A stretch of 64,000 nucleotides of DNA, from contig NZ_CP131601.1 of assembly GCF_030685535.1 (NCBI RefSeq), positions 2,728,001 through 2,792,000 on the forward strand, in the 5' to 3' direction. The translations under genes and the position numbers were made by a program. This DNA comes from Photobacterium leiognathi. GTDB taxonomy: Bacteria; Pseudomonadota; Gammaproteobacteria; Enterobacterales; Vibrionaceae. The notes below the pieces were generated by a model. It saw only the letters and a program-made list of their open reading frames with translations. It had not been told where the DNA came from and did no database searches. This document shows positions 1 through 64,000 of the stretch, piece by piece (positions within the stretch are counted from its first letter, which is position 1; every line of letters begins with the position of its first letter).

Positions 1-30
1 ATAGCATCCCTTTTCTCTATCTATCACATA

Positions 31-1348
31 TTACGCAAGTTTATCTTGGTGTGAGCCCATCGCTTTACCACCAATAAAGCGTGTGATCACCAATGCCACT
101 AATGTTGGTAGTACCCAAGCCATGCCGTAGTTAAATAACGGTAGACTGCTAAACATCGAAACATCGAATTTTAAGTACTTAGCTACATCAATCATACTGA
201 AGATGAAAGAAACCAATAACACCACACGGTAAGCCAAACGTGGATTTGGTAACCATTTGCGAACCAATGTGAGTGCAACCAACGCAATCGCCACAGGATA
301 TAGTGCAAATAATACTGGCACCGATAGAGCAATCAGCTGATTTAGACCAACGTTCGCCACTACAGCACAAATCACCGCTAATACTACAGCCCACTTTTTG
401 TAAGACATCGGAGTTAATGAGCTAAAGTAATCGGCACACGCACTGATCAAACCAATTGCCGTGGTTAAACATGCCAGTAAAACAATCGCAGATAAGATCA
501 CCTGACCAGGTGCACCAAACAGTGCCATTACATAAGCCGTTAGAATCACACCACCATTGCCAGCATTAGGTGCAACCGTTGAACTAGTTGCACCCAAGTA
601 GAATAGTGAAATATAAACAAACGCTAAACCTGCTGCGGCAATTAAGTCAAGCATAAATAAGGTAGGTACACGTTGTTTTCTCATCGCTGATCCCTTTACT
701 GCGGATCACATCAACAATCAACATACCAAACATCAATGCCGCAAAAGTATCCATGGTGTTATAACCTTCAAGGAAACCTTTGGTAAACGCTTGTGTTGCG
801 TACTCACCTTGTGCCGCCACAATGCTTGCTTGTGGGTTCACAAATACTGCAATTGCTAATACGGCAAGAACAATAAATAAAGCAGGAGTTAAAAACTTAC
901 CAATCATGTCGATAAGCTTACCGCGAGACCAAGCAAAAAAGAGAGCAATCGCGAAAAAGATCACTGAAAAAGTCGTTAAGCTTGCTTGACCAGCACCTGC
1001 TGATAAAAACGGTTTCACTGCCATTTCATAAGCCACTAACCCTGTACGGGGTGCAGCGAATGCAGGACCGATAATAATAAAGATCAACACTGCCATTAAT
1101 GTGGCAACTTTTGACGGTAAATCGCGGGTTAAGCCCTGCCAACCACCACCAGCCATGGCTACAGCAATAATACCAACTAGAGGTAAACCAACCGCTGTTA
1201 CCAAAAATCCTGACATGGCAGAAAGCATATTTTCACCTACTAGCTGCCCTGCTAGTGGTGGAAAGATAATATTACCTGCGCCTAGAAAGAACGCGAAAGT
1301 CATAAAGCCTAACGCTATAATGTCTGTTACTTTGAGTGTCTTTTTCAA
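31..1348 (-). pseudogene. brnQ: Branched-chain amino acid symporter BrnQ, frameshifted
   Basis: Inner-membrane LIVCS-family carrier that imports leucine, isoleucine and valine with a cation. Residues 1-233 read from a TTG start at 1348 (AAGG lies a few bases upstream) and show GFMTFAFFLGAGNIIFPP, typical of the family N-terminus. The reading frame ends at a TGA (647-649) right after LIYA. The rest of the protein (DLIAAAGLAFVYISLFYLG and onward) continues in another frame to the stop at 31. The span is 439 codons plus one base, matching the usual BrnQ length of about 439 residues, so one extra base (a T near 650) explains the break. About half of the membrane helices fall after it. Either a real recent pseudogene or a sequence error; the family call is secure. 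Confidence 0.88.
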
Positions 1349-1740
1349 ACTGCACCTTCCACTCGTTTATGGGTTATGTATTGTGTCTGCTTTTTTTATA
1401 ATTCTCTGTATTGGTTACACACTGCAAAAGATATAACCAACGAAAGCATAATGGATAAAAACTACACCCTTGGCAATAGCGTAGAAATAAACACCATATA
1501 ATCCATAAACAGAGCGTAAAATGTAGAATATAAAACCAATTAAATACAAATAATTAGAATATAAAATCAACCCATTACCAAAGATTAAAATATAAACCAA
1601 AAACCAAACAAATAGAACAACATTTTAGCAACAATAAAAGCACCATAATGAAACATCACTTGCAGTTATGGTTATATAAAAATCACTCAATCATTCAATC
1701 TGCTTATAATGCTTTGTTTGGTAAAGAAAAAGGATCGGGA
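1349..1740. other. AT-rich divergent intergenic region
   Basis: Lies between brnQ (minus) and trmN (plus) and must hold both promoters. An in-frame upstream ATG at 1648 would lengthen trmN by 31 residues, but homology and a ribosome site favour 1741. No convincing operator, RNA or extra gene was seen. Confidence 0.5.
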
Positions 1741-2451
1741 ATGTCTCGCGGCTTTAGCTTTAAACAATTTCACGTTAATGATTACGGCTGCGGTATGCCT
1801 GTTAGCACCGACGGCGTATTACTCGGCGCATGGGCTGCGCTACCACAACAAGGAAGATTGCTTGATATCGGAACAGGGAGCGGCTTGCTAGCATTAATTG
1901 CAGCACAAAGAGCACCAATACTATCTATTGAAGCGATTGAAATTGATCCACAAGCTGCCAATGCTGCTCGACAGAACTTTGCAGCCTCACCTTGGCATGA
2001 ACGCTTACACTGTATTGAACAAGACATCACTTTATGGCTGCAAAGCCAACCGAGTAAGAGTGTTGATGGGATCATTTGTAACCCCCCCTATTTTAACTTT
2101 GGTCAACAAGCAGAATCGCAACATCGTGCTACCGCGCGTCATACTGATACCTTCACGCATCAGCAACTATTACACACCCTTGAATACCTATTAACCGAAC
2201 AAGGGATTGCGAACATTATTCTGCCAACTTACGAAGGCGAATGCTTAATTGCAGCAGCGAAAGCGTTTAACCTTCATTGTATTGCAAGGTGTGATGTGCA
2301 AACGACTGAGAAAAAAACACCGATTCGATTACTTCTACAATTAAGTAAAAAGCAGCAAACATGCCTTTCGCAGCATATTTGCATCCATAAAGATGGCGAT
2401 TACTCAAAAGAATTCAAAGCGTTAACCAAAGATTTCTACCTTAAAATGTAA
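1741..2451 (+). CDS. trmN: tRNA1(Val) (adenine(37)-N6)-methyltransferase
   Basis: Class I SAM-dependent methyltransferase (YfiC/TrmN6) that methylates N6 of A37 in tRNA-Val. The 236-residue product opens MSRGFSFKQFHVND, close to the E. coli start region. It has the SAM motif I LDIGTGSGLLAL (about residues 41-52), an acidic loop after EAIEIDP, and the catalytic NPPY of N6-adenine methylases in CNPPYFNFG. The start at 1741 is chosen because AGGATCGGGA lies just upstream and the family begins here; the 31 residues available upstream have no counterpart that I recall. Divergent from brnQ and about 200 bp from srmB, so probably a single-gene unit. Confidence 0.9.
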   Translation: MSRGFSFKQFHVNDYGCGMPVSTDGVLLGAWAALPQQGRLLDIGTGSGLLALIAAQRAPILSIEAIEIDPQAANAARQNFAASPWHERLHCIEQDITLWLQSQPSKSVDGIICNPPYFNFGQQAESQHRATARHTDTFTHQQLLHTLEYLLTEQGIANIILPTYEGECLIAAAKAFNLHCIARCDVQTTEKKTPIRLLLQLSKKQQTCLSQHICIHKDGDYSKEFKALTKDFYLKM

Positions 2452-2647
2452 GCTACTAAGGTATTTTTACAGATTAAGAACGCAGGAATAATCATCAAGT
2501 TTTGAAGTTTTTATGTTTTAATCGGTGTCACTTACGGCAAGAGTGGCTATAATGCCGCCCCTTAAATATTTAATACCCTTGTTGTTATCCTTTGCATTGG
2601 CATAGCGATAACCACATACATAGCATTTGTCTTGGGAGAGATAACTG

Positions 2648-3883
2648 GTGAAAGACTTTTCCGAATTAGAGTTAGATAGCGAACTGTTACAAGCGATTGA
2701 AGAAATCGGCTACAGCCGCCCAACCGTGGTGCAGGCGCAAGCTATCCCTCATGCCCTAGACGGTAAAGATGTAATGGCTTCTGCGCCAACAGGGACCGGA
2801 AAAACAGCAGCCTTTCTTCTACCGATGATCCAACACTTGCTGGACTTCCCGCGTAAAAAGCCGGGGCCTGCACGTGTATTAGTATTAACACCAACCCGTG
2901 AGCTTGCGATCCAAGTTGCCGATCAAGCACGTGCTTTAGCAAAACACACCATGCTAAAAGTATTCACTATCACGGGCGGTATTTCATACGACGAGCACGC
3001 TGAACTATTGGGTAAGACCCAAGATATCGTGGTTGCGACACCTGGCCGTTTAATGGAATACATCGAAGCTGAGAAATTCGACTGTCGTGCTATTGAATGT
3101 CTGATCCTTGATGAAGCCGACCGCATGCTAGACATGGGCTTTGGTAAAGTGGTTGAGCGTCTAAACCATGAGTGTCGCTGGCGTAGCCAAAGCTTACTGT
3201 TCTCAGCAACCCTTGAAGGTAAAGGTGTTCGTGAGTTCTCTGAAAAGATCCTAAACGAGCCTGTAGAAGTAGAAGCTGAGCCTTCACGTCGTGAACGTAA
3301 GAAAATCCACCAGCTTTACCACCGTTGTGACAACATGGAGCACAAGCTAGCACTATTAGAAAAAATTCTTAAAGAGCAAGCTGAGCGCACCATTATCTTC
3401 GTTAAAACTCGTGAGCGCCTAGCTATTCTTCGTGGTCAACTAGAAACAATGGGTATCCCTTGTAACTGGATCCAAGGTGAAATGGCGCAGTCTGCACGTA
3501 ATAACATGATCACTCGTTTTCGTGATGGTGTTATCAACGTATTAATTGCAACCGACGTTGCAGCTCGTGGTATCGACTTACCAGATGTTAGTCATGTTAT
3601 TAACTTCGACATGCCACGTACTGCAGATGTTTACCTACACCGCATTGGTCGTACGGCACGTGCAGGTAAAAAAGGAACAGCGATTTCATTAATCGAAGCA
3701 CACGATCAGGCGATGATTGAACGTGTTAGCCGTTACATGAAAGAAGAAGTGCCAGAGCGCTTTATTGAAGGTTTACGACCTACGACGAAGAAACCATCGA
3801 CGGTGAAGAAAAAGAAAAAAGTCGATAAAAAGGCCAAAGTAGCGAAGCAGAAGAAAAAGCTAAAGAAAGCGAAAAAAGCATAA
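2648..3883 (+). CDS. srmB: ATP-dependent RNA helicase SrmB
   Basis: DEAD-box helicase that assists early assembly of the 50S ribosomal subunit. The 411 residues include the Q motif region (RPTVVQAQAIP), Walker A APTGTGKTAA, PTRELA, the DEAD box LILDEADRMLDMGF, SAT in LLFSATLEG, and in the second RecA domain ATDVAARGID and HRIGRTARAG. The lysine-rich tail (about residues 385-411) is typical for RNA binding in SrmB. The match to E. coli SrmB runs nearly end to end, with a shorter tail. The start is GTG at 2648 with GGGAGAG upstream. An intrinsic terminator follows. Confidence 0.95.
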   Translation: MKDFSELELDSELLQAIEEIGYSRPTVVQAQAIPHALDGKDVMASAPTGTGKTAAFLLPMIQHLLDFPRKKPGPARVLVLTPTRELAIQVADQARALAKHTMLKVFTITGGISYDEHAELLGKTQDIVVATPGRLMEYIEAEKFDCRAIECLILDEADRMLDMGFGKVVERLNHECRWRSQSLLFSATLEGKGVREFSEKILNEPVEVEAEPSRRERKKIHQLYHRCDNMEHKLALLEKILKEQAERTIIFVKTRERLAILRGQLETMGIPCNWIQGEMAQSARNNMITRFRDGVINVLIATDVAARGIDLPDVSHVINFDMPRTADVYLHRIGRTARAGKKGTAISLIEAHDQAMIERVSRYMKEEVPERFIEGLRPTTKKPSTVKKKKKVDKKAKVAKQKKKLKKAKKA

Positions 3884-3910
3884 TCGCAATAACGCTTTAA
3901 AATCACACAA

Positions 3911-3938
3911 AAAAGGGCTGATCATTCAGCCCTTTTCT
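3911..3938. terminator. Intrinsic terminator after srmB
   Basis: A stem AAAAGGGCTGA pairs with TCAGCCCTTTT around a TCAT loop and is followed by a T-rich tract. The A-rich left arm makes it work on both strands, so it can also serve the convergent yaaA. Confidence 0.85.
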
Positions 3939-3972
3939 TTTATCTGTTTTATTTTAGTTTGGCAATAAGTAG

Positions 3973-4746
3973 TTATTGCTCTTCACGCTTAAACACAAGC
4001 TCTTTCTCTGTCGATTCAGCTTCAACAAAATAATAACCTGCGGTATCAAATTGCTTTAGTGCTTCAATCGATGAGATCTGATTATCTAAAATGTAACGTG
4101 CCATCATGCCACGTGCTTTCTTCGCGTAGAAACTGATCACCTTGTATTGACCATTTTTACAGTCTTTAAATACTGGAGTAATTAGCTGCGCATTGAGCTT
4201 CTTCGGCTTTACTGATTTGAAGTATTCATTTGAAGCAAGGTTAATAAGAATATCGTCGCCTTGCTCTGCTAATGCTTGATTCAGTTTGTCAGTAATAATA
4301 TCACCCCAGAACTGATACAAGTTAGTGCCACGAGGGTTCGCCAACTTAGTGCCCATTTCTAAACGGTAAGGTTGCATTAAATCCAATGGACGCAATAAAC
4401 CGTACAAGCCAGAAAGCATACGCAAGTGCTGCTGTGCATGAGCAAACTGCGCTTCCGTCATGCTCTCTGCATCAAGGCCAGTATAGACATCGCCTTTGAA
4501 CGCTAAAATAGCCTGACGTGCATTATCTTGAGTAAATTGTGGCTGCCACTCAGCAAAACGTGCCGCATTTAAGCCTGCAATTTTATCGCTCACTTTCATT
4601 AAGCTCGCAATATCCATTGGCGTTAACTCACGGCATACATCAATAAGCTCTGCAGAGTGCTCCGTTAGCTCAGGCAAAGTGTAGGTAGATGTTGCCAATG
4701 GCGATTCATAATCAAGGGTTTTAGCGGGTGAAACCACAATTAACAT
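3973..4746 (-). CDS. yaaA: Peroxide stress protein YaaA
   Basis: UPF0246/YaaA family DNA-binding protein that limits free iron and oxidative damage under peroxide stress (known from E. coli). The 257-residue product begins [16 protein letters not shown], the invariant start of the family, and carries [25 protein letters not shown] and [10 protein letters not shown], both family hallmarks. An upstream in-frame ATG at 4806 would add 20 residues, but those lie across a terminator hairpin (4798-4825) and AAAGGAAA sits upstream of 4746, so 4746 is the start. It follows the symporter gene on the same strand but is separated from it by that terminator. Confidence 0.93.
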
Positions 4747-4797
4747 AAGGCTTTTTCCTTTAAAGTCTGACTTGAAAAGACTATCACTAAACAACAA

Positions 4798-4825
4798 AAA
4801 AGCCACTTAGAAACTAAGTGGCTTT
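4798..4825 (-). terminator. Intrinsic terminator after the AGCS symporter
   Basis: AAAGCCACTTAG and CTAAGTGGCTTT form a perfect 12-bp stem around AAA, followed on the minus strand by a T-rich run. It separates the symporter gene from yaaA. Confidence 0.85.
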
Positions 4826-4849
4826 GGTTATTTCAGCAATAGGAGCACG

Positions 4850-6277
4850 CTATGATTTGCTCTTATCCCAAATGCCTTCTTCTAACTGGGCATGAAGCTC
4901 TGGATAATCATTACTATCAAAAGTTGGCACTTTCCCCTGTGATAACTGTTTATTGTAATCTGCCGCCAGTTTCACCACTGTGCCAGACAGCAATACAATC
5001 GCCACAAGGTTGATCAATGCCATCATTCCCATCGATACATCCGCCATCGCCCACACTGTTGGCAGGTCCGCTAGCGCACCAAACATCACCATAAATAGTA
5101 CTACAACACGGAAAATGTTCAGTCCCGCTTTATGATTATGCTCAAGGAAGATCAAATTGGTTTCTGCGTATGAATAATTCGCCACTAAGGAAGTAAAAGC
5201 AAAGAAGAAGATTGCCACGGCAATAAATACCGCCCCCCAATCGCCCACTTGTGAGCTTAAAGCACGCTGAGTCAGCTCAATGCCTGTTACTTCACTATGC
5301 GGTACGTATTCCCCTGACATCAAAATAATTGCAACTGTTGCAGAGCAGATCACAATGGTATCCATAAACACACCTAGCATCTGCACATAACCTTGCGAAG
5401 CGGGATGTGGCGGATATGGCGTTGCTGATGCGGCGGCATTTGGTGCTGAACCCATCCCCGCTTCATTAGAAAACAAACCGCGCTTCAAACCATTGATCAT
5501 GCCTTGGGCAATGGTATAACCAAATGCGCCCGACGCTGCTTCTTCTAAACCAAATGCGCTGCGGAAAATCATCATAATAATATCAGGCAGCTTCTCAATA
5601 TTTACTGCCATGATAAACAGTGCCAACAGCAAGTAACACAATGCCATGGCTGGCACTAAAATTTCTGCGGTACGGGCGATTGCTCGCAGTCCACCGAAAA
5701 TGATCACACCAGTCATAATAACCAGCACAATACCGACATAAACAGGCGACCAACCAAATGCCACATTTGCCGCTTGGCTAATCGAGTTTGCTTGTACCGA
5801 GTTAAACACTAATCCAAAAGCAATGATCAAAAAGACTGAGAACATCACGCCCATCCAGCGCATGCCTAAGCCCTTCTCCATATAGTAAGCAGGACCACCA
5901 CGGTAGTTACCGTCATCATCTCGGGTTTTATAAAGCTGTGCGAGTGCGCTTTCCGCAAAAGCCGTTGCCATCCCCAACATAGCAATCAGCCACATCCAAA
6001 AAATAGCGCCAGGACCACCTAAAGTCAGTGCAACAGCAACCCCTGCCATATTGCCAGTCCCCACCCTTGCTGCAAGGCTGGTACACAGAGCTTGAAATGA
6101 TGAGATCCCAGCACTGTCTGATTTACGGCTATTTTTCATCACCTTAAACATATGTCCAAAATGACGAAACTGGATAAAGCTCAAACGGTAAGTAAAGTAG
6201 ATACCAACGCCGATCAGCAAGTAAATGAGTACTGAGCCCCAGAGTAAGTCATTTAAAAAGTTTATTTGACTGGACAA
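4850..6277 (-). CDS. Alanine/glycine:cation symporter (AGCS family)
   Basis: Inner-membrane sodium- or proton-coupled carrier for alanine, glycine and related amino acids (AgcS/AlsT/YaaJ type). The 475-residue product has about 11 hydrophobic segments. The conserved block ARVGTGNMAGVAVALTLGGPGAIFWMW (about residues 70-95) contains the family motif for substrate and sodium binding, and GGPAYYMEKGLG and FSNEAGMGSAPNAAA follow. Length is normal and the frame is intact, unlike the other amino-acid transporter in this window (brnQ). Exact substrate cannot be told from sequence. A terminator follows; the promoter should lie in the 6278-6350 stretch before the repeat element. Confidence 0.9.
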   Translation of the reverse strand: MSSQINFLNDLLWGSVLIYLLIGVGIYFTYRLSFIQFRHFGHMFKVMKNSRKSDSAGISSFQALCTSLAARVGTGNMAGVAVALTLGGPGAIFWMWLIAMLGMATAFAESALAQLYKTRDDDGNYRGGPAYYMEKGLGMRWMGVMFSVFLIIAFGLVFNSVQANSISQAANVAFGWSPVYVGIVLVIMTGVIIFGGLRAIARTAEILVPAMALCYLLLALFIMAVNIEKLPDIIMMIFRSAFGLEEAASGAFGYTIAQGMINGLKRGLFSNEAGMGSAPNAAASATPYPPHPASQGYVQMLGVFMDTIVICSATVAIILMSGEYVPHSEVTGIELTQRALSSQVGDWGAVFIAVAIFFFAFTSLVANYSYAETNLIFLEHNHKAGLNIFRVVVLFMVMFGALADLPTVWAMADVSMGMMALINLVAIVLLSGTVVKLAADYNKQLSQGKVPTFDSNDYPELHAQLEEGIWDKSKS

Positions 6278-6350
6278 GTGAGTACCTTCTAAAAACGTAG
6301 TACGTATTGAATAAAAAGATAATGCTGCTCTACAGCGATTATCAACAAAC

Positions 6351-6618
6351 TATACCCAAGTAACTTCAAGATGCAGTGTTCAGCGAGACGACCTTAGTTC
6401 TCAGGCGCGGCAACGATTCGAAGATATAGTGGTTCTACATTGAGAATCGTTAACAAAGTCTGAGAGCTAAGGACGCTCGCCCTTTGGGAGCGTGTCACTG
6501 AGCCGACTTCTTGCGTCAGACAACTTGGAAAGAGCTCGCTATTCCGCTTCGTTGTCTTCCTTGAATTCAACTCAGTGACTTCGCTCTGAATCAGGCATAT
6601 TGAAGTCACTTGGGTATA
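6351..6618. repeat. Palindromic MITE-like intergenic element
   Basis: A 268-bp element whose ends are 24-bp inverted repeats (22 of 24 match) beginning TATACCCAAGT at 6351 and ending ACTTGGGTATA at 6618. Inside are two imperfect hairpins: one with arms near GCGAG..CCTTAG and CTAAGGACGCTCGC, capped by AACGATTC/GAATCGTT, and one with GTCACTGAG/CTCAGTGAC, capped by GACAAC/GTTGTC. It has no transposase gene. From memory, repeats with these ends are scattered in Vibrionaceae genomes. A 71-codon open frame inside is judged spurious. It lies upstream of the AGCS symporter gene. Confidence 0.75.
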
Positions 6619-6983
6619 AATGCTAACTTTTTAGCAACAATTCATCGTTATTTTCTTTCGCTATTATCACTAACCGCTCTTATATACATACATGCAGTCG
6701 ATATAGAAAAGCGCAGCACTTATTACCATATCGCATGTACTAAGGGTATATATTTACAGTAAATAGTGAAAAATAGTTAAGCGAATCCAAACATAAATTC
6801 TGCACCACTGCGAGTCATTTACTCTAAATTTCGGTCATAAAGAGGATATATTTGACCTTTTTCACATAAAAATTTCATCTTTGAGCAACAAATGAGAAAC
6901 ACTTCAATTTTACTCTACCCCATATTGTGATACTTAATGACCTTGTAGCTTATAGTTAGCTAGATCATAGGAAGAGGTGCTTT
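6619..6983. other. Intergenic region upstream of the DUF3545 gene
   Basis: 365 bases, AT-rich, expected to hold the promoter of the small gene at 6984. No clear operator, hairpin or coding region was recognised. Confidence 0.45.
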
Positions 6984-7166
6984 ATGGATAGCTTTGCATT
7001 TGATGATATGTTCGCAACAGATACGGTTTCTCGTCGTACACGTGCTAAACCAGAAAAACGTAAATGGCGCGAAATTGAAGCCTTAAAAGATCGTCAACGA
7101 CTTCGCCGCGAGCTTCAGGACATGGATATGTGCGGCAGTTATGATGCGGATGAATTCGACTTTTAA
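6984..7166 (+). CDS. DUF3545 family small protein
   Basis: A 60-residue hydrophilic protein with a basic centre (RRTRAKPEKRKWREIEALKDRQRLRREL) and an acidic end (YDADEFDF). The KRKWREIE..DR.RL.REL pattern is that of the DUF3545 family, found in marine gamma-proteobacteria; its function is unknown. AGGAAGAGG lies about 9 bases before the ATG, and a terminator follows, so it is a self-contained transcription unit. No membrane segment or metal site is visible. Confidence 0.8.
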   Translation: MDSFAFDDMFATDTVSRRTRAKPEKRKWREIEALKDRQRLRRELQDMDMCGSYDADEFDF

Positions 7167-7188
7167 CCTAATTAACCTAAACAAAAAA

Positions 7189-7217
7189 TAAAACGCCAGC
7201 ATCACGCTGGCGTTTTG
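7189..7217. terminator. Bidirectional intrinsic terminator
   Basis: AAAACGCCAGC and GCTGGCGTTTT pair around ATCAC, with A and T runs on both sides, so it can end both the DUF3545 gene and the convergent ung. Confidence 0.88.
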
Positions 7218-7238
7218 TTATCTGCGCTATCTCTAAGC

Positions 7239-7901
7239 TTATATTTGCCAATTGATCGGTGCTTTCCCCATCTCAGCTAATAACTGATTTGTTTTAGAGA
7301 AATGTTGGCAACCAAAGAAACCACGATAAGCCGATAACGGTGACGGGTGCGCTGAATGCAATACGTGGTGACGCGTTGTATCTATCTTCTTACCTTTCTT
7401 TTGCGCATGTGCGCCCCACAACAAGAAAATCACGCCTTCAGTATTATCATTGATATATTCAATCGCGCGATCAGTAAAAGTTTCCCAACCAATCTTAGCG
7501 TGTGAGTGAGCATTACCTTGCTCGACAGTTAATACCGTATTTAATAACAACACACCTTGCTCAGCCCATGGCTGTAAATAACCATGTTCTGGAATAGTAA
7601 AACCGTCGATATCAGTGGCTAACTCTTTATACATATTTGCCAGTGACGGCGGTGTTTTCACACCTGGCAATACCGAGAAGCTAAGACCATGGGCTTGCTT
7701 AGGTCCGTGATACGGATCTTGACCTAATATCACGACTTTGGTTTTCTCAAGTGGCGTACTGGTAAACGCATTAAAGACATCTTCTTGAGGAGGATAAACC
7801 ACTTTACCAGCATGACGAGCAGCATCGACTGCCTGCTCAATATCGATGAAATACGCTTGCGCTTGTTGCTGCGCTATAAAAGTAGACCAACTGGCGGTCA
7901 T
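7239..7901 (-). CDS. ung: Uracil-DNA glycosylase
   Basis: Family 1 uracil-DNA glycosylase; it removes uracil left by cytosine deamination or dUMP misincorporation. The 220-residue protein has the water-activating motif GQDPYHGP with its catalytic Asp, the uracil-pocket Asn region [13 protein letters not shown], and the C-terminal [17 protein letters not shown], whose His stabilises the oxyanion. Length and motifs are normal. It is followed upstream on the same strand by nfo, which acts on the abasic site that Ung produces; the two are 88 bp apart and may be co-transcribed. Confidence 0.96.
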
Positions 7902-7989
7902 AAATCGCTCCTCATTTATAATCTGTACGGCGTAAGGGTATCAAAAAACGGTAAAGCATCAGAAGAAGATCACCGCTTCCTCTATATAG

Positions 7990-8838
7990 TTACTTTTCTG
8001 CCGCAAACGCACGCAGAGTGGCAATTTCTTGATGCCAGATATCAGGATTAATCGTCTCTAGAATAAGCGGGATATTATTAAAACGATCATCTCGCATTAA
8101 ATAGCGGAAACAATCCCAGCCAATCTCCCCTTCACCTAAACTATGGTGACGGTCTAAGTGACTACCCAAGCCACCTTTTGAATCATTTAAGTGCATGCCA
8201 CGTAAATAATGCATGCCAACCACATTATCAAATTCAGCGAATGTACGATCAGTTGCGGTTTCACTGCTCAAATCATAACCAGCAGCAAAGGTATGACAGG
8301 TATCAATGCACACCCCAACACGGCTTTTATCTTCCACTTGATCGATAATTTCCGCTAAATGTTCGAAGCGCCAACCTAAATTTGAACCTTGTCCAGCTGT
8401 GTTTTCGATCACCGCAACTACATCACTGACTTCTTGATGAGCCAAATTAATCGACTCTGCGATAAGTTTTAGACAATCTTTTTCAGAAATTTTTTTCAAA
8501 TGACTGCCCGGATGGAAGTTCAAAAGGTGTAATCCGAGCTGGTTACAACGGGACATTTCATCAATAAAAGCCGCACGTGACTTTTCTAGCTTTTCCGTCT
8601 CAGGTGCACCTAAGTTAATTAAGTAAGAATCATGGGGAAGAATTGCATCAGCGTTATAACCCAATTGCGCACAACGGGCTTTAAAAGCAGCAATAGCATC
8701 CGCTTCTAGTGGCTTAGCAACCCATTGACGTTGGTTCTTAGTAAATAGTGCAAACGCATTTGCATTAATCTTTTCAGCGTTAGTCGGTGCATTAAATACA
8801 CCACCAGCTGCGGAAACATGAGCACCAATCAACTTCAT
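7990..8838 (-). CDS. nfo: Endonuclease IV (AP endonuclease)
   Basis: Zinc-dependent deoxyribonuclease IV that cuts 5' of abasic sites in base-excision repair. The 282-residue TIM barrel starts [13 protein letters not shown]. Metal-ligand segments are visible: [47 protein letters not shown] and ILETI. A start 8 codons upstream (8862) is possible, but family starts and an AAGG before 8838 favour the shorter form. It stands upstream of ung on the same strand, which suggests a repair unit. Confidence 0.96.
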
Positions 8839-9063
8839 AATAAAATACCTTACAAATAGCACTTGGCATTACTAGCCAAACACACACAAAAAAGAAACAT
8901 CTGATACATAACTAACCATTAATTATGTAGTAAAATTACAACATATTGATATTAAAATATTTTTTGTTATTTCATATTTTTTGTTGATTAACCATAAAAA
9001 TGGCGTTAGATTGACTTAGCTCAATAAAACAGCCCTATTAATTTTAAGGTTTTTTGTTGTGAT

Positions 9064-9077
9064 TTGATCTCAATCAA
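9064..9077 (+). promoter_or_regulatory. FNR box of grcA
   Basis: TTGATCTCAATCAA is a perfect match to the FNR consensus TTGAT-N4-ATCAA. A TATAAT -10 element lies at 9102-9107, placing the box centre about 42 bp before the expected transcript start, the class II activator position. This fits known anaerobic induction of grcA in E. coli. Confidence 0.85.
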
Positions 9078-9160
9078 TACACAAGGGACCGAGTTGAACT
9101 ATATAATAAATAGCTCAACAAAAATGGATAAATTTACGCCAAAACTCTTGGAGAAAAGTT

Positions 9161-9538
9161 ATGATTACTGGTATTCAAATTACTAAAGCAGCAAACGACG
9201 AACTACTAAACTCTATCTGGATCCTAGACAGCGAATCAAACGAAGCTCGTTGTGTTTGTGCAGCATCTGGTTTTGAAGCTGACCAAGTTGTAGCTCAATC
9301 AGACCTAGGCGATATCGAGTACCGTGAGCTAGCTATCGAAGCACCAGCTAAGATCGAAGGCGGTCAGCACCTAAACGTAAACGTTCTTAAGCGCGAAACG
9401 CTAGAAGACGCAGCTAAGCACCCAGAAAAATACCCACAGCTAACAATCCGTGTTTCTGGTTACGCAGTACGTTTCAACTCACTAACTCGTGAGCAACAAC
9501 AAGACGTTATCGCACGTACTTTCACTAACAGCCTATAA
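9161..9538 (+). CDS. grcA: Autonomous glycyl radical cofactor GrcA
   Basis: Small glycyl-radical protein (YfiD) that replaces the damaged C-terminal part of pyruvate formate-lyase after oxygen exposure. The 125-residue product ends with [21 protein letters not shown]; the radical Gly is residue 100, as in the C-terminal domain of PflB. Its codon use (CTA Leu, CGT Arg) looks like that of a highly expressed gene. TTGGAGAAAAG precedes the ATG. A perfect FNR box and a good -10 stand upstream and a terminator follows, so it is a single-gene, oxygen-controlled unit. Confidence 0.96.
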
Positions 9539-9575
9539 TTCTGTTAGTGGCCTTAATTTAAGGTACGTAGCAATA

Positions 9576-9603
9576 AAAAAACGGCACTCTGTGCCGTTTT
9601 TTG
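9576..9603. terminator. Intrinsic terminator after grcA
   Basis: AAAAACGGCAC and GTGCCGTTTTT pair around TCT, followed by more T residues. Confidence 0.88.
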
Positions 9604-9691
9604 TTATCTGTCTTTATACTTTGGCATAAATAGAATACTAAATAAGGAGCCGCAGCTCCCTTTTGATTTTCAATTCTCGCTCAATAAATCC

Positions 9692-10975
9692 CTATTGAAC
9701 TGAACGTAATACTGCTTTCACGGCTTCAAAATCATTATCACGCTCTAGTGATAACAACTCCATCGCATTGTGCTTCGCCAAAGGCCCTGGTAATGGAATG
9801 TCTGTCTCTAAGATCTCATCAACCACTTCTTTAAACTTCGCAGGGTGCGCGGTACATAAGAATAAGCCTGTTTCACCTTCATTCAACTGCTCGTTAAGAA
9901 TACGATAAGCAATCGCACCATGAGGTTCACACAAATACCCTTCTGCATCCATCTGCTTTAAAGTCTCTGCCGTTTGCTCATCGGTTACAGCACCATAGCC
10001 TAACTCGCTCAAGCCCCAGCCTTTAAGCTGACATAACTCTTCGATACGTAGTCAGTTGTTTGGTTGGCTCACATCCATCGCATTTGAAATCGTCGGTACT
10101 GTTACTTTCGGTGACCAGTCACCCGTTTGCAAATAACGTGGCACCGTATCATTAATATTTGTAGCCGCGATAAAGCGTTTGACTGGAAGGCCTAAAGATT
10201 TAGCCAATAAGCCTGCGGTTAAGTTACCGAAGTTACCACTTGGTACTGAAATAACGACATCTTTACGCTCAGCTTTTGGCAGTTGCGCTACGGCTTCAAA
10301 GTAATAACAGATCTGCGCCATTAGGCGACTAATATTAATAGAGTTCGCTGAATTCAAACCAACTTCTTGACGCAATTCTGCATCATCAAATGCTTGCTTC
10401 ACCAAGGCTTGGCAATCATCAAAGGTGCCGTTAACCGCAACAGTGGTAATGTTCTTGCCTAGTGTACAGAACATCTTTTCCTGTAATGGGCTGATCTTAC
10501 CTTTAGGGTACAGGATCACCACCTTGATGTTATCCATGCCGTAGAACGCATGAGCAACGGCAGCACCTGTATCACCAGATGTGGCAGTTAGAATAGTAAT
10601 TTTTCCGTCATTATCAGTCACAGCAGCCAGCGATTGCGCCATGAAACGACCACCAAAATCTTTAAACGCTAAGGTTGGACCGTGAAACAACTCTAACGCA
10701 TACACACCACCTTTAACTTTATTAATAGGTGCAGGAAATTGGAATGCACTGTCGACCATTTGACTAACAGTTTCAGCACCGAGCTCATCACCAATAAATG
10801 CTGATAAGATCTTGCTGCTACGAGCCACAAAATCCATATCGAGTAGCGCATCAATATTGCCTAATTGTGGCAGCTCTGATGGAAAGAATAGACCTTGGTT
10901 ACGGCCTAAACCTTGACGTACCGCTTGACCAAATGAAACCTGCTCTGCGTGTTCTTTTAGGTTATATAACTTCAT
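9692..10975 (-). pseudogene. thrC: Threonine synthase ThrC, internal stop codon
   Basis: PLP enzyme that converts O-phospho-homoserine to threonine. The full frame is 428 codons, the size of E. coli ThrC, and stays in one frame, but codon 308 is TGA (10054-10052). It sits at DVSQPNN-stop-LRIEELCQLKGW, where the family has NNWPRVEEL, so a Trp codon has become a stop and the next Pro codon a Leu. The PLP lysine region (LAFKDFGGRF) and phosphate loop (TSGDTGAAVAHA, SVPSGNFGN) are upstream of the stop; the last 119 residues are lost. The downstream part is still well conserved, so the change is recent or an error. The last gene of the thr operon, 2 bases after thrB. Confidence 0.9.
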
Positions 10976-10977
10976 TG

Positions 10978-11934
10978 TTAAAGCTCACTTCCTGTTACTT
11001 TTGCGCCCAAGCTGTCAAGACGACAGACATGAACAAATCCTTCATCATTCTGAACATAATGTTCTTCAAGCCAACGTGCAAGTCGTTTAGCCACTTCTAA
11101 ATCTGTACAAATGCTAAACATAGTAGGACCTGAACCCGAAATCCCACTCGCAATCGCCCCTGCATCTAATGCATGTTGACGTGCTTTAGCAAAACCTGGC
11201 AGCAGTTTTTCACGATAAGGTTCAGCCACCACATCTTTAATCATTTTAGCGGCTAGCAAGGGTTGATTTGAGTGGCAAGCATGAATAAAGCCCCCTAAGT
11301 GACGACCATGAGCAATCACATCTTGGCGACGATATTGCGCAGGCAAAATAGCACGGGCTTCAGCTGTCGGTACTTTGATCCCCGGATACGCCATGACCCA
11401 ATACCAATCATCAAAACAAGGCACTTTTTGGCTGATAATACCCAACTCTTCAACCATAAATTGCAGCCCACCAAGAAAACATGGTGCAACATTATCGTAG
11501 TGAAGACTGCCAGAGATCTCGCCTTCCATCTCCCCCATTAGGGCTAATAATTCGGTTTCATTCAGCGGTTGATCGTGGAATCGGTTAAGCGCATCAAGAG
11601 CAGCGACAATCGAACATGCACTCGAACCTAAGCCCGAGCCAATAGGCATGTTTTTCTCTAGCGTCATAGATACAGGTAATAGCTTGATTGCTTTTTTATC
11701 TAGCTCACGGGCAAATACCTGCCAGCAGCGATAAACAATATTTTCTTCAGCTTGTTGCGGCAATTTATCAACAAATGCACCAACACACTGCAAGCTAAAT
11801 GGCGTATCACCATCAGCGACTTTCACCCGATCACCTAGCAAGGTGCCATCAATTGGCGATACCGCAGCGCCGAGTACATCAAAACCAACACTGACGTTAC
11901 CAATTGATGCCGGAGCATAAACAACAACACTCAT
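10978..11934 (-). CDS. thrB: Homoserine kinase
   Basis: GHMP-family kinase that phosphorylates homoserine with ATP, the step between ThrA and ThrC. The 318-residue protein has the ATP loop [22 protein letters not shown] and the C-terminal GHMP motif [16 protein letters not shown]. It is the only intact structural gene of the thr operon here. Its ATG at 11934 lies 2 bases after the original thrA stop (TAA at 11939-11937) and overlaps no other gene; GAGGAG is upstream. thrC starts 2 bases after its stop, so translation is probably coupled. Confidence 0.95.
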
Positions 11935-11936
11935 CC

Positions 11937-14397
11937 TTATACTCCTCGTTTCCAGCCTAATGTACGCATCAGATCAGCAAACACACCTGCTGCTGTCACT
12001 TCAGTACCGAGCACCGTAACCACGAAGTACTAATGGAATTGGCTGGTAGTAACGGCTATAGAAAGCAAGGGCGTTTTCACCATCTTTGATCTTAAACATT
12101 GGATCATCAGGGTTAACCGCGACAATTTTCACCGAGCACTTACCGTTATCGATTTCACCAACATAACGCAGTACTTTGTCTTCTTTTGCTGCATCTTGGG
12201 CAAGCTTAGTAAAGTATTCATCCGCTTGTGGTAGACGTGCCATAAACTCATCAACAGAGCCTGAAGCATCAAAACCCGGTGGTAGTGCTTGCTCTACATC
12301 AACGTCTGAAAGCTCTAGCTCCAAGCCAGACTCACGAGCAAGGATCAACAGCTTACGCGCCACATCCATACCCGATAAATCATCACGAGGATCTGGCTCT
12401 GTAAAACCGTTATTACGTGCAACCGTTGTCGCTTCGCTAAAACTCATGCCTTCATCTAACTTACCGAAAATGTAAGACATAGAGCCGGATAGAATGCCTG
12501 AGAAACGCTGTAGCTCATCACCAGCAGCCATCAAATTTTGAAGGTTTTCGATAACAGGTAGACCTGCGCCAACTGTGGTGTCGTACATAAACTTGCGGCG
12601 ACTTACACGCGCAGCTTGGCGTAATTGTTGGTAATACGCCATGCTCGCCGTGTTTGCCTTTTTATTCGGTGTAATAACGTGGAAACCTGCAGATAAGAAA
12701 TCAGCATATTGCTCAGCGATGGTTTGGTCTGACGTACAGTCGATGATCACAGGGTTAATAATGTGATTACGCTGAACAAGCTGGATCATACGAGCAAGGC
12801 TTAATGGCTCGCTCACTGCACCCATTTGATCGCGCCAGTTATCTAAATTGAAACCGTCACTATTGAGTAGTAAGCCTTTGCTATTAGCCATACCGCAAAC
12901 ACGGATCACAATACCATCATCTGCGAGTTTGCTTTGCTGACGTTGGATCTGATCAACTAACTCACCACCAACACCACCAACACCAATCACGAATACATCA
13001 AGGAAATGCTGGCTATTAAATAGGTTTTCGTGACACGCTTTCACCGCTTCAGATACTTTATTTTGTGGAATAACGGCTGAAATAGCACGCTCAGAAGAGC
13101 CCTGTGCAATCGCAACAATGTTCACATCCACTTCAGCCAATGAGGTGAAGAAGCGAGAAGCGACACCGTGAGAAGTACGCATACCGTCACCGACTAGGGT
13201 CACAATAGAAACATCGTCCGAAAATTCAACTGGCTCTAATAAACCTTCTTTAAGCTCTAGTTCAAAGCTTTCAGTTAATGCCTTTTCAGCTTGAACACGA
13301 TCCGCTGTTTCAATACAAAAACTAATGCTGTATTCAGAAGAAGATTGAGTGATAAGTACAATCGATACGCCAGCAGATGACATCGCACCAAATACCCGTG
13401 CAGCCATACCGACCATACCTTTCATACCCGGGCCTGATACGTTAACCATGGTGAGATCTTTTAAAGTCGTGATCCCTTTAATAGCTAACTGATCTTCACC
13501 AGTATCTTGACCAATTAATGTACCTGGTGCTTGCGGACTAAAGCTGTTTTTGATCAAACATGGAATTTGGAATTGAGCAATAGGCGCGATAGTTTTCGGG
13601 TGAAGTACTGAAGCACCAAAGTAAGAAAGCTCCATCGCTTCTTGGTAGCTTAATGATTTAAGTAAGCGCGCATCTGGTACTAAGCGAGGATCGCAGCTGT
13701 AGACACCGTCAACATCAGTCCAAATCTCGCAGCAATCAGCACGCAGGCAAGCAGCCAGTACAGCGGCTGAGTAATCAGAGCCATTACGACCAAGCGTCAC
13801 TAACTCACCTTTACTATTACCAGCAGTAAAGCCCGGCATGATGCAGACATGACCTTCAGGTAGCGGCTGACGACGGAAGTTTTGCGTTGAGATCTCAATA
13901 TCTACATGCGCTTCAAGGTAACTGCCTTCCGCATATAAGTATTGAACCGGATCAATAAGGCTAGCTGGCTGTCCTTTTGCTTCAAGTACCGCTTTCATTG
14001 CCGCAATTGAAATACGCTCACCTTTACTAATAATCGTCGCATATACATTATCAGGGCAGAGACCTAATAACTTAATGCCATGAACATACTCTTTTAATTG
14101 GCCTAATGAGCTTGCTAGCTTGGCATCTAACGCAGCTTTATCAAAACCTGGCTCTAAGGTTTTCAAACCACTAAATAACTCAACAAAAACTTGCTCAAGA
14201 TCGGCAAGTTGAAGTGATGCATCGCCAGTTTTAACAGCGTTATCAATCACAGAAACCAGCTTGTTTGTCACTTTACCCGGTGCAGATAGCACCACAGATA
14301 CGTCACCTTGCTGAGCATTATTCGCAATAATGTCAGCAGCTCTTAAAAATCGCTCTGCATCGGCTAATGATGAACCACCAAACTTAAATACTCGCAT
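11937..14397 (-). pseudogene. thrA: Aspartokinase I/homoserine dehydrogenase I, 3' frameshift
   Basis: Bifunctional enzyme: an N-terminal aspartokinase ([10 protein letters not shown] at residues 4-13), two ACT-like regulatory repeats (about 315-460), and a C-terminal homoserine dehydrogenase ([15 protein letters not shown] near residue 470, then DCTSDQ and [11 protein letters not shown]). The frame ends after 798 residues at LRGYGARY (stop 12003-12001). Removing one base near 12009-12010 restores [19 protein letters not shown] and ends at 11937, giving 819 residues, the normal size, with thrB starting 2 bases later. The lost tail is part of the dehydrogenase domain core, so that activity may suffer while the kinase may stay. 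Start at 14397 has GGGAG upstream. Confidence 0.9.
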
Positions 14398-14476
14398 TCC
14401 CTACTCCCGAGTTTCTATCCTGAACTATCTAGTTATAACAGCTAGACATACTCAAATATGTGAATTAAAAATCGTT

Positions 14477-14510
14477 AAAAAAAAGCCCGCAGCTCTTATG
14501 AGTTGCGGGC
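14477..14510 (-). terminator. thr operon attenuator
   Basis: On the minus strand GCCCGCA and TGCGGGC with inner CTC/GAG arms form a GC-rich hairpin followed by eight T residues. It lies between the thrL leader peptide and thrA, the classical transcription attenuator position. Confidence 0.9.
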
Positions 14511-14532
14511 CTATTGTTAATCTTTGCGCGTA

Positions 14533-14610
14533 TCAGCCCGCACTAACACCTAAAATGTTAATGGTAATAATCGTGCGTGTAGTGCCGTTAAAGCTGAATA
14601 CTTTTTTCAT
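14533..14610 (-). CDS. thrL: thr operon leader peptide
   Basis: A 25-residue open frame starting MKKVFSFNG, with the control run TTRTIITINI: four Thr and four Ile codons within ten. It ends 23 bases before the attenuator hairpin. This matches the known design in which stalling on Thr/Ile codons prevents terminator folding, so the operon is induced when charged tRNA-Thr or tRNA-Ile is scarce. It is too short for gene finders. The leader looks intact although two of the three downstream genes are damaged. Confidence 0.88.
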   Translation of the reverse strand: MKKVFSFNGTTRTIITINILGVSAG

Positions 14611-14822
14611 CTTGCTATGAATTCTCTTTTTGCTGATAGTTTACGTTTACAGCAATCATGGATTAGAGTCAATAATATCTTCACAATTACACAACACAAT
14701 AGACAGCAAAGTTGTACCATTAATCAACAATTTTCATTACACAACTTGGGCTGATATATTGGTACTAGAATATGCAGGATTGCATACTTAACTTTCACAC
14801 GACACATCAAGGGAGCTACGCC

Positions 14823-16553
14823 ATGAGTACAGCGATGGAATCTCTAATAGCGCATACTATTTTACAAGGGTTTGATGCTATGTACGGTCGCTTTCTTGAT
14901 GTCACCGCGGAAGCACAAGAGAGATTTGAAAAACAGTTATGGGGACAAGTTCATCATGCTCTCAAAAAGCGGATCAGCTTCTATGATCACCATGTAGAGC
15001 TAGTAACCAATCAAATCCAAATTATGCTCGGTGAGCGTTATGCCAATCATGATTTTTTGATGGCTGTAAAAATCGCCTATCAAGATTTGTTATTGGATTA
15101 TCCCCGCTACGATATTGCTGAAAGCTTTTTCAACTCCGTTTACTGTCGTATTTTCAAACATCGCAACATCAATCGTGACAAACTCTTTGTTCACACATCC
15201 CAAGAAGATCGCGTTCCCCCTTACCCAACATCACTAACACGGTACTACCAAGTAAAAACAACTCTCAGTGCGATGTTTGAACGTATGCTCGATGACACCC
15301 CATTCACCTTACCTTGGCAAGATAAGTCTCGAGATATCAATTATCTACTCAAACATTTACAGCGAGATTTGGGTACACAATTCGATCAAGACACGACATT
15401 AGAGCTCATTCGTGAGCCTTTCTACCGTAACAAAGCTGCGTATTTAATTGGTAAACTGACATTTTCAAATGGTGAAATGTCACCTTTTGTGATCCCTATT
15501 TTAAACGACAGTGATCATGAAATTTATCTCGATGCCTGTATTTGTGATGTGAACGATATCAGTATTATTTTCGGTTTTGCGCGATCTTACTTTATGGTTT
15601 ATGCGCCAGCACCAGCAGCTCTTGTACGCTTTTTATCTCAACTTATTCCCAATAAAACATTAGCTGAGCTCTATACTGCTATTGGTTGCCAAAAACACGG
15701 AAAAACTGAGCTATATCGTGAATTTTTAGCACATTTAGCGACTACAGATGATAAGTTTGTTATCGCTCCCGGCATCAAAGGCATGGTGATGTCGGTCTTT
15801 ACTCTGCCTTCCTATGACTTTGTGTTTAAGATCATTAAAGACAAATTTGCCCCACAAAAAGACATTAATCACAGCACCGTTAAAGAGAAATATCAGCTAG
15901 TTAAAGAGCACGATCGAGTGGGCCGAATGGCTGATACTCAGGAATACCGAAATTTTTGTTTTCCGAGAGAGCGTTTTAGTGATGAACTCATTGAGGAATT
16001 ACAAACGATCGCTCCATCTATCCTCACAATCACAGATGATACCGTCATGATAGAGCACCTTTACATGGAACGTCGAATGGTGCCATTTAATATCTATATC
16101 GAAAATGCGAGTGATGATGAACTGCGATACGCCATTGATGAATATGGTAAAGCAATAAAACAACTTGCTGCTGCCAATATTTTCCCTGGCGACATGCTAT
16201 TTAAAAACTTCGGGGTAACGCGCCATAAACGTGTGGTTTTTTACGATTATGATGAAATTACCTACATGACAGAAATGAATTTTAGGAAGATCCCACCCCC
16301 TCGTTATCCAGAAGATGAGCTTGCTGCTGAACCTTGGTATAGCGTTGGGATCAATGATGTCTTTCCCGAAGAATTCCGTACTTTCTTATTAATTAATCCA
16401 AAAGTTCGAGCTCTATTTGATGAGCTACATAGCGATCTGTTTGAGGCAAGCTACTGGCAGCAACTTCAACAAAACATCAATAACGAAGACTACCCAGATG
16501 TGATCCCATATCCTAAGCAGTATCGCTTCATACAACACGATAAAACAGCCTAA
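14823..16553 (+). CDS. aceK: Isocitrate dehydrogenase kinase/phosphatase
   Basis: AceK reversibly phosphorylates isocitrate dehydrogenase, steering carbon into the glyoxylate bypass. The 576-residue product (E. coli: 578) starts [24 protein letters not shown] and has the kinase-like ATP site around [16 protein letters not shown] / [26 protein letters not shown] and the catalytic segment [29 protein letters not shown]. The start at 14823 has GGGAGCTACGCC upstream; an in-frame ATG at 14772 would add 17 residues not expected for the family. It stands alone: aceB and aceA are not next to it here, unlike the E. coli aceBAK operon. Confidence 0.95.
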
Positions 16554-16717
16554 ATAAAGCAATCGCTATGTAATAAATAAAGCACGGTTTACAACAACAG
16601 GTGTAGTGGATCATACATTGGAAAACTCATTGCATATTTCTCACATCTGCAATGCCATTTTCGATATCGATCCCCTACAGTTAGAAGCATAAAATAATAA
16701 TTAGAGAATAAGCTGAT

Positions 16718-17191
16718 ATGGCAAGATTATTTTTAGGGATTATTTTTTGTTTGGGCTCTCTTCTTCAGCCTGTAATGGCAACAGAGTTTGAAGACTTTGG
16801 CTTAACTTATGACGGTGGTAAAAAGCTATCGTCAGGCTGGTTTCTATCTTCACAATCACGCCACAAACAAGCCTTTGATGTTTGGCAGATCGACAGCGGC
16901 TATTCCTATCCAATAGCGAAAAATACACAGGTTTATTTAAGTACCCAACTGACCTCAACCACAGAGCAACAACATGGCTCTCGTGGTATCGCATCTGGTG
17001 TCAAATATAACTTCACACCTAAAGTAAGCCTGCAAAGTGAAATTAATACCGCGACCAGTGATGAAAAAACAAAAGTAGGGATTGAGGTCAGTAGCCAATA
17101 CAACGTATCAGACAAATTAAATCTACGTGCTAGCGTAGATTATGAAGAATTAGAGCAAGTGATCGAATTAGGTCTTGGCTTTAGCTTCTAG
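16718..17191 (+). CDS. Small putative outer-membrane beta-barrel protein
   Basis: I do not recognise a named family. The 157-residue product has a signal peptide (MARLFLGIIFCLGSLLQPVMA, cleavage probably after VMA at residue 21). The rest shows alternating short polar/hydrophobic strands (VWQIDSGYSYPI, TQVYLSTQLTS, ASGVKYNFTP, KVGIEVSSQYNV, LNLRASVDYEE, IELGLGFSF) and ends in Phe, the usual signal for insertion by the BAM complex. An eight-stranded barrel of the OmpW/OmpA-like size class fits; this is inference. Its stop codon is made by the first two copies of a TAGCTTC tandem array. It converges with the RraA-family gene. Confidence 0.65.
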   Translation: MARLFLGIIFCLGSLLQPVMATEFEDFGLTYDGGKKLSSGWFLSSQSRHKQAFDVWQIDSGYSYPIAKNTQVYLSTQLTSTTEQQHGSRGIASGVKYNFTPKVSLQSEINTATSDEKTKVGIEVSSQYNVSDKLNLRASVDYEELEQVIELGLGFSF

Positions 17192-17230
17192 CTTCTAGCT
17201 TCTAGCTTCTAGCTTCTAGCTTCTAGCTTC
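17182..17230. repeat. Seven-copy TAGCTTC tandem array
   Basis: Seven perfect copies of the heptamer TAGCTTC (49 bp). The stop codons of both flanking convergent genes lie inside it: TAG at 17189-17191 for the barrel protein, and on the minus strand the stop of the RraA-family gene at 17218-17216. The unit is not a multiple of three, yet each gene meets a stop within the first copies it enters, so changes in copy number should leave both proteins unchanged. Confidence 0.95.
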
Positions 17231-17722
17231 ATTAAGAGCCGATAAGTCTAACTCTGTCTTAGATAAAATAATGCCGTTTAAATCAGCATAAATATAATCC
17301 CCTGGATACACTAAATCTTCATTGATATTCAAGGTAACATTTAGCTCTCCCATTTGACGCTTAATGGTTTTTATTGGGCAAGCTCCTATCGCTTTAACAC
17401 CTAGATCCAGCGTCGCTAATGTACCGATATCACGTACTGCACCATTTACAATAATTCCCTGCCAATGATTTTTAATCGCCAACAGTGCCAATTGATCACC
17501 AAGTAGCGCACGACGACAGCTACCATGACCATCAATCAATAACACTTTACCTGTACCATCTTGCGATAACACATCACGGACTAAGCTATTATCTTCAAAG
17601 CATCGTAGTGTCACGCATTGACCATAAAAAATCGGCTTACCGCCATAATCATTGCACGTTAAAGGAAGAAAATGGATCGCTTGTTCATAGTGATCGCAGA
17701 GATCAGGCAATAAGTCTTTCAT
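17216..17722 (-). CDS. RraA family protein (RNase E regulator or HMG/CHA aldolase-like)
   Basis: A 168-residue RraA-family protein starting MKDLLPDLCDHYEQ, with GGKPIFYGQCVTLRCFEDNSL and VLLIDGHGSCRRALLGDQ. RraA of E. coli binds RNase E and restrains it; related proteins are class II aldolases for 4-hydroxy-4-methyl-2-oxoglutarate. Here the aldolase-type pattern D-X20-R-D is present (Asp of GDQLA, RD of GAVRDIG), whereas E. coli RraA, as I recall it, has RQ at that place. So enzymatic activity is possible. The start at 17722 has a strong AAGGAGGAA; the 27 extra codons upstream are rejected. The last residues and the stop come from the heptamer array. Confidence 0.8.
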   Translation of the reverse strand: MKDLLPDLCDHYEQAIHFLPLTCNDYGGKPIFYGQCVTLRCFEDNSLVRDVLSQDGTGKVLLIDGHGSCRRALLGDQLALLAIKNHWQGIIVNGAVRDIGTLATLDLGVKAIGACPIKTIKRQMGELNVTLNINEDLVYPGDYIYADLNGIILSKTELDLSALNEARS

Positions 17723-18020
17723 GATTTCCTCCTTGAGTAACACAGGCATTGCGAATAGATACTTAACAATACTCATGAGTACATTAACAACCAACCTACC
17801 CATTTATGGTTAGCCGCATAAAAGCAACACTAATATCTAAAAGTGTCTTTTACGTCCAATACACTTAATGAAGCATGTCATATCCCCGATTTTCCATACT
17901 AAATAGAGAAAAATCATATTTAGAGTAATGACACATAAAACATGCAACTAGTCGATGACAATGTTACAATTAAAAACATAACGTAAATGACATGTTGTCG
18001 TTAATGTAAGTTATAGCTTC

Positions 18021-18048
18021 AAAAACATACAATCGGTATGTTTTTTAT
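18021..18048 (+). terminator. Orphan intrinsic terminator upstream of arcA
   Basis: AAACATAC and GTATGTTT pair around AATCG and are followed by TTTATT. No annotated gene on the plus strand ends before it, so it could end a small RNA beginning around 17900-17960, or insulate arcA. The stem is AT-rich and moderately stable. Confidence 0.5.
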
Positions 18049-18136
18049 TAATTTTTAATGTTGAATTAAGCAAGCCTCAGTGATTTTATCAATATTGTTA
18101 AATATAGTGATAACGAGCGCTAATACTTCACTCTGT

Positions 18137-18150
18137 TTGATATAAATCAA
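18137..18150 (+). promoter_or_regulatory. FNR box upstream of arcA
   Basis: TTGATATAAATCAA is a perfect FNR consensus match, about 290 bp before the arcA ATG. arcA of E. coli is known to be activated by FNR. The nearest -10-like sequence is TATACT at 18167-18172, which would put the box slightly closer to the start than the standard 41.5 bp. Confidence 0.75.
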
Positions 18151-18181
18151 CAAAGTTATAAATAGCTATACTAAACAAACG

Positions 18182-18439
18182 TACAATATTGTTAGAGAGC
18201 TGTTAAGTGAATACAATCGCTGCATTAATTAGGGAGAGTGTAGCCAACACCTCAGTTAATGAGGTATTTCGATAGCATTTACTATTACTATCGGAAAAAG
18301 GATGGTGTACCAACATAGGCAGCGATTTCGTAACCAATAAGTATTTTCGTTAATACTTTGCCTATATGTGAATTATTTTTATAGAATTTAACTTAACTCT
18401 GTTCATCGCAGATTTAGTTTTTGATATTAGGTACTGCCA
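18182..18439 (+). other. Structured 5' leader of arcA
   Basis: Three hairpins can be drawn in the long arcA leader: CCTCA/TGAGG at 18250-18264, CGATAG/CTATCG at 18269-18293, and a nested one where CATAGGCA (from 18315) pairs with TGCCTATATG (to 18368) around AAGTATT/AATACTT. A 22-codon GTG frame with GAGAG upstream (18207-18275) ends inside the second hairpin. Whether these act in translation control is not shown. Confidence 0.45.
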
Positions 18440-19159
18440 ATGCAAACCCCTCACATTCTTATCGTAGAAGACGAGCACGTAACACGTAACACCCTAAAAA
18501 GTATTTTTGAAGCGGAAGGTTACACTGTTTTTGAAGCAAACGACGGCGCAGAAATGCACCAGATGTTATCTGAAAATCCTGTTCACCTAGTGATCATGGA
18601 TATTAACCTACCAGGTAAAAACGGTCTTCTACTAGCTCGTGAGCTTCGTGAACAAGGCGATATGGCGCTAATGTTCCTAACAGGTCGTGATAACGAAGTT
18701 GATAAGATCCTAGGTCTTGAAATTGGTGCAGATGATTACATCACAAAACCTTTCAACCCTCGTGAACTTACTATTCGTGCTCGTAACTTACTAACTCGTG
18801 CAATGAACCAAGGTCTTCCAACTGAAGATAAGAAGTTAGTTGAGCGTTACGAGTTCAACGGTTGGTCTCTAGAAATTAACAGCCGTTCACTAGTAAGCCC
18901 AAGCGGTGATCAGTTCAAACTTCCACGTTCTGAGTTCCGTGCCCTACTTCACTTCTGTGAAAACCCAGGCAAGATCCAAACTCGTGCTGATCTTCTTAAG
19001 AAGATGACAGGTCGTGAGCTTAAACCACATGACCGTACTGTTGACGTGACTATCCGTCGTATTCGTAAGCACTTTGAATCTGTTGCTGATACCCCAGAAA
19101 TCATCGCAACTATCCACGGTGAAGGTTACCGTTTCTGTGGTGATCTAGGCGAAGAGTAA
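18440..19159 (+). CDS. arcA: Aerobic respiration control response regulator ArcA
   Basis: OmpR-type response regulator that represses respiratory genes at low oxygen and is phosphorylated by ArcB. The 239-residue product has the receiver domain (acidic pair ED at 10-11, phospho-acceptor Asp54 in VIMDINLPG, Lys in TKPFNP) and a winged-helix DNA-binding domain ending in the recognition segment [16 protein letters not shown]. Length equals the usual ArcA. Codon use is that of a highly expressed gene. A perfect FNR box is upstream. Its partner gene arcB lies downstream, convergent; an insertion sequence now splits the terminator they shared. Confidence 0.97.
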
Positions 19160-19176
19160 TTCGTTTAGTTACCAAT

Positions 19177-19193
19177 AAAAAGGCTACCTTAGG
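19177..19193 (+). terminator. Left half of the arcA/arcB terminator, split by an IS
   Basis: AAAAAGGCT here and AGCCTTTTTT at 20705-20714 would pair as a 9-bp bidirectional terminator with loop ACCTTAGG. The IS50-like element lies between them, just after the loop. Confidence 0.8.
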
Positions 19194-19208
19194 CTGTCTC
19201 TTATACAC

Positions 19209-19239
19209 AAATCCCTAAGCCAATGCTTGGGGATTTTTT
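19209..19239 (+). terminator. IS-borne terminator near the left end
   Basis: AATCCC-AAGC and GCTT-GGGATT pair around CAAT with a one-base mismatch and are followed by eight T residues. It lies 50 bp after the arcA stop and 55 bp before the transposase start, so it can stop outside transcripts from entering the element. Confidence 0.8.
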
Positions 19240-19293
19240 TGAACTAATTTTATGTTTCATAATCTGATCATCTAAGCAATGATAAGGATGATT

Positions 19294-20684
19294 ATGATGA
19301 CCTATATAGAACCAACGCTTTGGGCTCAAAAACAATTCGGTCAAGCGGATCTTAATGACCCAAGACGCACTCAAAGACTCGTTGCTCTAGCTACCTCTCT
19401 GGCTGAACAACCTGGTATCCCTATCTCAAAACTCATCATCTCCCCAGCCGATATGGAAGGGGCTTATCGCTTTATTCGTAATGACCAAATCAAAGCAGAA
19501 GATATTGCAGAAGCTGGATTCTATGTCACAGCACAAGAAGCTTTTGAACAACAAACACTGCTTGCATTGGAAGATACCACTTCTCTAAGTTACTCACATC
19601 ACAGCATACAAGATACACTCGGGCATTCCAATCAAGGTAATCGACACCGAGCAATGTTCGTTCATTCAACGTTGCTTTTTGCTCCCGAAACTCACACTGT
19701 AGTTGGTTTAATCGAACAACAACGCTGGACCCGAGATATTGAAAAACGTGGTCAAAGACACCAGCACGCAACTCGACCATACAAAGAAAAAGAAAGTTAT
19801 AAATGGGAACAAGCATCTCGCCATGTTGCAGAGCGACTAGGCGAGAAAATGTCAGAGGTTATTTCTGTGTGTGATAGAGAAGCCGATTTATTCGAGTACC
19901 TCACTTACAAGCACGAGCAACAACAACGATTTATCGTTCGCTCAATGCAAAGTCGCTGTATCGAGGAGCATGATAATCGTCTTTATGACTACGCTTCCAA
20001 GTTGTTATCAGCAGGAAGCAAAGAGCTAAAAATACCGCAAAAAGGCGGTCGTAAATCCCGCACGGCTCATCTAGACATCAAATATGCTCCCGTGACACTT
20101 AAGTCTCCCGCCAATAAAAAGAGTTCGATAATATCTCTCTCTACTATGTTGGATGTATAGAGCAAGGTGAGAGTGACGACAAGCTCGCATGGCATTTACT
20201 GACATCAGAGCCTGTAACGAACAAAGAGGAAGCACTTAACATCGTCAGTTATTATGAGCGTCGTTGGCTGATAGAAGATTTTCACAAGGTTTGGAAAAGT
20301 GAAGGCACGCAAGTTGAACAACTGAGAATGCAAAGTAAAGATAACTTAGAAAGGCTCAGTGTTATTTTGGCATTTATTGCTACTCGTTTACTCCAGTTAA
20401 GATTTATGAACGAATCTAAAGAGTTATCTAGTTGCTGTTGTGAACGGGTGTTAAAAGGTAAAGCGTGGAAGCTTATGTGGTTAAAATTGGAGAAGAAAAA
20501 GCTGCCCAAAGAAGCACCTAATATATCGTGGGCTTACAAAAGTATTGCACGGTTAGGTGGTTGGAAAGATACCAAGCGGACGGGTCGTGCTTCTGTAAAG
20601 ACATTATGGCAAGGATGGTTTAGGTTACAAACCATCCTTGAAGGATATGAACTAGCTAAGTCTCTTGAACACAATGACTTGTGA
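19294..20684 (+). pseudogene. IS50-like transposase, frameshifted
   Basis: DDE transposase related to Tn5 Tnp. The N-terminal part has DPRRTQRLV, GAYRFIRN, the first catalytic Asp in LALEDTTSLSY and the second in VISVCDREADLFEYL. The frame ends at 20160 after SPANKK; the rest (EFDNISLYYVGCIEQ onward, with the YREK signature YERRWLIEDFHKVWK around 20253-20297) reads in another frame to 20684. A five-A run at 20116-20120, where six would keep frame, explains it. IS50 relatives make transposase from one frame, so this copy is probably inactive. TAAGGA precedes the ATG at 19294. Confidence 0.87.
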
Positions 20685-20704
20685 TCAATAGACAGGCCCT
20701 TAGG

Positions 20705-20714
20705 AGCCTTTTTT
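20705..20714 (+). terminator. Right half of the split arcA/arcB terminator
   Basis: AGCCTTTTTT, the partner of AAAAAGGCT at 19177-19185. It lies just downstream of the arcB stop, on the other side of the IS. Confidence 0.75.
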
Positions 20715-20743
20715 GTATCTGTGATTAATGTACAGTTTCTATT

Positions 20744-23113
20744 TTACTTGCCGTACTGCTTAAGCCACGCTTTCAATACATCAATATCGTTTTGATAGCA
20801 GTTTTTGATCTCATCAACCCAATCATTAATGTTTTCCCACCAAGCTGGTAGCTCTGGCGATTGCGCTTTTTGCGCCACTTGCTGAATATGTTTTAGACCA
20901 ATAGAACCTGCTGCACCTTTGATTTTGTGCGCTTCGAACTTAATCCCGTCTTGATCTTTCGCGACCATATTGGAGTCTAAAATCGCAATGTAATCTGGCA
21001 TCATTTTTTCGAACATTTCGATACTGGCATAGACAGGTTTAGTACCAACAATATCGACATAAGACGTCAGCATTTCAAGATCGAGCAATTTATCAATCAT
21101 GCTCTCACTTGGGCCAAATTGCTCATGGTCAGATTCTAATTGCTCAGCTACTTCATCTTCTTCATAGCTACAACTTAATACAAGATTTTCGATTACACTA
21201 GTGATTGCTTTAACACTTAATGGCTTACTGATCGCTTCATCCATGCCTTTTTCAAGGTATTCGGTTTTATCGCTGATCACGTTTGCAGTTAGTGCAACTA
21301 ACGCTGGCAAATCTTGGTATTTTTCACGTAACTGCTGCGCAATATCAAAACCTGTCATATCGGGTAATTGAATATCTAACAGTACTAGATCGTAATCTTC
21401 AGGTTTAAACATAGCTAAGGCTTCATCACCTCGCATTGCTACAGTTACTTCATGACCTAGACTTTCTAGTAATGATTTTGCGACCGTGATATTTAACTCA
21501 ATATCTTCAACCATAAAGATACTTAAACCCGTTAGCTCAGGTTTCACTTCGGTCACGATTTCTTCTTCAATCACATCTTCGACTAGCGGTACGCGAATTT
21601 TCACTCTGAATGTACTGCCTTCACCGACTTCTGAATCCACCGTGATGTCACCGCCCATCAATTGCACTAACTGGCGAGATACCGCTAAACCAATTCCCGT
21701 CCCCACAGCATGAATATTGTCATCACCCTGCTTTACTTGATAATACATGGCAAAGATATTATCGATTTCAGACTTAGGAATACCAACACCACTGTCTTCT
21801 ACTTCAAAAACAATATCAGCATCATGTTCATGAATTTCACTGCTTACCGATAAGATCACACCACCTTGTTTGGTAAACTTGGTTGCGTTACCAATTAAGT
21901 TCCAAAGCACTTGGCGTAGTCGTGTACTGTCGACTTCAATATTCTTAGGCAGATCCGTTAAACATTCCAAATCAAAGCGTAAACCTTTTTGCTCTGCCAT
22001 TAATTGCGAGATATTACCCATCTCATCAACAAACTCATGGAAATCCAACGGCTTTGGCATCAACTCTAATCGGCGACGATCGGATTTATCCAAATCAATA
22101 ATGTCGTTAAAGATGTTACCTAGGGTGATCGCACTAACATGCACTGTACGCAAATAGCCACGTTGCTCATCGGTAAGATCTGTATCTAGCAACATTCGAC
22201 TTAGACCAACAATACCATTGAGCGGTGTACGTAGTTCATGACTGATCGTTGAGATAAACGAGGTTTTATCGCTGCTCGCTTTCTCTAACGCATCTTCATA
22301 CTTTTTACGTTCAGTAATATCACGACCAAAACCCATTAAACCTAAACGGCGACCATTACGGCTGTAAAATGGCACTTTGCGCAATTCAAATAATGCTCGT
22401 TTACCATTGGGATAAACTAGCCATTGCTCATCAGTCATCGCGTTATTTTCGTGGAATAACTCTTCATCAGTTTTAATGATTTTCTTAGCAACTTCTTCTG
22501 GATAAACATCCCACGGCGTTAAGCCCACCAGCTCTTTCTCCGTTTTACCAAGCAGCTCAGACATTGCACGGTTACAGCCAGAAAACTGGTTCTTTTCATT
22601 GCGGTAGTAAATCAAATCAGGGGAAGCATCAAGAAACGACTTCAATAATGCACTTTGCTCCGCTACGGCAAGTTGGGCATTTTCACGCTGATAGACCTCA
22701 TTTTCGAGATCTTGCATCGCTTCTTCGCGGGCTTCCTCTGCTTTCTTCCTTTCTTCAATTTCTAAATTTAGCTGCGAGATATTATCTTGAAGCTGTTGGT
22801 TTAATTCCAAATCACGAGAGCGCATCTCTTCTAATTTAGTTACCAATTTAGATAAACGTTGGCGAGATTCCTCTAATTGATCCACCACTACAGAGAGAAA
22901 ATACACCGCCCAAGGTGTGATCAATAAACCAAAGGTCACCGAGCGAACAATATCAATATCATTCACCGAGCCATGTAAGATCAAAGTCACACCAACTTGA
23001 ACTATGACGGCTAATGCCACTAAACCTAAAGCGAGTAATAAACTAAAACGGACAATCCCCAGCTTAACCAGAAGATCAACATAGAATTGAGCTAAAATTT
23101 TGACTTGTTTCAT
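20744..23113 (-). CDS. arcB: Hybrid sensor kinase ArcB
   Basis: Membrane-bound tripartite kinase that senses quinone redox state and phosphorylates ArcA. Two N-terminal membrane helices (about 23-41 and 58-77), a coiled coil (about 80-150), a PAS domain (about 155-270), HisKA with His292 (ISHELRTPLNG), ATPase motifs (NLIGNATKF, DSGVGIP, GTGIGLAVSR), a receiver with Asp580 (LLDIQLPDMTG) and an HPt domain with His729 (AHKIKGAAGSIGL). Cys180 (FSGCNRAM) is kept, but the place of E. coli Cys241 is Leu (KRALFELRKV). The start at 23113 follows E. coli MKQ; 23140 is an alternative with 9 more residues. Confidence 0.96.
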   Translation of the reverse strand: MKQVKILAQFYVDLLVKLGIVRFSLLLALGLVALAVIVQVGVTLILHGSVNDIDIVRSVTFGLLITPWAVYFLSVVVDQLEESRQRLSKLVTKLEEMRSRDLELNQQLQDNISQLNLEIEERKKAEEAREEAMQDLENEVYQRENAQLAVAEQSALLKSFLDASPDLIYYRNEKNQFSGCNRAMSELLGKTEKELVGLTPWDVYPEEVAKKIIKTDEELFHENNAMTDEQWLVYPNGKRALFELRKVPFYSRNGRRLGLMGFGRDITERKKYEDALEKASSDKTSFISTISHELRTPLNGIVGLSRMLLDTDLTDEQRGYLRTVHVSAITLGNIFNDIIDLDKSDRRRLELMPKPLDFHEFVDEMGNISQLMAEQKGLRFDLECLTDLPKNIEVDSTRLRQVLWNLIGNATKFTKQGGVILSVSSEIHEHDADIVFEVEDSGVGIPKSEIDNIFAMYYQVKQGDDNIHAVGTGIGLAVSRQLVQLMGGDITVDSEVGEGSTFRVKIRVPLVEDVIEEEIVTEVKPELTGLSIFMVEDIELNITVAKSLLESLGHEVTVAMRGDEALAMFKPEDYDLVLLDIQLPDMTGFDIAQQLREKYQDLPALVALTANVISDKTEYLEKGMDEAISKPLSVKAITSVIENLVLSCSYEEDEVAEQLESDHEQFGPSESMIDKLLDLEMLTSYVDIVGTKPVYASIEMFEKMMPDYIAILDSNMVAKDQDGIKFEAHKIKGAAGSIGLKHIQQVAQKAQSPELPAWWENINDWVDEIKNCYQNDIDVLKAWLKQYGK

Positions 23114-23227
23114 CACTGAATACCAAAAGAAGAAAGACATCGCGAAAGCGACGATTAAACCTGTTAATCATAAGCGCTCATGCTAATTGCGCCAAAATAT
23201 AAGGTAAAACTTTAACCTTTACATACA

Positions 23228-23253
23228 AAAAAGCCCACATTATGCAGGCTTTA
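23228..23253 (-). terminator. Terminator after yhcC
   Basis: On the minus strand AAAGCC and GGCTTT pair around TGCATAATGTG, followed by TTTTG. The stem is short. It separates yhcC from arcB, which therefore needs its own promoter in 23114-23227. Confidence 0.6.
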
Positions 23254-23263
23254 TTGTTACATC

Positions 23264-24202
23264 CTATTTTAATTGTGGTAATTCATACACAAAAGTATCA
23301 TTAATGAGACTACCTTGTGCACCATGACGATCGAGGCTACGACCAATTTCTGTCATGGCTAACCAGCGATTTTCACACCACATAGGTGCTAATAAGGTAG
23401 GACGTCGAGCAGCAGCGGATACACGGTGATATACCACATTGGCAGGCGTTAAGCGGATCATCTCCGTCGCTATATCGGTATAGTCTTCAAGACTGATCGG
23501 CTCTAAACGCTCAGCTTTAAACGCTTGCCCCATTTTACTACCTTCAACAATATGTAATGGGTGTAACTTAATCCCATCAACACCAGCTGCAACCACTTTG
23601 TTAATGGTATCGATATTGTCTGCTTTAGTATCGCCCGGTAATCCCACAATCAAATGGGTACAAACTTTAATCCCTAACGCACGAGCACGCTGAGTGATCG
23701 CTTCATAGCAAGCAAAATCATGACCACGGTTGATACGTTTTAATGTTTTATCATTTGCGGTCTGTAAACCTAACTCTAGCCAAATCTCATAACCTTGCTC
23801 AACATAACCAGACAATAGCTCTAATACCGCATCAGGCACACAGTCAGGACGAGTGCCAACACATAAACCAACAATATCGGCAGTCTCTAACGCTTCTTCA
23901 TACATTTTCTTCAGGGTTTGTACTTCAGCATACGTGCTGGTGTAAGCCTGAAAATACGCTAAATAACGTTTCGCTCGATGGATTTCGCCTGCACGATCAG
24001 TTAGCTGCTGCTGAATAGGTAAATATTGTGTTTTTTCATCGGCAAACGACGCCACATTACAAAAAGTACAACCGCCTCTACCGATGGTGCCATCACGATT
24101 AGGACAGCTAAAGCCGCCATGTAAGGTTAACTTATGCACTTTCTCGCCATAGCGACGTTGTAAATCTTGACCAAATGTATTGACGAGTTCGTGGAGTTGC
24201 AT
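23264..24202 (-). CDS. yhcC: Radical SAM protein YhcC
   Basis: Radical SAM protein of the TIGR01212/YhcC family; the reaction is not known. The 312-residue product begins MQLHELVNTFGQDLQRRYG and holds the cluster-binding cysteines in CPNRDGTIGRGGCTFCNV, GLCVGTRPDCVPD, LELGLQTANDKTL and HLIVGLPGDT. The match to E. coli YhcC is high through the whole length. An in-frame extension of 71 codons upstream (to 24415) has no family counterpart and was dropped. In E. coli yhcC also lies between arcB and gltBD, so this neighbourhood is conserved. Confidence 0.92.
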   Translation of the reverse strand: MQLHELVNTFGQDLQRRYGEKVHKLTLHGGFSCPNRDGTIGRGGCTFCNVASFADEKTQYLPIQQQLTDRAGEIHRAKRYLAYFQAYTSTYAEVQTLKKMYEEALETADIVGLCVGTRPDCVPDAVLELLSGYVEQGYEIWLELGLQTANDKTLKRINRGHDFACYEAITQRARALGIKVCTHLIVGLPGDTKADNIDTINKVVAAGVDGIKLHPLHIVEGSKMGQAFKAERLEPISLEDYTDIATEMIRLTPANVVYHRVSAAARRPTLLAPMWCENRWLAMTEIGRSLDRHGAQGSLINDTFVYELPQLK

Positions 24203-24857
24203 TGCTTGACCTAATAGTAAATAAGTATGAGTAGCTGTAAAACCGCGATAAATAGCGAGCTGATATAAAAGGACACGCAAGATAGCATCAATCACGCGTT
24301 CAAAGTTTGTGCTGAAACAAAAATACCGCGTTCTTATTCCTTGTAAGCAAGCAGCTTTAAACGTAAATAAAATACAAAAAGAGAAATGGATTACGGGCAA
24401 ATACGATAACGACAAGAGTACGTCACACTCAGCTTTTTTGCATGAAAACCCAATTGCGAATAATTATCAGGATTAGAGTGCTATTTTCATGTTTAATAAT
24501 GCAACAAAATAGCAATATTATGATGACTAAGTGTTAATTTTTATTGGTAATTAATGTATCAAAATTGTAGGATAGTTACACTTGTGTGCAATTTCTGAAC
24601 AATAAAAGCGGCTTTATCACCCTACTTTAAAGTGATTTATGTCGCCCTTTCTCAAGAAATATAGTGTATTCGTTCACACCTAAACGAACACAGCAAAATT
24701 AAGTTTGCCAAATAAAGGAACGTTTCATCCTTGCGCAAACACACAATCACCGCAGGTAGAACAGGACAGTTCATTTCAATACCGCATGATTGTGACAATA
24801 AATTAGGGATAACCAAGCCTTAGGAATATGGCTTGATGCAACTGGAAGGATGTATCT
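24203..24857. other. Divergent control region of yhcC and gltB1
   Basis: 655 AT-rich bases between yhcC (minus) and the first gltB (plus). E. coli gltBD is controlled by Lrp and other global regulators over a long upstream region, which may explain its size here. I could not assign a specific operator, RNA or small gene. Confidence 0.5.
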
Positions 24858-27800
24858 ATGACAGATCAAGAGCTGAACGCTCAGGGACTTTATGTGCCTG
24901 AAATGGAGCACGATGCCTGTGGTATCGGCTTTGTCGCCCACCTTAAAAACCGTAAATCTCACCAGATTGTTACTCAGGCTCTCGATATGCTCGCGCGTAT
25001 GGAGCACCGTGGCGGTCAAGGCTGTGATCCATGCAGTGGTGATGGTGCGGGTATTTTACTGCAAAAACCGCACGAGTTCTTATTAGAAGAAGCACTTAAA
25101 CTGGGTATTAAATTACCAGCCTTCGACCAATACGGTGTAGGTGTGGTTCTATTCCCTAAAGATGAACATAAACGTCAACAGTGCCGTGAGATCTTAGAAC
25201 GTAATGCTAAACGTCTTGATCTTGAAGTGATTGGTTACCGTGTGCTTCCGGTTGATAACTCAATGATCGGTGAAGATCCATTGAGCACAGAACCACAATT
25301 TGAACATGTATTCATTACAGGTGGTGCCAATCTCGATCCTGCGGTACTTGAGCGTAAGCTGTATGTACTACGTAACTACACGGTACGTGTTTGCCTTGAA
25401 AGCGTGTCAAACATTGGTGATGACTTCTACATCAACTCACTGTCATACAAAACGCTAGTGTACAAAGGTCAGTTGACCACAGAGCAAGTACCTCAGTACT
25501 TCCTTGATCTGCAAAATCCTACGATGGTAACAGCACTTGCACTGGTTCACTCTCGTTTCTCAACTAACACCTTCCCTCGTTGGCGTCTAGCACAGCCTTT
25601 CCGTTACATTGCTCACAACGGTGAAATCAATACCGTACGTGGTAACTTGAACTGGATGAAGGCCCGTGAAGCTATCCTTGAATCGGATCTATTTAGCCAG
25701 CAAGAAATTGAGATGCTACTGCCTATCTGCCAAGAAGGTAGCTCGGATTCATCTAACTTCGATATGGCGCTAGAACTACTAGTCCTATCTGGTCGTAGCC
25801 TGCCGCATGCACTGATGATGCTGATCCCTGAAGCATGGCAGGAAAATAAGAACCTCGATCCTAAGCGTCGTGCATTCTACCAATACCATGCCAACATCAT
25901 GGAGCCTTGGGATGGTCCTGCTTCTGTTTGTTTCACTGACGGTGTTCAAGTGGGTGCAACCCTTGACCGTAACGGTCTACGTCCTTCCCGTTATACCGTG
26001 ACCAAAGATGACTTCCTTGTGATGGCATCTGAATCGGGCGTGGTTGAAATTGAACCTGAAAACGTCCAATTCCGTGGTCGTCTACAACCGGGTCGTATCT
26101 TCGTTGCCGATCTAGAGCAAGGCCGCATCATTTCAGATGAAGAAGTGAAAGATGGTATTGCAAGTGCACAACCTTATGAGCAATGGGTTAAAGACAACCT
26201 ATTAAGCCTTAAGACGTTGCCAGAAGCTGACAACATGCACCACCAGCCAACACCTGAGCGCTTGCTGCATCATCAACAAGCGTTTGGTGTTAGCTCAGAA
26301 GAAGTAAATGACATTATCGTTCCACTGGCAAAAACTGGTTATGAGCCATTAAGCGCAATGGGTGCTGACTGGCCGCTAGCTGTGCTATCACACCAATCGC
26401 AGCATTTATCTAACTACTTTAAGCAGTTGTTTGCGCAGGTAACTAACCCACCAATCGATCCAATTCGTGAACGTATGGTGATGTCACTGAATACTTACCT
26501 TGGTAAAGATCAAAATCTGCTAACAGAAAGCCCTGCTCACTGTCAGAAAGTTGAGTTAGAGTCACCAGTACTTTCTAATGCTGAGCTTGAGAAGATCCGT
26601 GAGATTGATAAAGCTCACCTACAATCAAAAACGCTTGATATCGTATTTAGCGCAAGCGGGGAAAACGGTAAATTAGAGCGCGCACTGAAACGTATTTGTC
26701 AGTACTCTGAAGATGCTGTTATTGATGGTTATTCGATCATTATCTTAACTGACCGTGCTGTAAACTCTAATCATGCCGCTATTCCAGCAATGCTGGCAGT
26801 AGGTGCAGTACATCACCATTTAATCCGCAAAGGTCTTCGTGCTAAATGTGACATCGTGGTAGAGACTGGTGATGCGCGCGAAACACACCATTTTGCGACA
26901 CTTGTTGGCTACGGTGCTAATGCTGTTAACCCATATCTTGTGACTGAAACGCTAGTTGATCTTCAACGTAAGCGTAAGCTTGATCCAGAAGTACCAACAG
27001 ACACCTTATTTGATAACTACCGTAAAGGGGTTAACGGTGGTTTATTGAAGATCTTCTCGAAGATGGGTATTTCAACGCTACAGTCATACCATGGCGCACA
27101 AATTTTTGAAGCATTAGGTATTAGCAAATCTGTGGTAGATAAGTACTTCACAGGTACGGTTTCTCGTATTCAAGGTCTAACGATTGATGACATTGCACAA
27201 GAAGTGCTGGTTCGTCACCGTGTCGGCTACCCAACCCGTGAAATTCCAGTACAGGTACTTGATGTTGGTGGTGTTTATCAGTGGAAACAACGTGGTGAAA
27301 AACACTTGTTCAACCCTGAAACGATTTCACTACTGCAACAGTCAACCCGTGAAAAAGATTACGCTCAGTTTAAGCAATATGCGAAAGCGGTTGATGATCA
27401 AGGCGATAACGCAGCAACACTACGTAGCCAACTTGATTTCATCAAAAACCCAGCAGGCTCAATCCCACTTGAAGACGTTGAGCCAATCGAGAATATCCTT
27501 AAGCGCTTTGCAACAGGTGCAATGAGCTTTGGCTCTATCTCTTATGAAGCGCACTCGACTCTTGCCGTTGCAATGAACCGTATTGGTGCGAAGTCTAACT
27601 CAGGTGAAGGTGGTGAAGACCCAATTCGCTTTGAGAAGAAAGACAATGGCGATTGGGAGCGCTCTGCAATCAAACAGGTCGCATCAGGTCGTTTCGGTGT
27701 GACATCTTACTACCTAACTAACGCTGATGAGCTACAAATCAAGATGGCTCAAGGTGCGAAACCAGGTGAAGGTGGTCAATTACCTGGTGATAAAGTCGAT

Positions 27801-29405
27801 GATTGGATTGGTGCAACTCGTCACTCAACCCCGGGAGTTGGTCTAATTTCACCACCGCCTCACCATGATATTTACTCAATCGAAGACTTAGCACAGCTGA
27901 TCTACGATTTGAAGAATGCTAACCGCGCAGGTCGTGTCAACGTTAAGCTAGTATCAGAAGCTGGTGTAGGTACGATTGCATCAGGTGTTGCAAAAGCAAA
28001 AGCTGACGTAGTACTTATTGCTGGGTTCGACGGTGGTACGGGTGCATCGCCAATGTCATCGATTCGCCATACAGGTCTACCGTGGGAGTTAGGTCTTGCT
28101 GAAACACACCAAACTCTACTGAAAAACGGCCTACGTAACCGTATCGTCGTTCAATCTGACGGTCAGATGAAAACACCACGTGACCTTGCTATCGCGACTC
28201 TGCTGGGTGCCGAGGAATGGGGCGTAGCAACCGCCGCACTTGTGGTTGAAGGTTGTATCATGATGCGTAAGTGCCATAAGAACACCTGTCCTGTCGGTAT
28301 CGCAACGCAAAACAAAACATTACGTGAGCGCTTTGATGGTCGTGTAGAAGACGTTGTTACTTTCTTCCAATACATGGCTGAAGGTCTACGTGAGATCATG
28401 GCTGAGCTTGGTTTCCATACCATTGATGAAATGGTTGGTCAGTCTCAGAAACTGAAAGTGCGTGAAAATATTAGCCACTGGAAGTACAAGAACCTTGATC
28501 TAAGCCCAGTGCTTTTCATCGAGCAACCGCGTAATGAAGACGGTGTGTACAACCAACGTGAGCAAAACCATGGCCTAGAAACAGTACTTGATCGCAAGCT
28601 AATTGAACTTGCACAACTGGCACTTGCTGAAGGCAAAGCTGTTGAAGCTGAACTGCCTATCATCAATACCGACCGTAGCGCAGGTACTATGCTGTCGAAT
28701 GAAATTTCGAAAGTGTACAAAGACCAAGGTCTACCAAAGCCAATGAACGTCAAGTTTAACGGTTCTGCTGGTCAAAGCTTTGGTGCTTTCCTTGCCAAAG
28801 GCGTTAAGTTTGAAGTCGAAGGCGATGCAAACGACTACTGGGGTAAAGGTCTATCTGGCGGTACGCTAGTACTCTACCCTGATGCAAAATCTGACATCGT
28901 TGCTGAAGATAACATCGTTGTGGGTAACGTTTGTTTCTACGGTGCAACCTCTGGTGAATCTTACATTCGCGGTATCGCAGGTGAGCGTTTCTGTGTACGT
29001 AACTCAGGTGCACAAGTGGTTGTTGAAGGTGTCGGTGATCACGGCTGTGAATACATGACTGGTGGTGTTGCGGTTATCCTTGGTCAAACAGGTCGTAACT
29101 TTGCTGCTGGTATGAGCGGTGGTGTCGCTTACGTTTGGGATCAATTCGATGATTTTGAAACCAAGCTCAACCCAGAGCTTGTTGATCTCGACCCAATCGA
29201 GAAAGAAGACCAAGAATTATTACTAAATATGCTAACGAAGCACGTAGCATTGACTGGTAGTACGGTTGCAGAGCTTTTCCTATCTAACTTCGAAGATAAC
29301 TTGAAGAAGATGGTGAAAGTAATGCCAAGGGATTACAAAGCTGTACTACAAAAGCGTAAAGCTGAAGCTCAAGACAAGGAAGCGTTGGAGGCCATCAATG
29401 GGTAA
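24858..29405 (+). CDS. gltB: Glutamate synthase large subunit, first paralogue
   Basis: NADPH-dependent glutamate synthase (GOGAT) alpha subunit; it releases ammonia from glutamine and makes two glutamates with 2-oxoglutarate. 1515 residues. The Ntn glutaminase begins at Cys22 after a short propeptide (EMEHDACGIGF). The FMN/synthase domain has [40 protein letters not shown] and the 3Fe-4S cysteines in CIMMRKCHKNTC. The C-terminal GXGXG helix domain follows. The N-terminus differs from the E. coli type and from the second copy in this window, so this is a distinct paralogue. AAGGA precedes the ATG. It overlaps gltD by 8 bases. Confidence 0.95.
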   Translation: MTDQELNAQGLYVPEMEHDACGIGFVAHLKNRKSHQIVTQALDMLARMEHRGGQGCDPCSGDGAGILLQKPHEFLLEEALKLGIKLPAFDQYGVGVVLFPKDEHKRQQCREILERNAKRLDLEVIGYRVLPVDNSMIGEDPLSTEPQFEHVFITGGANLDPAVLERKLYVLRNYTVRVCLESVSNIGDDFYINSLSYKTLVYKGQLTTEQVPQYFLDLQNPTMVTALALVHSRFSTNTFPRWRLAQPFRYIAHNGEINTVRGNLNWMKAREAILESDLFSQQEIEMLLPICQEGSSDSSNFDMALELLVLSGRSLPHALMMLIPEAWQENKNLDPKRRAFYQYHANIMEPWDGPASVCFTDGVQVGATLDRNGLRPSRYTVTKDDFLVMASESGVVEIEPENVQFRGRLQPGRIFVADLEQGRIISDEEVKDGIASAQPYEQWVKDNLLSLKTLPEADNMHHQPTPERLLHHQQAFGVSSEEVNDIIVPLAKTGYEPLSAMGADWPLAVLSHQSQHLSNYFKQLFAQVTNPPIDPIRERMVMSLNTYLGKDQNLLTESPAHCQKVELESPVLSNAELEKIREIDKAHLQSKTLDIVFSASGENGKLERALKRICQYSEDAVIDGYSIIILTDRAVNSNHAAIPAMLAVGAVHHHLIRKGLRAKCDIVVETGDARETHHFATLVGYGANAVNPYLVTETLVDLQRKRKLDPEVPTDTLFDNYRKGVNGGLLKIFSKMGISTLQSYHGAQIFEALGISKSVVDKYFTGTVSRIQGLTIDDIAQEVLVRHRVGYPTREIPVQVLDVGGVYQWKQRGEKHLFNPETISLLQQSTREKDYAQFKQYAKAVDDQGDNAATLRSQLDFIKNPAGSIPLEDVEPIENILKRFATGAMSFGSISYEAHSTLAVAMNRIGAKSNSGEGGEDPIRFEKKDNGDWERSAIKQVASGRFGVTSYYLTNADELQIKMAQGAKPGEGGQLPGDKVDDWIGATRHSTPGVGLISPPPHHDIYSIEDLAQLIYDLKNANRAGRVNVKLVSEAGVGTIASGVAKAKADVVLIAGFDGGTGASPMSSIRHTGLPWELGLAETHQTLLKNGLRNRIVVQSDGQMKTPRDLAIATLLGAEEWGVATAALVVEGCIMMRKCHKNTCPVGIATQNKTLRERFDGRVEDVVTFFQYMAEGLREIMAELGFHTIDEMVGQSQKLKVRENISHWKYKNLDLSPVLFIEQPRNEDGVYNQREQNHGLETVLDRKLIELAQLALAEGKAVEAELPIINTDRSAGTMLSNEISKVYKDQGLPKPMNVKFNGSAGQSFGAFLAKGVKFEVEGDANDYWGKGLSGGTLVLYPDAKSDIVAEDNIVVGNVCFYGATSGESYIRGIAGERFCVRNSGAQVVVEGVGDHGCEYMTGGVAVILGQTGRNFAAGMSGGVAYVWDQFDDFETKLNPELVDLDPIEKEDQELLLNMLTKHVALTGSTVAELFLSNFEDNLKKMVKVMPRDYKAVLQKRKAEAQDKEALEAING

Positions 29406-30864
29406 GCCTACTGGATTTTTAGAATTTGGCCGTGAACTGCCAAAAAAGTTGGATCCGAGTGTTCGTATCCAAGACAACAAAGAGTTCGTACTAAACGACG
29501 AGTTTGGTGACAAGATCAATGATCAATCGGCACGCTGCATGGATTGTGGCGTCCCTTTCTGTCACAACTCATGCCCTATCGGTAATATCATTCCTGAATT
29601 TAACGATGCGGTTTACCGTGATAGCTGGGAAGAAGCGTGGAACATCCTAAGTTCGACCAACAACTTCCCTGAGTTTACAGGTCGTGTATGTCCAGCTCCT
29701 TGTGAAAGTGGCTGTGTACTGGGTATCAACCAAGATCCAATCACTATCTGTAATATCGAAAAGACCATCGTGGAAACGGCATACCGTGAAGGTTATGCCA
29801 AACCCAAAACGCCACGTTCTCGCACCGGTAAAACCGTCGCTATCATAGGTTCAGGTCCAGCAGGGCTTGCAGCTGCAGAGCAGTTAAACAGCGCTGACTA
29901 CACTGTGACGGTGTTTGAGCGTGATGAAAAAGTCGGTGGTCTACTGCGCTTTGGTATTCCAGATTTTAAACTGGGTATGGATATCATTGATCGTAAGATC
30001 AACTTAATGGCAGAAGCTGGTGTTAAATTTGAAGTTAATGCACATATCGGTGTTGATATTAATGCTAAACAGCTTCGCCAAGAGTTTGATGTTGTACTGC
30101 TAACAGGTGGTTCAACGGTACCACGCAACCTGCCAATCCCAGGTCGTGAGCTTAACGGTGTTCACTTTGCGATGGAGTTCCTAGCGCAAAACAACCGTCG
30201 TGCTAACGACATGGATTTAAAAACCAAAGAAATCCATGCAAAAGATAAGCATGTTGTGGTTATTGGTGGCGGTGATACGGGCTCTGACTGTGTTGGTACA
30301 TCAAACCGTCACGGCGCAGCAAGCATTACTCAAGTAGAGATCATGCCTGTTCCACCAGAGAAGCGTCCTGCAAATCAGCCATGGCCTTCATACCCAATGA
30401 TCATGAAGACATCGACATCACATGAAGAAGGCTGTGATCGTTACTGGAATATCTTAACGAAAGAGTTCATCTCTGATGATAAGGGTAACGTGAAAGGCTT
30501 ACGTATTGCCGATATCGTATGGCAAGATGCCAAACCAGGTGAGCGTCCTGAGTTTAAAGAAGTGGAAGGATCTGAGCGTGTTATCGCTTGTGATTTAGCT
30601 TTCTTGGCTATGGGCTTCTTACACCCCGAGCCAACAGGCGTGCTTGCTCAACTTGAAATCGCACTAGATGAGCGTGGTAATGTTGCAACAACTGATTTTG
30701 CCACTAACCAAGCAGGTGTATTTGCCGCTGGTGACATGCGTACAGGTCAGTCTCTGGTTGTCCGTTGTATCAACGAAGGGCGAGAATCAGCGCGTGCGGT
30801 AGATGCTTACCTAATGGGTAACACAAATCTTGAAGCAAAAGCAGATTCATTAATGCTTTCTTAA
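29398..30864 (+). CDS. gltD: Glutamate synthase small subunit, first paralogue
   Basis: Beta subunit that passes electrons from NADPH through FAD and two 4Fe-4S clusters to GltB. The 488-residue protein has cluster cysteines in CMDCGVPFCHNSCPIGNIIP and CPAPCESGC, the FAD loop IIGSGPAGLAAAE, the NADPH loop VIGGGDTGSDC, and the C-terminal FAD segment VFAAGDMRTGQSLVV. The ATG at 29398 lies inside the end of gltB (ATGGGTAA), so translation is coupled. This copy is intact, unlike the second gltD. A terminator follows. Confidence 0.95.
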   Translation: MGKPTGFLEFGRELPKKLDPSVRIQDNKEFVLNDEFGDKINDQSARCMDCGVPFCHNSCPIGNIIPEFNDAVYRDSWEEAWNILSSTNNFPEFTGRVCPAPCESGCVLGINQDPITICNIEKTIVETAYREGYAKPKTPRSRTGKTVAIIGSGPAGLAAAEQLNSADYTVTVFERDEKVGGLLRFGIPDFKLGMDIIDRKINLMAEAGVKFEVNAHIGVDINAKQLRQEFDVVLLTGGSTVPRNLPIPGRELNGVHFAMEFLAQNNRRANDMDLKTKEIHAKDKHVVVIGGGDTGSDCVGTSNRHGAASITQVEIMPVPPEKRPANQPWPSYPMIMKTSTSHEEGCDRYWNILTKEFISDDKGNVKGLRIADIVWQDAKPGERPEFKEVEGSERVIACDLAFLAMGFLHPEPTGVLAQLEIALDERGNVATTDFATNQAGVFAAGDMRTGQSLVVRCINEGRESARAVDAYLMGNTNLEAKADSLMLS

Positions 30865-30890
30865 CTTTTTACTAAAGTTAATTTTTAATT

Positions 30891-30922
30891 TAAAGCCAGC
30901 TTATAGGAGCTGGCTTTTTTAT
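30891..30922 (+). terminator. Terminator after the first gltBD
   Basis: AAAGCCAGCT and AGCTGGCTTT pair around TATAGG, followed by TTTATT. Confidence 0.88.
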
Positions 30923-31250
30923 TGTCATAACTCTCAATATTGATTTTTTCCATTTTCATTTCTCCTTAGTTACTAATAAATAGATGCTTTATTCTCAAAA
31001 ATTAGATATTTACCAGTAAGCTCCTGTCAGCACTAATCCTTATAACTTACTATATTTCCTTAAGTTAAAAGAAGTTATCGCTATTTTAATACACTTCATA
31101 ATATTTAAGCCCATTTGTTATGTCTATTTGACCTTTTTGTAAATTATGGGTACTTTGATGAATCGCAGGAAGCAGAGTTGATGATCAGGATGATTATCAT
31201 ATTGATGCAGTAAACCTGTTTATACCAAACAGGTGCAAGGGAGAGTTGCA
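30923..31250. other. Control region of the second gltBD
   Basis: About 330 bases between the first terminator and the second gltB. The near-repeat AACCTGTTTATACCAAACAGGT at its end (31213-31234) is a perfect CCTGTTT/AAACAGG inverted repeat around ATACC just before the ribosome site, so the leader can fold close to the start. A weak GATNAT-like series at 31183-31201 was not accepted as a Fur box. Confidence 0.45.
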
Positions 31251-37142
<5,892 letters not shown>

Positions 37143-37156
37143 CCAATAGAACACTT

Positions 37157-37189
37157 TAAAAAGCGGAGGGGAAACCTTCCGCTTTTTTA
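37157..37189 (+). terminator. Terminator after the second gltBD
   Basis: AAAAGCGGA-GG and CC-TTCCGCTTTT pair around GGAAA, followed by further T residues. Confidence 0.88.
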
Positions 37190-37304
37190 TTGAGACAGAT
37201 CCTGAGTAACGATTACTTTTGGTATAAATTCTCTCGCTCATGGTACACTTATTCACATTAATGGCACCTTGGGTGCATCGCTTGAACAACAAGAGAACGA
37301 ATCA

Positions 37305-38003
37305 ATGAAAATCGGCATTATTGGCGCAATGGAGCAAGAAGTTGCGATCCTAAAAGCACAACTAGAAAACTGCGAAACACACAACAAAGCAGGTTGTACT
37401 ATTTACACGAGTACGCTAAATGGTGCGGATGTTGTCTTGTTACAATCAGGCATTGGTAAAGTAGCCGCAGCAGTAGGTACAGCAGTACTACTTGAAACCT
37501 TCCAACCTGATGTTGTGATCAACACAGGCTCTGCTGGCGGTTTTGAATCAAGCCTTAACGTTGGTGATGTAGTGATCTCAACAGAAGTTCGCTACCACGA
37601 TGCTGACGTAACAGCATTTGGTTACGAAATCGGTCAAATGGCACAACAGCCAGCCGCTTTCCTATCTGACGAAAAACTTATGGATGTAGCAGAGCAAGCG
37701 CTTACAGCTTTACCTGAAAAGCCACACGCTGTTCGCGGTCTGATCTGTACTGGCGATGCATTCGTATGTAGCGCTGAAAAGCAAAACTTCATTCGCACCA
37801 ACTTCCCATCAGTTGTTGCGGTTGAAATGGAAGCGGCGGCCATTGCTCAAGCTTGTCACCAATTTAAAGTACCGTTTGTTGTGGTTCGTGCAATTTCTGA
37901 TGTTGCTGATAAAGAATCACCAATGAGCTTTGATGAGTTCCTGCCACTTGCAGCGAAAAGCTCATCAATCATGGTTGAGAAAATGGTTGAGCTACTTAAG
38001 TAA
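37305..38003 (+). CDS. mtnN: 5'-Methylthioadenosine/S-adenosylhomocysteine nucleosidase
   Basis: MTA/SAH nucleosidase (Pfs) that cleaves adenine from these inhibitory by-products of SAM use and feeds the activated methyl cycle and autoinducer-2 synthesis. The 232-residue protein starts [13 protein letters not shown], with the catalytic acid base Glu12 region, the ribose/adenine site [17 protein letters not shown], the [10 protein letters not shown] motif and the catalytic Asp in VRAISDVAD. Twelve codons before the ATG at 37305 are open but not part of the family. It probably heads an operon with cbiB (42 bases away) and btuF, an arrangement also known in V. cholerae. Confidence 0.95.
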
Positions 38004-38045
38004 TCTGACTTAAGTTAACCACTCTAACGATAACAGCTGTCACGG

Positions 38046-39005
38046 ATGATGGAATCACTTGTTGCGTTACTCACAACCAATAGCTCCCTACTCGCTTTGT
38101 GGGGGGCTTTGTTGTTGCATTGGGTTTTACCCATTCCCTACCCACTTCATCCCATTGTTATTTGGCAACGTCTTGCTCTTTTGATAGCAGAGCGTGTTAA
38201 TCATCCCAAAGAAAATCCATCCCAACGCATTCTTGCAGGCTCACTCGCTTGGTTTTTAATGTCGGGCACAGTACTGATCTTATTGTTCGCTTTCAGCCAA
38301 CTGGTTTGGTATCAAACCATTTTCCAGATGACATTACTTTGGATGGCAATTGATTGGCAAACTTCAGCGAAACTCGCCAAACAGTTTAATCAAGCCTATA
38401 ACCTTGAGCACAAAGGGCGATGCCGAGAATTATTAGCCGATCACGTCAATCGTAATACTGAAAATTTATCATTACTTGGACTAGGTAAAGCTGGTGCGGA
38501 AACCCTATTACTTGGCTACGGGCGCAATGTGATTGGAGTATTATTCTGGTACGCCATTGGTGGTGGGATCGCTGCGATTATGTATCGCTTAGCCATTAGT
38601 CTCGCCCGTACGTGGTCACCGAGCCGTGAACAATATCGCTTCTTTGGCCTGCCAGCGATCCGCATTGCACTTATTTTAGATATCGTACCGCTACGCTTAT
38701 TTGCGCTATTAATTACCCTAGGTCAAAATGCCAAGCTCGCTTTCAAAGGGCTAATGCAACAAGGAGAAAACTGGCAGTTACCTGGGCCTGGCTGGTTACT
38801 TGTCGCCACCGGTCACAAACTGTCTTTATCTCTAGGTGGCCCTGCGATGTACAACCAAATAAAAATGGAGCGACCTCGTATTGGTGGCAAAATTGCACCT
38901 GCATCGCTTCATCTTGCTCAAATTCAGCAATTAATGACGAGCCGACTATGGTGTTGGATCATTATCGAAAGCGGCCTACTCATTCTTTTTCACGGACTAG
39001 CTTAA
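38046..39005 (+). CDS. cbiB: Cobalamin biosynthesis protein CbiB/CobD family
   Basis: Membrane protein of the CbiB/CobD family, which joins the aminopropanol arm to adenosylcobyric acid. The 319-residue product has several hydrophobic helices and recognisable blocks: HPIVIWQRL near residue 37 (family HPV..G), RDTENLS-like [24 protein letters not shown], and [24 protein letters not shown] near the end. It is more diverged than enterobacterial CbiB, as usual in Vibrio, so the exact role (salvage) is inferred. Its stop overlaps the btuF start (TAATG), and btuF imports vitamin B12, which supports a corrinoid role. Confidence 0.82.
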
Positions 39006-39844
39006 TGCGCTTTCTACTTCTTCTTGTTGCTCTATTCCCATTCTCATCTGCCTTTGCAGAACAATCACAGTTTGTTCAACGCATTATTAGTTTATCGCCA
39101 CACATGACTGAGCTCGCGTATAGTGCGGGATTGGGAGATAAACTGATCGCCGCCAGTGATTACAGTGATTACAGTGATTATCCAGAACAGGCAAAAAAGC
39201 TAGAGCGTGTCGCGAACTATCGCGGGATCAAAATGGAGCGTATTCTGGCACTAAAGCCCGATCTAATACTAGCGTGGAAAGGCGGCAACCCAAGTCGAGA
39301 AATGACACGGTTACAACAACTTGGGATTAAGATCTTTTATTCGAATCCAACTCAATTAACAGATATTGCAGATACGATTATCAAACTAGGTCAATTTTCT
39401 GATGATCCAAGCATAGCTAAAACAGCTGCGACACAATTTAAGCTGCAACTGGCAAACATAAAAGAGCAATACAAAAACAAACCTAAGGTTCGTTACTTTT
39501 ACCAATTAAGTGACAGTCCTATTTTGACACTATCTGACGGTAACTGGCCTAGCCCTGTTTTTAGCGTTTGTGGCGGCGAGAATATTTTTGCCACCAGCAC
39601 AGCCGCTTATCCACAAGTGAATCAAGAGCAGGTTGTTGTACGTCAACCTGACGTGATCTTTGGCTCAAGCCATGCAACATCACAAAAAAATAGCCCATGG
39701 TTAAATTGGCAAGGTGAACTGCCAGCAGTTGATAACCACCACCTTTACCAGCTTAATAGTGATTGGTTAAACCGCCCAACATTGCGCACACTCAATGCGA
39801 TTAAACAAGTGTGTCAACTTCTGGATAAAGCAAGAAACCAGTAA
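39005..39844 (+). CDS. btuF: Vitamin B12 periplasmic binding protein BtuF
   Basis: Binds cobalamin in the periplasm and hands it to BtuCD. The 279-residue product has a signal peptide ([18 protein letters not shown], cut after residue 18), then [17 protein letters not shown], the family start of class III binding proteins, [25 protein letters not shown], and VCGGENIF. The region just after strand 2 reads [13 protein letters not shown], with three SDY units from a 9-bp tandem repeat. The ATG overlaps the cbiB stop, so they are coupled; the 19 codons upstream of 39005 that are open in this frame lie inside cbiB. Confidence 0.92.
39155..39181 (+). repeat. Three-copy 9-bp repeat inside btuF
   Basis: AGTGATTAC, AGTGATTAC, AGTGATTAT in tandem, encoding SDY three times. 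E. coli BtuF has a single SDY at this place (SSYSDYPPQ). The unit keeps frame. Confidence 0.85.
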
Positions 39845-39955
39845 TCTTTGCTGTGAAAGGCTTCACTAAAGATAGATTTTATTGTTGTACCTAATGCTTT
39901 TGTCAGTACAATCGCCTGCCAACTTCCCCACTTCTCAACTTGATTAGGGATCAAC

Positions 39956-40567
39956 ATGCTCATCTATATTCTCGATATGTTCGGCACCGCCATTTTTGCG
40001 GCTTCGGGAGTACTCATGGCTGGAAGATTACGAATGGATCCTTTCGGCGTCATTGTACTAGCCAGCGTAACTGCCATTGGTGGTGGCACCATTCGTGATA
40101 TGGCATTAGGTGCAGCCCCTGTTTTCTGGATCACTGATACTAATTATCTTTGGGTGATCTTTATTACCTGCATTTTCACCATGCTTGCTACCCAACGTCC
40201 TAAACGTATGCCTTGGTATTTTTTACCCGTCGCTGATGCCATTGGGCTTGCCGTGTTTGTTGCTATTGGTGTTGAAAAAGCCCTACGCTATGGTGCATCA
40301 CCAATGGTTGCGGTGATCATGGGTGTAATCACGGGCTGTGGTGGTGGCGTTATCCGTGATGTATTAGGCCGAGAGATCCCAATGGTGTTGCGTATGGAAG
40401 TATATGCTACTGCCTGTATTATTGGTGGTATTGTACACACTGCAGGCTTATCGCTTGGGATATTACCTTCTGTTGCTGCTGTGATGGGAATTATAACCAC
40501 CCTCACCATTAGGCTTGCCGCTATTCGCTGGAATTTATCCCTGCCTATCTTTGCCTTACGCAGCTAA
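39956..40567 (+). CDS. TRIC-family cation channel (UPF0126, YicG-like)
   Basis: Inner-membrane protein of the bacterial trimeric intracellular cation (TRIC) channel family, formerly UPF0126. The 203-residue product has seven hydrophobic helices in two repeats, each with the family motif: GGGTIRDMALG (about residues 42-52) and GGGVIRDVLGREIP (about 122-135). Bacterial homologues form potassium-permeable trimers; the physiological role is unclear. It converges with the DedA gene; the terminator between them has been split by an IS4-type element. Confidence 0.9.
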   Translation: MLIYILDMFGTAIFAASGVLMAGRLRMDPFGVIVLASVTAIGGGTIRDMALGAAPVFWITDTNYLWVIFITCIFTMLATQRPKRMPWYFLPVADAIGLAVFVAIGVEKALRYGASPMVAVIMGVITGCGGGVIRDVLGREIPMVLRMEVYATACIIGGIVHTAGLSLGILPSVAAVMGIITTLTIRLAAIRWNLSLPIFALRS

Positions 40568-40570
40568 CAA

Positions 40571-40589
40571 AAAAACCGCCTATCTTGGC
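40571..40589 (+). terminator. Left part of the terminator split by the IS4-type element
   Basis: AAAAACCGCC-TATCTT-GGC; without the insertion it would read on to GGTTTTTT and form a bidirectional terminator with the 8-bp core AACCGCC/GGCGGTT around TATCTT. The duplicated target GCCTATCTTGGC is exactly the loop plus three stem pairs. Confidence 0.9.
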
Positions 40590-40639
40590 TAACACCTATC
40601 ACTTAAGAAATTGATTGGTTGCACGATCTTTCAGATAGT

Positions 40640-40679
40640 TAAAAATACCCTCAGTTTTGCAAAACTGGGGGTATTTTTT
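40640..40679 (+). terminator. IS-borne terminator before the transposase
   Basis: AAAAATACCC-CAGTTTT and AAAACTG-GGGTATTTTT pair around GC with a one-base mismatch; a T run follows and the transposase ATG begins at 40680. It can end incoming transcripts and, in any read-through RNA, hide the translation start. Similar protection from outside transcription is known for IS10 and IS50. Confidence 0.82.
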
Positions 40680-42011
40680 ATGTTGTCACATTGGCTCATT
40701 GATGTAGATGCGTTTGCAGCACCAGAATCACTCTCATTATTTCAAAGAGACTTACCTCTTGAGTGGATTCAACAAGCATTAGATGAAACCAATAAGGCCA
40801 GTATACGCAGACGAAAATTACCTGCGGAATTGGTTGTTTGGTTAATCGTTGGAATTGGCCTATATCGTAATAGATCGATAACCGATGTCTTGAATAAACT
40901 TGATTTGCAATTATCGCGATCACAAGGTGATTCTATTGCACCAAGTGCTATCCCTCAGGCGCGAAAACGATTGACAGCACAGCCTCTAAAAGCACTTTTC
41001 TCACTCACTGCCAAATATTGGACGAAAGCCGAAGATAGCGGAGACACATGGAAAGGCTTACGCCTTTTCTCTGTCGATGGAACTCAATTTAGAAGTCATG
41101 ATACTCCAGAATTAGCGAGTCACTTTCAGTATGTCAAACACGGTAAGATACAGCATACAGAATACCCTATCGTCAGGTTATGTGCTTTATGCTCCCTTCG
41201 TAGTCGATTAATACACAACGTAGCATTTGGTCCCAGCAATATTGGTGAAGAGAACTATGCTAAACAGCTTATATCCTCAATAACGCCAGATTCTTTAACT
41301 ATTTTTGACCGATGTTATCTTGGCGCCGAGTTGATGATTAATTGGCAACGTCAGCATGATTCGAGTCATTGGATGACTCCAATTAAATCAAATACGCGAT
41401 ATACCGTCATTAAGCAGCTTGATGAAGCAGGACGAGATTTGATTGTAGAAATGGATGTATCCAAATATGCAAGAGCTAAAGACCCAAGCCTTCCTGAAAA
41501 ATGGCAAGCTCGATTAGTGCTTTATCCAGAAAAAACTCAAAAATATCATATCCAAGGGCTTCTTACTTCCTTAGTTGGTGAGCATTATAGCTATCAAGCT
41601 TTGCTTGATGTTTATTTCGAACGTTGGGAGATAGAAAACAGTTATGGTGAAATAAAACATGACATGCTTGAAGATGAAATATTATTGCGTAGTCAATCAG
41701 TAGAAGGTATTGAGCAAGAAATATGGGGAATATTGATAGCTTATAATCTTGTTCGCTTAGAAATAAGTAGAATAGCGGCAGAAGCGAATGTTTCACCATT
41801 ACGGATAAGTTTTATGATGGCGTTAAGAGATATTCAAGATGAATTAATGTGGTGTGCCATCGCTTCGCCAGGTTCAATTCCTCAAAAACTGAGAGCAATG
41901 AGAAAACAAGTAAAGCGTTACATATTACCTGAAAGAAAAAAACGGCCCAAGCAGAGAGCCGTTCGTATCAATAAAACTCGTTATCCAGTTCGTTCCAAAC
42001 ACCTTAAGTGA
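40680..42011 (+). CDS. IS4-family transposase
   Basis: DDE transposase of 443 residues, related to E. coli IS4 InsG. An N-terminal IS4 domain (ESLSLFQRDLPLEWIQQALDE, RRRKLPAELVVWLIVGIGLYR, APSAIPQARKRL) precedes the catalytic domain: first Asp in LFSVDGTQFRSHD, second in LTIFDRCYLGAEL, and the YREK signature YFERWEIENSYGEIK with the catalytic Glu. WGILIAYNLVR follows, a family hallmark. The frame is intact and the stop codon lies in the right inverted repeat. The ATG at 40680 directly follows the hairpin; a longer reading from 40611 would start inside the end of the element. Confidence 0.95.
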   Translation: MLSHWLIDVDAFAAPESLSLFQRDLPLEWIQQALDETNKASIRRRKLPAELVVWLIVGIGLYRNRSITDVLNKLDLQLSRSQGDSIAPSAIPQARKRLTAQPLKALFSLTAKYWTKAEDSGDTWKGLRLFSVDGTQFRSHDTPELASHFQYVKHGKIQHTEYPIVRLCALCSLRSRLIHNVAFGPSNIGEENYAKQLISSITPDSLTIFDRCYLGAELMINWQRQHDSSHWMTPIKSNTRYTVIKQLDEAGRDLIVEMDVSKYARAKDPSLPEKWQARLVLYPEKTQKYHIQGLLTSLVGEHYSYQALLDVYFERWEIENSYGEIKHDMLEDEILLRSQSVEGIEQEIWGILIAYNLVRLEISRIAAEANVSPLRISFMMALRDIQDELMWCAIASPGSIPQKLRAMRKQVKRYILPERKKRPKQRAVRINKTRYPVRSKHLK

Positions 42012-42020
42012 TAGGTGTTA

Positions 42021-42040
42021 GCCTATCTTGGCGGTTTTTT
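42021..42040 (+). terminator. Right part of the split terminator
   Basis: GCCTATCTTGGC (target duplication) followed by GGTTTTTT. It now lies just downstream of the DedA gene; only three stem pairs remain on this side. Confidence 0.85.
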
Positions 42041-42078
42041 ATAACGTCTATTTTATTAATACAGCAAATAACGACTGT

Positions 42079-42702
42079 TTATTCTTCGATAGAAGTTGCA
42101 CGACGACGTTTAAAGTGACGAATAACCCACCACGCTAATGCACAAACTAGTACAACAACAACAGCCCAGCATTGCATTTGATATTTATGATAAAACGCTA
42201 AAATTGGACCTAATTCATCATGTAAATAAGCTGGTGCAACACCGAAAACAAGCAGCCATACAGTAACAGCTAAGAAGTTACCAAGTAGGAAAAGCTGAAC
42301 TGGCATCTGGGCAATACCACAGCCAATACACATAAATTGCTTAATACCTTCAACAAAACGGCTGATCACTAACCCTAACATGCCGTAGCGATCAATAAAC
42401 TGGTGAAGTTTGCTTAAGGTACGGGGCTTAATCCATTCTTTTTTAGTTAAAACATGGTAAAACTGACGGCCAATAAAGTAACCAATACTGTTACCAATAA
42501 AGCTACTTGCCCAAGCCACAGTTAACACCATGGGCAGAGACATTTTATCGGTAGAGGCAAGTAAACTAGCTACAATCAATAGTGACTGACCAGGTGCAGG
42601 AATACCCATGCCTTCAACAGCAATGGCTAGAGCTAAAATATAGTATCCATACTCGTGCAGTAACGGGGTCAGTTCGGTAATAATATGTTGAATCGATTCC
42701 AT
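42079..42702 (-). CDS. DedA family membrane protein
   Basis: DedA/SNARE-associated family inner-membrane protein; members act as undecaprenyl-phosphate or lipid flippases and support membrane energetics. The 207-residue product from MESIQHIITELTPLL has about five hydrophobic segments and the family blocks EGMGIPAPGQSLLIVASLLA, GNSIGYFIGRQFY, and FIDRYGMLGLVISRFVEGIKQFMCIGCGIAQM, where R and the preceding FxxR..G pattern are conserved. A start at 42804 adding 34 residues is possible, but the family begins near 42702. Its ribosome site is weak, so the start is not certain. Confidence 0.85.
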   Translation of the reverse strand: MESIQHIITELTPLLHEYGYYILALAIAVEGMGIPAPGQSLLIVASLLASTDKMSLPMVLTVAWASSFIGNSIGYFIGRQFYHVLTKKEWIKPRTLSKLHQFIDRYGMLGLVISRFVEGIKQFMCIGCGIAQMPVQLFLLGNFLAVTVWLLVFGVAPAYLHDELGPILAFYHKYQMQCWAVVVVLVCALAWWVIRHFKRRRATSIEE

Positions 42703-42860
42703 AGCCAGTCTATGTAATAAAAGTGAAAGGTGATTTTTGATAGTAGCTTGTCTATTGGAGAAGGCATAACGATCAAAGCTAGAAAGTAAGCTTTCATAAA
42801 ACACAACGCATTAAGATTTAAAGCCAACCTATTATTTATAAAGACTATTTTACAGATAAT

Positions 42861-42888
42861 AAAAAAGGACGCCTAAGCGTCCTTTTCT
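42861..42888 (-). terminator. Intrinsic terminator after tyrS
   Basis: AAAAGGACGC and GCGTCCTTTT pair around CTAA with T residues following on the minus strand. Confidence 0.88.
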
Positions 42889-42917
42889 GTATTCTCAATC
42901 ACATAAGATCAAATTGA

Positions 42918-44105
42918 TTATTTAATCGTCACGCGAGCAAACTTACGCTTACCTACTTGGAATACGTAATTACCAGCAGCAGGTACTAATTTAGTATCTT
43001 CTACTTTCTCACCGTCTTGCTTCACAGCGCCTTGACGGATCATACGCATTGCATCAGAAGTTGAGTTAACCAGTGCCGCTTCTTTTAGTAAGTTAGCAAT
43101 TGGTAGACCTGCTTCGAATTCAAACTCAGGCATTTCATCAGGTAGGTTACCTTTTTGGAAACGGCTGATGAACTCTTGAAGTGCAGCTTCTGCTTCTTCT
43201 TCTGAGTGGAAACGCGCAATGATTTCTTTCGCTAGTAGGAACTTCACATCACGTGGATTCTTACCTGCTGCAACGTCAGCTTTAAATTGCTCGATCTCGC
43301 TCATTGGGCGGAATGATAGCAACTCGAAGTAGCTCCACATTAGATCGTCAGAGATAGACATGATCTTACCAAACATTTCGCTTGGTGCATCAGCAATACC
43401 AATGTAGTTATTTGCTGACTTAGACATCTTCTTAACGCCGTCTAAACCAACAAGTAATGGCATCGTTAGGACAACCTGTGGCTTCTGACCGTGAGATTTT
43501 TGTAGCTCACGACCCATTAGTAGGTTGAACTTCTGATCCGTACCACCCAGCTCTACGTCAGTTTCCATTGCTACTGAGTCGTAACCTTGTAGTAATGGGT
43601 ACATGAATTCGTGGATCGCAATTGGACGATTTTCTGTGTAACGCTTTTTGAAATCGTCACGCTCTAGCATACGAGCAACCGTTTGATTAGATGCTAGACG
43701 GATCATACCTTCTGCACCTAGCTCTGATAGCCATGTAGAGTTAAACGCAATTTTCGTTTTAGCAGGATCAAGGATCTTAAATACCTGCTCTTTGTATGTT
43801 TCTGCGTTACGCAGTACATCTTCACGCGTTAGCGGTGGACGAGTTACGTTCTTACCAGTTGGATCACCAACCATACCTGTAAAATCACCAATAAGGAAAG
43901 TGACTTCATGGCCTAGTTCCTGAAAAGTACGCAACTTATTAAGAATAACCGTGTGACCAAGGTGAATATCGGGTGCTGTAGGATCGGCACCTAATTTAAT
44001 ACGTAGTGGACGGTTTTCTTTTAGCTTTTCAATCAGCTCAGCTTCAGGGATAAGCTCATCTACCCCACGCTTTATCTCAACAAGTGCTTGTTCAATGTTG
44101 ACCAT
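42918..44105 (-). CDS. tyrS: Tyrosyl-tRNA synthetase
   Basis: Class Ic aminoacyl-tRNA synthetase charging tRNA-Tyr. The 395-residue product starts [21 protein letters not shown] and is of the TyrS2/TyrZ-like long type common in Vibrio. The HIGH-type motif is [12 protein letters not shown], the KMSKS loop is [13 protein letters not shown], and a C-terminal S4-like RNA-binding domain contains [16 protein letters not shown]. The ATG at 44105 has GGGAGCGAAC upstream; 9 more codons to 44132 are open but overlap that ribosome site. Divergent from the M23 endopeptidase gene. Confidence 0.95.
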
Positions 44106-44231
44106 TCTTGTTCGCTCCCACAAAATTGGCAAAAATAATCAGTAGACCATCTTACTTGAATAGCAGGCTTTTTTGAAACCAGTTAGACTGAACGTCGTTT
44201 ATTTTTTCGGAATATATGTGAAAAAGTCAGT

Positions 44232-45536
44232 ATGAAAGGAACTTCATCGCTTCGCTTCCCAAGGAAGAACCTCTTTTTTATCATTTTAATCAGTTTCGCG
44301 ACTCTCGGTCTCATTGCTTTACCTCCTCCAGAACAAGAAAGTGATCCCGAAACAGAGCGTAAATTTAAAATCGGTGTCGCTTATCCTGTCCCGATCTCAT
44401 CAGCCTCCACAACAACCTTTTCCAATAAAGAAGAAACCCAAAAGCTCACATGGAAAAAACATGTGGTAGAAAGTGGTGAAAGTCTCGCAATTGCTTTTGA
44501 TAATATCGGGCTTGATGGCAACACCTTACATACCTTGTTAGAAACAGACGAGAACACTAAACAGCTCGAGCGACTTCGCCCAGGTAATGTCATTGAGTTT
44601 GGGTTTAATAAAGAAGGGCAACTAACGGAACTGCGTCATCCTCGTAATCATTTAGAAACGCTTATTGTTCGACATAATGGAAAATCATTCACTAGCGAGC
44701 TAGATAAGAAAAAAATCGAAACCCATACTAATTTTGCCCATGCCACTATCGAAACCAGTTTCTGGAGTGCCGCCGATAAAGCAGGATTAACCGCTAACCA
44801 AATTATGGAAATCGCAGCACTATTTGGTTGGGATATCGACTTTGCACTCGATATACGCAAAGGAGACAAATTTGAAGTATTGTTTGAACAACACTACCTT
44901 GATGGTCACCCGGTTGATCGCGGCTCAATATTAGCAGCCACCTTTACCAACATGGGGCAAACCTTCACCGCGGTTCGTAACGAAGATGGAAAATACTACG
45001 ACAAAGACGGTCAAGCGATGCGTAAAGCCTTCTTACGCTCCCCAGTCAACTTCCGCTATGTAAGTTCGAACTTTAACCCTCGCCGTCTACACCCTGTCAC
45101 CGGACGAGTTAAAGCACACCGTGGTACCGATTATGTCGCACCTGTTGGTACACCTATTTGGGCTGCTGGTGATGGTGTGGTATTAAAATCTGCCTATAAC
45201 AAGTTCAATGGTAACTATGTTTTTATCAAGCACAGTACTAAATATGTCACGAAATACCTGCACTTAACTAAGCGTATGGTCAAAACCGGGCAACGTGTAA
45301 AACAAGGCGATACTATTGGTACCTTAGGTGGAACGGGGCGTGTAACAGGACCACACTTACACTATGAATTCTTAGTCAATGGCGAGCACAAAAACCCTCG
45401 TACAGTGGATTTACCACAAGCCAATTCGCTATCAGGTAAAGAGCAAACTGCATTTAAACAACGCTCAAAGCAGCAGTTAGCACATATCAACCAGCTAAGT
45501 CAGTTAGTGCCAAATAACAATATCTTGCTGAACTAA
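44232..45536 (+). CDS. M23 peptidoglycan endopeptidase (MepM/Shy-like)
   Basis: Zinc metallopeptidase predicted to cut peptide cross-links in peptidoglycan, needed for wall growth (by analogy with E. coli MepM and the Vibrio Shy enzymes). The 434-residue product has an N-terminal membrane anchor (about residues 14-32), an OapA/LysM-like domain (about 75-125, WKKHVVESGESLAIAFDNIGL), a middle domain, and the M23 domain (about 270-390). Zinc and catalytic residues are visible as H and D in KAHRGTDYVAP, H in KYLHLTKRM and HLH in TGPHLHYEF. A terminator follows. Confidence 0.9.
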   Translation: MKGTSSLRFPRKNLFFIILISFATLGLIALPPPEQESDPETERKFKIGVAYPVPISSASTTTFSNKEETQKLTWKKHVVESGESLAIAFDNIGLDGNTLHTLLETDENTKQLERLRPGNVIEFGFNKEGQLTELRHPRNHLETLIVRHNGKSFTSELDKKKIETHTNFAHATIETSFWSAADKAGLTANQIMEIAALFGWDIDFALDIRKGDKFEVLFEQHYLDGHPVDRGSILAATFTNMGQTFTAVRNEDGKYYDKDGQAMRKAFLRSPVNFRYVSSNFNPRRLHPVTGRVKAHRGTDYVAPVGTPIWAAGDGVVLKSAYNKFNGNYVFIKHSTKYVTKYLHLTKRMVKTGQRVKQGDTIGTLGGTGRVTGPHLHYEFLVNGEHKNPRTVDLPQANSLSGKEQTAFKQRSKQQLAHINQLSQLVPNNNILLN

Positions 45537-45552
45537 CCTCAAGTAGCAGATA

Positions 45553-45584
45553 CAAAAAAGCCGACAATCTGTCGGCTTTTTTAC
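45553..45584. terminator. Bidirectional terminator between the M23 gene and erpA
   Basis: AAAAAAGCCGACA and TGTCGGCTTTTTT pair around ATC; both flanking convergent genes can use it. Confidence 0.92.
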
Positions 45585-45610
45585 TGATTCATTGTTAACG
45601 CTACTAAACG

Positions 45611-45952
45611 TTACACACTGAATGATGCACCACAACCACATGTTGTTGTTGCATTCGGGTTGTTAACGAAGAAACGCGAACCTTCTAGACCTTCAGTGTA
45701 ATCAACCGTACCACCAATTAAGTATTGTAGGCTCATTGGGTCAACAACAAGGGTTACACCGCTGTTTTCAATGGTCATATCGCCATCATTTACTTTTTCA
45801 TCAAAAGTAAAGCCATATTGGAAACCACTACAGCCACCACCAGTGATGTAAACACGTAGTTTTAGATCCGGGTTTTCTTCTTCAGCGATCAGTGTTTTTA
45901 CTTTATTCGCTGCAACGTCAGAAAAAGTTAGCGGCAAATTCGCATCGCTCAT
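45611..45952 (-). CDS. erpA: Iron-sulfur cluster insertion protein ErpA
   Basis: A-type carrier that delivers iron-sulfur clusters to apoproteins such as IspG and IspH. The 113-residue product begins [15 protein letters not shown] and contains the three cluster cysteines: one in [13 protein letters not shown] and two in the C-terminal TTCGCGASF. The start at 45952 has GAGAGG upstream; five more codons to 45967 are open but unlikely. Length and sequence match ErpA of related bacteria. Confidence 0.95.
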
Positions 45953-46013
45953 TACAAAACCTCTCACACACTTCTGTTAATTACGCTGATTATCTAATAC
46001 CTGACTATGTTGT

Positions 46014-47417
46014 TCAAGTATTAGCCTCACTTGTTGGAGAGTCATGGCGTAAACGTTCTTTTTTAATTGTTCGGTGTAGCAACTGCGAATAAATCGGTTG
46101 GCCGCCTAACATTTGAGCCAGCATAGTCGCACCGAGAGTCGTAATAATCAATGGTAAAATCAGATGATAGTTATTTGTCATCTCAATAACCAACAAGATC
46201 CCTGTAATCGGTGCACGTACTGTTGCAGCAAACAATGCGCCCATACCAGCAATCGCAAACAAGCCAGGATCAATACCCAAATCAGGGTACAAACCTTGTG
46301 TCACCATGCCGTAAAAAGTACCAAACAAAGTACCGAGGGCTAGCATAGGTGCGAAAATACCACCGGGCGCACCTGAGCCAAAACATAATAAGGTGGTTGC
46401 AATACGCGCAAAGAACAACAGCATTAACATGCCAAGGCCGTAATCGCCGTTAGTTGCATGAGGAATAAGAAAGATACCGCCGCTAGTTAGCTCAGGAAAG
46501 TAAAGTAACAGCAGACCAAAACAGCCACCAATCAAGGTACCTGTAATTAAATAGCGTTTATGTTCATTACGGTGAATCTTAATAAAGCCGTCTAATGCGA
46601 AGATAATGAGGCGATTGAATAACACACCAAAACCACCAAACAACATACCTAACACTAAGAATAACCAAAGAGATTTCAATGCAGGTGCATCATACTGCGG
46701 CATGCTGATAACGGCTTCTTGACCACGTAAAAGGCGAAACACAATGTTCGACATTACTGCCGATATCATCACACATTTCACCGAGATCAAGCTGTAGCGA
46801 AATTGTGGGCGCATTTCTTCTAGCACAAACATAATGCCAGCCATTGGCGCATTAAAGGCTGCCGCTAAACCACCAGCAGCACCAGCAGCCAATAAAGAGT
46901 GACGACCTTCTTTATCTTTAAGTCTAAAAATATCGGAGATCATACGCCCGATATTACCACCCATTTGTACGGTTGGCCCTTCTCGACCCAGCACCATACC
47001 TGAGCCTAATGCCCCTAAACCACCGAAGAATTTCACAGGGATCACACGCCACCAGCGAACTGGGCGCATTTCCTCCATTGCCCCCTCAATTTCAGGAATG
47101 CCTGAACCACCTGCTTCTGGGGCAAATCGACTAACAAGGTAGTAACCAACAAAAGCTAATGCAGCACTGACAATAAATGCCGCTAACCATAGTGGTAATA
47201 CGCTGGTAATTTCATTTCGCAGCCATTCTGTGCGTTGATCTGTGACCCAATCAACCCCAATTTCAAACATGGTGCCAACGAATCCGGCAAGGATACCGAC
47301 TAATGCTGATAAAAAGAGAACAGAAACAGGCGTCTTATCTCGGGTAAGTAACTGCCTTACCAATGCGCGTGGTTGAAGATGAGGAGGCATGTGGATCCCA
47401 TGCGTTTTATCAGTCAT
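46014..47417 (-). CDS. clcA: H+/Cl- exchange transporter ClcA
   Basis: CLC-family 2 Cl-/1 H+ antiporter of the inner membrane, used in extreme acid resistance. The 467-residue product has the chloride-site motifs [11 protein letters not shown] and [11 protein letters not shown] (gating Glu, E148 of E. coli), the internal proton Glu in [13 protein letters not shown] (E203), and [15 protein letters not shown] near the C-terminus with the binding Tyr expected later. Full length, intact. Divergent from hemL, 62 bases before erpA on the same strand. Confidence 0.94.
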
Positions 47418-47740
47418 TTTTCGGCCGTATTGTCAAAAGATTGCACGTAGAATGCAGGAAGGATAAATGAAACTATTAGACCTGAAAGAGTAATCCATGA
47501 TGCGCATTTATTATACTGCTAATGTTGAAAAATAGCTTTGCATCTGTGATTTGTACAACAATTTAACAGTATTTTATTGCTCATCTAGCGCAAATATTAC
47601 CCATAAAACGCTCTCCCTAAAGCGCCCCCTTTTAGGTACAATAGCTAATGATAATCCACATACTTCTCTGGCTTACCATTCTAGGACAGAAAACTCTGTG
47701 GATTGGAATAGCACCTGATTTATTGATATAGGATCTTACA
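47418..47740. other. Divergent control region of clcA and hemL
   Basis: 323 AT-rich bases. A plausible -10 TACAAT for hemL is at 47637-47642. Nothing else distinct was recognised. Confidence 0.45.
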
Positions 47741-49039
47741 ATGAGCAATACAAGCAAATCAGCCGATTTATTTGCTAAAGCACAACAGAAAATTCCAGGT
47801 GGCGTAAACTCGCCAGTTCGTGCTTTTGCAGGCGTTGGCGGCACCCCACTATTTATCGAACGTGCCGATGGCGCTTACATTTTTGATGCCGATGGCAATG
47901 CTTACATCGACTTCGTTGGCTCTTGGGGTCCAATGATTTTAGGTCACAACCATATCGCTATTCGTGATGCAGTGATCGATGCAGCACAGCAAGGCTTAAG
48001 CTTTGGTGCACCAACAGCGATGGAAATCACCATGGCTGATCTTGTATCGAAACTTGTACCATCAATGGAAATGGTACGTATGGTGAGCTCAGGTACAGAA
48101 GCGACGATGAGTGCAATCCGTCTTGCTCGTGGTTTCACAGGTCGTGACAAGATCTTAAAATTTGAAGGTTGTTACCACGGTCACGCAGACTGCCTATTAG
48201 TAAAAGCAGGCTCTGGCGCATTAACACTTGGTCAACCAAGCTCACCAGGTGTACCTGCAGATTTTGCTAAACACACGTTAACAGCGACCTACAATAACCT
48301 TGATTCTGTACGTGAAGCATTTGAAGCAAACCCAGATCAAATCGCTTGTATCATCGTTGAACCTGTTGCAGGTAACATGAACTGTATCCCACCAGTACCG
48401 GGCTTCCTTGAAGGTTTACGTGCGATCTGTGATGAGTTCGGCGCACTATTAATTCTTGATGAAGTAATGACAGGCTTCCGTGTATCTGAAGGCGGCGCAC
48501 AAGGTTACTACAACATCAAACCAGACCTAACAACACTGGGTAAAATCATCGGTGGTGGTATGCCAGTAGGTGCCTTTGGTGGTCGTCGTGAAGTGATGGA
48601 ATACGTTGCCCCAACGGGTCCTGTTTACCAAGCAGGTACTCTATCAGGTAACCCAGTTGCTATGGCGGCAGGTCATGCTTGTTTAACAGTGCTAACTGAA
48701 GAAGGTAATGAAAAGCGTCTCGCTGACATTACTAAACGTTTAGCTGATGGCTTTAAAGCACTGGCTGACAAACATGGCATTCCATTGGCAGTAAACCAAG
48801 TAGGTGCAATGTTTGGTTTCTTCTTTACTGATCAAGAAAACGTGACTTGCTATGAAGACGTTACCAAGTGTGATGTTGAACGCTTCAAACGTTTCTTTAA
48901 CTTAATGTTAGAACGCGGTGTTTACTTAGCACCTTCAGCGTATGAAGCGTGCTTTACTTCGCTAGCGCACAATACTCAAATTATTGATGCGACACTTGAA
49001 GCAGCAGACTATGCTTTTGCTACGCTAGCTAATGAATAA
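47741..49039 (+). CDS. hemL: Glutamate-1-semialdehyde 2,1-aminomutase
   Basis: PLP enzyme that converts glutamate-1-semialdehyde to 5-aminolevulinate in the C5 haem pathway. The 432-residue product starts [29 protein letters not shown]. The PLP site is visible as [27 protein letters not shown] (Asp to the pyridine nitrogen) and Lys268 in [18 protein letters not shown]. Length is typical. GGAT lies before the ATG, and a terminator follows. Confidence 0.96.
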
Positions 49040-49076
49040 GCGCTGAATTTTTTCAAAAAGATTGAATAAATTAAAA

Positions 49077-49107
49077 TAAAAAAGGTCACACAAGGTGGCC
49101 TTTTTTT
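49077..49107. terminator. Terminator after hemL
   Basis: AAAGGTCAC and GTGGCCTTT pair (one G-U) around ACAAG with A and T runs on the two sides, so it can act in both directions. Confidence 0.8.
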
Positions 49108-49174
49108 ATGACTATTTTTTAGTATCTAAATAACTAAAAATTAGCTTAACTGAAAGCTATTACGCTAGGCTTGC

Positions 49175-49282
49175 TTATTGCCAGAAATATAATGCAAGCA
49201 AGGCCATGATGACCAAAATAATTAGCGCAATAGGTGGTCTGCGTTTTTTTTTGTCATCACAGCCACAATTACAACATCCCAT
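49175..49282 (-). CDS. Small Cys-rich single-pass membrane protein (35 residues)
   Basis: A short frame with a good ribosome site (GGAG 6 bases before the ATG). The product starts MGCCNCGCDDKKKRRPP and continues as one hydrophobic helix (about residues 18-34, IALIILVIMALLALYFW) ending in Gln. Four Cys in the first eight residues, then a positive stretch before the helix: by the positive-inside rule the Cys cluster faces the cytoplasm, where it could bind a metal. I know no name for it. It is divergent from the AI-2E-family gene, and a Fur box lies 50 bases upstream. A small hairpin with a T run (TAGCTT/AAGCTA, 49141-49162) follows on its strand. Confidence 0.65.
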   Translation of the reverse strand: MGCCNCGCDDKKKRRPPIALIILVIMALLALYFWQ

Positions 49283-49331
49283 AAGCCATCTCCACGATAA
49301 AAGGTATAATCATTGACTCTTGCATGATGAT

Positions 49332-49350
49332 TATAATGATAATCTTTATC
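49332..49350. promoter_or_regulatory. Fur box
   Basis: TATAATGATAATCTTTATC matches the Fur consensus GATAATGATAATCATTATC at 17 of 19 positions. It lies between the Cys-rich small protein (minus, 50 bases away) and the AI-2E-family gene (plus, 48 bases away), so iron may control one or both. Confidence 0.75.
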
Positions 49351-49397
49351 AATAACAGCGGTAATGATGACAGCTTATTTATAAAAGGATATAAACC

Positions 49398-50483
49398 GTG
49401 TCACAGCCATTTAAAATCGAGCCTCGCCACTGGCTCCTTATTATTGCTTTATTTGTCGCTGCGTTTGCCAGCTACAAACTGATCGAACCTTACCTAGGTC
49501 CGATTGTTCTCGCGTTTATTATTTCATTGTTATTTGCGCCACTGCATAAACGTCTACTTGCGTTAATGCCAACCCGTGCCAATACCGCTGCAATGTTATC
49601 GTGTTTTATTCTTACCGTGATCATCGTGATCCCATTACTTATCGTGTTCTCATCGATTGTTCACCAAGGAACAACTGTCTCAAAAGAAAGCTATGAATGG
49701 ATCACATCAGGCGGTCCGAAAGAGTTATTCGCCCACCCTTACGCTCAAAAAGCATTAGGGTTTATCGATAAATACTCACCGTTCCATAATTTTGATCCGC
49801 AAGTGATAATCCAAAAAATCGCCACCACAGCATCACAAGTTGGTTCACAAGCATTAAATATTAGTGCGCGTATTTTAGGTGACGCCACCAGTATTTTAGT
49901 GAACTTTATGATGATGCTATTTGTGTTGTTCTTCCTACTACGTGATAACGATAAGATGATCGCTGCGATTCGTCACGTGATTCCGCTTTCTCGTAGTCAA
50001 GAAGATGAAATCATGAACGAAGTCGAGCAAGTGGCAAAATCTGCAGTACTTGGCTCCTTCTTAACCGCTGTTGCACAAGGTATTGCTAGTGGTTTTGCCA
50101 TGTGGCTATGTGGTTTCCCTGGGCTTTTCTGGGGCTCGATGATGGCCTTCGCGTCATTGATCCCGGTTGTGGGTACTGCACTGATTTGGCTACCAGCCTC
50201 TTTATACCTACTACTTATTGGTCAATGGGAATGGGCACTGTTCCTTGCTGGTTGGGGCGTGATTGTGGTTGGCTCAATTGATAACGTGGTGCGACCACTA
50301 TTAATGCAAGGCAGTTCAAGCATGAACACCTTACTGATCTTCTTCTCAATCATTGGTGGTATCCAACTGTTTGGTTTGATCGGTATGATTTATGGCCCAA
50401 TTATTTTTGGTGTCACACTGGTACTGTTCAAAATGTATGAAGTTGAATTTAAAGACTTCTTAGAACAACAAGATAAAAACTAA
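49398..50483 (+). CDS. AI-2E family transporter (YdiK/PerM-like)
   Basis: Inner-membrane protein of the AI-2E/PerM family, whose members include the AI-2 exporter TqsA and sodium/proton antiporters. The 361-residue product has about eight hydrophobic helices: two pairs before a soluble loop (about residues 95-160) and the rest after. Family blocks are IEPYLGPIVLAFIISLLFAPLHKRL, FFLLRDNDKM, FWGSMMAFASLIPVVGTALIWLPAS and VVRPLLMQGSSSMNTLLIFFSIIGG. Substrate is unknown. The GTG start at 49398 has AAAGGAT upstream. The Fur box in its promoter region hints at a link to iron. Confidence 0.88.
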   Translation: MSQPFKIEPRHWLLIIALFVAAFASYKLIEPYLGPIVLAFIISLLFAPLHKRLLALMPTRANTAAMLSCFILTVIIVIPLLIVFSSIVHQGTTVSKESYEWITSGGPKELFAHPYAQKALGFIDKYSPFHNFDPQVIIQKIATTASQVGSQALNISARILGDATSILVNFMMMLFVLFFLLRDNDKMIAAIRHVIPLSRSQEDEIMNEVEQVAKSAVLGSFLTAVAQGIASGFAMWLCGFPGLFWGSMMAFASLIPVVGTALIWLPASLYLLLIGQWEWALFLAGWGVIVVGSIDNVVRPLLMQGSSSMNTLLIFFSIIGGIQLFGLIGMIYGPIIFGVTLVLFKMYEVEFKDFLEQQDKN

Positions 50484-50497
50484 TCTCCCACCTTTAA

Positions 50498-50536
50498 TGC
50501 CGCTTTCTATATTGATATCAGATTAAAAGCGGCACT
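50498..50536 (+). terminator. Probable terminator after the AI-2E-family gene
   Basis: TGCCGCTTT and AAAGCGGCA form a stem with a long loop; the following sequence is only moderately T-rich. Confidence 0.55.
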
Positions 50537-50641
50537 TTCCTATTTCTCATCTAGGCAAGCTCTGTAGATTTCTTTCCAACTGCTCATAAATATGGAACAA
50601 TTCGCCCCCAAATTTATGATGTCTACATTGAGGCCAGTTAC

Positions 50642-51664
50642 ATGTCTTATTGCGCCGCGAGCCAGGTCGTTGCTCGTCAATCTGAGTTTTTCGAAAACCG
50701 TAAAGTCCTTATCGCAGGCGAGTTAAGTGATACCTTTGCATCAGAGTTATGCCAAACAGCACAAACTGTATCGGTATTTACCACTAACTATGGCTTCTTC
50801 AATGACATTCAACGCTTCAGCAATGTAAGTAGTTACTTCGGGGCAGAGCTTACTGAAACCTCTGATATCGATATGATTTTGCTTTACTGGCCGAAAGCAA
50901 AAGCAGAAGCCGAATACTTACTGACCATGCTATTAGATAAGTTTGGTACTGGCGTTGAAATCTGCATTGTTGGTGAAAACCGCTCAGGTGTACGAAGCGC
51001 AGAAAAACTATTTGCACAATACGGTCCACTAACAAAATACGACTCAGCACGTCGCTGTAGCTTCTATTGGGGCCGTTGTGATAACACGCCTAAAGCTTTC
51101 AACCTTGCTGATTGGTTCCGTAGCTACCCAATTAATATTGCAGGCGTACAACTGACTGTTCGCTCACTACCGGGCGTGTTTAGCCATGGTGAGTTTGATA
51201 AAGGCTCAGAGTTGCTGCTCAATAACTTACCTAACCTACACGGTAAAGTGCTTGATTTTGGTTGTGGTGCAGGTGTAATTGGCGCTGTGATGAAAGCCAA
51301 ATATCCAGCTATTGAACTAGAGCTTTGTGACATTAGTGCACTTGCGATTGAATCAGCGAAAGAGACCTTTAAGGTTAATAACCTAGAAGCGAGTAAGTTC
51401 ACCGCAACCGACGTGTATAAAACACTGACGGGGCCTTACCAATTCTTGATCAGTAACCCTCCGTTCCACGCTGGTCTAAAAACGTTTTATGCGGCAACAG
51501 AGCAGTTTATTGAGCAAGCCCCACAATACCTTAACCCACAAGGTCAAATGGTAATTGTGGCAAACAGCTTCTTGCAATATCCGCCTCTGATTGAAGCAAG
51601 CTTGGGTCATTGCGAAATTACTGCTAAAACCAACAAATTCAATATTTACGCAGCAACCAAATAA
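50642..51664 (+). CDS. rsmC: 16S rRNA (guanine(1207)-N2)-methyltransferase
   Basis: SAM-dependent enzyme that methylates G1207 of 16S rRNA. The 340-residue product has an N-terminal inactive methyltransferase-like domain (about 1-165) and a C-terminal catalytic domain with LPGVFSHGEFDKGSELLL, motif I KVLDFGCGAGVIGAV, LELCDISALAIESA and the catalytic NPPF in LISNPPFHAGLKT. Two-domain architecture and length match E. coli RsmC. A strong terminator follows. Confidence 0.95.
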   Translation: MSYCAASQVVARQSEFFENRKVLIAGELSDTFASELCQTAQTVSVFTTNYGFFNDIQRFSNVSSYFGAELTETSDIDMILLYWPKAKAEAEYLLTMLLDKFGTGVEICIVGENRSGVRSAEKLFAQYGPLTKYDSARRCSFYWGRCDNTPKAFNLADWFRSYPINIAGVQLTVRSLPGVFSHGEFDKGSELLLNNLPNLHGKVLDFGCGAGVIGAVMKAKYPAIELELCDISALAIESAKETFKVNNLEASKFTATDVYKTLTGPYQFLISNPPFHAGLKTFYAATEQFIEQAPQYLNPQGQMVIVANSFLQYPPLIEASLGHCEITAKTNKFNIYAATK

Positions 51665-51692
51665 TCGTTAATTTGGTTTTGACGTGATTATC

Positions 51693-51722
51693 GTAAGGGC
51701 GGCAGTGTTTCGCCCTTTTTTT
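51693..51722 (+). terminator. Terminator after rsmC
   Basis: AAGGGCG and CGCCCTT pair around GCAGTGTTT, followed by TTTTT. Confidence 0.88.
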
Positions 51723-51735
51723 CACCCTTTTCACT

Positions 51736-51751
51736 CCGTTAAAAACGTTAA
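51736..51751 (-). promoter_or_regulatory. Candidate ChiS-type operator upstream of chiS
   Basis: Read on the minus strand this is TTAACGTTTTTAACGG, identical over 16 bases to the site at 55940-55955 in front of the chitin operon. It lies about 40 bp upstream of a likely chiS -35. The binding protein is inferred, not shown. Confidence 0.5.
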
Positions 51752-51787
51752 TTCTGTGTTTTTACCCACGCTTCCATACCGTAATAC

Positions 51788-51815
51788 TTGATCCCTTTAA
51801 ATAACCCCGTATAAA
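51788..51815 (+). promoter_or_regulatory. Probable chiS promoter
   Basis: TTGATC (51788-51793) and TATAAA (51810-51815) with a 16-bp spacer; the transcript would start near 51822, leaving a leader of about 140 bases. No second candidate is clearly better. Confidence 0.45.
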
Positions 51816-51964
51816 CAGTATCATATTAAGAAATATGGACTTAGTGATGGCTAACGAACGGAAAAATTGTCAAAAACGACATAAATATCGTTGCCTTACA
51901 ATTTAACGTTAATCCCTAATCCGCAATTCAGATCGTATTACAATCATATTATTCAGGCACCGGA

Positions 51965-54900
51965 ATGCAGAATACTACGCGATTTAAACGTCTCCAACAT
52001 ACGTTAATGTTGGCTTTTATTGTGCTCAGCATCACCCCTTTGGTTTTATCTGCCTTATATTTTCTAAACTCACATACCAAAGATCTCGCCGAGCAAAGTA
52101 TCAATCACTTAGCCTCTTTACGCGATAATAAGCAAAAGCAGCTCTACAGCTTTTTTGCCGCTAAAGAATCAGAGGTGAAGAGTTTCGCTCGCTCAGAATT
52201 ATCCAATAACAGTGGCGGTCGTTTTTATGGCCTCGTGGGTGCTTATCACCAATTAGGTGACATCGAGCCACAGCTTGCAAAACAAGGACGTGCTCACTAT
52301 TTCTCACAAACCCTGACCAAGAAAAACGACAACAACAACCAAACCACCTATGTAGGGCATGAACGCTATCGTTTGATGTATAAGCGCTATAACGCAGTTT
52401 ATAAAGAATATTTAAAACGTTCAGACTTCAAAGACATCATGTTGGTTGATTTGTCAGGTAACGTGGTTTATTCCGTCCATAATCACAGCTTATTTGGCAT
52501 TAATTTGCTTAAAAATCAGCAAGCATCGCCAGCACTAAAGCAGACTTTTGAAACCATTAAGCAAAAAACCAAACTAAGCCAGAAACAGCCCGATCAAGTG
52601 CCTGTTACTTTTACTGATTTCAGTCAAACAGCCAATAACAGTGATACAACGGCATGGTTTGCTGCCCCTATTATTCAGCAAGGCTATTTGCACAGTTACG
52701 TGTTTATGGAGCTGAGTAACAAAGCAATTTCTGAGCTCATTCAAGATCTGGGTAACAATGCTAATTACGTCCAAACACTACTGATTGACCAAGATCACAA
52801 ACTGCGTTTTTCAGCAGAATCAGATTTACCCCAAACCTTACAAAGTGAAAGTATTAGCCAAGCACTAGCAGGGAAATCTGGCGTGGGTAGCTTTAAAAAC
52901 TACAATCACATCCCTGTACTCAGCGCCTTTTCTCCACTCGATATTCTGGGTAACAAGTGGGCGTTAGTGGTTGAGTTACCAGAAAAAGAAGCCTTTGCAC
53001 GCATTACTGAGTTAGAGAAAATCTTTGGCTTTGGCATGATCACTGCCATTCTCTTGGTGATTTTCGTCTCTCACCTACTTTCCAACTCCATTACTGCGCC
53101 ATTGTTACGTTTAACTTGGGCTGCTGAAAAAGCCTCTGGTGGCGATCTTGATCAGATCATTGAAGGTACTGAACGCAGCGATGAAATTGGTCGCCTTGCG
53201 ATAAGCTTTTCACGTATGCAGCGCTCTATTCGTGAAAAAATTGGTCTAATAAAAACCCAAAATGATGAGCTAGAACAGAGCCTTAAGATCATCCAGCAGA
53301 AAAATGATGAGCTACAAACCGCAGATAAACTAAAAGATGAATTTCTTGCGACAACTTCCCATGAACTGCGTACACCGCTTCATGGCATGGTCGGTATTGC
53401 TGAATCCTTACTGGCAGGTGCTAATGGCCCACTACAAGATCCACAGCGTCGTCAGCTTGAAATGCTGATCAACAGTGGTCAACGCTTAACAAACTTGGTT
53501 GATGATCTGTTGGACTATCACAAGATGCGCTATGGCGATCTTGATATTCATCGCCATGCTATTGATTTATCAGCAGCTGTACGTTTGGTTTTAGAACTTT
53601 CAAGCCATCTATTAGGTAATAAACCAGTACGTATTATTAACCAAATACCAGCGGATTTACCGCTGGTTGATGCCGATGAACAGCGTCTAGAGCAAGTGCT
53701 ATACAACCTTGTTGGTAATGCGATTAAGTACACATCTGAAGGGAAAATTATTATCTCTGCCACTGTGCTTGAGCAGCAATTACGAGTACAAGTCGTCGAT
53801 ACAGGCCAAGGTATTCCTAGTGAGCAGCTTGAGCATATCTTTGAGCCATTGATCCAAGCGAATTCTGGCTCGGCTAATTATCGTCAAGGGGCTGGGCTTG
53901 GGCTATCAATCAGCCGCCAACTGATTGAATTAATGGGCGGTCGTTTATACGTCAGTAGTCAGCCAATGGTCGGTACAACCTTTAGCTTTACCTTGAATTT
54001 AGCGACAGAGGCACAAATTAACGCGATTTCTCACGAGTCCACCAGCCAACATTTCCAAGCACCATCATTAGATTCAAGCAGTTGTGAAAGTAGTAACTTA
54101 CCAGAAAACCCTAATGGTGACTTGATCCTAGTCGTTGATGACGAGCCTGTTAACCTACAGATCCTCAACAATTTTTTACGTTTAGCTGGCTATCGTGTGA
54201 AAACAGCAGAAAATGGTCCACAAGCACTAGCAATGGTAGAAGAACAACGTCCAGATCTGATTTTGCTCGACATTATGATGCCAGAAATGAGTGGATATGA
54301 AGTTTGTACAATCCTAAGAAAACAATACTCTATTTTTGAATTGCCAATCATGATGCTGTCAGCTTTAGGACAGATCCAAGATCGCATTAAAGGCTTTGAG
54401 TGTGGCGCCAATGACTATTTAACCAAACCCTTTAATAAGGAAGAGCTAATTGCTCGTATTCAAGCTTACCTACAAGCAAGTAAGACTGAACATGAAAAGC
54501 AAAAGAACCAAAGCCTACAGCAAGAGATCCATCGCCGAGAGCAGGTCGAAATCAGCTTAATTGAAGCGCAAAGCCGTTTACTGGGGTTACTAGACTCAAC
54601 CACTGAAGCGATCATTTGTGTACAAAATGAAGGTCGGATTCGTTATGTAAACAGCGCTGCTGGCAAGCTATTTAAACGTCCACCAGAACAGCTTGAGCGC
54701 CATACAATAAGTGATATTTTAGCTGCTGAATTACCTGACACCATCGCTGATAGCCACCATTACAACGGGAAATTGAGCTTCCTGATCGGTGAGCAAGTGC
54801 AAACACTATCAACCGATGTCATTAATTTGCCGCAAGAATCTGGGCTGAAACAGATGTTTGTATTCGACAGTCAAGGGCCATCGGCAGATCACCGTATTGG

Positions 54901-55351
54901 CTTATTAGAAAATGCAGTCGATATGTTGTCAGAATTTGCCTTTAACGGTGATAAGAACAACCTACAGCAGCTTCGTGAGCTGGGCGGTGAATTTACTCGA
55001 CTTGCAGATAAACTCGATAGCAATAACCAAAATAAAGGCCAACAAATTCGAGAGTTGCTGGTTGAATCGATGAAAAACACCCTAATGCTATGGGAAAGCG
55101 AATCGAACAAAACCAAGTTTGAATTAGCAGAAGAAAGTGGTTTATGGCGTGTTTATCTAGACCGTAGTACGTTACAAACGCGTACCTTAGATAAATATCT
55201 TCATCTTGAAACATTGCCTAAAACACCACGTTGGCGCACTGTGATTAATACCATGGATTATGTACTTGAACGCTGTAATCAACCAACAGCGGCACGCCAA
55301 GAGCTCGTCACCATGCGTGATAAATTGCACCATACCATTAGTACCAGCTAA
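51965..55351 (+). CDS. chiS: Chitin-responsive hybrid sensor kinase ChiS
   Basis: Inner-membrane hybrid histidine kinase of 1128 residues that governs chitin use in Vibrionaceae; the periplasmic chitin-oligosaccharide binding protein keeps it off until ligand appears. In V. cholerae ChiS itself binds the chb promoter. Visible parts: membrane helices at about 13-33 and 355-377, a periplasmic domain between, HAMP (about 378-430), coiled coil, HisKA with His466 (TTSHELRTPLHG), ATPase motifs (NLVGNAIKY, DTGQGIP, GAGLGLSISR), a receiver with Asp769 (LLDIMMPEMSGYE), a PAS-like stretch and a C-terminal region (about 975-1128) that corresponds to the DNA-binding part. Its neighbours downstream are the chitin operon genes. 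Followed by a terminator. Confidence 0.92.
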   Translation: MQNTTRFKRLQHTLMLAFIVLSITPLVLSALYFLNSHTKDLAEQSINHLASLRDNKQKQLYSFFAAKESEVKSFARSELSNNSGGRFYGLVGAYHQLGDIEPQLAKQGRAHYFSQTLTKKNDNNNQTTYVGHERYRLMYKRYNAVYKEYLKRSDFKDIMLVDLSGNVVYSVHNHSLFGINLLKNQQASPALKQTFETIKQKTKLSQKQPDQVPVTFTDFSQTANNSDTTAWFAAPIIQQGYLHSYVFMELSNKAISELIQDLGNNANYVQTLLIDQDHKLRFSAESDLPQTLQSESISQALAGKSGVGSFKNYNHIPVLSAFSPLDILGNKWALVVELPEKEAFARITELEKIFGFGMITAILLVIFVSHLLSNSITAPLLRLTWAAEKASGGDLDQIIEGTERSDEIGRLAISFSRMQRSIREKIGLIKTQNDELEQSLKIIQQKNDELQTADKLKDEFLATTSHELRTPLHGMVGIAESLLAGANGPLQDPQRRQLEMLINSGQRLTNLVDDLLDYHKMRYGDLDIHRHAIDLSAAVRLVLELSSHLLGNKPVRIINQIPADLPLVDADEQRLEQVLYNLVGNAIKYTSEGKIIISATVLEQQLRVQVVDTGQGIPSEQLEHIFEPLIQANSGSANYRQGAGLGLSISRQLIELMGGRLYVSSQPMVGTTFSFTLNLATEAQINAISHESTSQHFQAPSLDSSSCESSNLPENPNGDLILVVDDEPVNLQILNNFLRLAGYRVKTAENGPQALAMVEEQRPDLILLDIMMPEMSGYEVCTILRKQYSIFELPIMMLSALGQIQDRIKGFECGANDYLTKPFNKEELIARIQAYLQASKTEHEKQKNQSLQQEIHRREQVEISLIEAQSRLLGLLDSTTEAIICVQNEGRIRYVNSAAGKLFKRPPEQLERHTISDILAAELPDTIADSHHYNGKLSFLIGEQVQTLSTDVINLPQESGLKQMFVFDSQGPSADHRIGLLENAVDMLSEFAFNGDKNNLQQLRELGGEFTRLADKLDSNNQNKGQQIRELLVESMKNTLMLWESESNKTKFELAEESGLWRVYLDRSTLQTRTLDKYLHLETLPKTPRWRTVINTMDYVLERCNQPTAARQELVTMRDKLHHTISTS

Positions 55352-55368
55352 ATAATTCATTGCTCAAT

Positions 55369-55392
55369 AAAGGCCCCTTGGGGGCCTTTTTT
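55369..55392 (+). terminator. Terminator after chiS
   Basis: AAAGGCCCC and GGGGCCTTT pair around TTG, followed by TTTATT. Confidence 0.92.
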
Positions 55393-55853
55393 ATTATATC
55401 TACAATCACTTTCGGCATATGTTCTTCATCATAGCTACAGCATCAACGTCATCTTAATCGGCCAAACAAACAACTTCACAGCGATAATAACCGACGATCT
55501 ATCCCATTATTTCTAGCCTAAAAACATCCTCCTTTAGTCTTATAAATCCGTTATTTTAAATAAGAAAAAATCTCATTAAAAAACGTAAAAATGACCTAAA
55601 TCACACTCTTATTTCTGCTTACTTTTACGCCGATATTATAAAAAAACACGCTTAAAAGGCCTTAAGAGGAATTAGTTTTTGTTTATGAGAAGCGAATCAC
55701 AACAAACTCAGCCGATAAATTTTCCGCACAGAAAAAACGGTGCAAAAAACATGCATTACATAGAAAAACACATAAACTAAAAAGTAAAAACATTTAAAAT
55801 CAACAATTTAAATTAACCACTTTTAATGGTGATATTTACCTTGCAGGCTAACT
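55393..55853. other. Upstream part of the chiS-cbp intergenic region
   Basis: About 460 very AT-rich bases before the CRP box. A weaker variant of the operator motif occurs on the minus strand near 55574-55590 (ACGTTTTTTAATG). No gene or RNA was seen. Confidence 0.4.
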
Positions 55854-55875
55854 AAATGTGATATAACACACATTT
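55854..55875 (+). promoter_or_regulatory. CRP site of the chitin operon
   Basis: AAATGTGAT and CACATTT flank a centre of ATAACA; the 22-bp site matches the CRP consensus at 18 positions. The centre is about 135 bp before the predicted transcript start. Catabolite control of this operon is known in V. cholerae. Confidence 0.75.
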
Positions 55876-55909
55876 AACATTAAGAAGAAAGCGGTGTAAA
55901 AATCAGAAA

Positions 55910-55924
55910 TTAACGTTTTTGACG
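55910..55924 (+). promoter_or_regulatory. Candidate ChiS operator, distal copy
   Basis: TTAACGTTTTTGACG; a near-identical copy starts exactly 30 bp downstream, that is about three helical turns, so both face the same side of the DNA. Confidence 0.6.
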
Positions 55925-55939
55925 TGGTTTTTATAAGTT

Positions 55940-55955
55940 TTAACGTTTTTAACGG
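55940..55955 (+). promoter_or_regulatory. Candidate ChiS operator, proximal copy
   Basis: TTAACGTTTTTAACGG, ending 9 bp before the -35 element. It is identical to the inverted site upstream of chiS. The position directly next to -35 is typical of activators that touch RNA polymerase. Confidence 0.6.
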
Positions 55956-55964
55956 GAAGCCAGA

Positions 55965-55993
55965 TTGACGATTTAGCGATTAGAGAGAATATT
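55965..55993 (+). promoter_or_regulatory. Predicted chitin operon promoter
   Basis: TTGACG (55965-55970), a 17-bp spacer and AATATT (55988-55993). The -10 is poor, which suits an activator-dependent promoter. Start is expected near 56000, giving a leader of about 130 bases. Confidence 0.5.
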
Positions 55994-56000
55994 TAAGCCA

Positions 56001-56012
56001 CTGAGAGCTTAC
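56001..56012 (+). promoter_or_regulatory. Possible SlmA-like site
   Basis: CTGAGAGCTTAC resembles the SlmA consensus GTGAGNNCTCAC (8 of 10 defined positions). SlmA is a reported activator of the chb promoter in V. cholerae. The match is imperfect and the position at the transcript start would be unusual. Confidence 0.3.
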
Positions 56013-56129
56013 AAGGCCATTCATCGGTTCAGCGTTACTCAGTTCCGTTGAAGTAGGTTCAAGGGCTCCAATGATGGAGCAAACTTTAATTTCCATTAAG
56101 TGAAACAGAGCAAAGAGTAAGGAACAGCT

Positions 56130-57806
56130 ATGCTTGCCAATATTAACAAAACTAAGTTAGCACTTGCCGTTGTTGCAGCAGCAACCGCTTTTACAGCACC
56201 AGTAGCTTCAGCAGCAGAAAAAAGTGAACTAACAGTAGTACCAAACTTTTACCCTACAATGGTACGTAACTTTAACCCGTACCTATCTACTAACCTACAC
56301 ACCACAACAGACTTCGTTTACGAGCCATTGGTTGTATTTAACCAAATGAAAGGTAACGAGCCAGTAATGCGTTTGGCGAAAGACTACTACATGTCTGACG
56401 ACCTAATGCAAGTAACGTTCGAAATCCGTGACGGCGTTAAGTGGTCTGACGGTGAAGCGTTCTCTGCTGATGACGTTGTTTACTCTTTCGATCTAGTGAA
56501 GAAGAACCCTGAGCTAGACCAACGTGGTATCAACAAGTGGGTTAAATCAGTGAAGAAAGACGGTAACAAAGTTATCTTCTCTCTAACTGAAGCAAACTCT
56601 AACGTTCCATTCGAAATTTCTTTCGTACCAGTAGTGCCTAAGCACATCTGGAGCAAAGTTGAAAACCCAACAACTTTCACTAACGAAAACCCAGTAGGTA
56701 CTGGTCCATTTACTGAGATCGATACTTTTACTCCTCAACTATACGTTCAGTGTCGTAACCCTAACTACTGGGATAACGCTAACCTAGAAGTTGACTGTCT
56801 ACGTGTACCTCAGATCGCGAACAACGATCAGCTACTAACTAAGATCATCAACTCTGAGCTAGATTGGACTTCATCGTTCATTCCTGACATCGACAGCACA
56901 TACGCTGCGGCGAATCCTAATCACAAATACTGGTACCCAGCAGCTGGTACTCAGTCATTCATGTTGAACTTCAAGTCGCCTAAAGAAGGTAACAAAGAAG
57001 CAATCAACAACGTTGATTTCCGTCGTGCGTTCTCTATGGCTATCGACCGTCAAACAATCATCGACATCGCGTTCTACGGTGCGGGTACACCAAATGACTA
57101 CGCGTCTGGCCTAGGCGATGGTTTCAAAACTTGGTCTGATGAAGCTGTACACGGTAAATACAAAGCATTCAACACATACAATGTGAAAGGTGCTAAAGAG
57201 CTTCTAGCGAAAGCTGGCTTCAAAGATACTGACGGTGATGGTTTCGTAGAAACACCAACTGGTAAGAAGATCGAGCTTGAAGTTCAATCTCCAAACGGTT
57301 GGACTGACTTCAACAACACTGTACAGCTAGGTGTTGAGCAGCTTCAAGAAGTGGGTATCAATGCGAAAGCTCGTACTCCTGACTTCGCTGTTTACAACGA
57401 AGCAATGCTAAACGGTACTTATGACGTAGCTTACACAAACTACTTCAACGGTGCAGATCCATACCTATACTGGGATAGCGCATACAACTCACGCTACCAG
57501 TCTGGTGACGGCATGCCTCGTTTCGCAATGCACTTCTTCAAGAATGCAGAGCTAGACAAGCTACTAGACAGCTTCTACAAGACAGCTGACAAAGGCGAGC
57601 AAATCAAGATTGCTCACGGTATCCAGAAGATCATCGCTGAAAACCAAGTTACAGTTCCAGTAATGTCTGGTGCGAACAACTTCCAATACAACGAAACTCG
57701 CTTCACTGGTTGGTGGAACGAGAAGAACCCTCAAGGCCGTCCAATGGTATGGGCAGGTGTTCCTGAGCGTCTACTTCAAGTACTGGATCTAAAACCAAAA
57801 GCATAA
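56130..57806 (+). CDS. cbp: Periplasmic chitin-oligosaccharide binding protein
   Basis: SBP_bac_5-family solute binding protein of 558 residues; it delivers chitin oligosaccharides to the ABC transporter and restrains ChiS when empty (known from V. cholerae CBP). A signal peptide with LALAVVAAATAFTAPVASA is cut after about residue 28. Family blocks are MVRNFNPYLSTNLHTTTDFVYEPL, VTFEIRDGVKWSDGEAFSADDVVYSF and FRRAFSMAIDRQTI. Codon use is strongly that of a highly expressed gene. First gene of the operon; CRP site, paired motif copies and promoter are upstream, and a strong hairpin follows it. Confidence 0.92.
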   Translation: MLANINKTKLALAVVAAATAFTAPVASAAEKSELTVVPNFYPTMVRNFNPYLSTNLHTTTDFVYEPLVVFNQMKGNEPVMRLAKDYYMSDDLMQVTFEIRDGVKWSDGEAFSADDVVYSFDLVKKNPELDQRGINKWVKSVKKDGNKVIFSLTEANSNVPFEISFVPVVPKHIWSKVENPTTFTNENPVGTGPFTEIDTFTPQLYVQCRNPNYWDNANLEVDCLRVPQIANNDQLLTKIINSELDWTSSFIPDIDSTYAAANPNHKYWYPAAGTQSFMLNFKSPKEGNKEAINNVDFRRAFSMAIDRQTIIDIAFYGAGTPNDYASGLGDGFKTWSDEAVHGKYKAFNTYNVKGAKELLAKAGFKDTDGDGFVETPTGKKIELEVQSPNGWTDFNNTVQLGVEQLQEVGINAKARTPDFAVYNEAMLNGTYDVAYTNYFNGADPYLYWDSAYNSRYQSGDGMPRFAMHFFKNAELDKLLDSFYKTADKGEQIKIAHGIQKIIAENQVTVPVMSGANNFQYNETRFTGWWNEKNPQGRPMVWAGVPERLLQVLDLKPKA

Positions 57807-57822
57807 TTTCTGCTTAATATTT

Positions 57823-57845
57823 GCGGTGCACACCTTGTGCACCGC
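57823..57845 (+). other. Strong intercistronic hairpin after cbp
   Basis: GCGGTGCACA and TGTGCACCGC form a perfect 10-bp GC-rich stem around CCT, without a T run. Such hairpins behind binding-protein genes usually protect the upstream message from 3' decay, so that more binding protein than permease is made. Confidence 0.75.
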
Positions 57846-57955
57846 CTCTTCCCCTCAAATCCTTTCTTCTATAAAAGGTATGGCGCCTTGCGTCAGGGGG
57901 TTTTACGTCCTGAATTCAGCTCAGGAAGGCAAGCTGGATGTGTAAGGTGTGAGTT

Positions 57956-58942
57956 ATGGGATTTTTTCTACGTCGTTTATCGTTTTATTTTATCGCGCTA
58001 ATTTTCGCGGCAACGCTAAACTTTATTATTCCGCGTGCGATGCCTGGTGACCCAGTTACCATGATGTTCGCAAACGCAACCGCACAGGTAACCCCTGAGC
58101 GTATCGAAGCCATGAAAAAGCTATTAGGCTTTGTTGATGGCCCACTATATGAACAATACTTTTCTTACCTAGCTAACGTATTTACGTGGAACCTAGGTAC
58201 TTCTATCAAATTTTATCCTCTATCAGTTAACGAACTGCTAGGTGGCGCTGTAGGTTGGTCTCTATTCTTAGCTGGCTCTGCAGTAATCCTTTCTTTCTGT
58301 ATTGGTTCTGTATTAGGTATTTTCGCGGCATGGAAACGCGGCAGTACTTATGACGCATTCATCTCTCCGGGCATGCTAGTTGTACAAGCGGTTCCACCTG
58401 TTGTAATCGCAATGCTAGTAATGTTTACCTTTGCTATTGGCTTACAGTGGTTCCCTACTGGTAACGCATTTACTCCTGGCGTTGTACCTGATTGGACGAG
58501 CTGGGCATTCTACAAAGACGTGATGTACCACGCTGCACTACCGCTATTCTGTGCGACGGTAATTCAGATTGGTGGCTTCTTGATCAACATGCGTAACAAC
58601 ATGATCAACTTGCTAAACGAAGATTACATCACCATGGCTAAAGGTAAGGGCCTTAGCGAAAACCGTGTTGTATTCAACTACGCAGCACGTAACGCAATGC
58701 TACCAAGTGTAACCGCACTTTCTATGGCACTAGGTATGGCTATCGGTGGTCAGCTGATTGTTGAAATCATCTTTAACTACCCAGGTCTTGGTACGGTGAT
58801 GCTTAACGCAATCCACTCTCGTGACTACCAAGTTCTTCAAGGCCAGCTACTTATTATGACTATGTTCATGCTGTTCTTTAACTTCATGGCCGACATCCTG
58901 ATCGTTGTGCTTGACCCTCGCCTACGTAAAGGAGGCAAATAA
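57956..58942 (+). CDS. Chitin-oligosaccharide ABC transporter permease 1
   Basis: Inner-membrane permease of the DppB/OppB type, 328 residues. It opens MGFFLRRLSFYFIALIFAATLNFIIPRAMPGDP, the conserved N-terminal helix of the family, and has the ATPase-contact loop NEDYITMAKGKGLSENRVVFNYAARNAMLPS (EAA motif). Six helices. It lies 149 bases after cbp and 2 bases before the second permease. By synteny with V. cholerae (genes after CBP) its substrate is (GlcNAc)n; the sequence alone says only peptide/oligosaccharide class. Confidence 0.92.
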   Translation: MGFFLRRLSFYFIALIFAATLNFIIPRAMPGDPVTMMFANATAQVTPERIEAMKKLLGFVDGPLYEQYFSYLANVFTWNLGTSIKFYPLSVNELLGGAVGWSLFLAGSAVILSFCIGSVLGIFAAWKRGSTYDAFISPGMLVVQAVPPVVIAMLVMFTFAIGLQWFPTGNAFTPGVVPDWTSWAFYKDVMYHAALPLFCATVIQIGGFLINMRNNMINLLNEDYITMAKGKGLSENRVVFNYAARNAMLPSVTALSMALGMAIGGQLIVEIIFNYPGLGTVMLNAIHSRDYQVLQGQLLIMTMFMLFFNFMADILIVVLDPRLRKGGK

Positions 58943-58944
58943 TT

Positions 58945-59979
58945 ATGAAAGCCTTATTTAAATTATTATCAGGTAACCCTAAGGCAATGTTTGGCCTAGG
59001 TATCATCAGTGTCTTTATCCTTGCTGCTATCTTTGCGCCGTTTATTACTGAGCACAACCCAGATAAAAGAACAGGTAAACCACACGAATACCCAGCATTT
59101 GTTGTAAAAGCTGCACAAGAAAACCCTGAAGGTTGGGTGGCTGAAAACTTAGCAACCAATAAGCGTACCCTGCTGATGTCTAAAGATGCAGAGCACGTAT
59201 TAGGTACTTCTCGTATGGGTCGTGATATCTGGTCACAACTTGTATATGGCGCTCGTACATCACTAGCGGTAGGTTTCGGTGCTGGTCTAATGGTGTGTTT
59301 CTTAGCAACTATCATTGGTATTTCAGCAGGTTACTTTGGCGGTAAGGTTGATGAAATCTTAACAGCAGCGATGAACATCATGCTGGTAATGCCACAGCTC
59401 CCACTGCTATTCGTTATCGCAGCCTTTATCGGTCAAGCAGGTCCAATGACCATCGCGGTGGTAATAGCCATGACCTCCTGGGCATGGGGTGCACGTGTTG
59501 TTCGTGCCCAAACCCTATCGCTACGTGAAAAAGAGTTCGTAAAAGCGGCTGAAGTATTAGGTGAATCATCTTGGCGCATTATCTTCGTTGAAATTCTGCC
59601 AAACCTGATCTCAATCGTAGGCGCAAGCTTCATCGGTTCAGTAATGCTTGCCATCATGACCGAAGCAACACTGTCATTCTTAGGCTTAGGTGATCCAAAT
59701 ACCATCAGCTGGGGTGTGATGCTGTACAACGTACAAACGTCATCTTCAATGCTAGTTGGCGCTTGGTGGGAGCTATTAGCACCATGTATCGCACTAACCT
59801 TGATTGCTGTTGGTCTTGCTCTTCTTAACTTTGCTGTCGATGAAATCGCTAACCCGCAATTACGTTCTCACAAAGGCATGCGCCGTTGGAAAAACTTAGC
59901 AAAAGAAAATGCTAAAGCAGAAAAAGCACAAGACGCTGTGGAAGCTCCTCAGCCAGCCCTACAAGGGGGAGAAAAATAA
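58945..59979 (+). CDS. Chitin-oligosaccharide ABC transporter permease 2
   Basis: DppC/OppC-type permease of 344 residues. The N-terminal helix is followed by a periplasmic loop with LGTSRMGRDIWSQLVYGARTSL, a family hallmark, and the EAA loop is LREKEFVKAAEVLGESSWRIIFVEILPNL. The C-terminal tail (about 305-344) is long and charged. ATG 2 bases after the previous stop, with AGGAGG upstream; its own stop overlaps the next start (TAATG). Confidence 0.92.
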   Translation: MKALFKLLSGNPKAMFGLGIISVFILAAIFAPFITEHNPDKRTGKPHEYPAFVVKAAQENPEGWVAENLATNKRTLLMSKDAEHVLGTSRMGRDIWSQLVYGARTSLAVGFGAGLMVCFLATIIGISAGYFGGKVDEILTAAMNIMLVMPQLPLLFVIAAFIGQAGPMTIAVVIAMTSWAWGARVVRAQTLSLREKEFVKAAEVLGESSWRIIFVEILPNLISIVGASFIGSVMLAIMTEATLSFLGLGDPNTISWGVMLYNVQTSSSMLVGAWWELLAPCIALTLIAVGLALLNFAVDEIANPQLRSHKGMRRWKNLAKENAKAEKAQDAVEAPQPALQGGEK

Positions 59980-60950
59980 TGACTAATCCACAAATCTCAA
60001 TTCGCAACTTGTGCGTTGACTACATTACCGATGCGGGTGATGTACGCGCAGTAAACAATGTTAGCTTCGACATTGGTAAAGGTGAAATTTTTGGTTTAGC
60101 AGGTGAATCAGGCTGTGGTAAATCCACTGTTGCATTCTCACTGATGCGCCTTCATAAGCCGCCAGCATTCATCACCGGTGGTGAGGTTATCTTTGATGGT
60201 CACGGTGACATTCTGAAAAAATCAGATCTTGCGATGTCAGCATTCCGCTGGAGCGAAATCTCGATGGTATTCCAGAGTGCAATGAACGCCCTAAACCCAG
60301 TATTAACAATGGAAGAGCAGTTCTGTGACGTAATTATGCGTCACACGAGCATGACACGTCAGCAGGCTGTTCGCCGTGCTGAAGGTCTATTAGAAATTGT
60401 TGATATCCACCCTAGCCGTTTACGCGACTACCCTCACCAGTTCTCTGGCGGTATGCGTCAACGCTTGGTTATCGCTATTGCACTCGCGCTAAATCCTAAA
60501 ATGATCATCATGGATGAACCAACAACGGCGCTTGATGTTGTAGTTCAACGTGAAATCCTACAAAAGATTTACGCACTTAAAGAAGAGTTTGGTTTCTCAA
60601 TCCTCTTCATCACTCATGACTTGTCATTGATGGTCGAGTTCTCTGACCGTATCGGCATCATGTATTCAGGTGAGTTGATTGAAGTTGCACCGTCAAAAGA
60701 AATCTTAGAGAAACCATTCCACCCATACACTGAGGGCTTGGGTAGCTCATTCCCTCCGCTGACTGGTCCAAAAACGAAGTTAACAGGCATTCCAGGTAAC
60801 CCACTTAACTTACTTGAAATTCCTCAAGGTTGTCGTTTCCAAGCGCGTTGTAGCAAAACAACAGAAGCTTGTTTTAAAACCCCAACCCAGCTAACACAAA
60901 TTGAACCAGGACGTTTATCAAACTGCCACCTATTCACTAAACGTGGTTAA
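59979..60950 (+). CDS. Chitin-oligosaccharide ABC transporter ATPase 1
   Basis: DppD/OppD-type ATP-binding subunit, 323 residues. Walker A GESGCGKSTV (about residues 39-48), Q-loop MVFQSAMNALNPV, signature FSGGMRQRLVIAIAL, Walker B MIIMDEPTTALD, switch His in FITHDLSL, and the C-terminal oligopeptide-class domain with cysteines CRFQARCSKTTEAC, similar to the FeS-like C-terminal motif of Dpp ATPases. Start overlaps the previous stop by one base. Confidence 0.93.
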   Translation: MTNPQISIRNLCVDYITDAGDVRAVNNVSFDIGKGEIFGLAGESGCGKSTVAFSLMRLHKPPAFITGGEVIFDGHGDILKKSDLAMSAFRWSEISMVFQSAMNALNPVLTMEEQFCDVIMRHTSMTRQQAVRRAEGLLEIVDIHPSRLRDYPHQFSGGMRQRLVIAIALALNPKMIIMDEPTTALDVVVQREILQKIYALKEEFGFSILFITHDLSLMVEFSDRIGIMYSGELIEVAPSKEILEKPFHPYTEGLGSSFPPLTGPKTKLTGIPGNPLNLLEIPQGCRFQARCSKTTEACFKTPTQLTQIEPGRLSNCHLFTKRG

Positions 60951-60978
60951 TAAAAATAGGCAGTATTTAGGAGGCATT

Positions 60979-61974
60979 ATGAGCAAACCTGTCGGAAATC
61001 CAATTATTGAAGGTAAAAATCTGATCAAAGATTTTGACGTCAATAGTAACTCGCTTAAGAAATCAAAGATGCGTGCAATCAACGACGTATCTTTCAAAAT
61101 GTACAAAAGCCGTGGTCTATCTGTAGTTGGTGAATCAGGTTCTGGTAAATCAACTACCGCGAAAATGATCGCAAAAATGTATGCACCAACAGATGGCACT
61201 ATTGAATATTTTGGTCGTGACATTCAGTCAATCACTAAACATGATGACTTAATGAAATACCGCCAAGGTGTGCAAATGGTATGGCAAGACCCATTCGGAT
61301 CTTTAAACCCTACTCATACTATTTTCCACCATATTGCTCGCCCATTGCTGATCCACAACAAAGTGAAGCCAGGCAATAAGAAAGAGCTAGAAGAAACGGT
61401 ATACAACCTACTAGAGCAAGTTGGCCTGATCCCGCCAAAAGCGACAGCTGCGAAGTTCCCCCACCAGCTATCAGGCGGTCAGCGTCAACGTGTTAACTTG
61501 GCACGTAATATCGCTGTCGGTGCTGAAGTTGTGCTTGCTGATGAGCCAACCTCAATGCTTGATGTTTCTATCCGTGCAGGTGTTCTTAACCTAATGGAAG
61601 AGATGAAATTCGAACGTGAAATGGCACTGCTTTACATCACCCACGATATCGCAACAGCACGTTATATCGCAGAAGATCTGGCGGTAATGTACGTAGGGCA
61701 CATGGTTGAATGGGGTGATACGGAAGAGATCATTCACGATCCACAACACCCATACACCCAATTGCTGGTATCAGCAGTGCCGGATCCAAGTAAATCGATC
61801 CATGAAAAGCTAAAAGGTAACAAGGGCGAAATCCCACTATGGACACCAGAAAGTGCAGGTTGTCCATTTGCAGGTCGCTGTACTCATGCGACAGATAAAT
61901 GTCGTGAACAATTACCAGGTGTAACGCAGTTATCTGATAACCACTTTGTACGTTGTTACTTATACGAAAACTAA
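60979..61974 (+). CDS. Chitin-oligosaccharide ABC transporter ATPase 2
   Basis: DppF/OppF-type ATP-binding subunit, 331 residues from MSKPVGNPIIEGKNLIKDF. Walker A GESGSGKSTT, Q-loop MVWQDPFGSLNPT, signature LSGGQRQRVNLARN, Walker B VVLADEPTSMLD, switch His in YITHDIATA, and C-terminal cysteines in GCPFAGRCTHATDKC. AGGAGG sits 5 bases before the ATG at 60979; the reading upstream of it overlaps ATPase 1 and is not used. It pairs with ATPase 1 as the heterodimer of the transporter. Confidence 0.93.
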   Translation: MSKPVGNPIIEGKNLIKDFDVNSNSLKKSKMRAINDVSFKMYKSRGLSVVGESGSGKSTTAKMIAKMYAPTDGTIEYFGRDIQSITKHDDLMKYRQGVQMVWQDPFGSLNPTHTIFHHIARPLLIHNKVKPGNKKELEETVYNLLEQVGLIPPKATAAKFPHQLSGGQRQRVNLARNIAVGAEVVLADEPTSMLDVSIRAGVLNLMEEMKFEREMALLYITHDIATARYIAEDLAVMYVGHMVEWGDTEEIIHDPQHPYTQLLVSAVPDPSKSIHEKLKGNKGEIPLWTPESAGCPFAGRCTHATDKCREQLPGVTQLSDNHFVRCYLYEN

Positions 61975-62031
61975 TAATAGCTCGTTACTAAAAACGACTT
62001 ATCCGCGTTATTGGTCGCCTTAGCTGTTAAA

Positions 62032-62059
62032 TGGTGGTTTCAATTCGTTGAAACCACCT
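62032..62059 (+). other. Intercistronic UUCG hairpin before the GH9 gene
   Basis: GGTGGTTTCAA and TTGAAACCACC form a perfect 11-bp stem capped by TTCG, followed by TTTATTT. It may be a partial terminator or a message stabiliser that sets the ratio between transporter and catabolic genes. Confidence 0.75.
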
Positions 62060-62084
62060 TTATTTGGCGACACTAGGAGGTTCC

Positions 62085-63821
62085 ATGCAGCTGTTAACTA
62101 ACCATCTGGGTTATGAGCGTTTCAACGTAAAACACGCTTTATTACAAACTAACTCTGAGTCTTTAACTGGCACCGCCGAGCTAGTCTGTAACCAGACCAA
62201 CACCACAATTATGCAGCTGCCATTACATGCCTATGGCAACATAGCGCAATGGCATACCAGCAATATTTACCTAATTGATTTCTCTGCTTGCCAACAAATT
62301 GGCGAGTTCCGTATTCGCTACGCTAATAGTGAATCCACTGTTTTCACCATTGCTGAAGGTGTGTTAATGCAACAAACATTCAGTGATGTGCTTCATTATT
62401 TCAAATCTCAACGCTGTGGCGGTATCTACGATCGTGCCGATCAACAAGCCGTATTATTAGGCTCTGATCTGACCGTTGATGTTCATGGCGGCTGGTATGA
62501 TGCCTCTGGTGATGTCAGCAAATACTTAAGCCACTTATCTTTTAGTAATTATTTAAATCCACAACAAACACCCATGATTGTGTGGAACATGCTAAAAGCC
62601 TACGACGAATTAGATCAACAAGCAGATGTGGCGGATTTCACTCGCGTACGCCTGCTTGAAGAAGCCACGTTCGGTGCCGATTTCTTACTGCGAATGCAAG
62701 ATCAGCAGGGCTATTTCTACATGACGGTATTCGACAAGTGGAGCAAATCACCACAACAACGTGAGATTTGTGCCTATTCAACGCAAGAAGGCATCAAGTC
62801 TGACGATTACCAAGCCGGTTTCCGCCAAGGTGGTGGCGTCACGATTGCCGCGCTTGCAAGCATCTCCCGTATTGCCCAACTCGAATCGAGTAAGCGCCTA
62901 GGTGCATTTTCAGAGCTCGATACTGAGTGCTACTTACAAGCAGCTGAAATGGGTTACTGGCATTTAAAACAGCACAATACCAGCTACTTAAATGACGGTG
63001 TCGAAAATATCATTGATGAATACTGCGCCCTACTTGCCGCTGTTGAACTATTCCGTAGCACCAATCAAGAGCGCTACTTAACAGAAATGCGTGAGTGGGC
63101 TGCACGTTTAGCAAAACGCCAAATATCAGATGACATGATTACCCATTTCTGGTCAGCAACTGACAATGGTGAGCGCCCTTATTTCCATGCTGCCGAAGCA
63201 GGCTTACCTGCTATTGCCTTAATGCAGTATTTAAGTGCGGAAACTGATTCCAATTTCAAAAAGCCAATTGAACAAGTACTGTGTAATGCACTTAGCTTTG
63301 AGTTAAGAATTACTAAAGAAGTAACTAACCCGTTTAACTACCCACGCCAGTACACAAAAGCGGTAGATGGCGAAAAGAAAACGGCTTTCTTTGTCGCTCA
63401 TAACAATGAATCAGGCTACTGGTGGCAAGGTGAAAATGCTCGGCTGGCTTCATTAGCAGCCATGGCTTTTATGGCGCAAGATTACGTTCAAGATCCACAG
63501 CTTCAACAAGAACTTATGCACTATGGTCAACACGCTCTTAACTGGATCGTCGGCTTAAACCCTTACGACATGTGTATGTTGGACGGTCATGGTCACAATA
63601 ACCCAGATTACTTACCTCACCTAGGCTTCAGTAATGCTAAAGGCGGAGTTTGTAATGGCATTACTTCTGGCTTTGATAACGAAGAAGACATCGCATTCAA
63701 CCCTGAGGGCCAAAAGGACGATATGCTGCAGAACTGGCGTTGGGGTGAACAATGGATCCCACACGGTGGCTGGTACTTACTTGCAATTACTATGCAATTT
63801 AAGGAGCGTCACCATGGCTAA
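62085..63821 (+). CDS. Family 9 glycoside hydrolase, probable exo-beta-glucosaminidase
   Basis: A 578-residue GH9 enzyme with no signal peptide, so cytoplasmic. It has an N-terminal immunoglobulin-like domain (about 1-90) and the (alpha/alpha)6 barrel with GGWYDASGDVSKYLSH, where the Asp residues form the catalytic base region, and DNEEDIAFNPEG near the C-terminus, with the candidate acid Glu. V. cholerae annotates the homologue as endoglucanase-related, but a Photobacterium GH9 of this type was shown to be an exo-beta-D-glucosaminidase. Operon context favours glucosamine oligosaccharides over cellulose. AGGAGG precedes the ATG; it overlaps the next gene by 8 bases. Confidence 0.87.
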   Translation: MQLLTNHLGYERFNVKHALLQTNSESLTGTAELVCNQTNTTIMQLPLHAYGNIAQWHTSNIYLIDFSACQQIGEFRIRYANSESTVFTIAEGVLMQQTFSDVLHYFKSQRCGGIYDRADQQAVLLGSDLTVDVHGGWYDASGDVSKYLSHLSFSNYLNPQQTPMIVWNMLKAYDELDQQADVADFTRVRLLEEATFGADFLLRMQDQQGYFYMTVFDKWSKSPQQREICAYSTQEGIKSDDYQAGFRQGGGVTIAALASISRIAQLESSKRLGAFSELDTECYLQAAEMGYWHLKQHNTSYLNDGVENIIDEYCALLAAVELFRSTNQERYLTEMREWAARLAKRQISDDMITHFWSATDNGERPYFHAAEAGLPAIALMQYLSAETDSNFKKPIEQVLCNALSFELRITKEVTNPFNYPRQYTKAVDGEKKTAFFVAHNNESGYWWQGENARLASLAAMAFMAQDYVQDPQLQQELMHYGQHALNWIVGLNPYDMCMLDGHGHNNPDYLPHLGFSNAKGGVCNGITSGFDNEEDIAFNPEGQKDDMLQNWRWGEQWIPHGGWYLLAITMQFKERHHG

Positions 63822-64000
63822 TATTCGTTTCTTAGTCGGCGTTGATGGCGGTGGTACATCTTGTCGTGCCCGTATTTGCGATATCAATGGCAACACCTTA
63901 AGTGAAGCAAAAACTGGCAGTGCCAATATTTTATTAGGCAGTAGCGTTGCTATGGCATCGATCAATGATGCAATTGCCACGGCTGCTGAGCAAGCAGGAC
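63814..64000 (+). CDS. N-acetylglucosamine kinase-like protein (BadF/BadG family), partial
   Basis: Starts inside the end of the GH9 gene with AAGGAG 8 bases upstream and runs off the window after 62 codons. The N-terminus FLVGVDGGGTSCRARICD is the phosphate-1 loop of ASKHA ATPases of the BadF/BadG/BcrA/BcrD group. The gene at this place in V. cholerae is a glucosamine-specific or N-acetylglucosamine kinase, so it should phosphorylate the sugar freed inside the cell. Only the first part is visible. Confidence 0.82.
   Translation, partial: MANIRFLVGVDGGGTSCRARICDINGNTLSEAKTGSANILLGSSVAMASINDAIATAAEQAG

What the first reader, a model, noticed from the sequence alone, without database searches (positions are those of the whole stretch)
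55910..55955. Paired TTAACGTTTTTRACG motif at the chitin operon promoter, also found in front of chiS
TTAACGTTTTTGACG (55910) and TTAACGTTTTTAACGG (55940) are direct repeats spaced exactly 30 bp, ending 9 bp before a TTGACG -35. A 16-base identical copy lies inverted at 51736-51751, upstream of chiS. Three copies restricted, as far as I can see, to these two promoters point to one shared regulator. ChiS of V. cholerae is reported to bind the chb promoter directly at two sites, so ChiS with self-control is the first candidate.
Basis: partly seen in the sequence, partly recalled or inferred. Interest (0 to 1): 0.72.

Follow-up and report, generated by a model that had tools for sequence, protein, structure and literature searches.

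The report
ChiS binding boxes at two promoters
Two copies of a short DNA word in front of a chitin-sugar uptake operon are most likely the docking sites of the chitin sensor ChiS, already known from the cholera bacterium, and matching copies around the sensor gene's own promoter suggest, without yet proving, that the sensor also controls itself.

Summary
TTAACGTTTTTRACG occurs exactly three times in the 4.75 Mb genome, all at this locus. In 140 of 140 Vibrionaceae chb promoters examined the best pair of TTRACG-N3-TTRACG boxes is spaced 30 bp (2 tie with 25 bp); after shuffling, 10 of 140. This fits the two helically phased ChiS sites reported for V. cholerae Pchb, and the window's ChiS is identical at the five residues reported critical for DNA binding. 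The chb pair is a known kind of element in another genus.

The newer part is the copy before chiS. An inverted box in the rsmC-chiS gap matches all 12 half-site letters in 53 of 148 loci, always on the minus strand (shuffle mean 0.07); its three-base spacer drifts freely. A second inverted box follows the predicted chiS start site in about half of 48 relatives. This suggests ChiS autoregulation, probably negative; binding and sign are inferred. The case is weaker in Vibrio, where the published ChIP-seq text names no chiS peak.

Also: boxes before a chitoporin-like gene in one sister clade, and loss of a SlmA-like site in the window's clade.

The parts
55910..55924 (+). ChiS box 1 of the chb promoter (TTAACG-TTT-TTGACG), centre about -83 from the predicted start site
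   Evidence: 140 of 140 examined relatives have a pair at 30 bp; PWM rank 2 in the window, 26.8
55940..55954 (+). ChiS box 2 of the chb promoter (TTAACG-TTT-TTAACG), centre about -53 from the predicted start site
   Evidence: PWM rank 1 in the window, 30.9
55965..55970 (+). predicted -35 of chb (TTGACG); the TTG is invariant in 69 of 69 loci at this fixed distance from the boxes
   Evidence: promoter call by eye
55988..55993 (+). predicted weak -10 of chb (AATATT), 17 bp after the -35
   Evidence: by eye
55857..55872 (+). CRP-like inverted repeat TGTGATATAACACACA upstream of the boxes (CRP consensus recalled)
   Evidence: inference
56130..57806 (+). first gene of the operon, periplasmic binding protein (SBP_bac_5), the CBP homologue
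   Evidence: directly follows chiS in 140 of 150 loci examined
51737..51751 (-). inverted ChiS box upstream of the chiS promoter, centre about -78 from the predicted start site
   Evidence: conserved inverted box; PWM rank 3 in the window, 25.7
51755..51770 (+). inverted-repeat element TGTGT-N6-CCACG next to the box, CRP-like, conserved in relatives
   Evidence: identity inferred
51788..51793 (+). predicted -35 of chiS (TTGATC)
   Evidence: by eye
51810..51815 (+). predicted -10 of chiS (TATAAA)
   Evidence: by eye
51868..51882 (-). weak second inverted box downstream of the predicted chiS start site (about +53)
   Evidence: PWM rank 5 in the window, 11.6; stronger in several relatives
51965..55351 (+). 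chiS, hybrid sensor kinase with C-terminal ChiS-family DNA-binding domain
   Evidence: C-terminus matches PDB 7kpo, V. cholerae ChiS DBD, E 9.1e-37

Best explanation
The paired motif is the pair of ChiS binding boxes of the chb promoter. Each box is two TTRACG hexamers in direct repeat, 9 bp apart. Two boxes sit 30 bp apart on one face of the helix, just upstream of a weak sigma-70-type promoter, and membrane-anchored ChiS bound there activates the operon when chito-oligosaccharides release it from the binding protein CBP. The inverted copy at 51737-51751, with a weaker inverted copy at 51868-51882, are ChiS boxes flanking the chiS promoter, so ChiS also regulates its own gene, more likely negatively (upstream and downstream boxes, or, in Vibrio, a box over the -10). 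Shown here: the boxes, their conservation, fixed spacing, orientation and free spacer, and the conserved DNA-binding residues. Taken from published V. cholerae work: ChiS binds two phased sites in Pchb. Inferred: that these sequences are those sites, that ChiS binds the chiS boxes, and the sign of autoregulation.
For: Genome-wide uniqueness of the exact word. 30-bp pair best in 140 of 140 chb promoters (134 distinct sequences), 2 tied with 25 bp; after base shuffling 10 of 140. A weight matrix from 80 boxes of 40 relatives, window and closest sister left out, ranks exactly the three reported sites first to third in the window (30.9, 26.8, 25.7; next 11.9). Published: ChiS binds two sites in Pchb, helically phased, and a 60-bp probe spans both (passages); swapping -162 to -50 of V. 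cholerae Pchb abolished activation (section read), the stretch in which the boxes fall on my predicted start site. ChiS C-terminus identical to 7kpo at the residues numbered R1068, R1074, K1078, R1090, R1092 (alignment, numbering fitted by me). chiS gap: 12 of 12 half-site letters in 53 of 148 loci (144 distinct gaps), 53 of 53 on the minus strand; shuffle mean 0.07, largest 1; reversed pattern 0. Spacer columns carry 0.24-0.71 bits against 1.5-2.0 for most hexamer columns. Second box downstream: matrix score over 10 on the minus strand in 26 of 48, plus strand 0, shuffle mean 0.15 (one of the 26, L066, is the upstream box miscounted). Boxes before a chitoporin-like gene in 5 of 11 porin loci.
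Against: No binding was measured, and the paper that first mapped the V. cholerae sites is not held, so letter-for-letter identity with the published sites is unchecked. The published V. cholerae ChIP-seq, as I saw it in passages, names Pchb, PtfoR and the genes VC2217 and VC2487, and no chiS peak. In the loci outside genus g1 and g3 only 48 of 100 chiS gaps have a box with at most one mismatch and 23 of 100 an exact one. TTRACGNNNTTRACG by itself is not enriched in the genome: 11 against 11 control; with one mismatch 185 against 253 control. No matrix score above 7.4 was listed around 7 GH18 and 4 GH20 matches of the own genome. 22 of 48 relatives do not reach the cut-off for the downstream box. 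Related genomes share ancestry, so counts of loci are not independent events.
Confidence: 0.75

Rival explanations
1. ChiS binds its own promoter but activates it (positive feedback), the box at about -78 acting as an upstream activator site next to a CRP-like element.
For: The box lies upstream of the predicted -35 and beside a conserved CRP-like element. A chitin response could benefit from more sensor.
Against: A second inverted box lies downstream of the predicted start site in about half of 48 relatives, and in Vibrio the box overlaps the predicted -10; both are repressor-like places. At chb the activating boxes are in + orientation and paired at 30 bp; here the orientation is opposite and there is no 30-bp pair.
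Confidence: 0.25
2. The chb pair is ChiS, but the sequence before chiS is bound by something else or is part of the chiS core promoter, and resembles the box by accident.
For: In Vibrio the spacer is mostly AAA and the sequence overlaps the predicted -10, so it could be kept for the promoter itself; V. cholerae ChIP-seq passages name no chiS peak.
Against: In genera g1 and g3 the box lies away from the predicted -35/-10, has at most one mismatch in 48 of 48 gaps, and its spacer varies while the hexamers and the A/G choice at position 3 behave as at chb. Orientation is always the same for exact matches.
Confidence: 0.17
3. A different, unnamed regulator uses the shared motif at both promoters.
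For: No binding data for this species; several regulators (SlmA, CRP) also act at chb.
Against: The place, number and phasing of the boxes match the ChiS sites described for V. cholerae Pchb; the SlmA-like and CRP-like sites are separate sequences further upstream.
Confidence: 0.06
4. Chance repeats in A+T-rich promoters.
For: Near-matches are at background level genome-wide.
Against: Shuffles of the window and of the chiS gaps, and the 30-bp spacing in 140 of 140 promoters.
Confidence: 0.02

Closest known systems
[not shown]
   Same: Two sites upstream of the chb promoter, helically phased; adjacent chiS gene; conserved ChiS DNA-binding domain; V. mimicus and V. metoecus, close relatives of V. 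cholerae, carry the same 30-bp pair (L098, L099).
   Different: The SlmA-like palindrome that precedes the boxes in most relatives is missing in the window's clade. The published letters of the sites could not be compared.
ChiS binding site of the tfoR promoter of V. cholerae (PMC11856585)
   Same: A single ChiS site, not a pair, outside chb; in that paper binding brings the promoter to the membrane and phasing does not matter (passages).
   Different: There ChiS helps TfoS activate; the inverted boxes at chiS flank or overlap the core promoter. No tfoR was sought in this genome.
Autoregulated bacterial regulators with operators on both sides of a promoter (such as gal and lac operators; recalled, no call)
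   Same: Two operators about 110-160 bp apart around one promoter.
   Different: Boxes are in one orientation, spacing is not constant in helical turns, and the regulator is fixed in the membrane; looping is only a guess.

Membership tests
ChiS binding-site pair of Pchb | two sites upstream of the chb operon promoter | tested here: met
ChiS binding-site pair of Pchb | helical phasing of the two sites | tested here: met
   30 bp in the window and best pair in 140 of 140 loci (2 tied with 25 bp)
ChiS binding-site pair of Pchb | ChiS with intact DNA-binding domain encoded in the genome | tested here: met
   match to 7kpo, identical at the five reported critical positions
ChiS binding-site pair of Pchb | direct binding by ChiS and need of both sites for activation | not testable with these tools
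   needs gel shift, ChIP and reporters
ChiS binding-site pair of Pchb | same letters as the published V. cholerae sites | not tested
   original paper not held; no V. cholerae locus among those listed; only sister species compared
ChiS binding-site pair of Pchb | SlmA site upstream of the boxes (coactivator of V. cholerae Pchb) | tested here: not met
   SlmA-like palindrome in 113 of 134 other loci, in 0 of 6 of the window's clade, although a SlmA-family gene is present; a coactivator feature, not a property of the ChiS boxes themselves
autoregulated ChiS promoter | ChiS boxes in the chiS promoter region beyond chance | tested here: met
autoregulated ChiS promoter | ChiS-dependent change of chiS transcription | not testable with these tools
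   needs reporter or RNA measurement in a chiS deletion

The most novel reading that the evidence does not exclude
A membrane-anchored chitin sensor represses its own gene through two inverted boxes on either side of the chiS promoter, while the same protein activates the neighbouring operon through a directly repeated, 30-bp-phased pair; box orientation and spacing set the sign, and in the window's clade this circuit has lost its SlmA input.
Probability: 0.4. Interest if true: 0.65.

Novelty: new member of a known kind. Interest (0 to 1): 0.45.

Why it matters
It gives a testable sequence rule for ChiS boxes (TTRACG-N3-TTRACG, 30-bp pairs for activation) over a whole family of marine chitin degraders, where published work seen here concerns V. 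cholerae. It predicts an undescribed feedback on the chitin sensor and a direct link to a chitoporin-like gene in one clade, and it offers natural promoters that lack the SlmA-like site, with which the puzzling need for SlmA in V. cholerae can be tested.

Tried and rejected
A wider direct ChiS regulon in this genome: rejected as unsupported. Of 11 exact TTRACGNNNTTRACG matches (control 11), 3 are the window's sites, 7 lie inside open reading frames and 1 lies before a PadR/AphA-like gene. That box (score 20.8) is present in 7 of 30 relatives' upstream regions read, the closest ones, and absent in the other 23 (52 genomes matched, 30 read), so I take it as local or fortuitous.

Chitinases: among 11 loci around GH18 and GH20 matches (three best scores each listed) the highest matrix score was 7.4, against 25.7 and more for the reported sites.

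Off-locus copies in 52 genomes of the genus: 19 of 92 exact TTRACGNTTTTRACG matches, against 37 control matches in the same genomes, so background as a whole; only the set between a ligase-like gene and a chitoporin-like gene recurs at one place in an intergenic context. A recurrent copy inside FadL-like coding sequences looks like coding conservation.

A leftward promoter at the inverted chiS box: no TTGACG-type -35 at the chb-like distance on the minus strand (read by eye).

Literature: sequence words of the box with ChiS gave 0 papers; 'chiS promoter' and similar words gave no paper on Vibrio chiS autoregulation among the 15 of 154 listed; two searches showed none in the titles and abstract starts listed (20 of 105 and 10 of 15). 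I did not read those papers.

Full report
Observation. In the 4.75 Mb genome the exact 15-mer occurs 3 times, all here; with up to two mismatches it occurs 64 times against 69 for the reversed control, so only the exact copies exceed chance (about 0.07 expected).

Neighbourhood. Upstream of chiS lies rsmC. ChiS (1128 aa) has HAMP, HisKA, HATPase, receiver and PAS matches, and its C-terminus matches PDB 7kpo (E 9.1e-37), which is the V. cholerae ChiS DNA-binding domain. The positions numbered R1068, R1074, K1078, R1090 and R1092 in V. cholerae, whose single mutants lost binding (passages), are identical in the alignment (numbering fitted by me). The next gene is an SBP_bac_5 protein, the CBP homologue, followed by permease and ATPase genes (names from the reading frames).

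Relatives. ChiS was found in 264 of 296 genomes of the family. At least four genomes occur in both sets. The start of CBP was found downstream of chiS in 140 of 150; the 10 others were dropped (listed).

The chb pair. In 140 of 140 promoters the best-scoring pair of TTRACG-N3-TTRACG boxes, over distances 16-60, is at 30 bp; in two it ties with 25. These are 134 distinct sequences; both boxes match all letters in 32, one mismatch in total in 79, two in 28, three in 1. Base-shuffled promoters give 30 bp among the best distances in 10 of 140. In the 69 loci of the first set the TTG of the -35 is invariant at a fixed distance. A weight matrix from 80 boxes of 40 relatives ranks the three reported sites first to third among all positions of the window.

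Fit with published ChiS sites. Passages of PMC8092284, PMC11856585 and PMC13316777 say that ChiS binds two sites in V. cholerae Pchb, that they are helically phased, and that a 60-bp probe covers both. Section 10 of PMC5519180 says that the SlmA site lies 167 bp from the start site and that replacing -162 to -50 abolishes activation. On my predicted start site (about 56000) the boxes are centred at -83 and -53, and the SlmA-like palindrome of relatives ends near -170. The original site-mapping paper was not held.

The chiS promoter. Between rsmC and chiS (148 loci, 144 distinct gaps) an exact box occurs in 53, all on the minus strand; 30 shuffles gave a mean of 0.07 loci and at most 1. With one mismatch allowed: 96 loci, 112 minus and 14 plus hits, shuffle mean 1.37. 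By group: at most one mismatch in 43 of 43 loci of the window's genus and 5 of 5 of genus g3, but 48 of 100 of the rest; exact in 25 of 43, 5 of 5 and 23 of 100. In 48 loci of g1 and g3 the three spacer columns are weakly conserved (0.24-0.71 bits) between well conserved hexamers, and position 3 of each hexamer is A or G about equally, as at chb; that set was chosen by best match 160-300 bp upstream, so one search is the unbiased test. In these genera the box stands upstream of the predicted -35 beside a CRP-like inverted repeat; in the Vibrio alignment it overlaps the predicted -10 (whose output was cut; promoters read by eye).

A second inverted box downstream of the predicted start site scores over 10 in 26 of 48 (shuffle mean 0.15; plus strand 0 of 48); one of the 26 (L066) is the upstream box miscounted because the -10 was misplaced. 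In the window this box is weak (51868-51882, 11.6, rank 5). Upstream and downstream boxes are about 110-160 bp apart, not a constant number of helical turns.

Mechanism. I hold that activated, membrane-bound ChiS occupies the 30-bp pair and activates chb, as shown by others in V. cholerae, and that it also occupies the inverted boxes at chiS. Boxes beyond the start site or over the -10 suggest repression, so I favour negative feedback (about 0.6 given binding). None of the binding steps is shown here.

Other targets. In 52 genomes of the genus TTRACGNTTTTRACG has 92 exact matches, 73 at the chiS/chb locus, every genome having at least one there; 19 lie elsewhere, below the 37 of the reversed control. 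Among the 19, four lie between a ligase-like gene (named from its sequence, recalled) and a porin whose only PDB matches are chitoporins (E about 4e-32). Of 11 porin loci, 5 from one clade carry strong boxes (16.4-28.3), 6 do not (best 9.3); the window's genome has no match to this porin at 1e-60. No box was found around GH18 and GH20 matches of the own genome.

SlmA. A palindrome close to GTTAGTAANCACTAAC stands at -96 from box 1 in 95 loci and somewhere in the stretch in 113 of 134 (at least 9 of 11 letters), but in 0 of the 6 loci of the window's clade. Its naming as a SlmA site rests on position and on the recalled E. coli consensus. A SlmA-family gene is present (family NF007015, 297 bits, cut-off 120).

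Novelty. The chb pair is a known element in a new genus. I found no report of chiS autoregulation in the searches and in the passages read, which is a limited search of open papers. Against the reading: the V. cholerae ChIP-seq passages name no chiS peak.

Noticed in passing
window 55810-55840; clade L021-L026: The SlmA-like palindrome found about 96 bp before box 1 in most relatives is missing in all 6 examined loci of the window's clade, although a SlmA-family gene is present.
   Followed up: partly
L218-L222, about 530 bp upstream of the porin start: A strong inverted ChiS-type box and a weaker opposite one 26 bp away precede a chitoporin-like gene in one sister clade; absent in 6 other porin loci.
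   Followed up: partly
L091 1501-1515: An exact TTRACG-N3-TTRACG box lies just before the start of a PadR/AphA-like regulator in the window's genome and its closest relatives only.
   Followed up: yes
window 55857-55872 and 51755-51770: CRP-like inverted repeats stand upstream of both the chb and the chiS promoters and are conserved in part of the relatives.
   Followed up: no
L203, L205, L208, L213: TTAACGCTTTTAACG recurs inside FadL-like coding sequences of four genomes of the genus; probably coding conservation.
   Followed up: no
L027 (genome G127): The chb box pair lies about 1.8 kb after chiS instead of about 0.6 kb, so something may be inserted between chiS and chb there.
   Followed up: no
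G139:C1:1331239-1334628: The chiS match of this genome holds one internal TGA.
   Followed up: no
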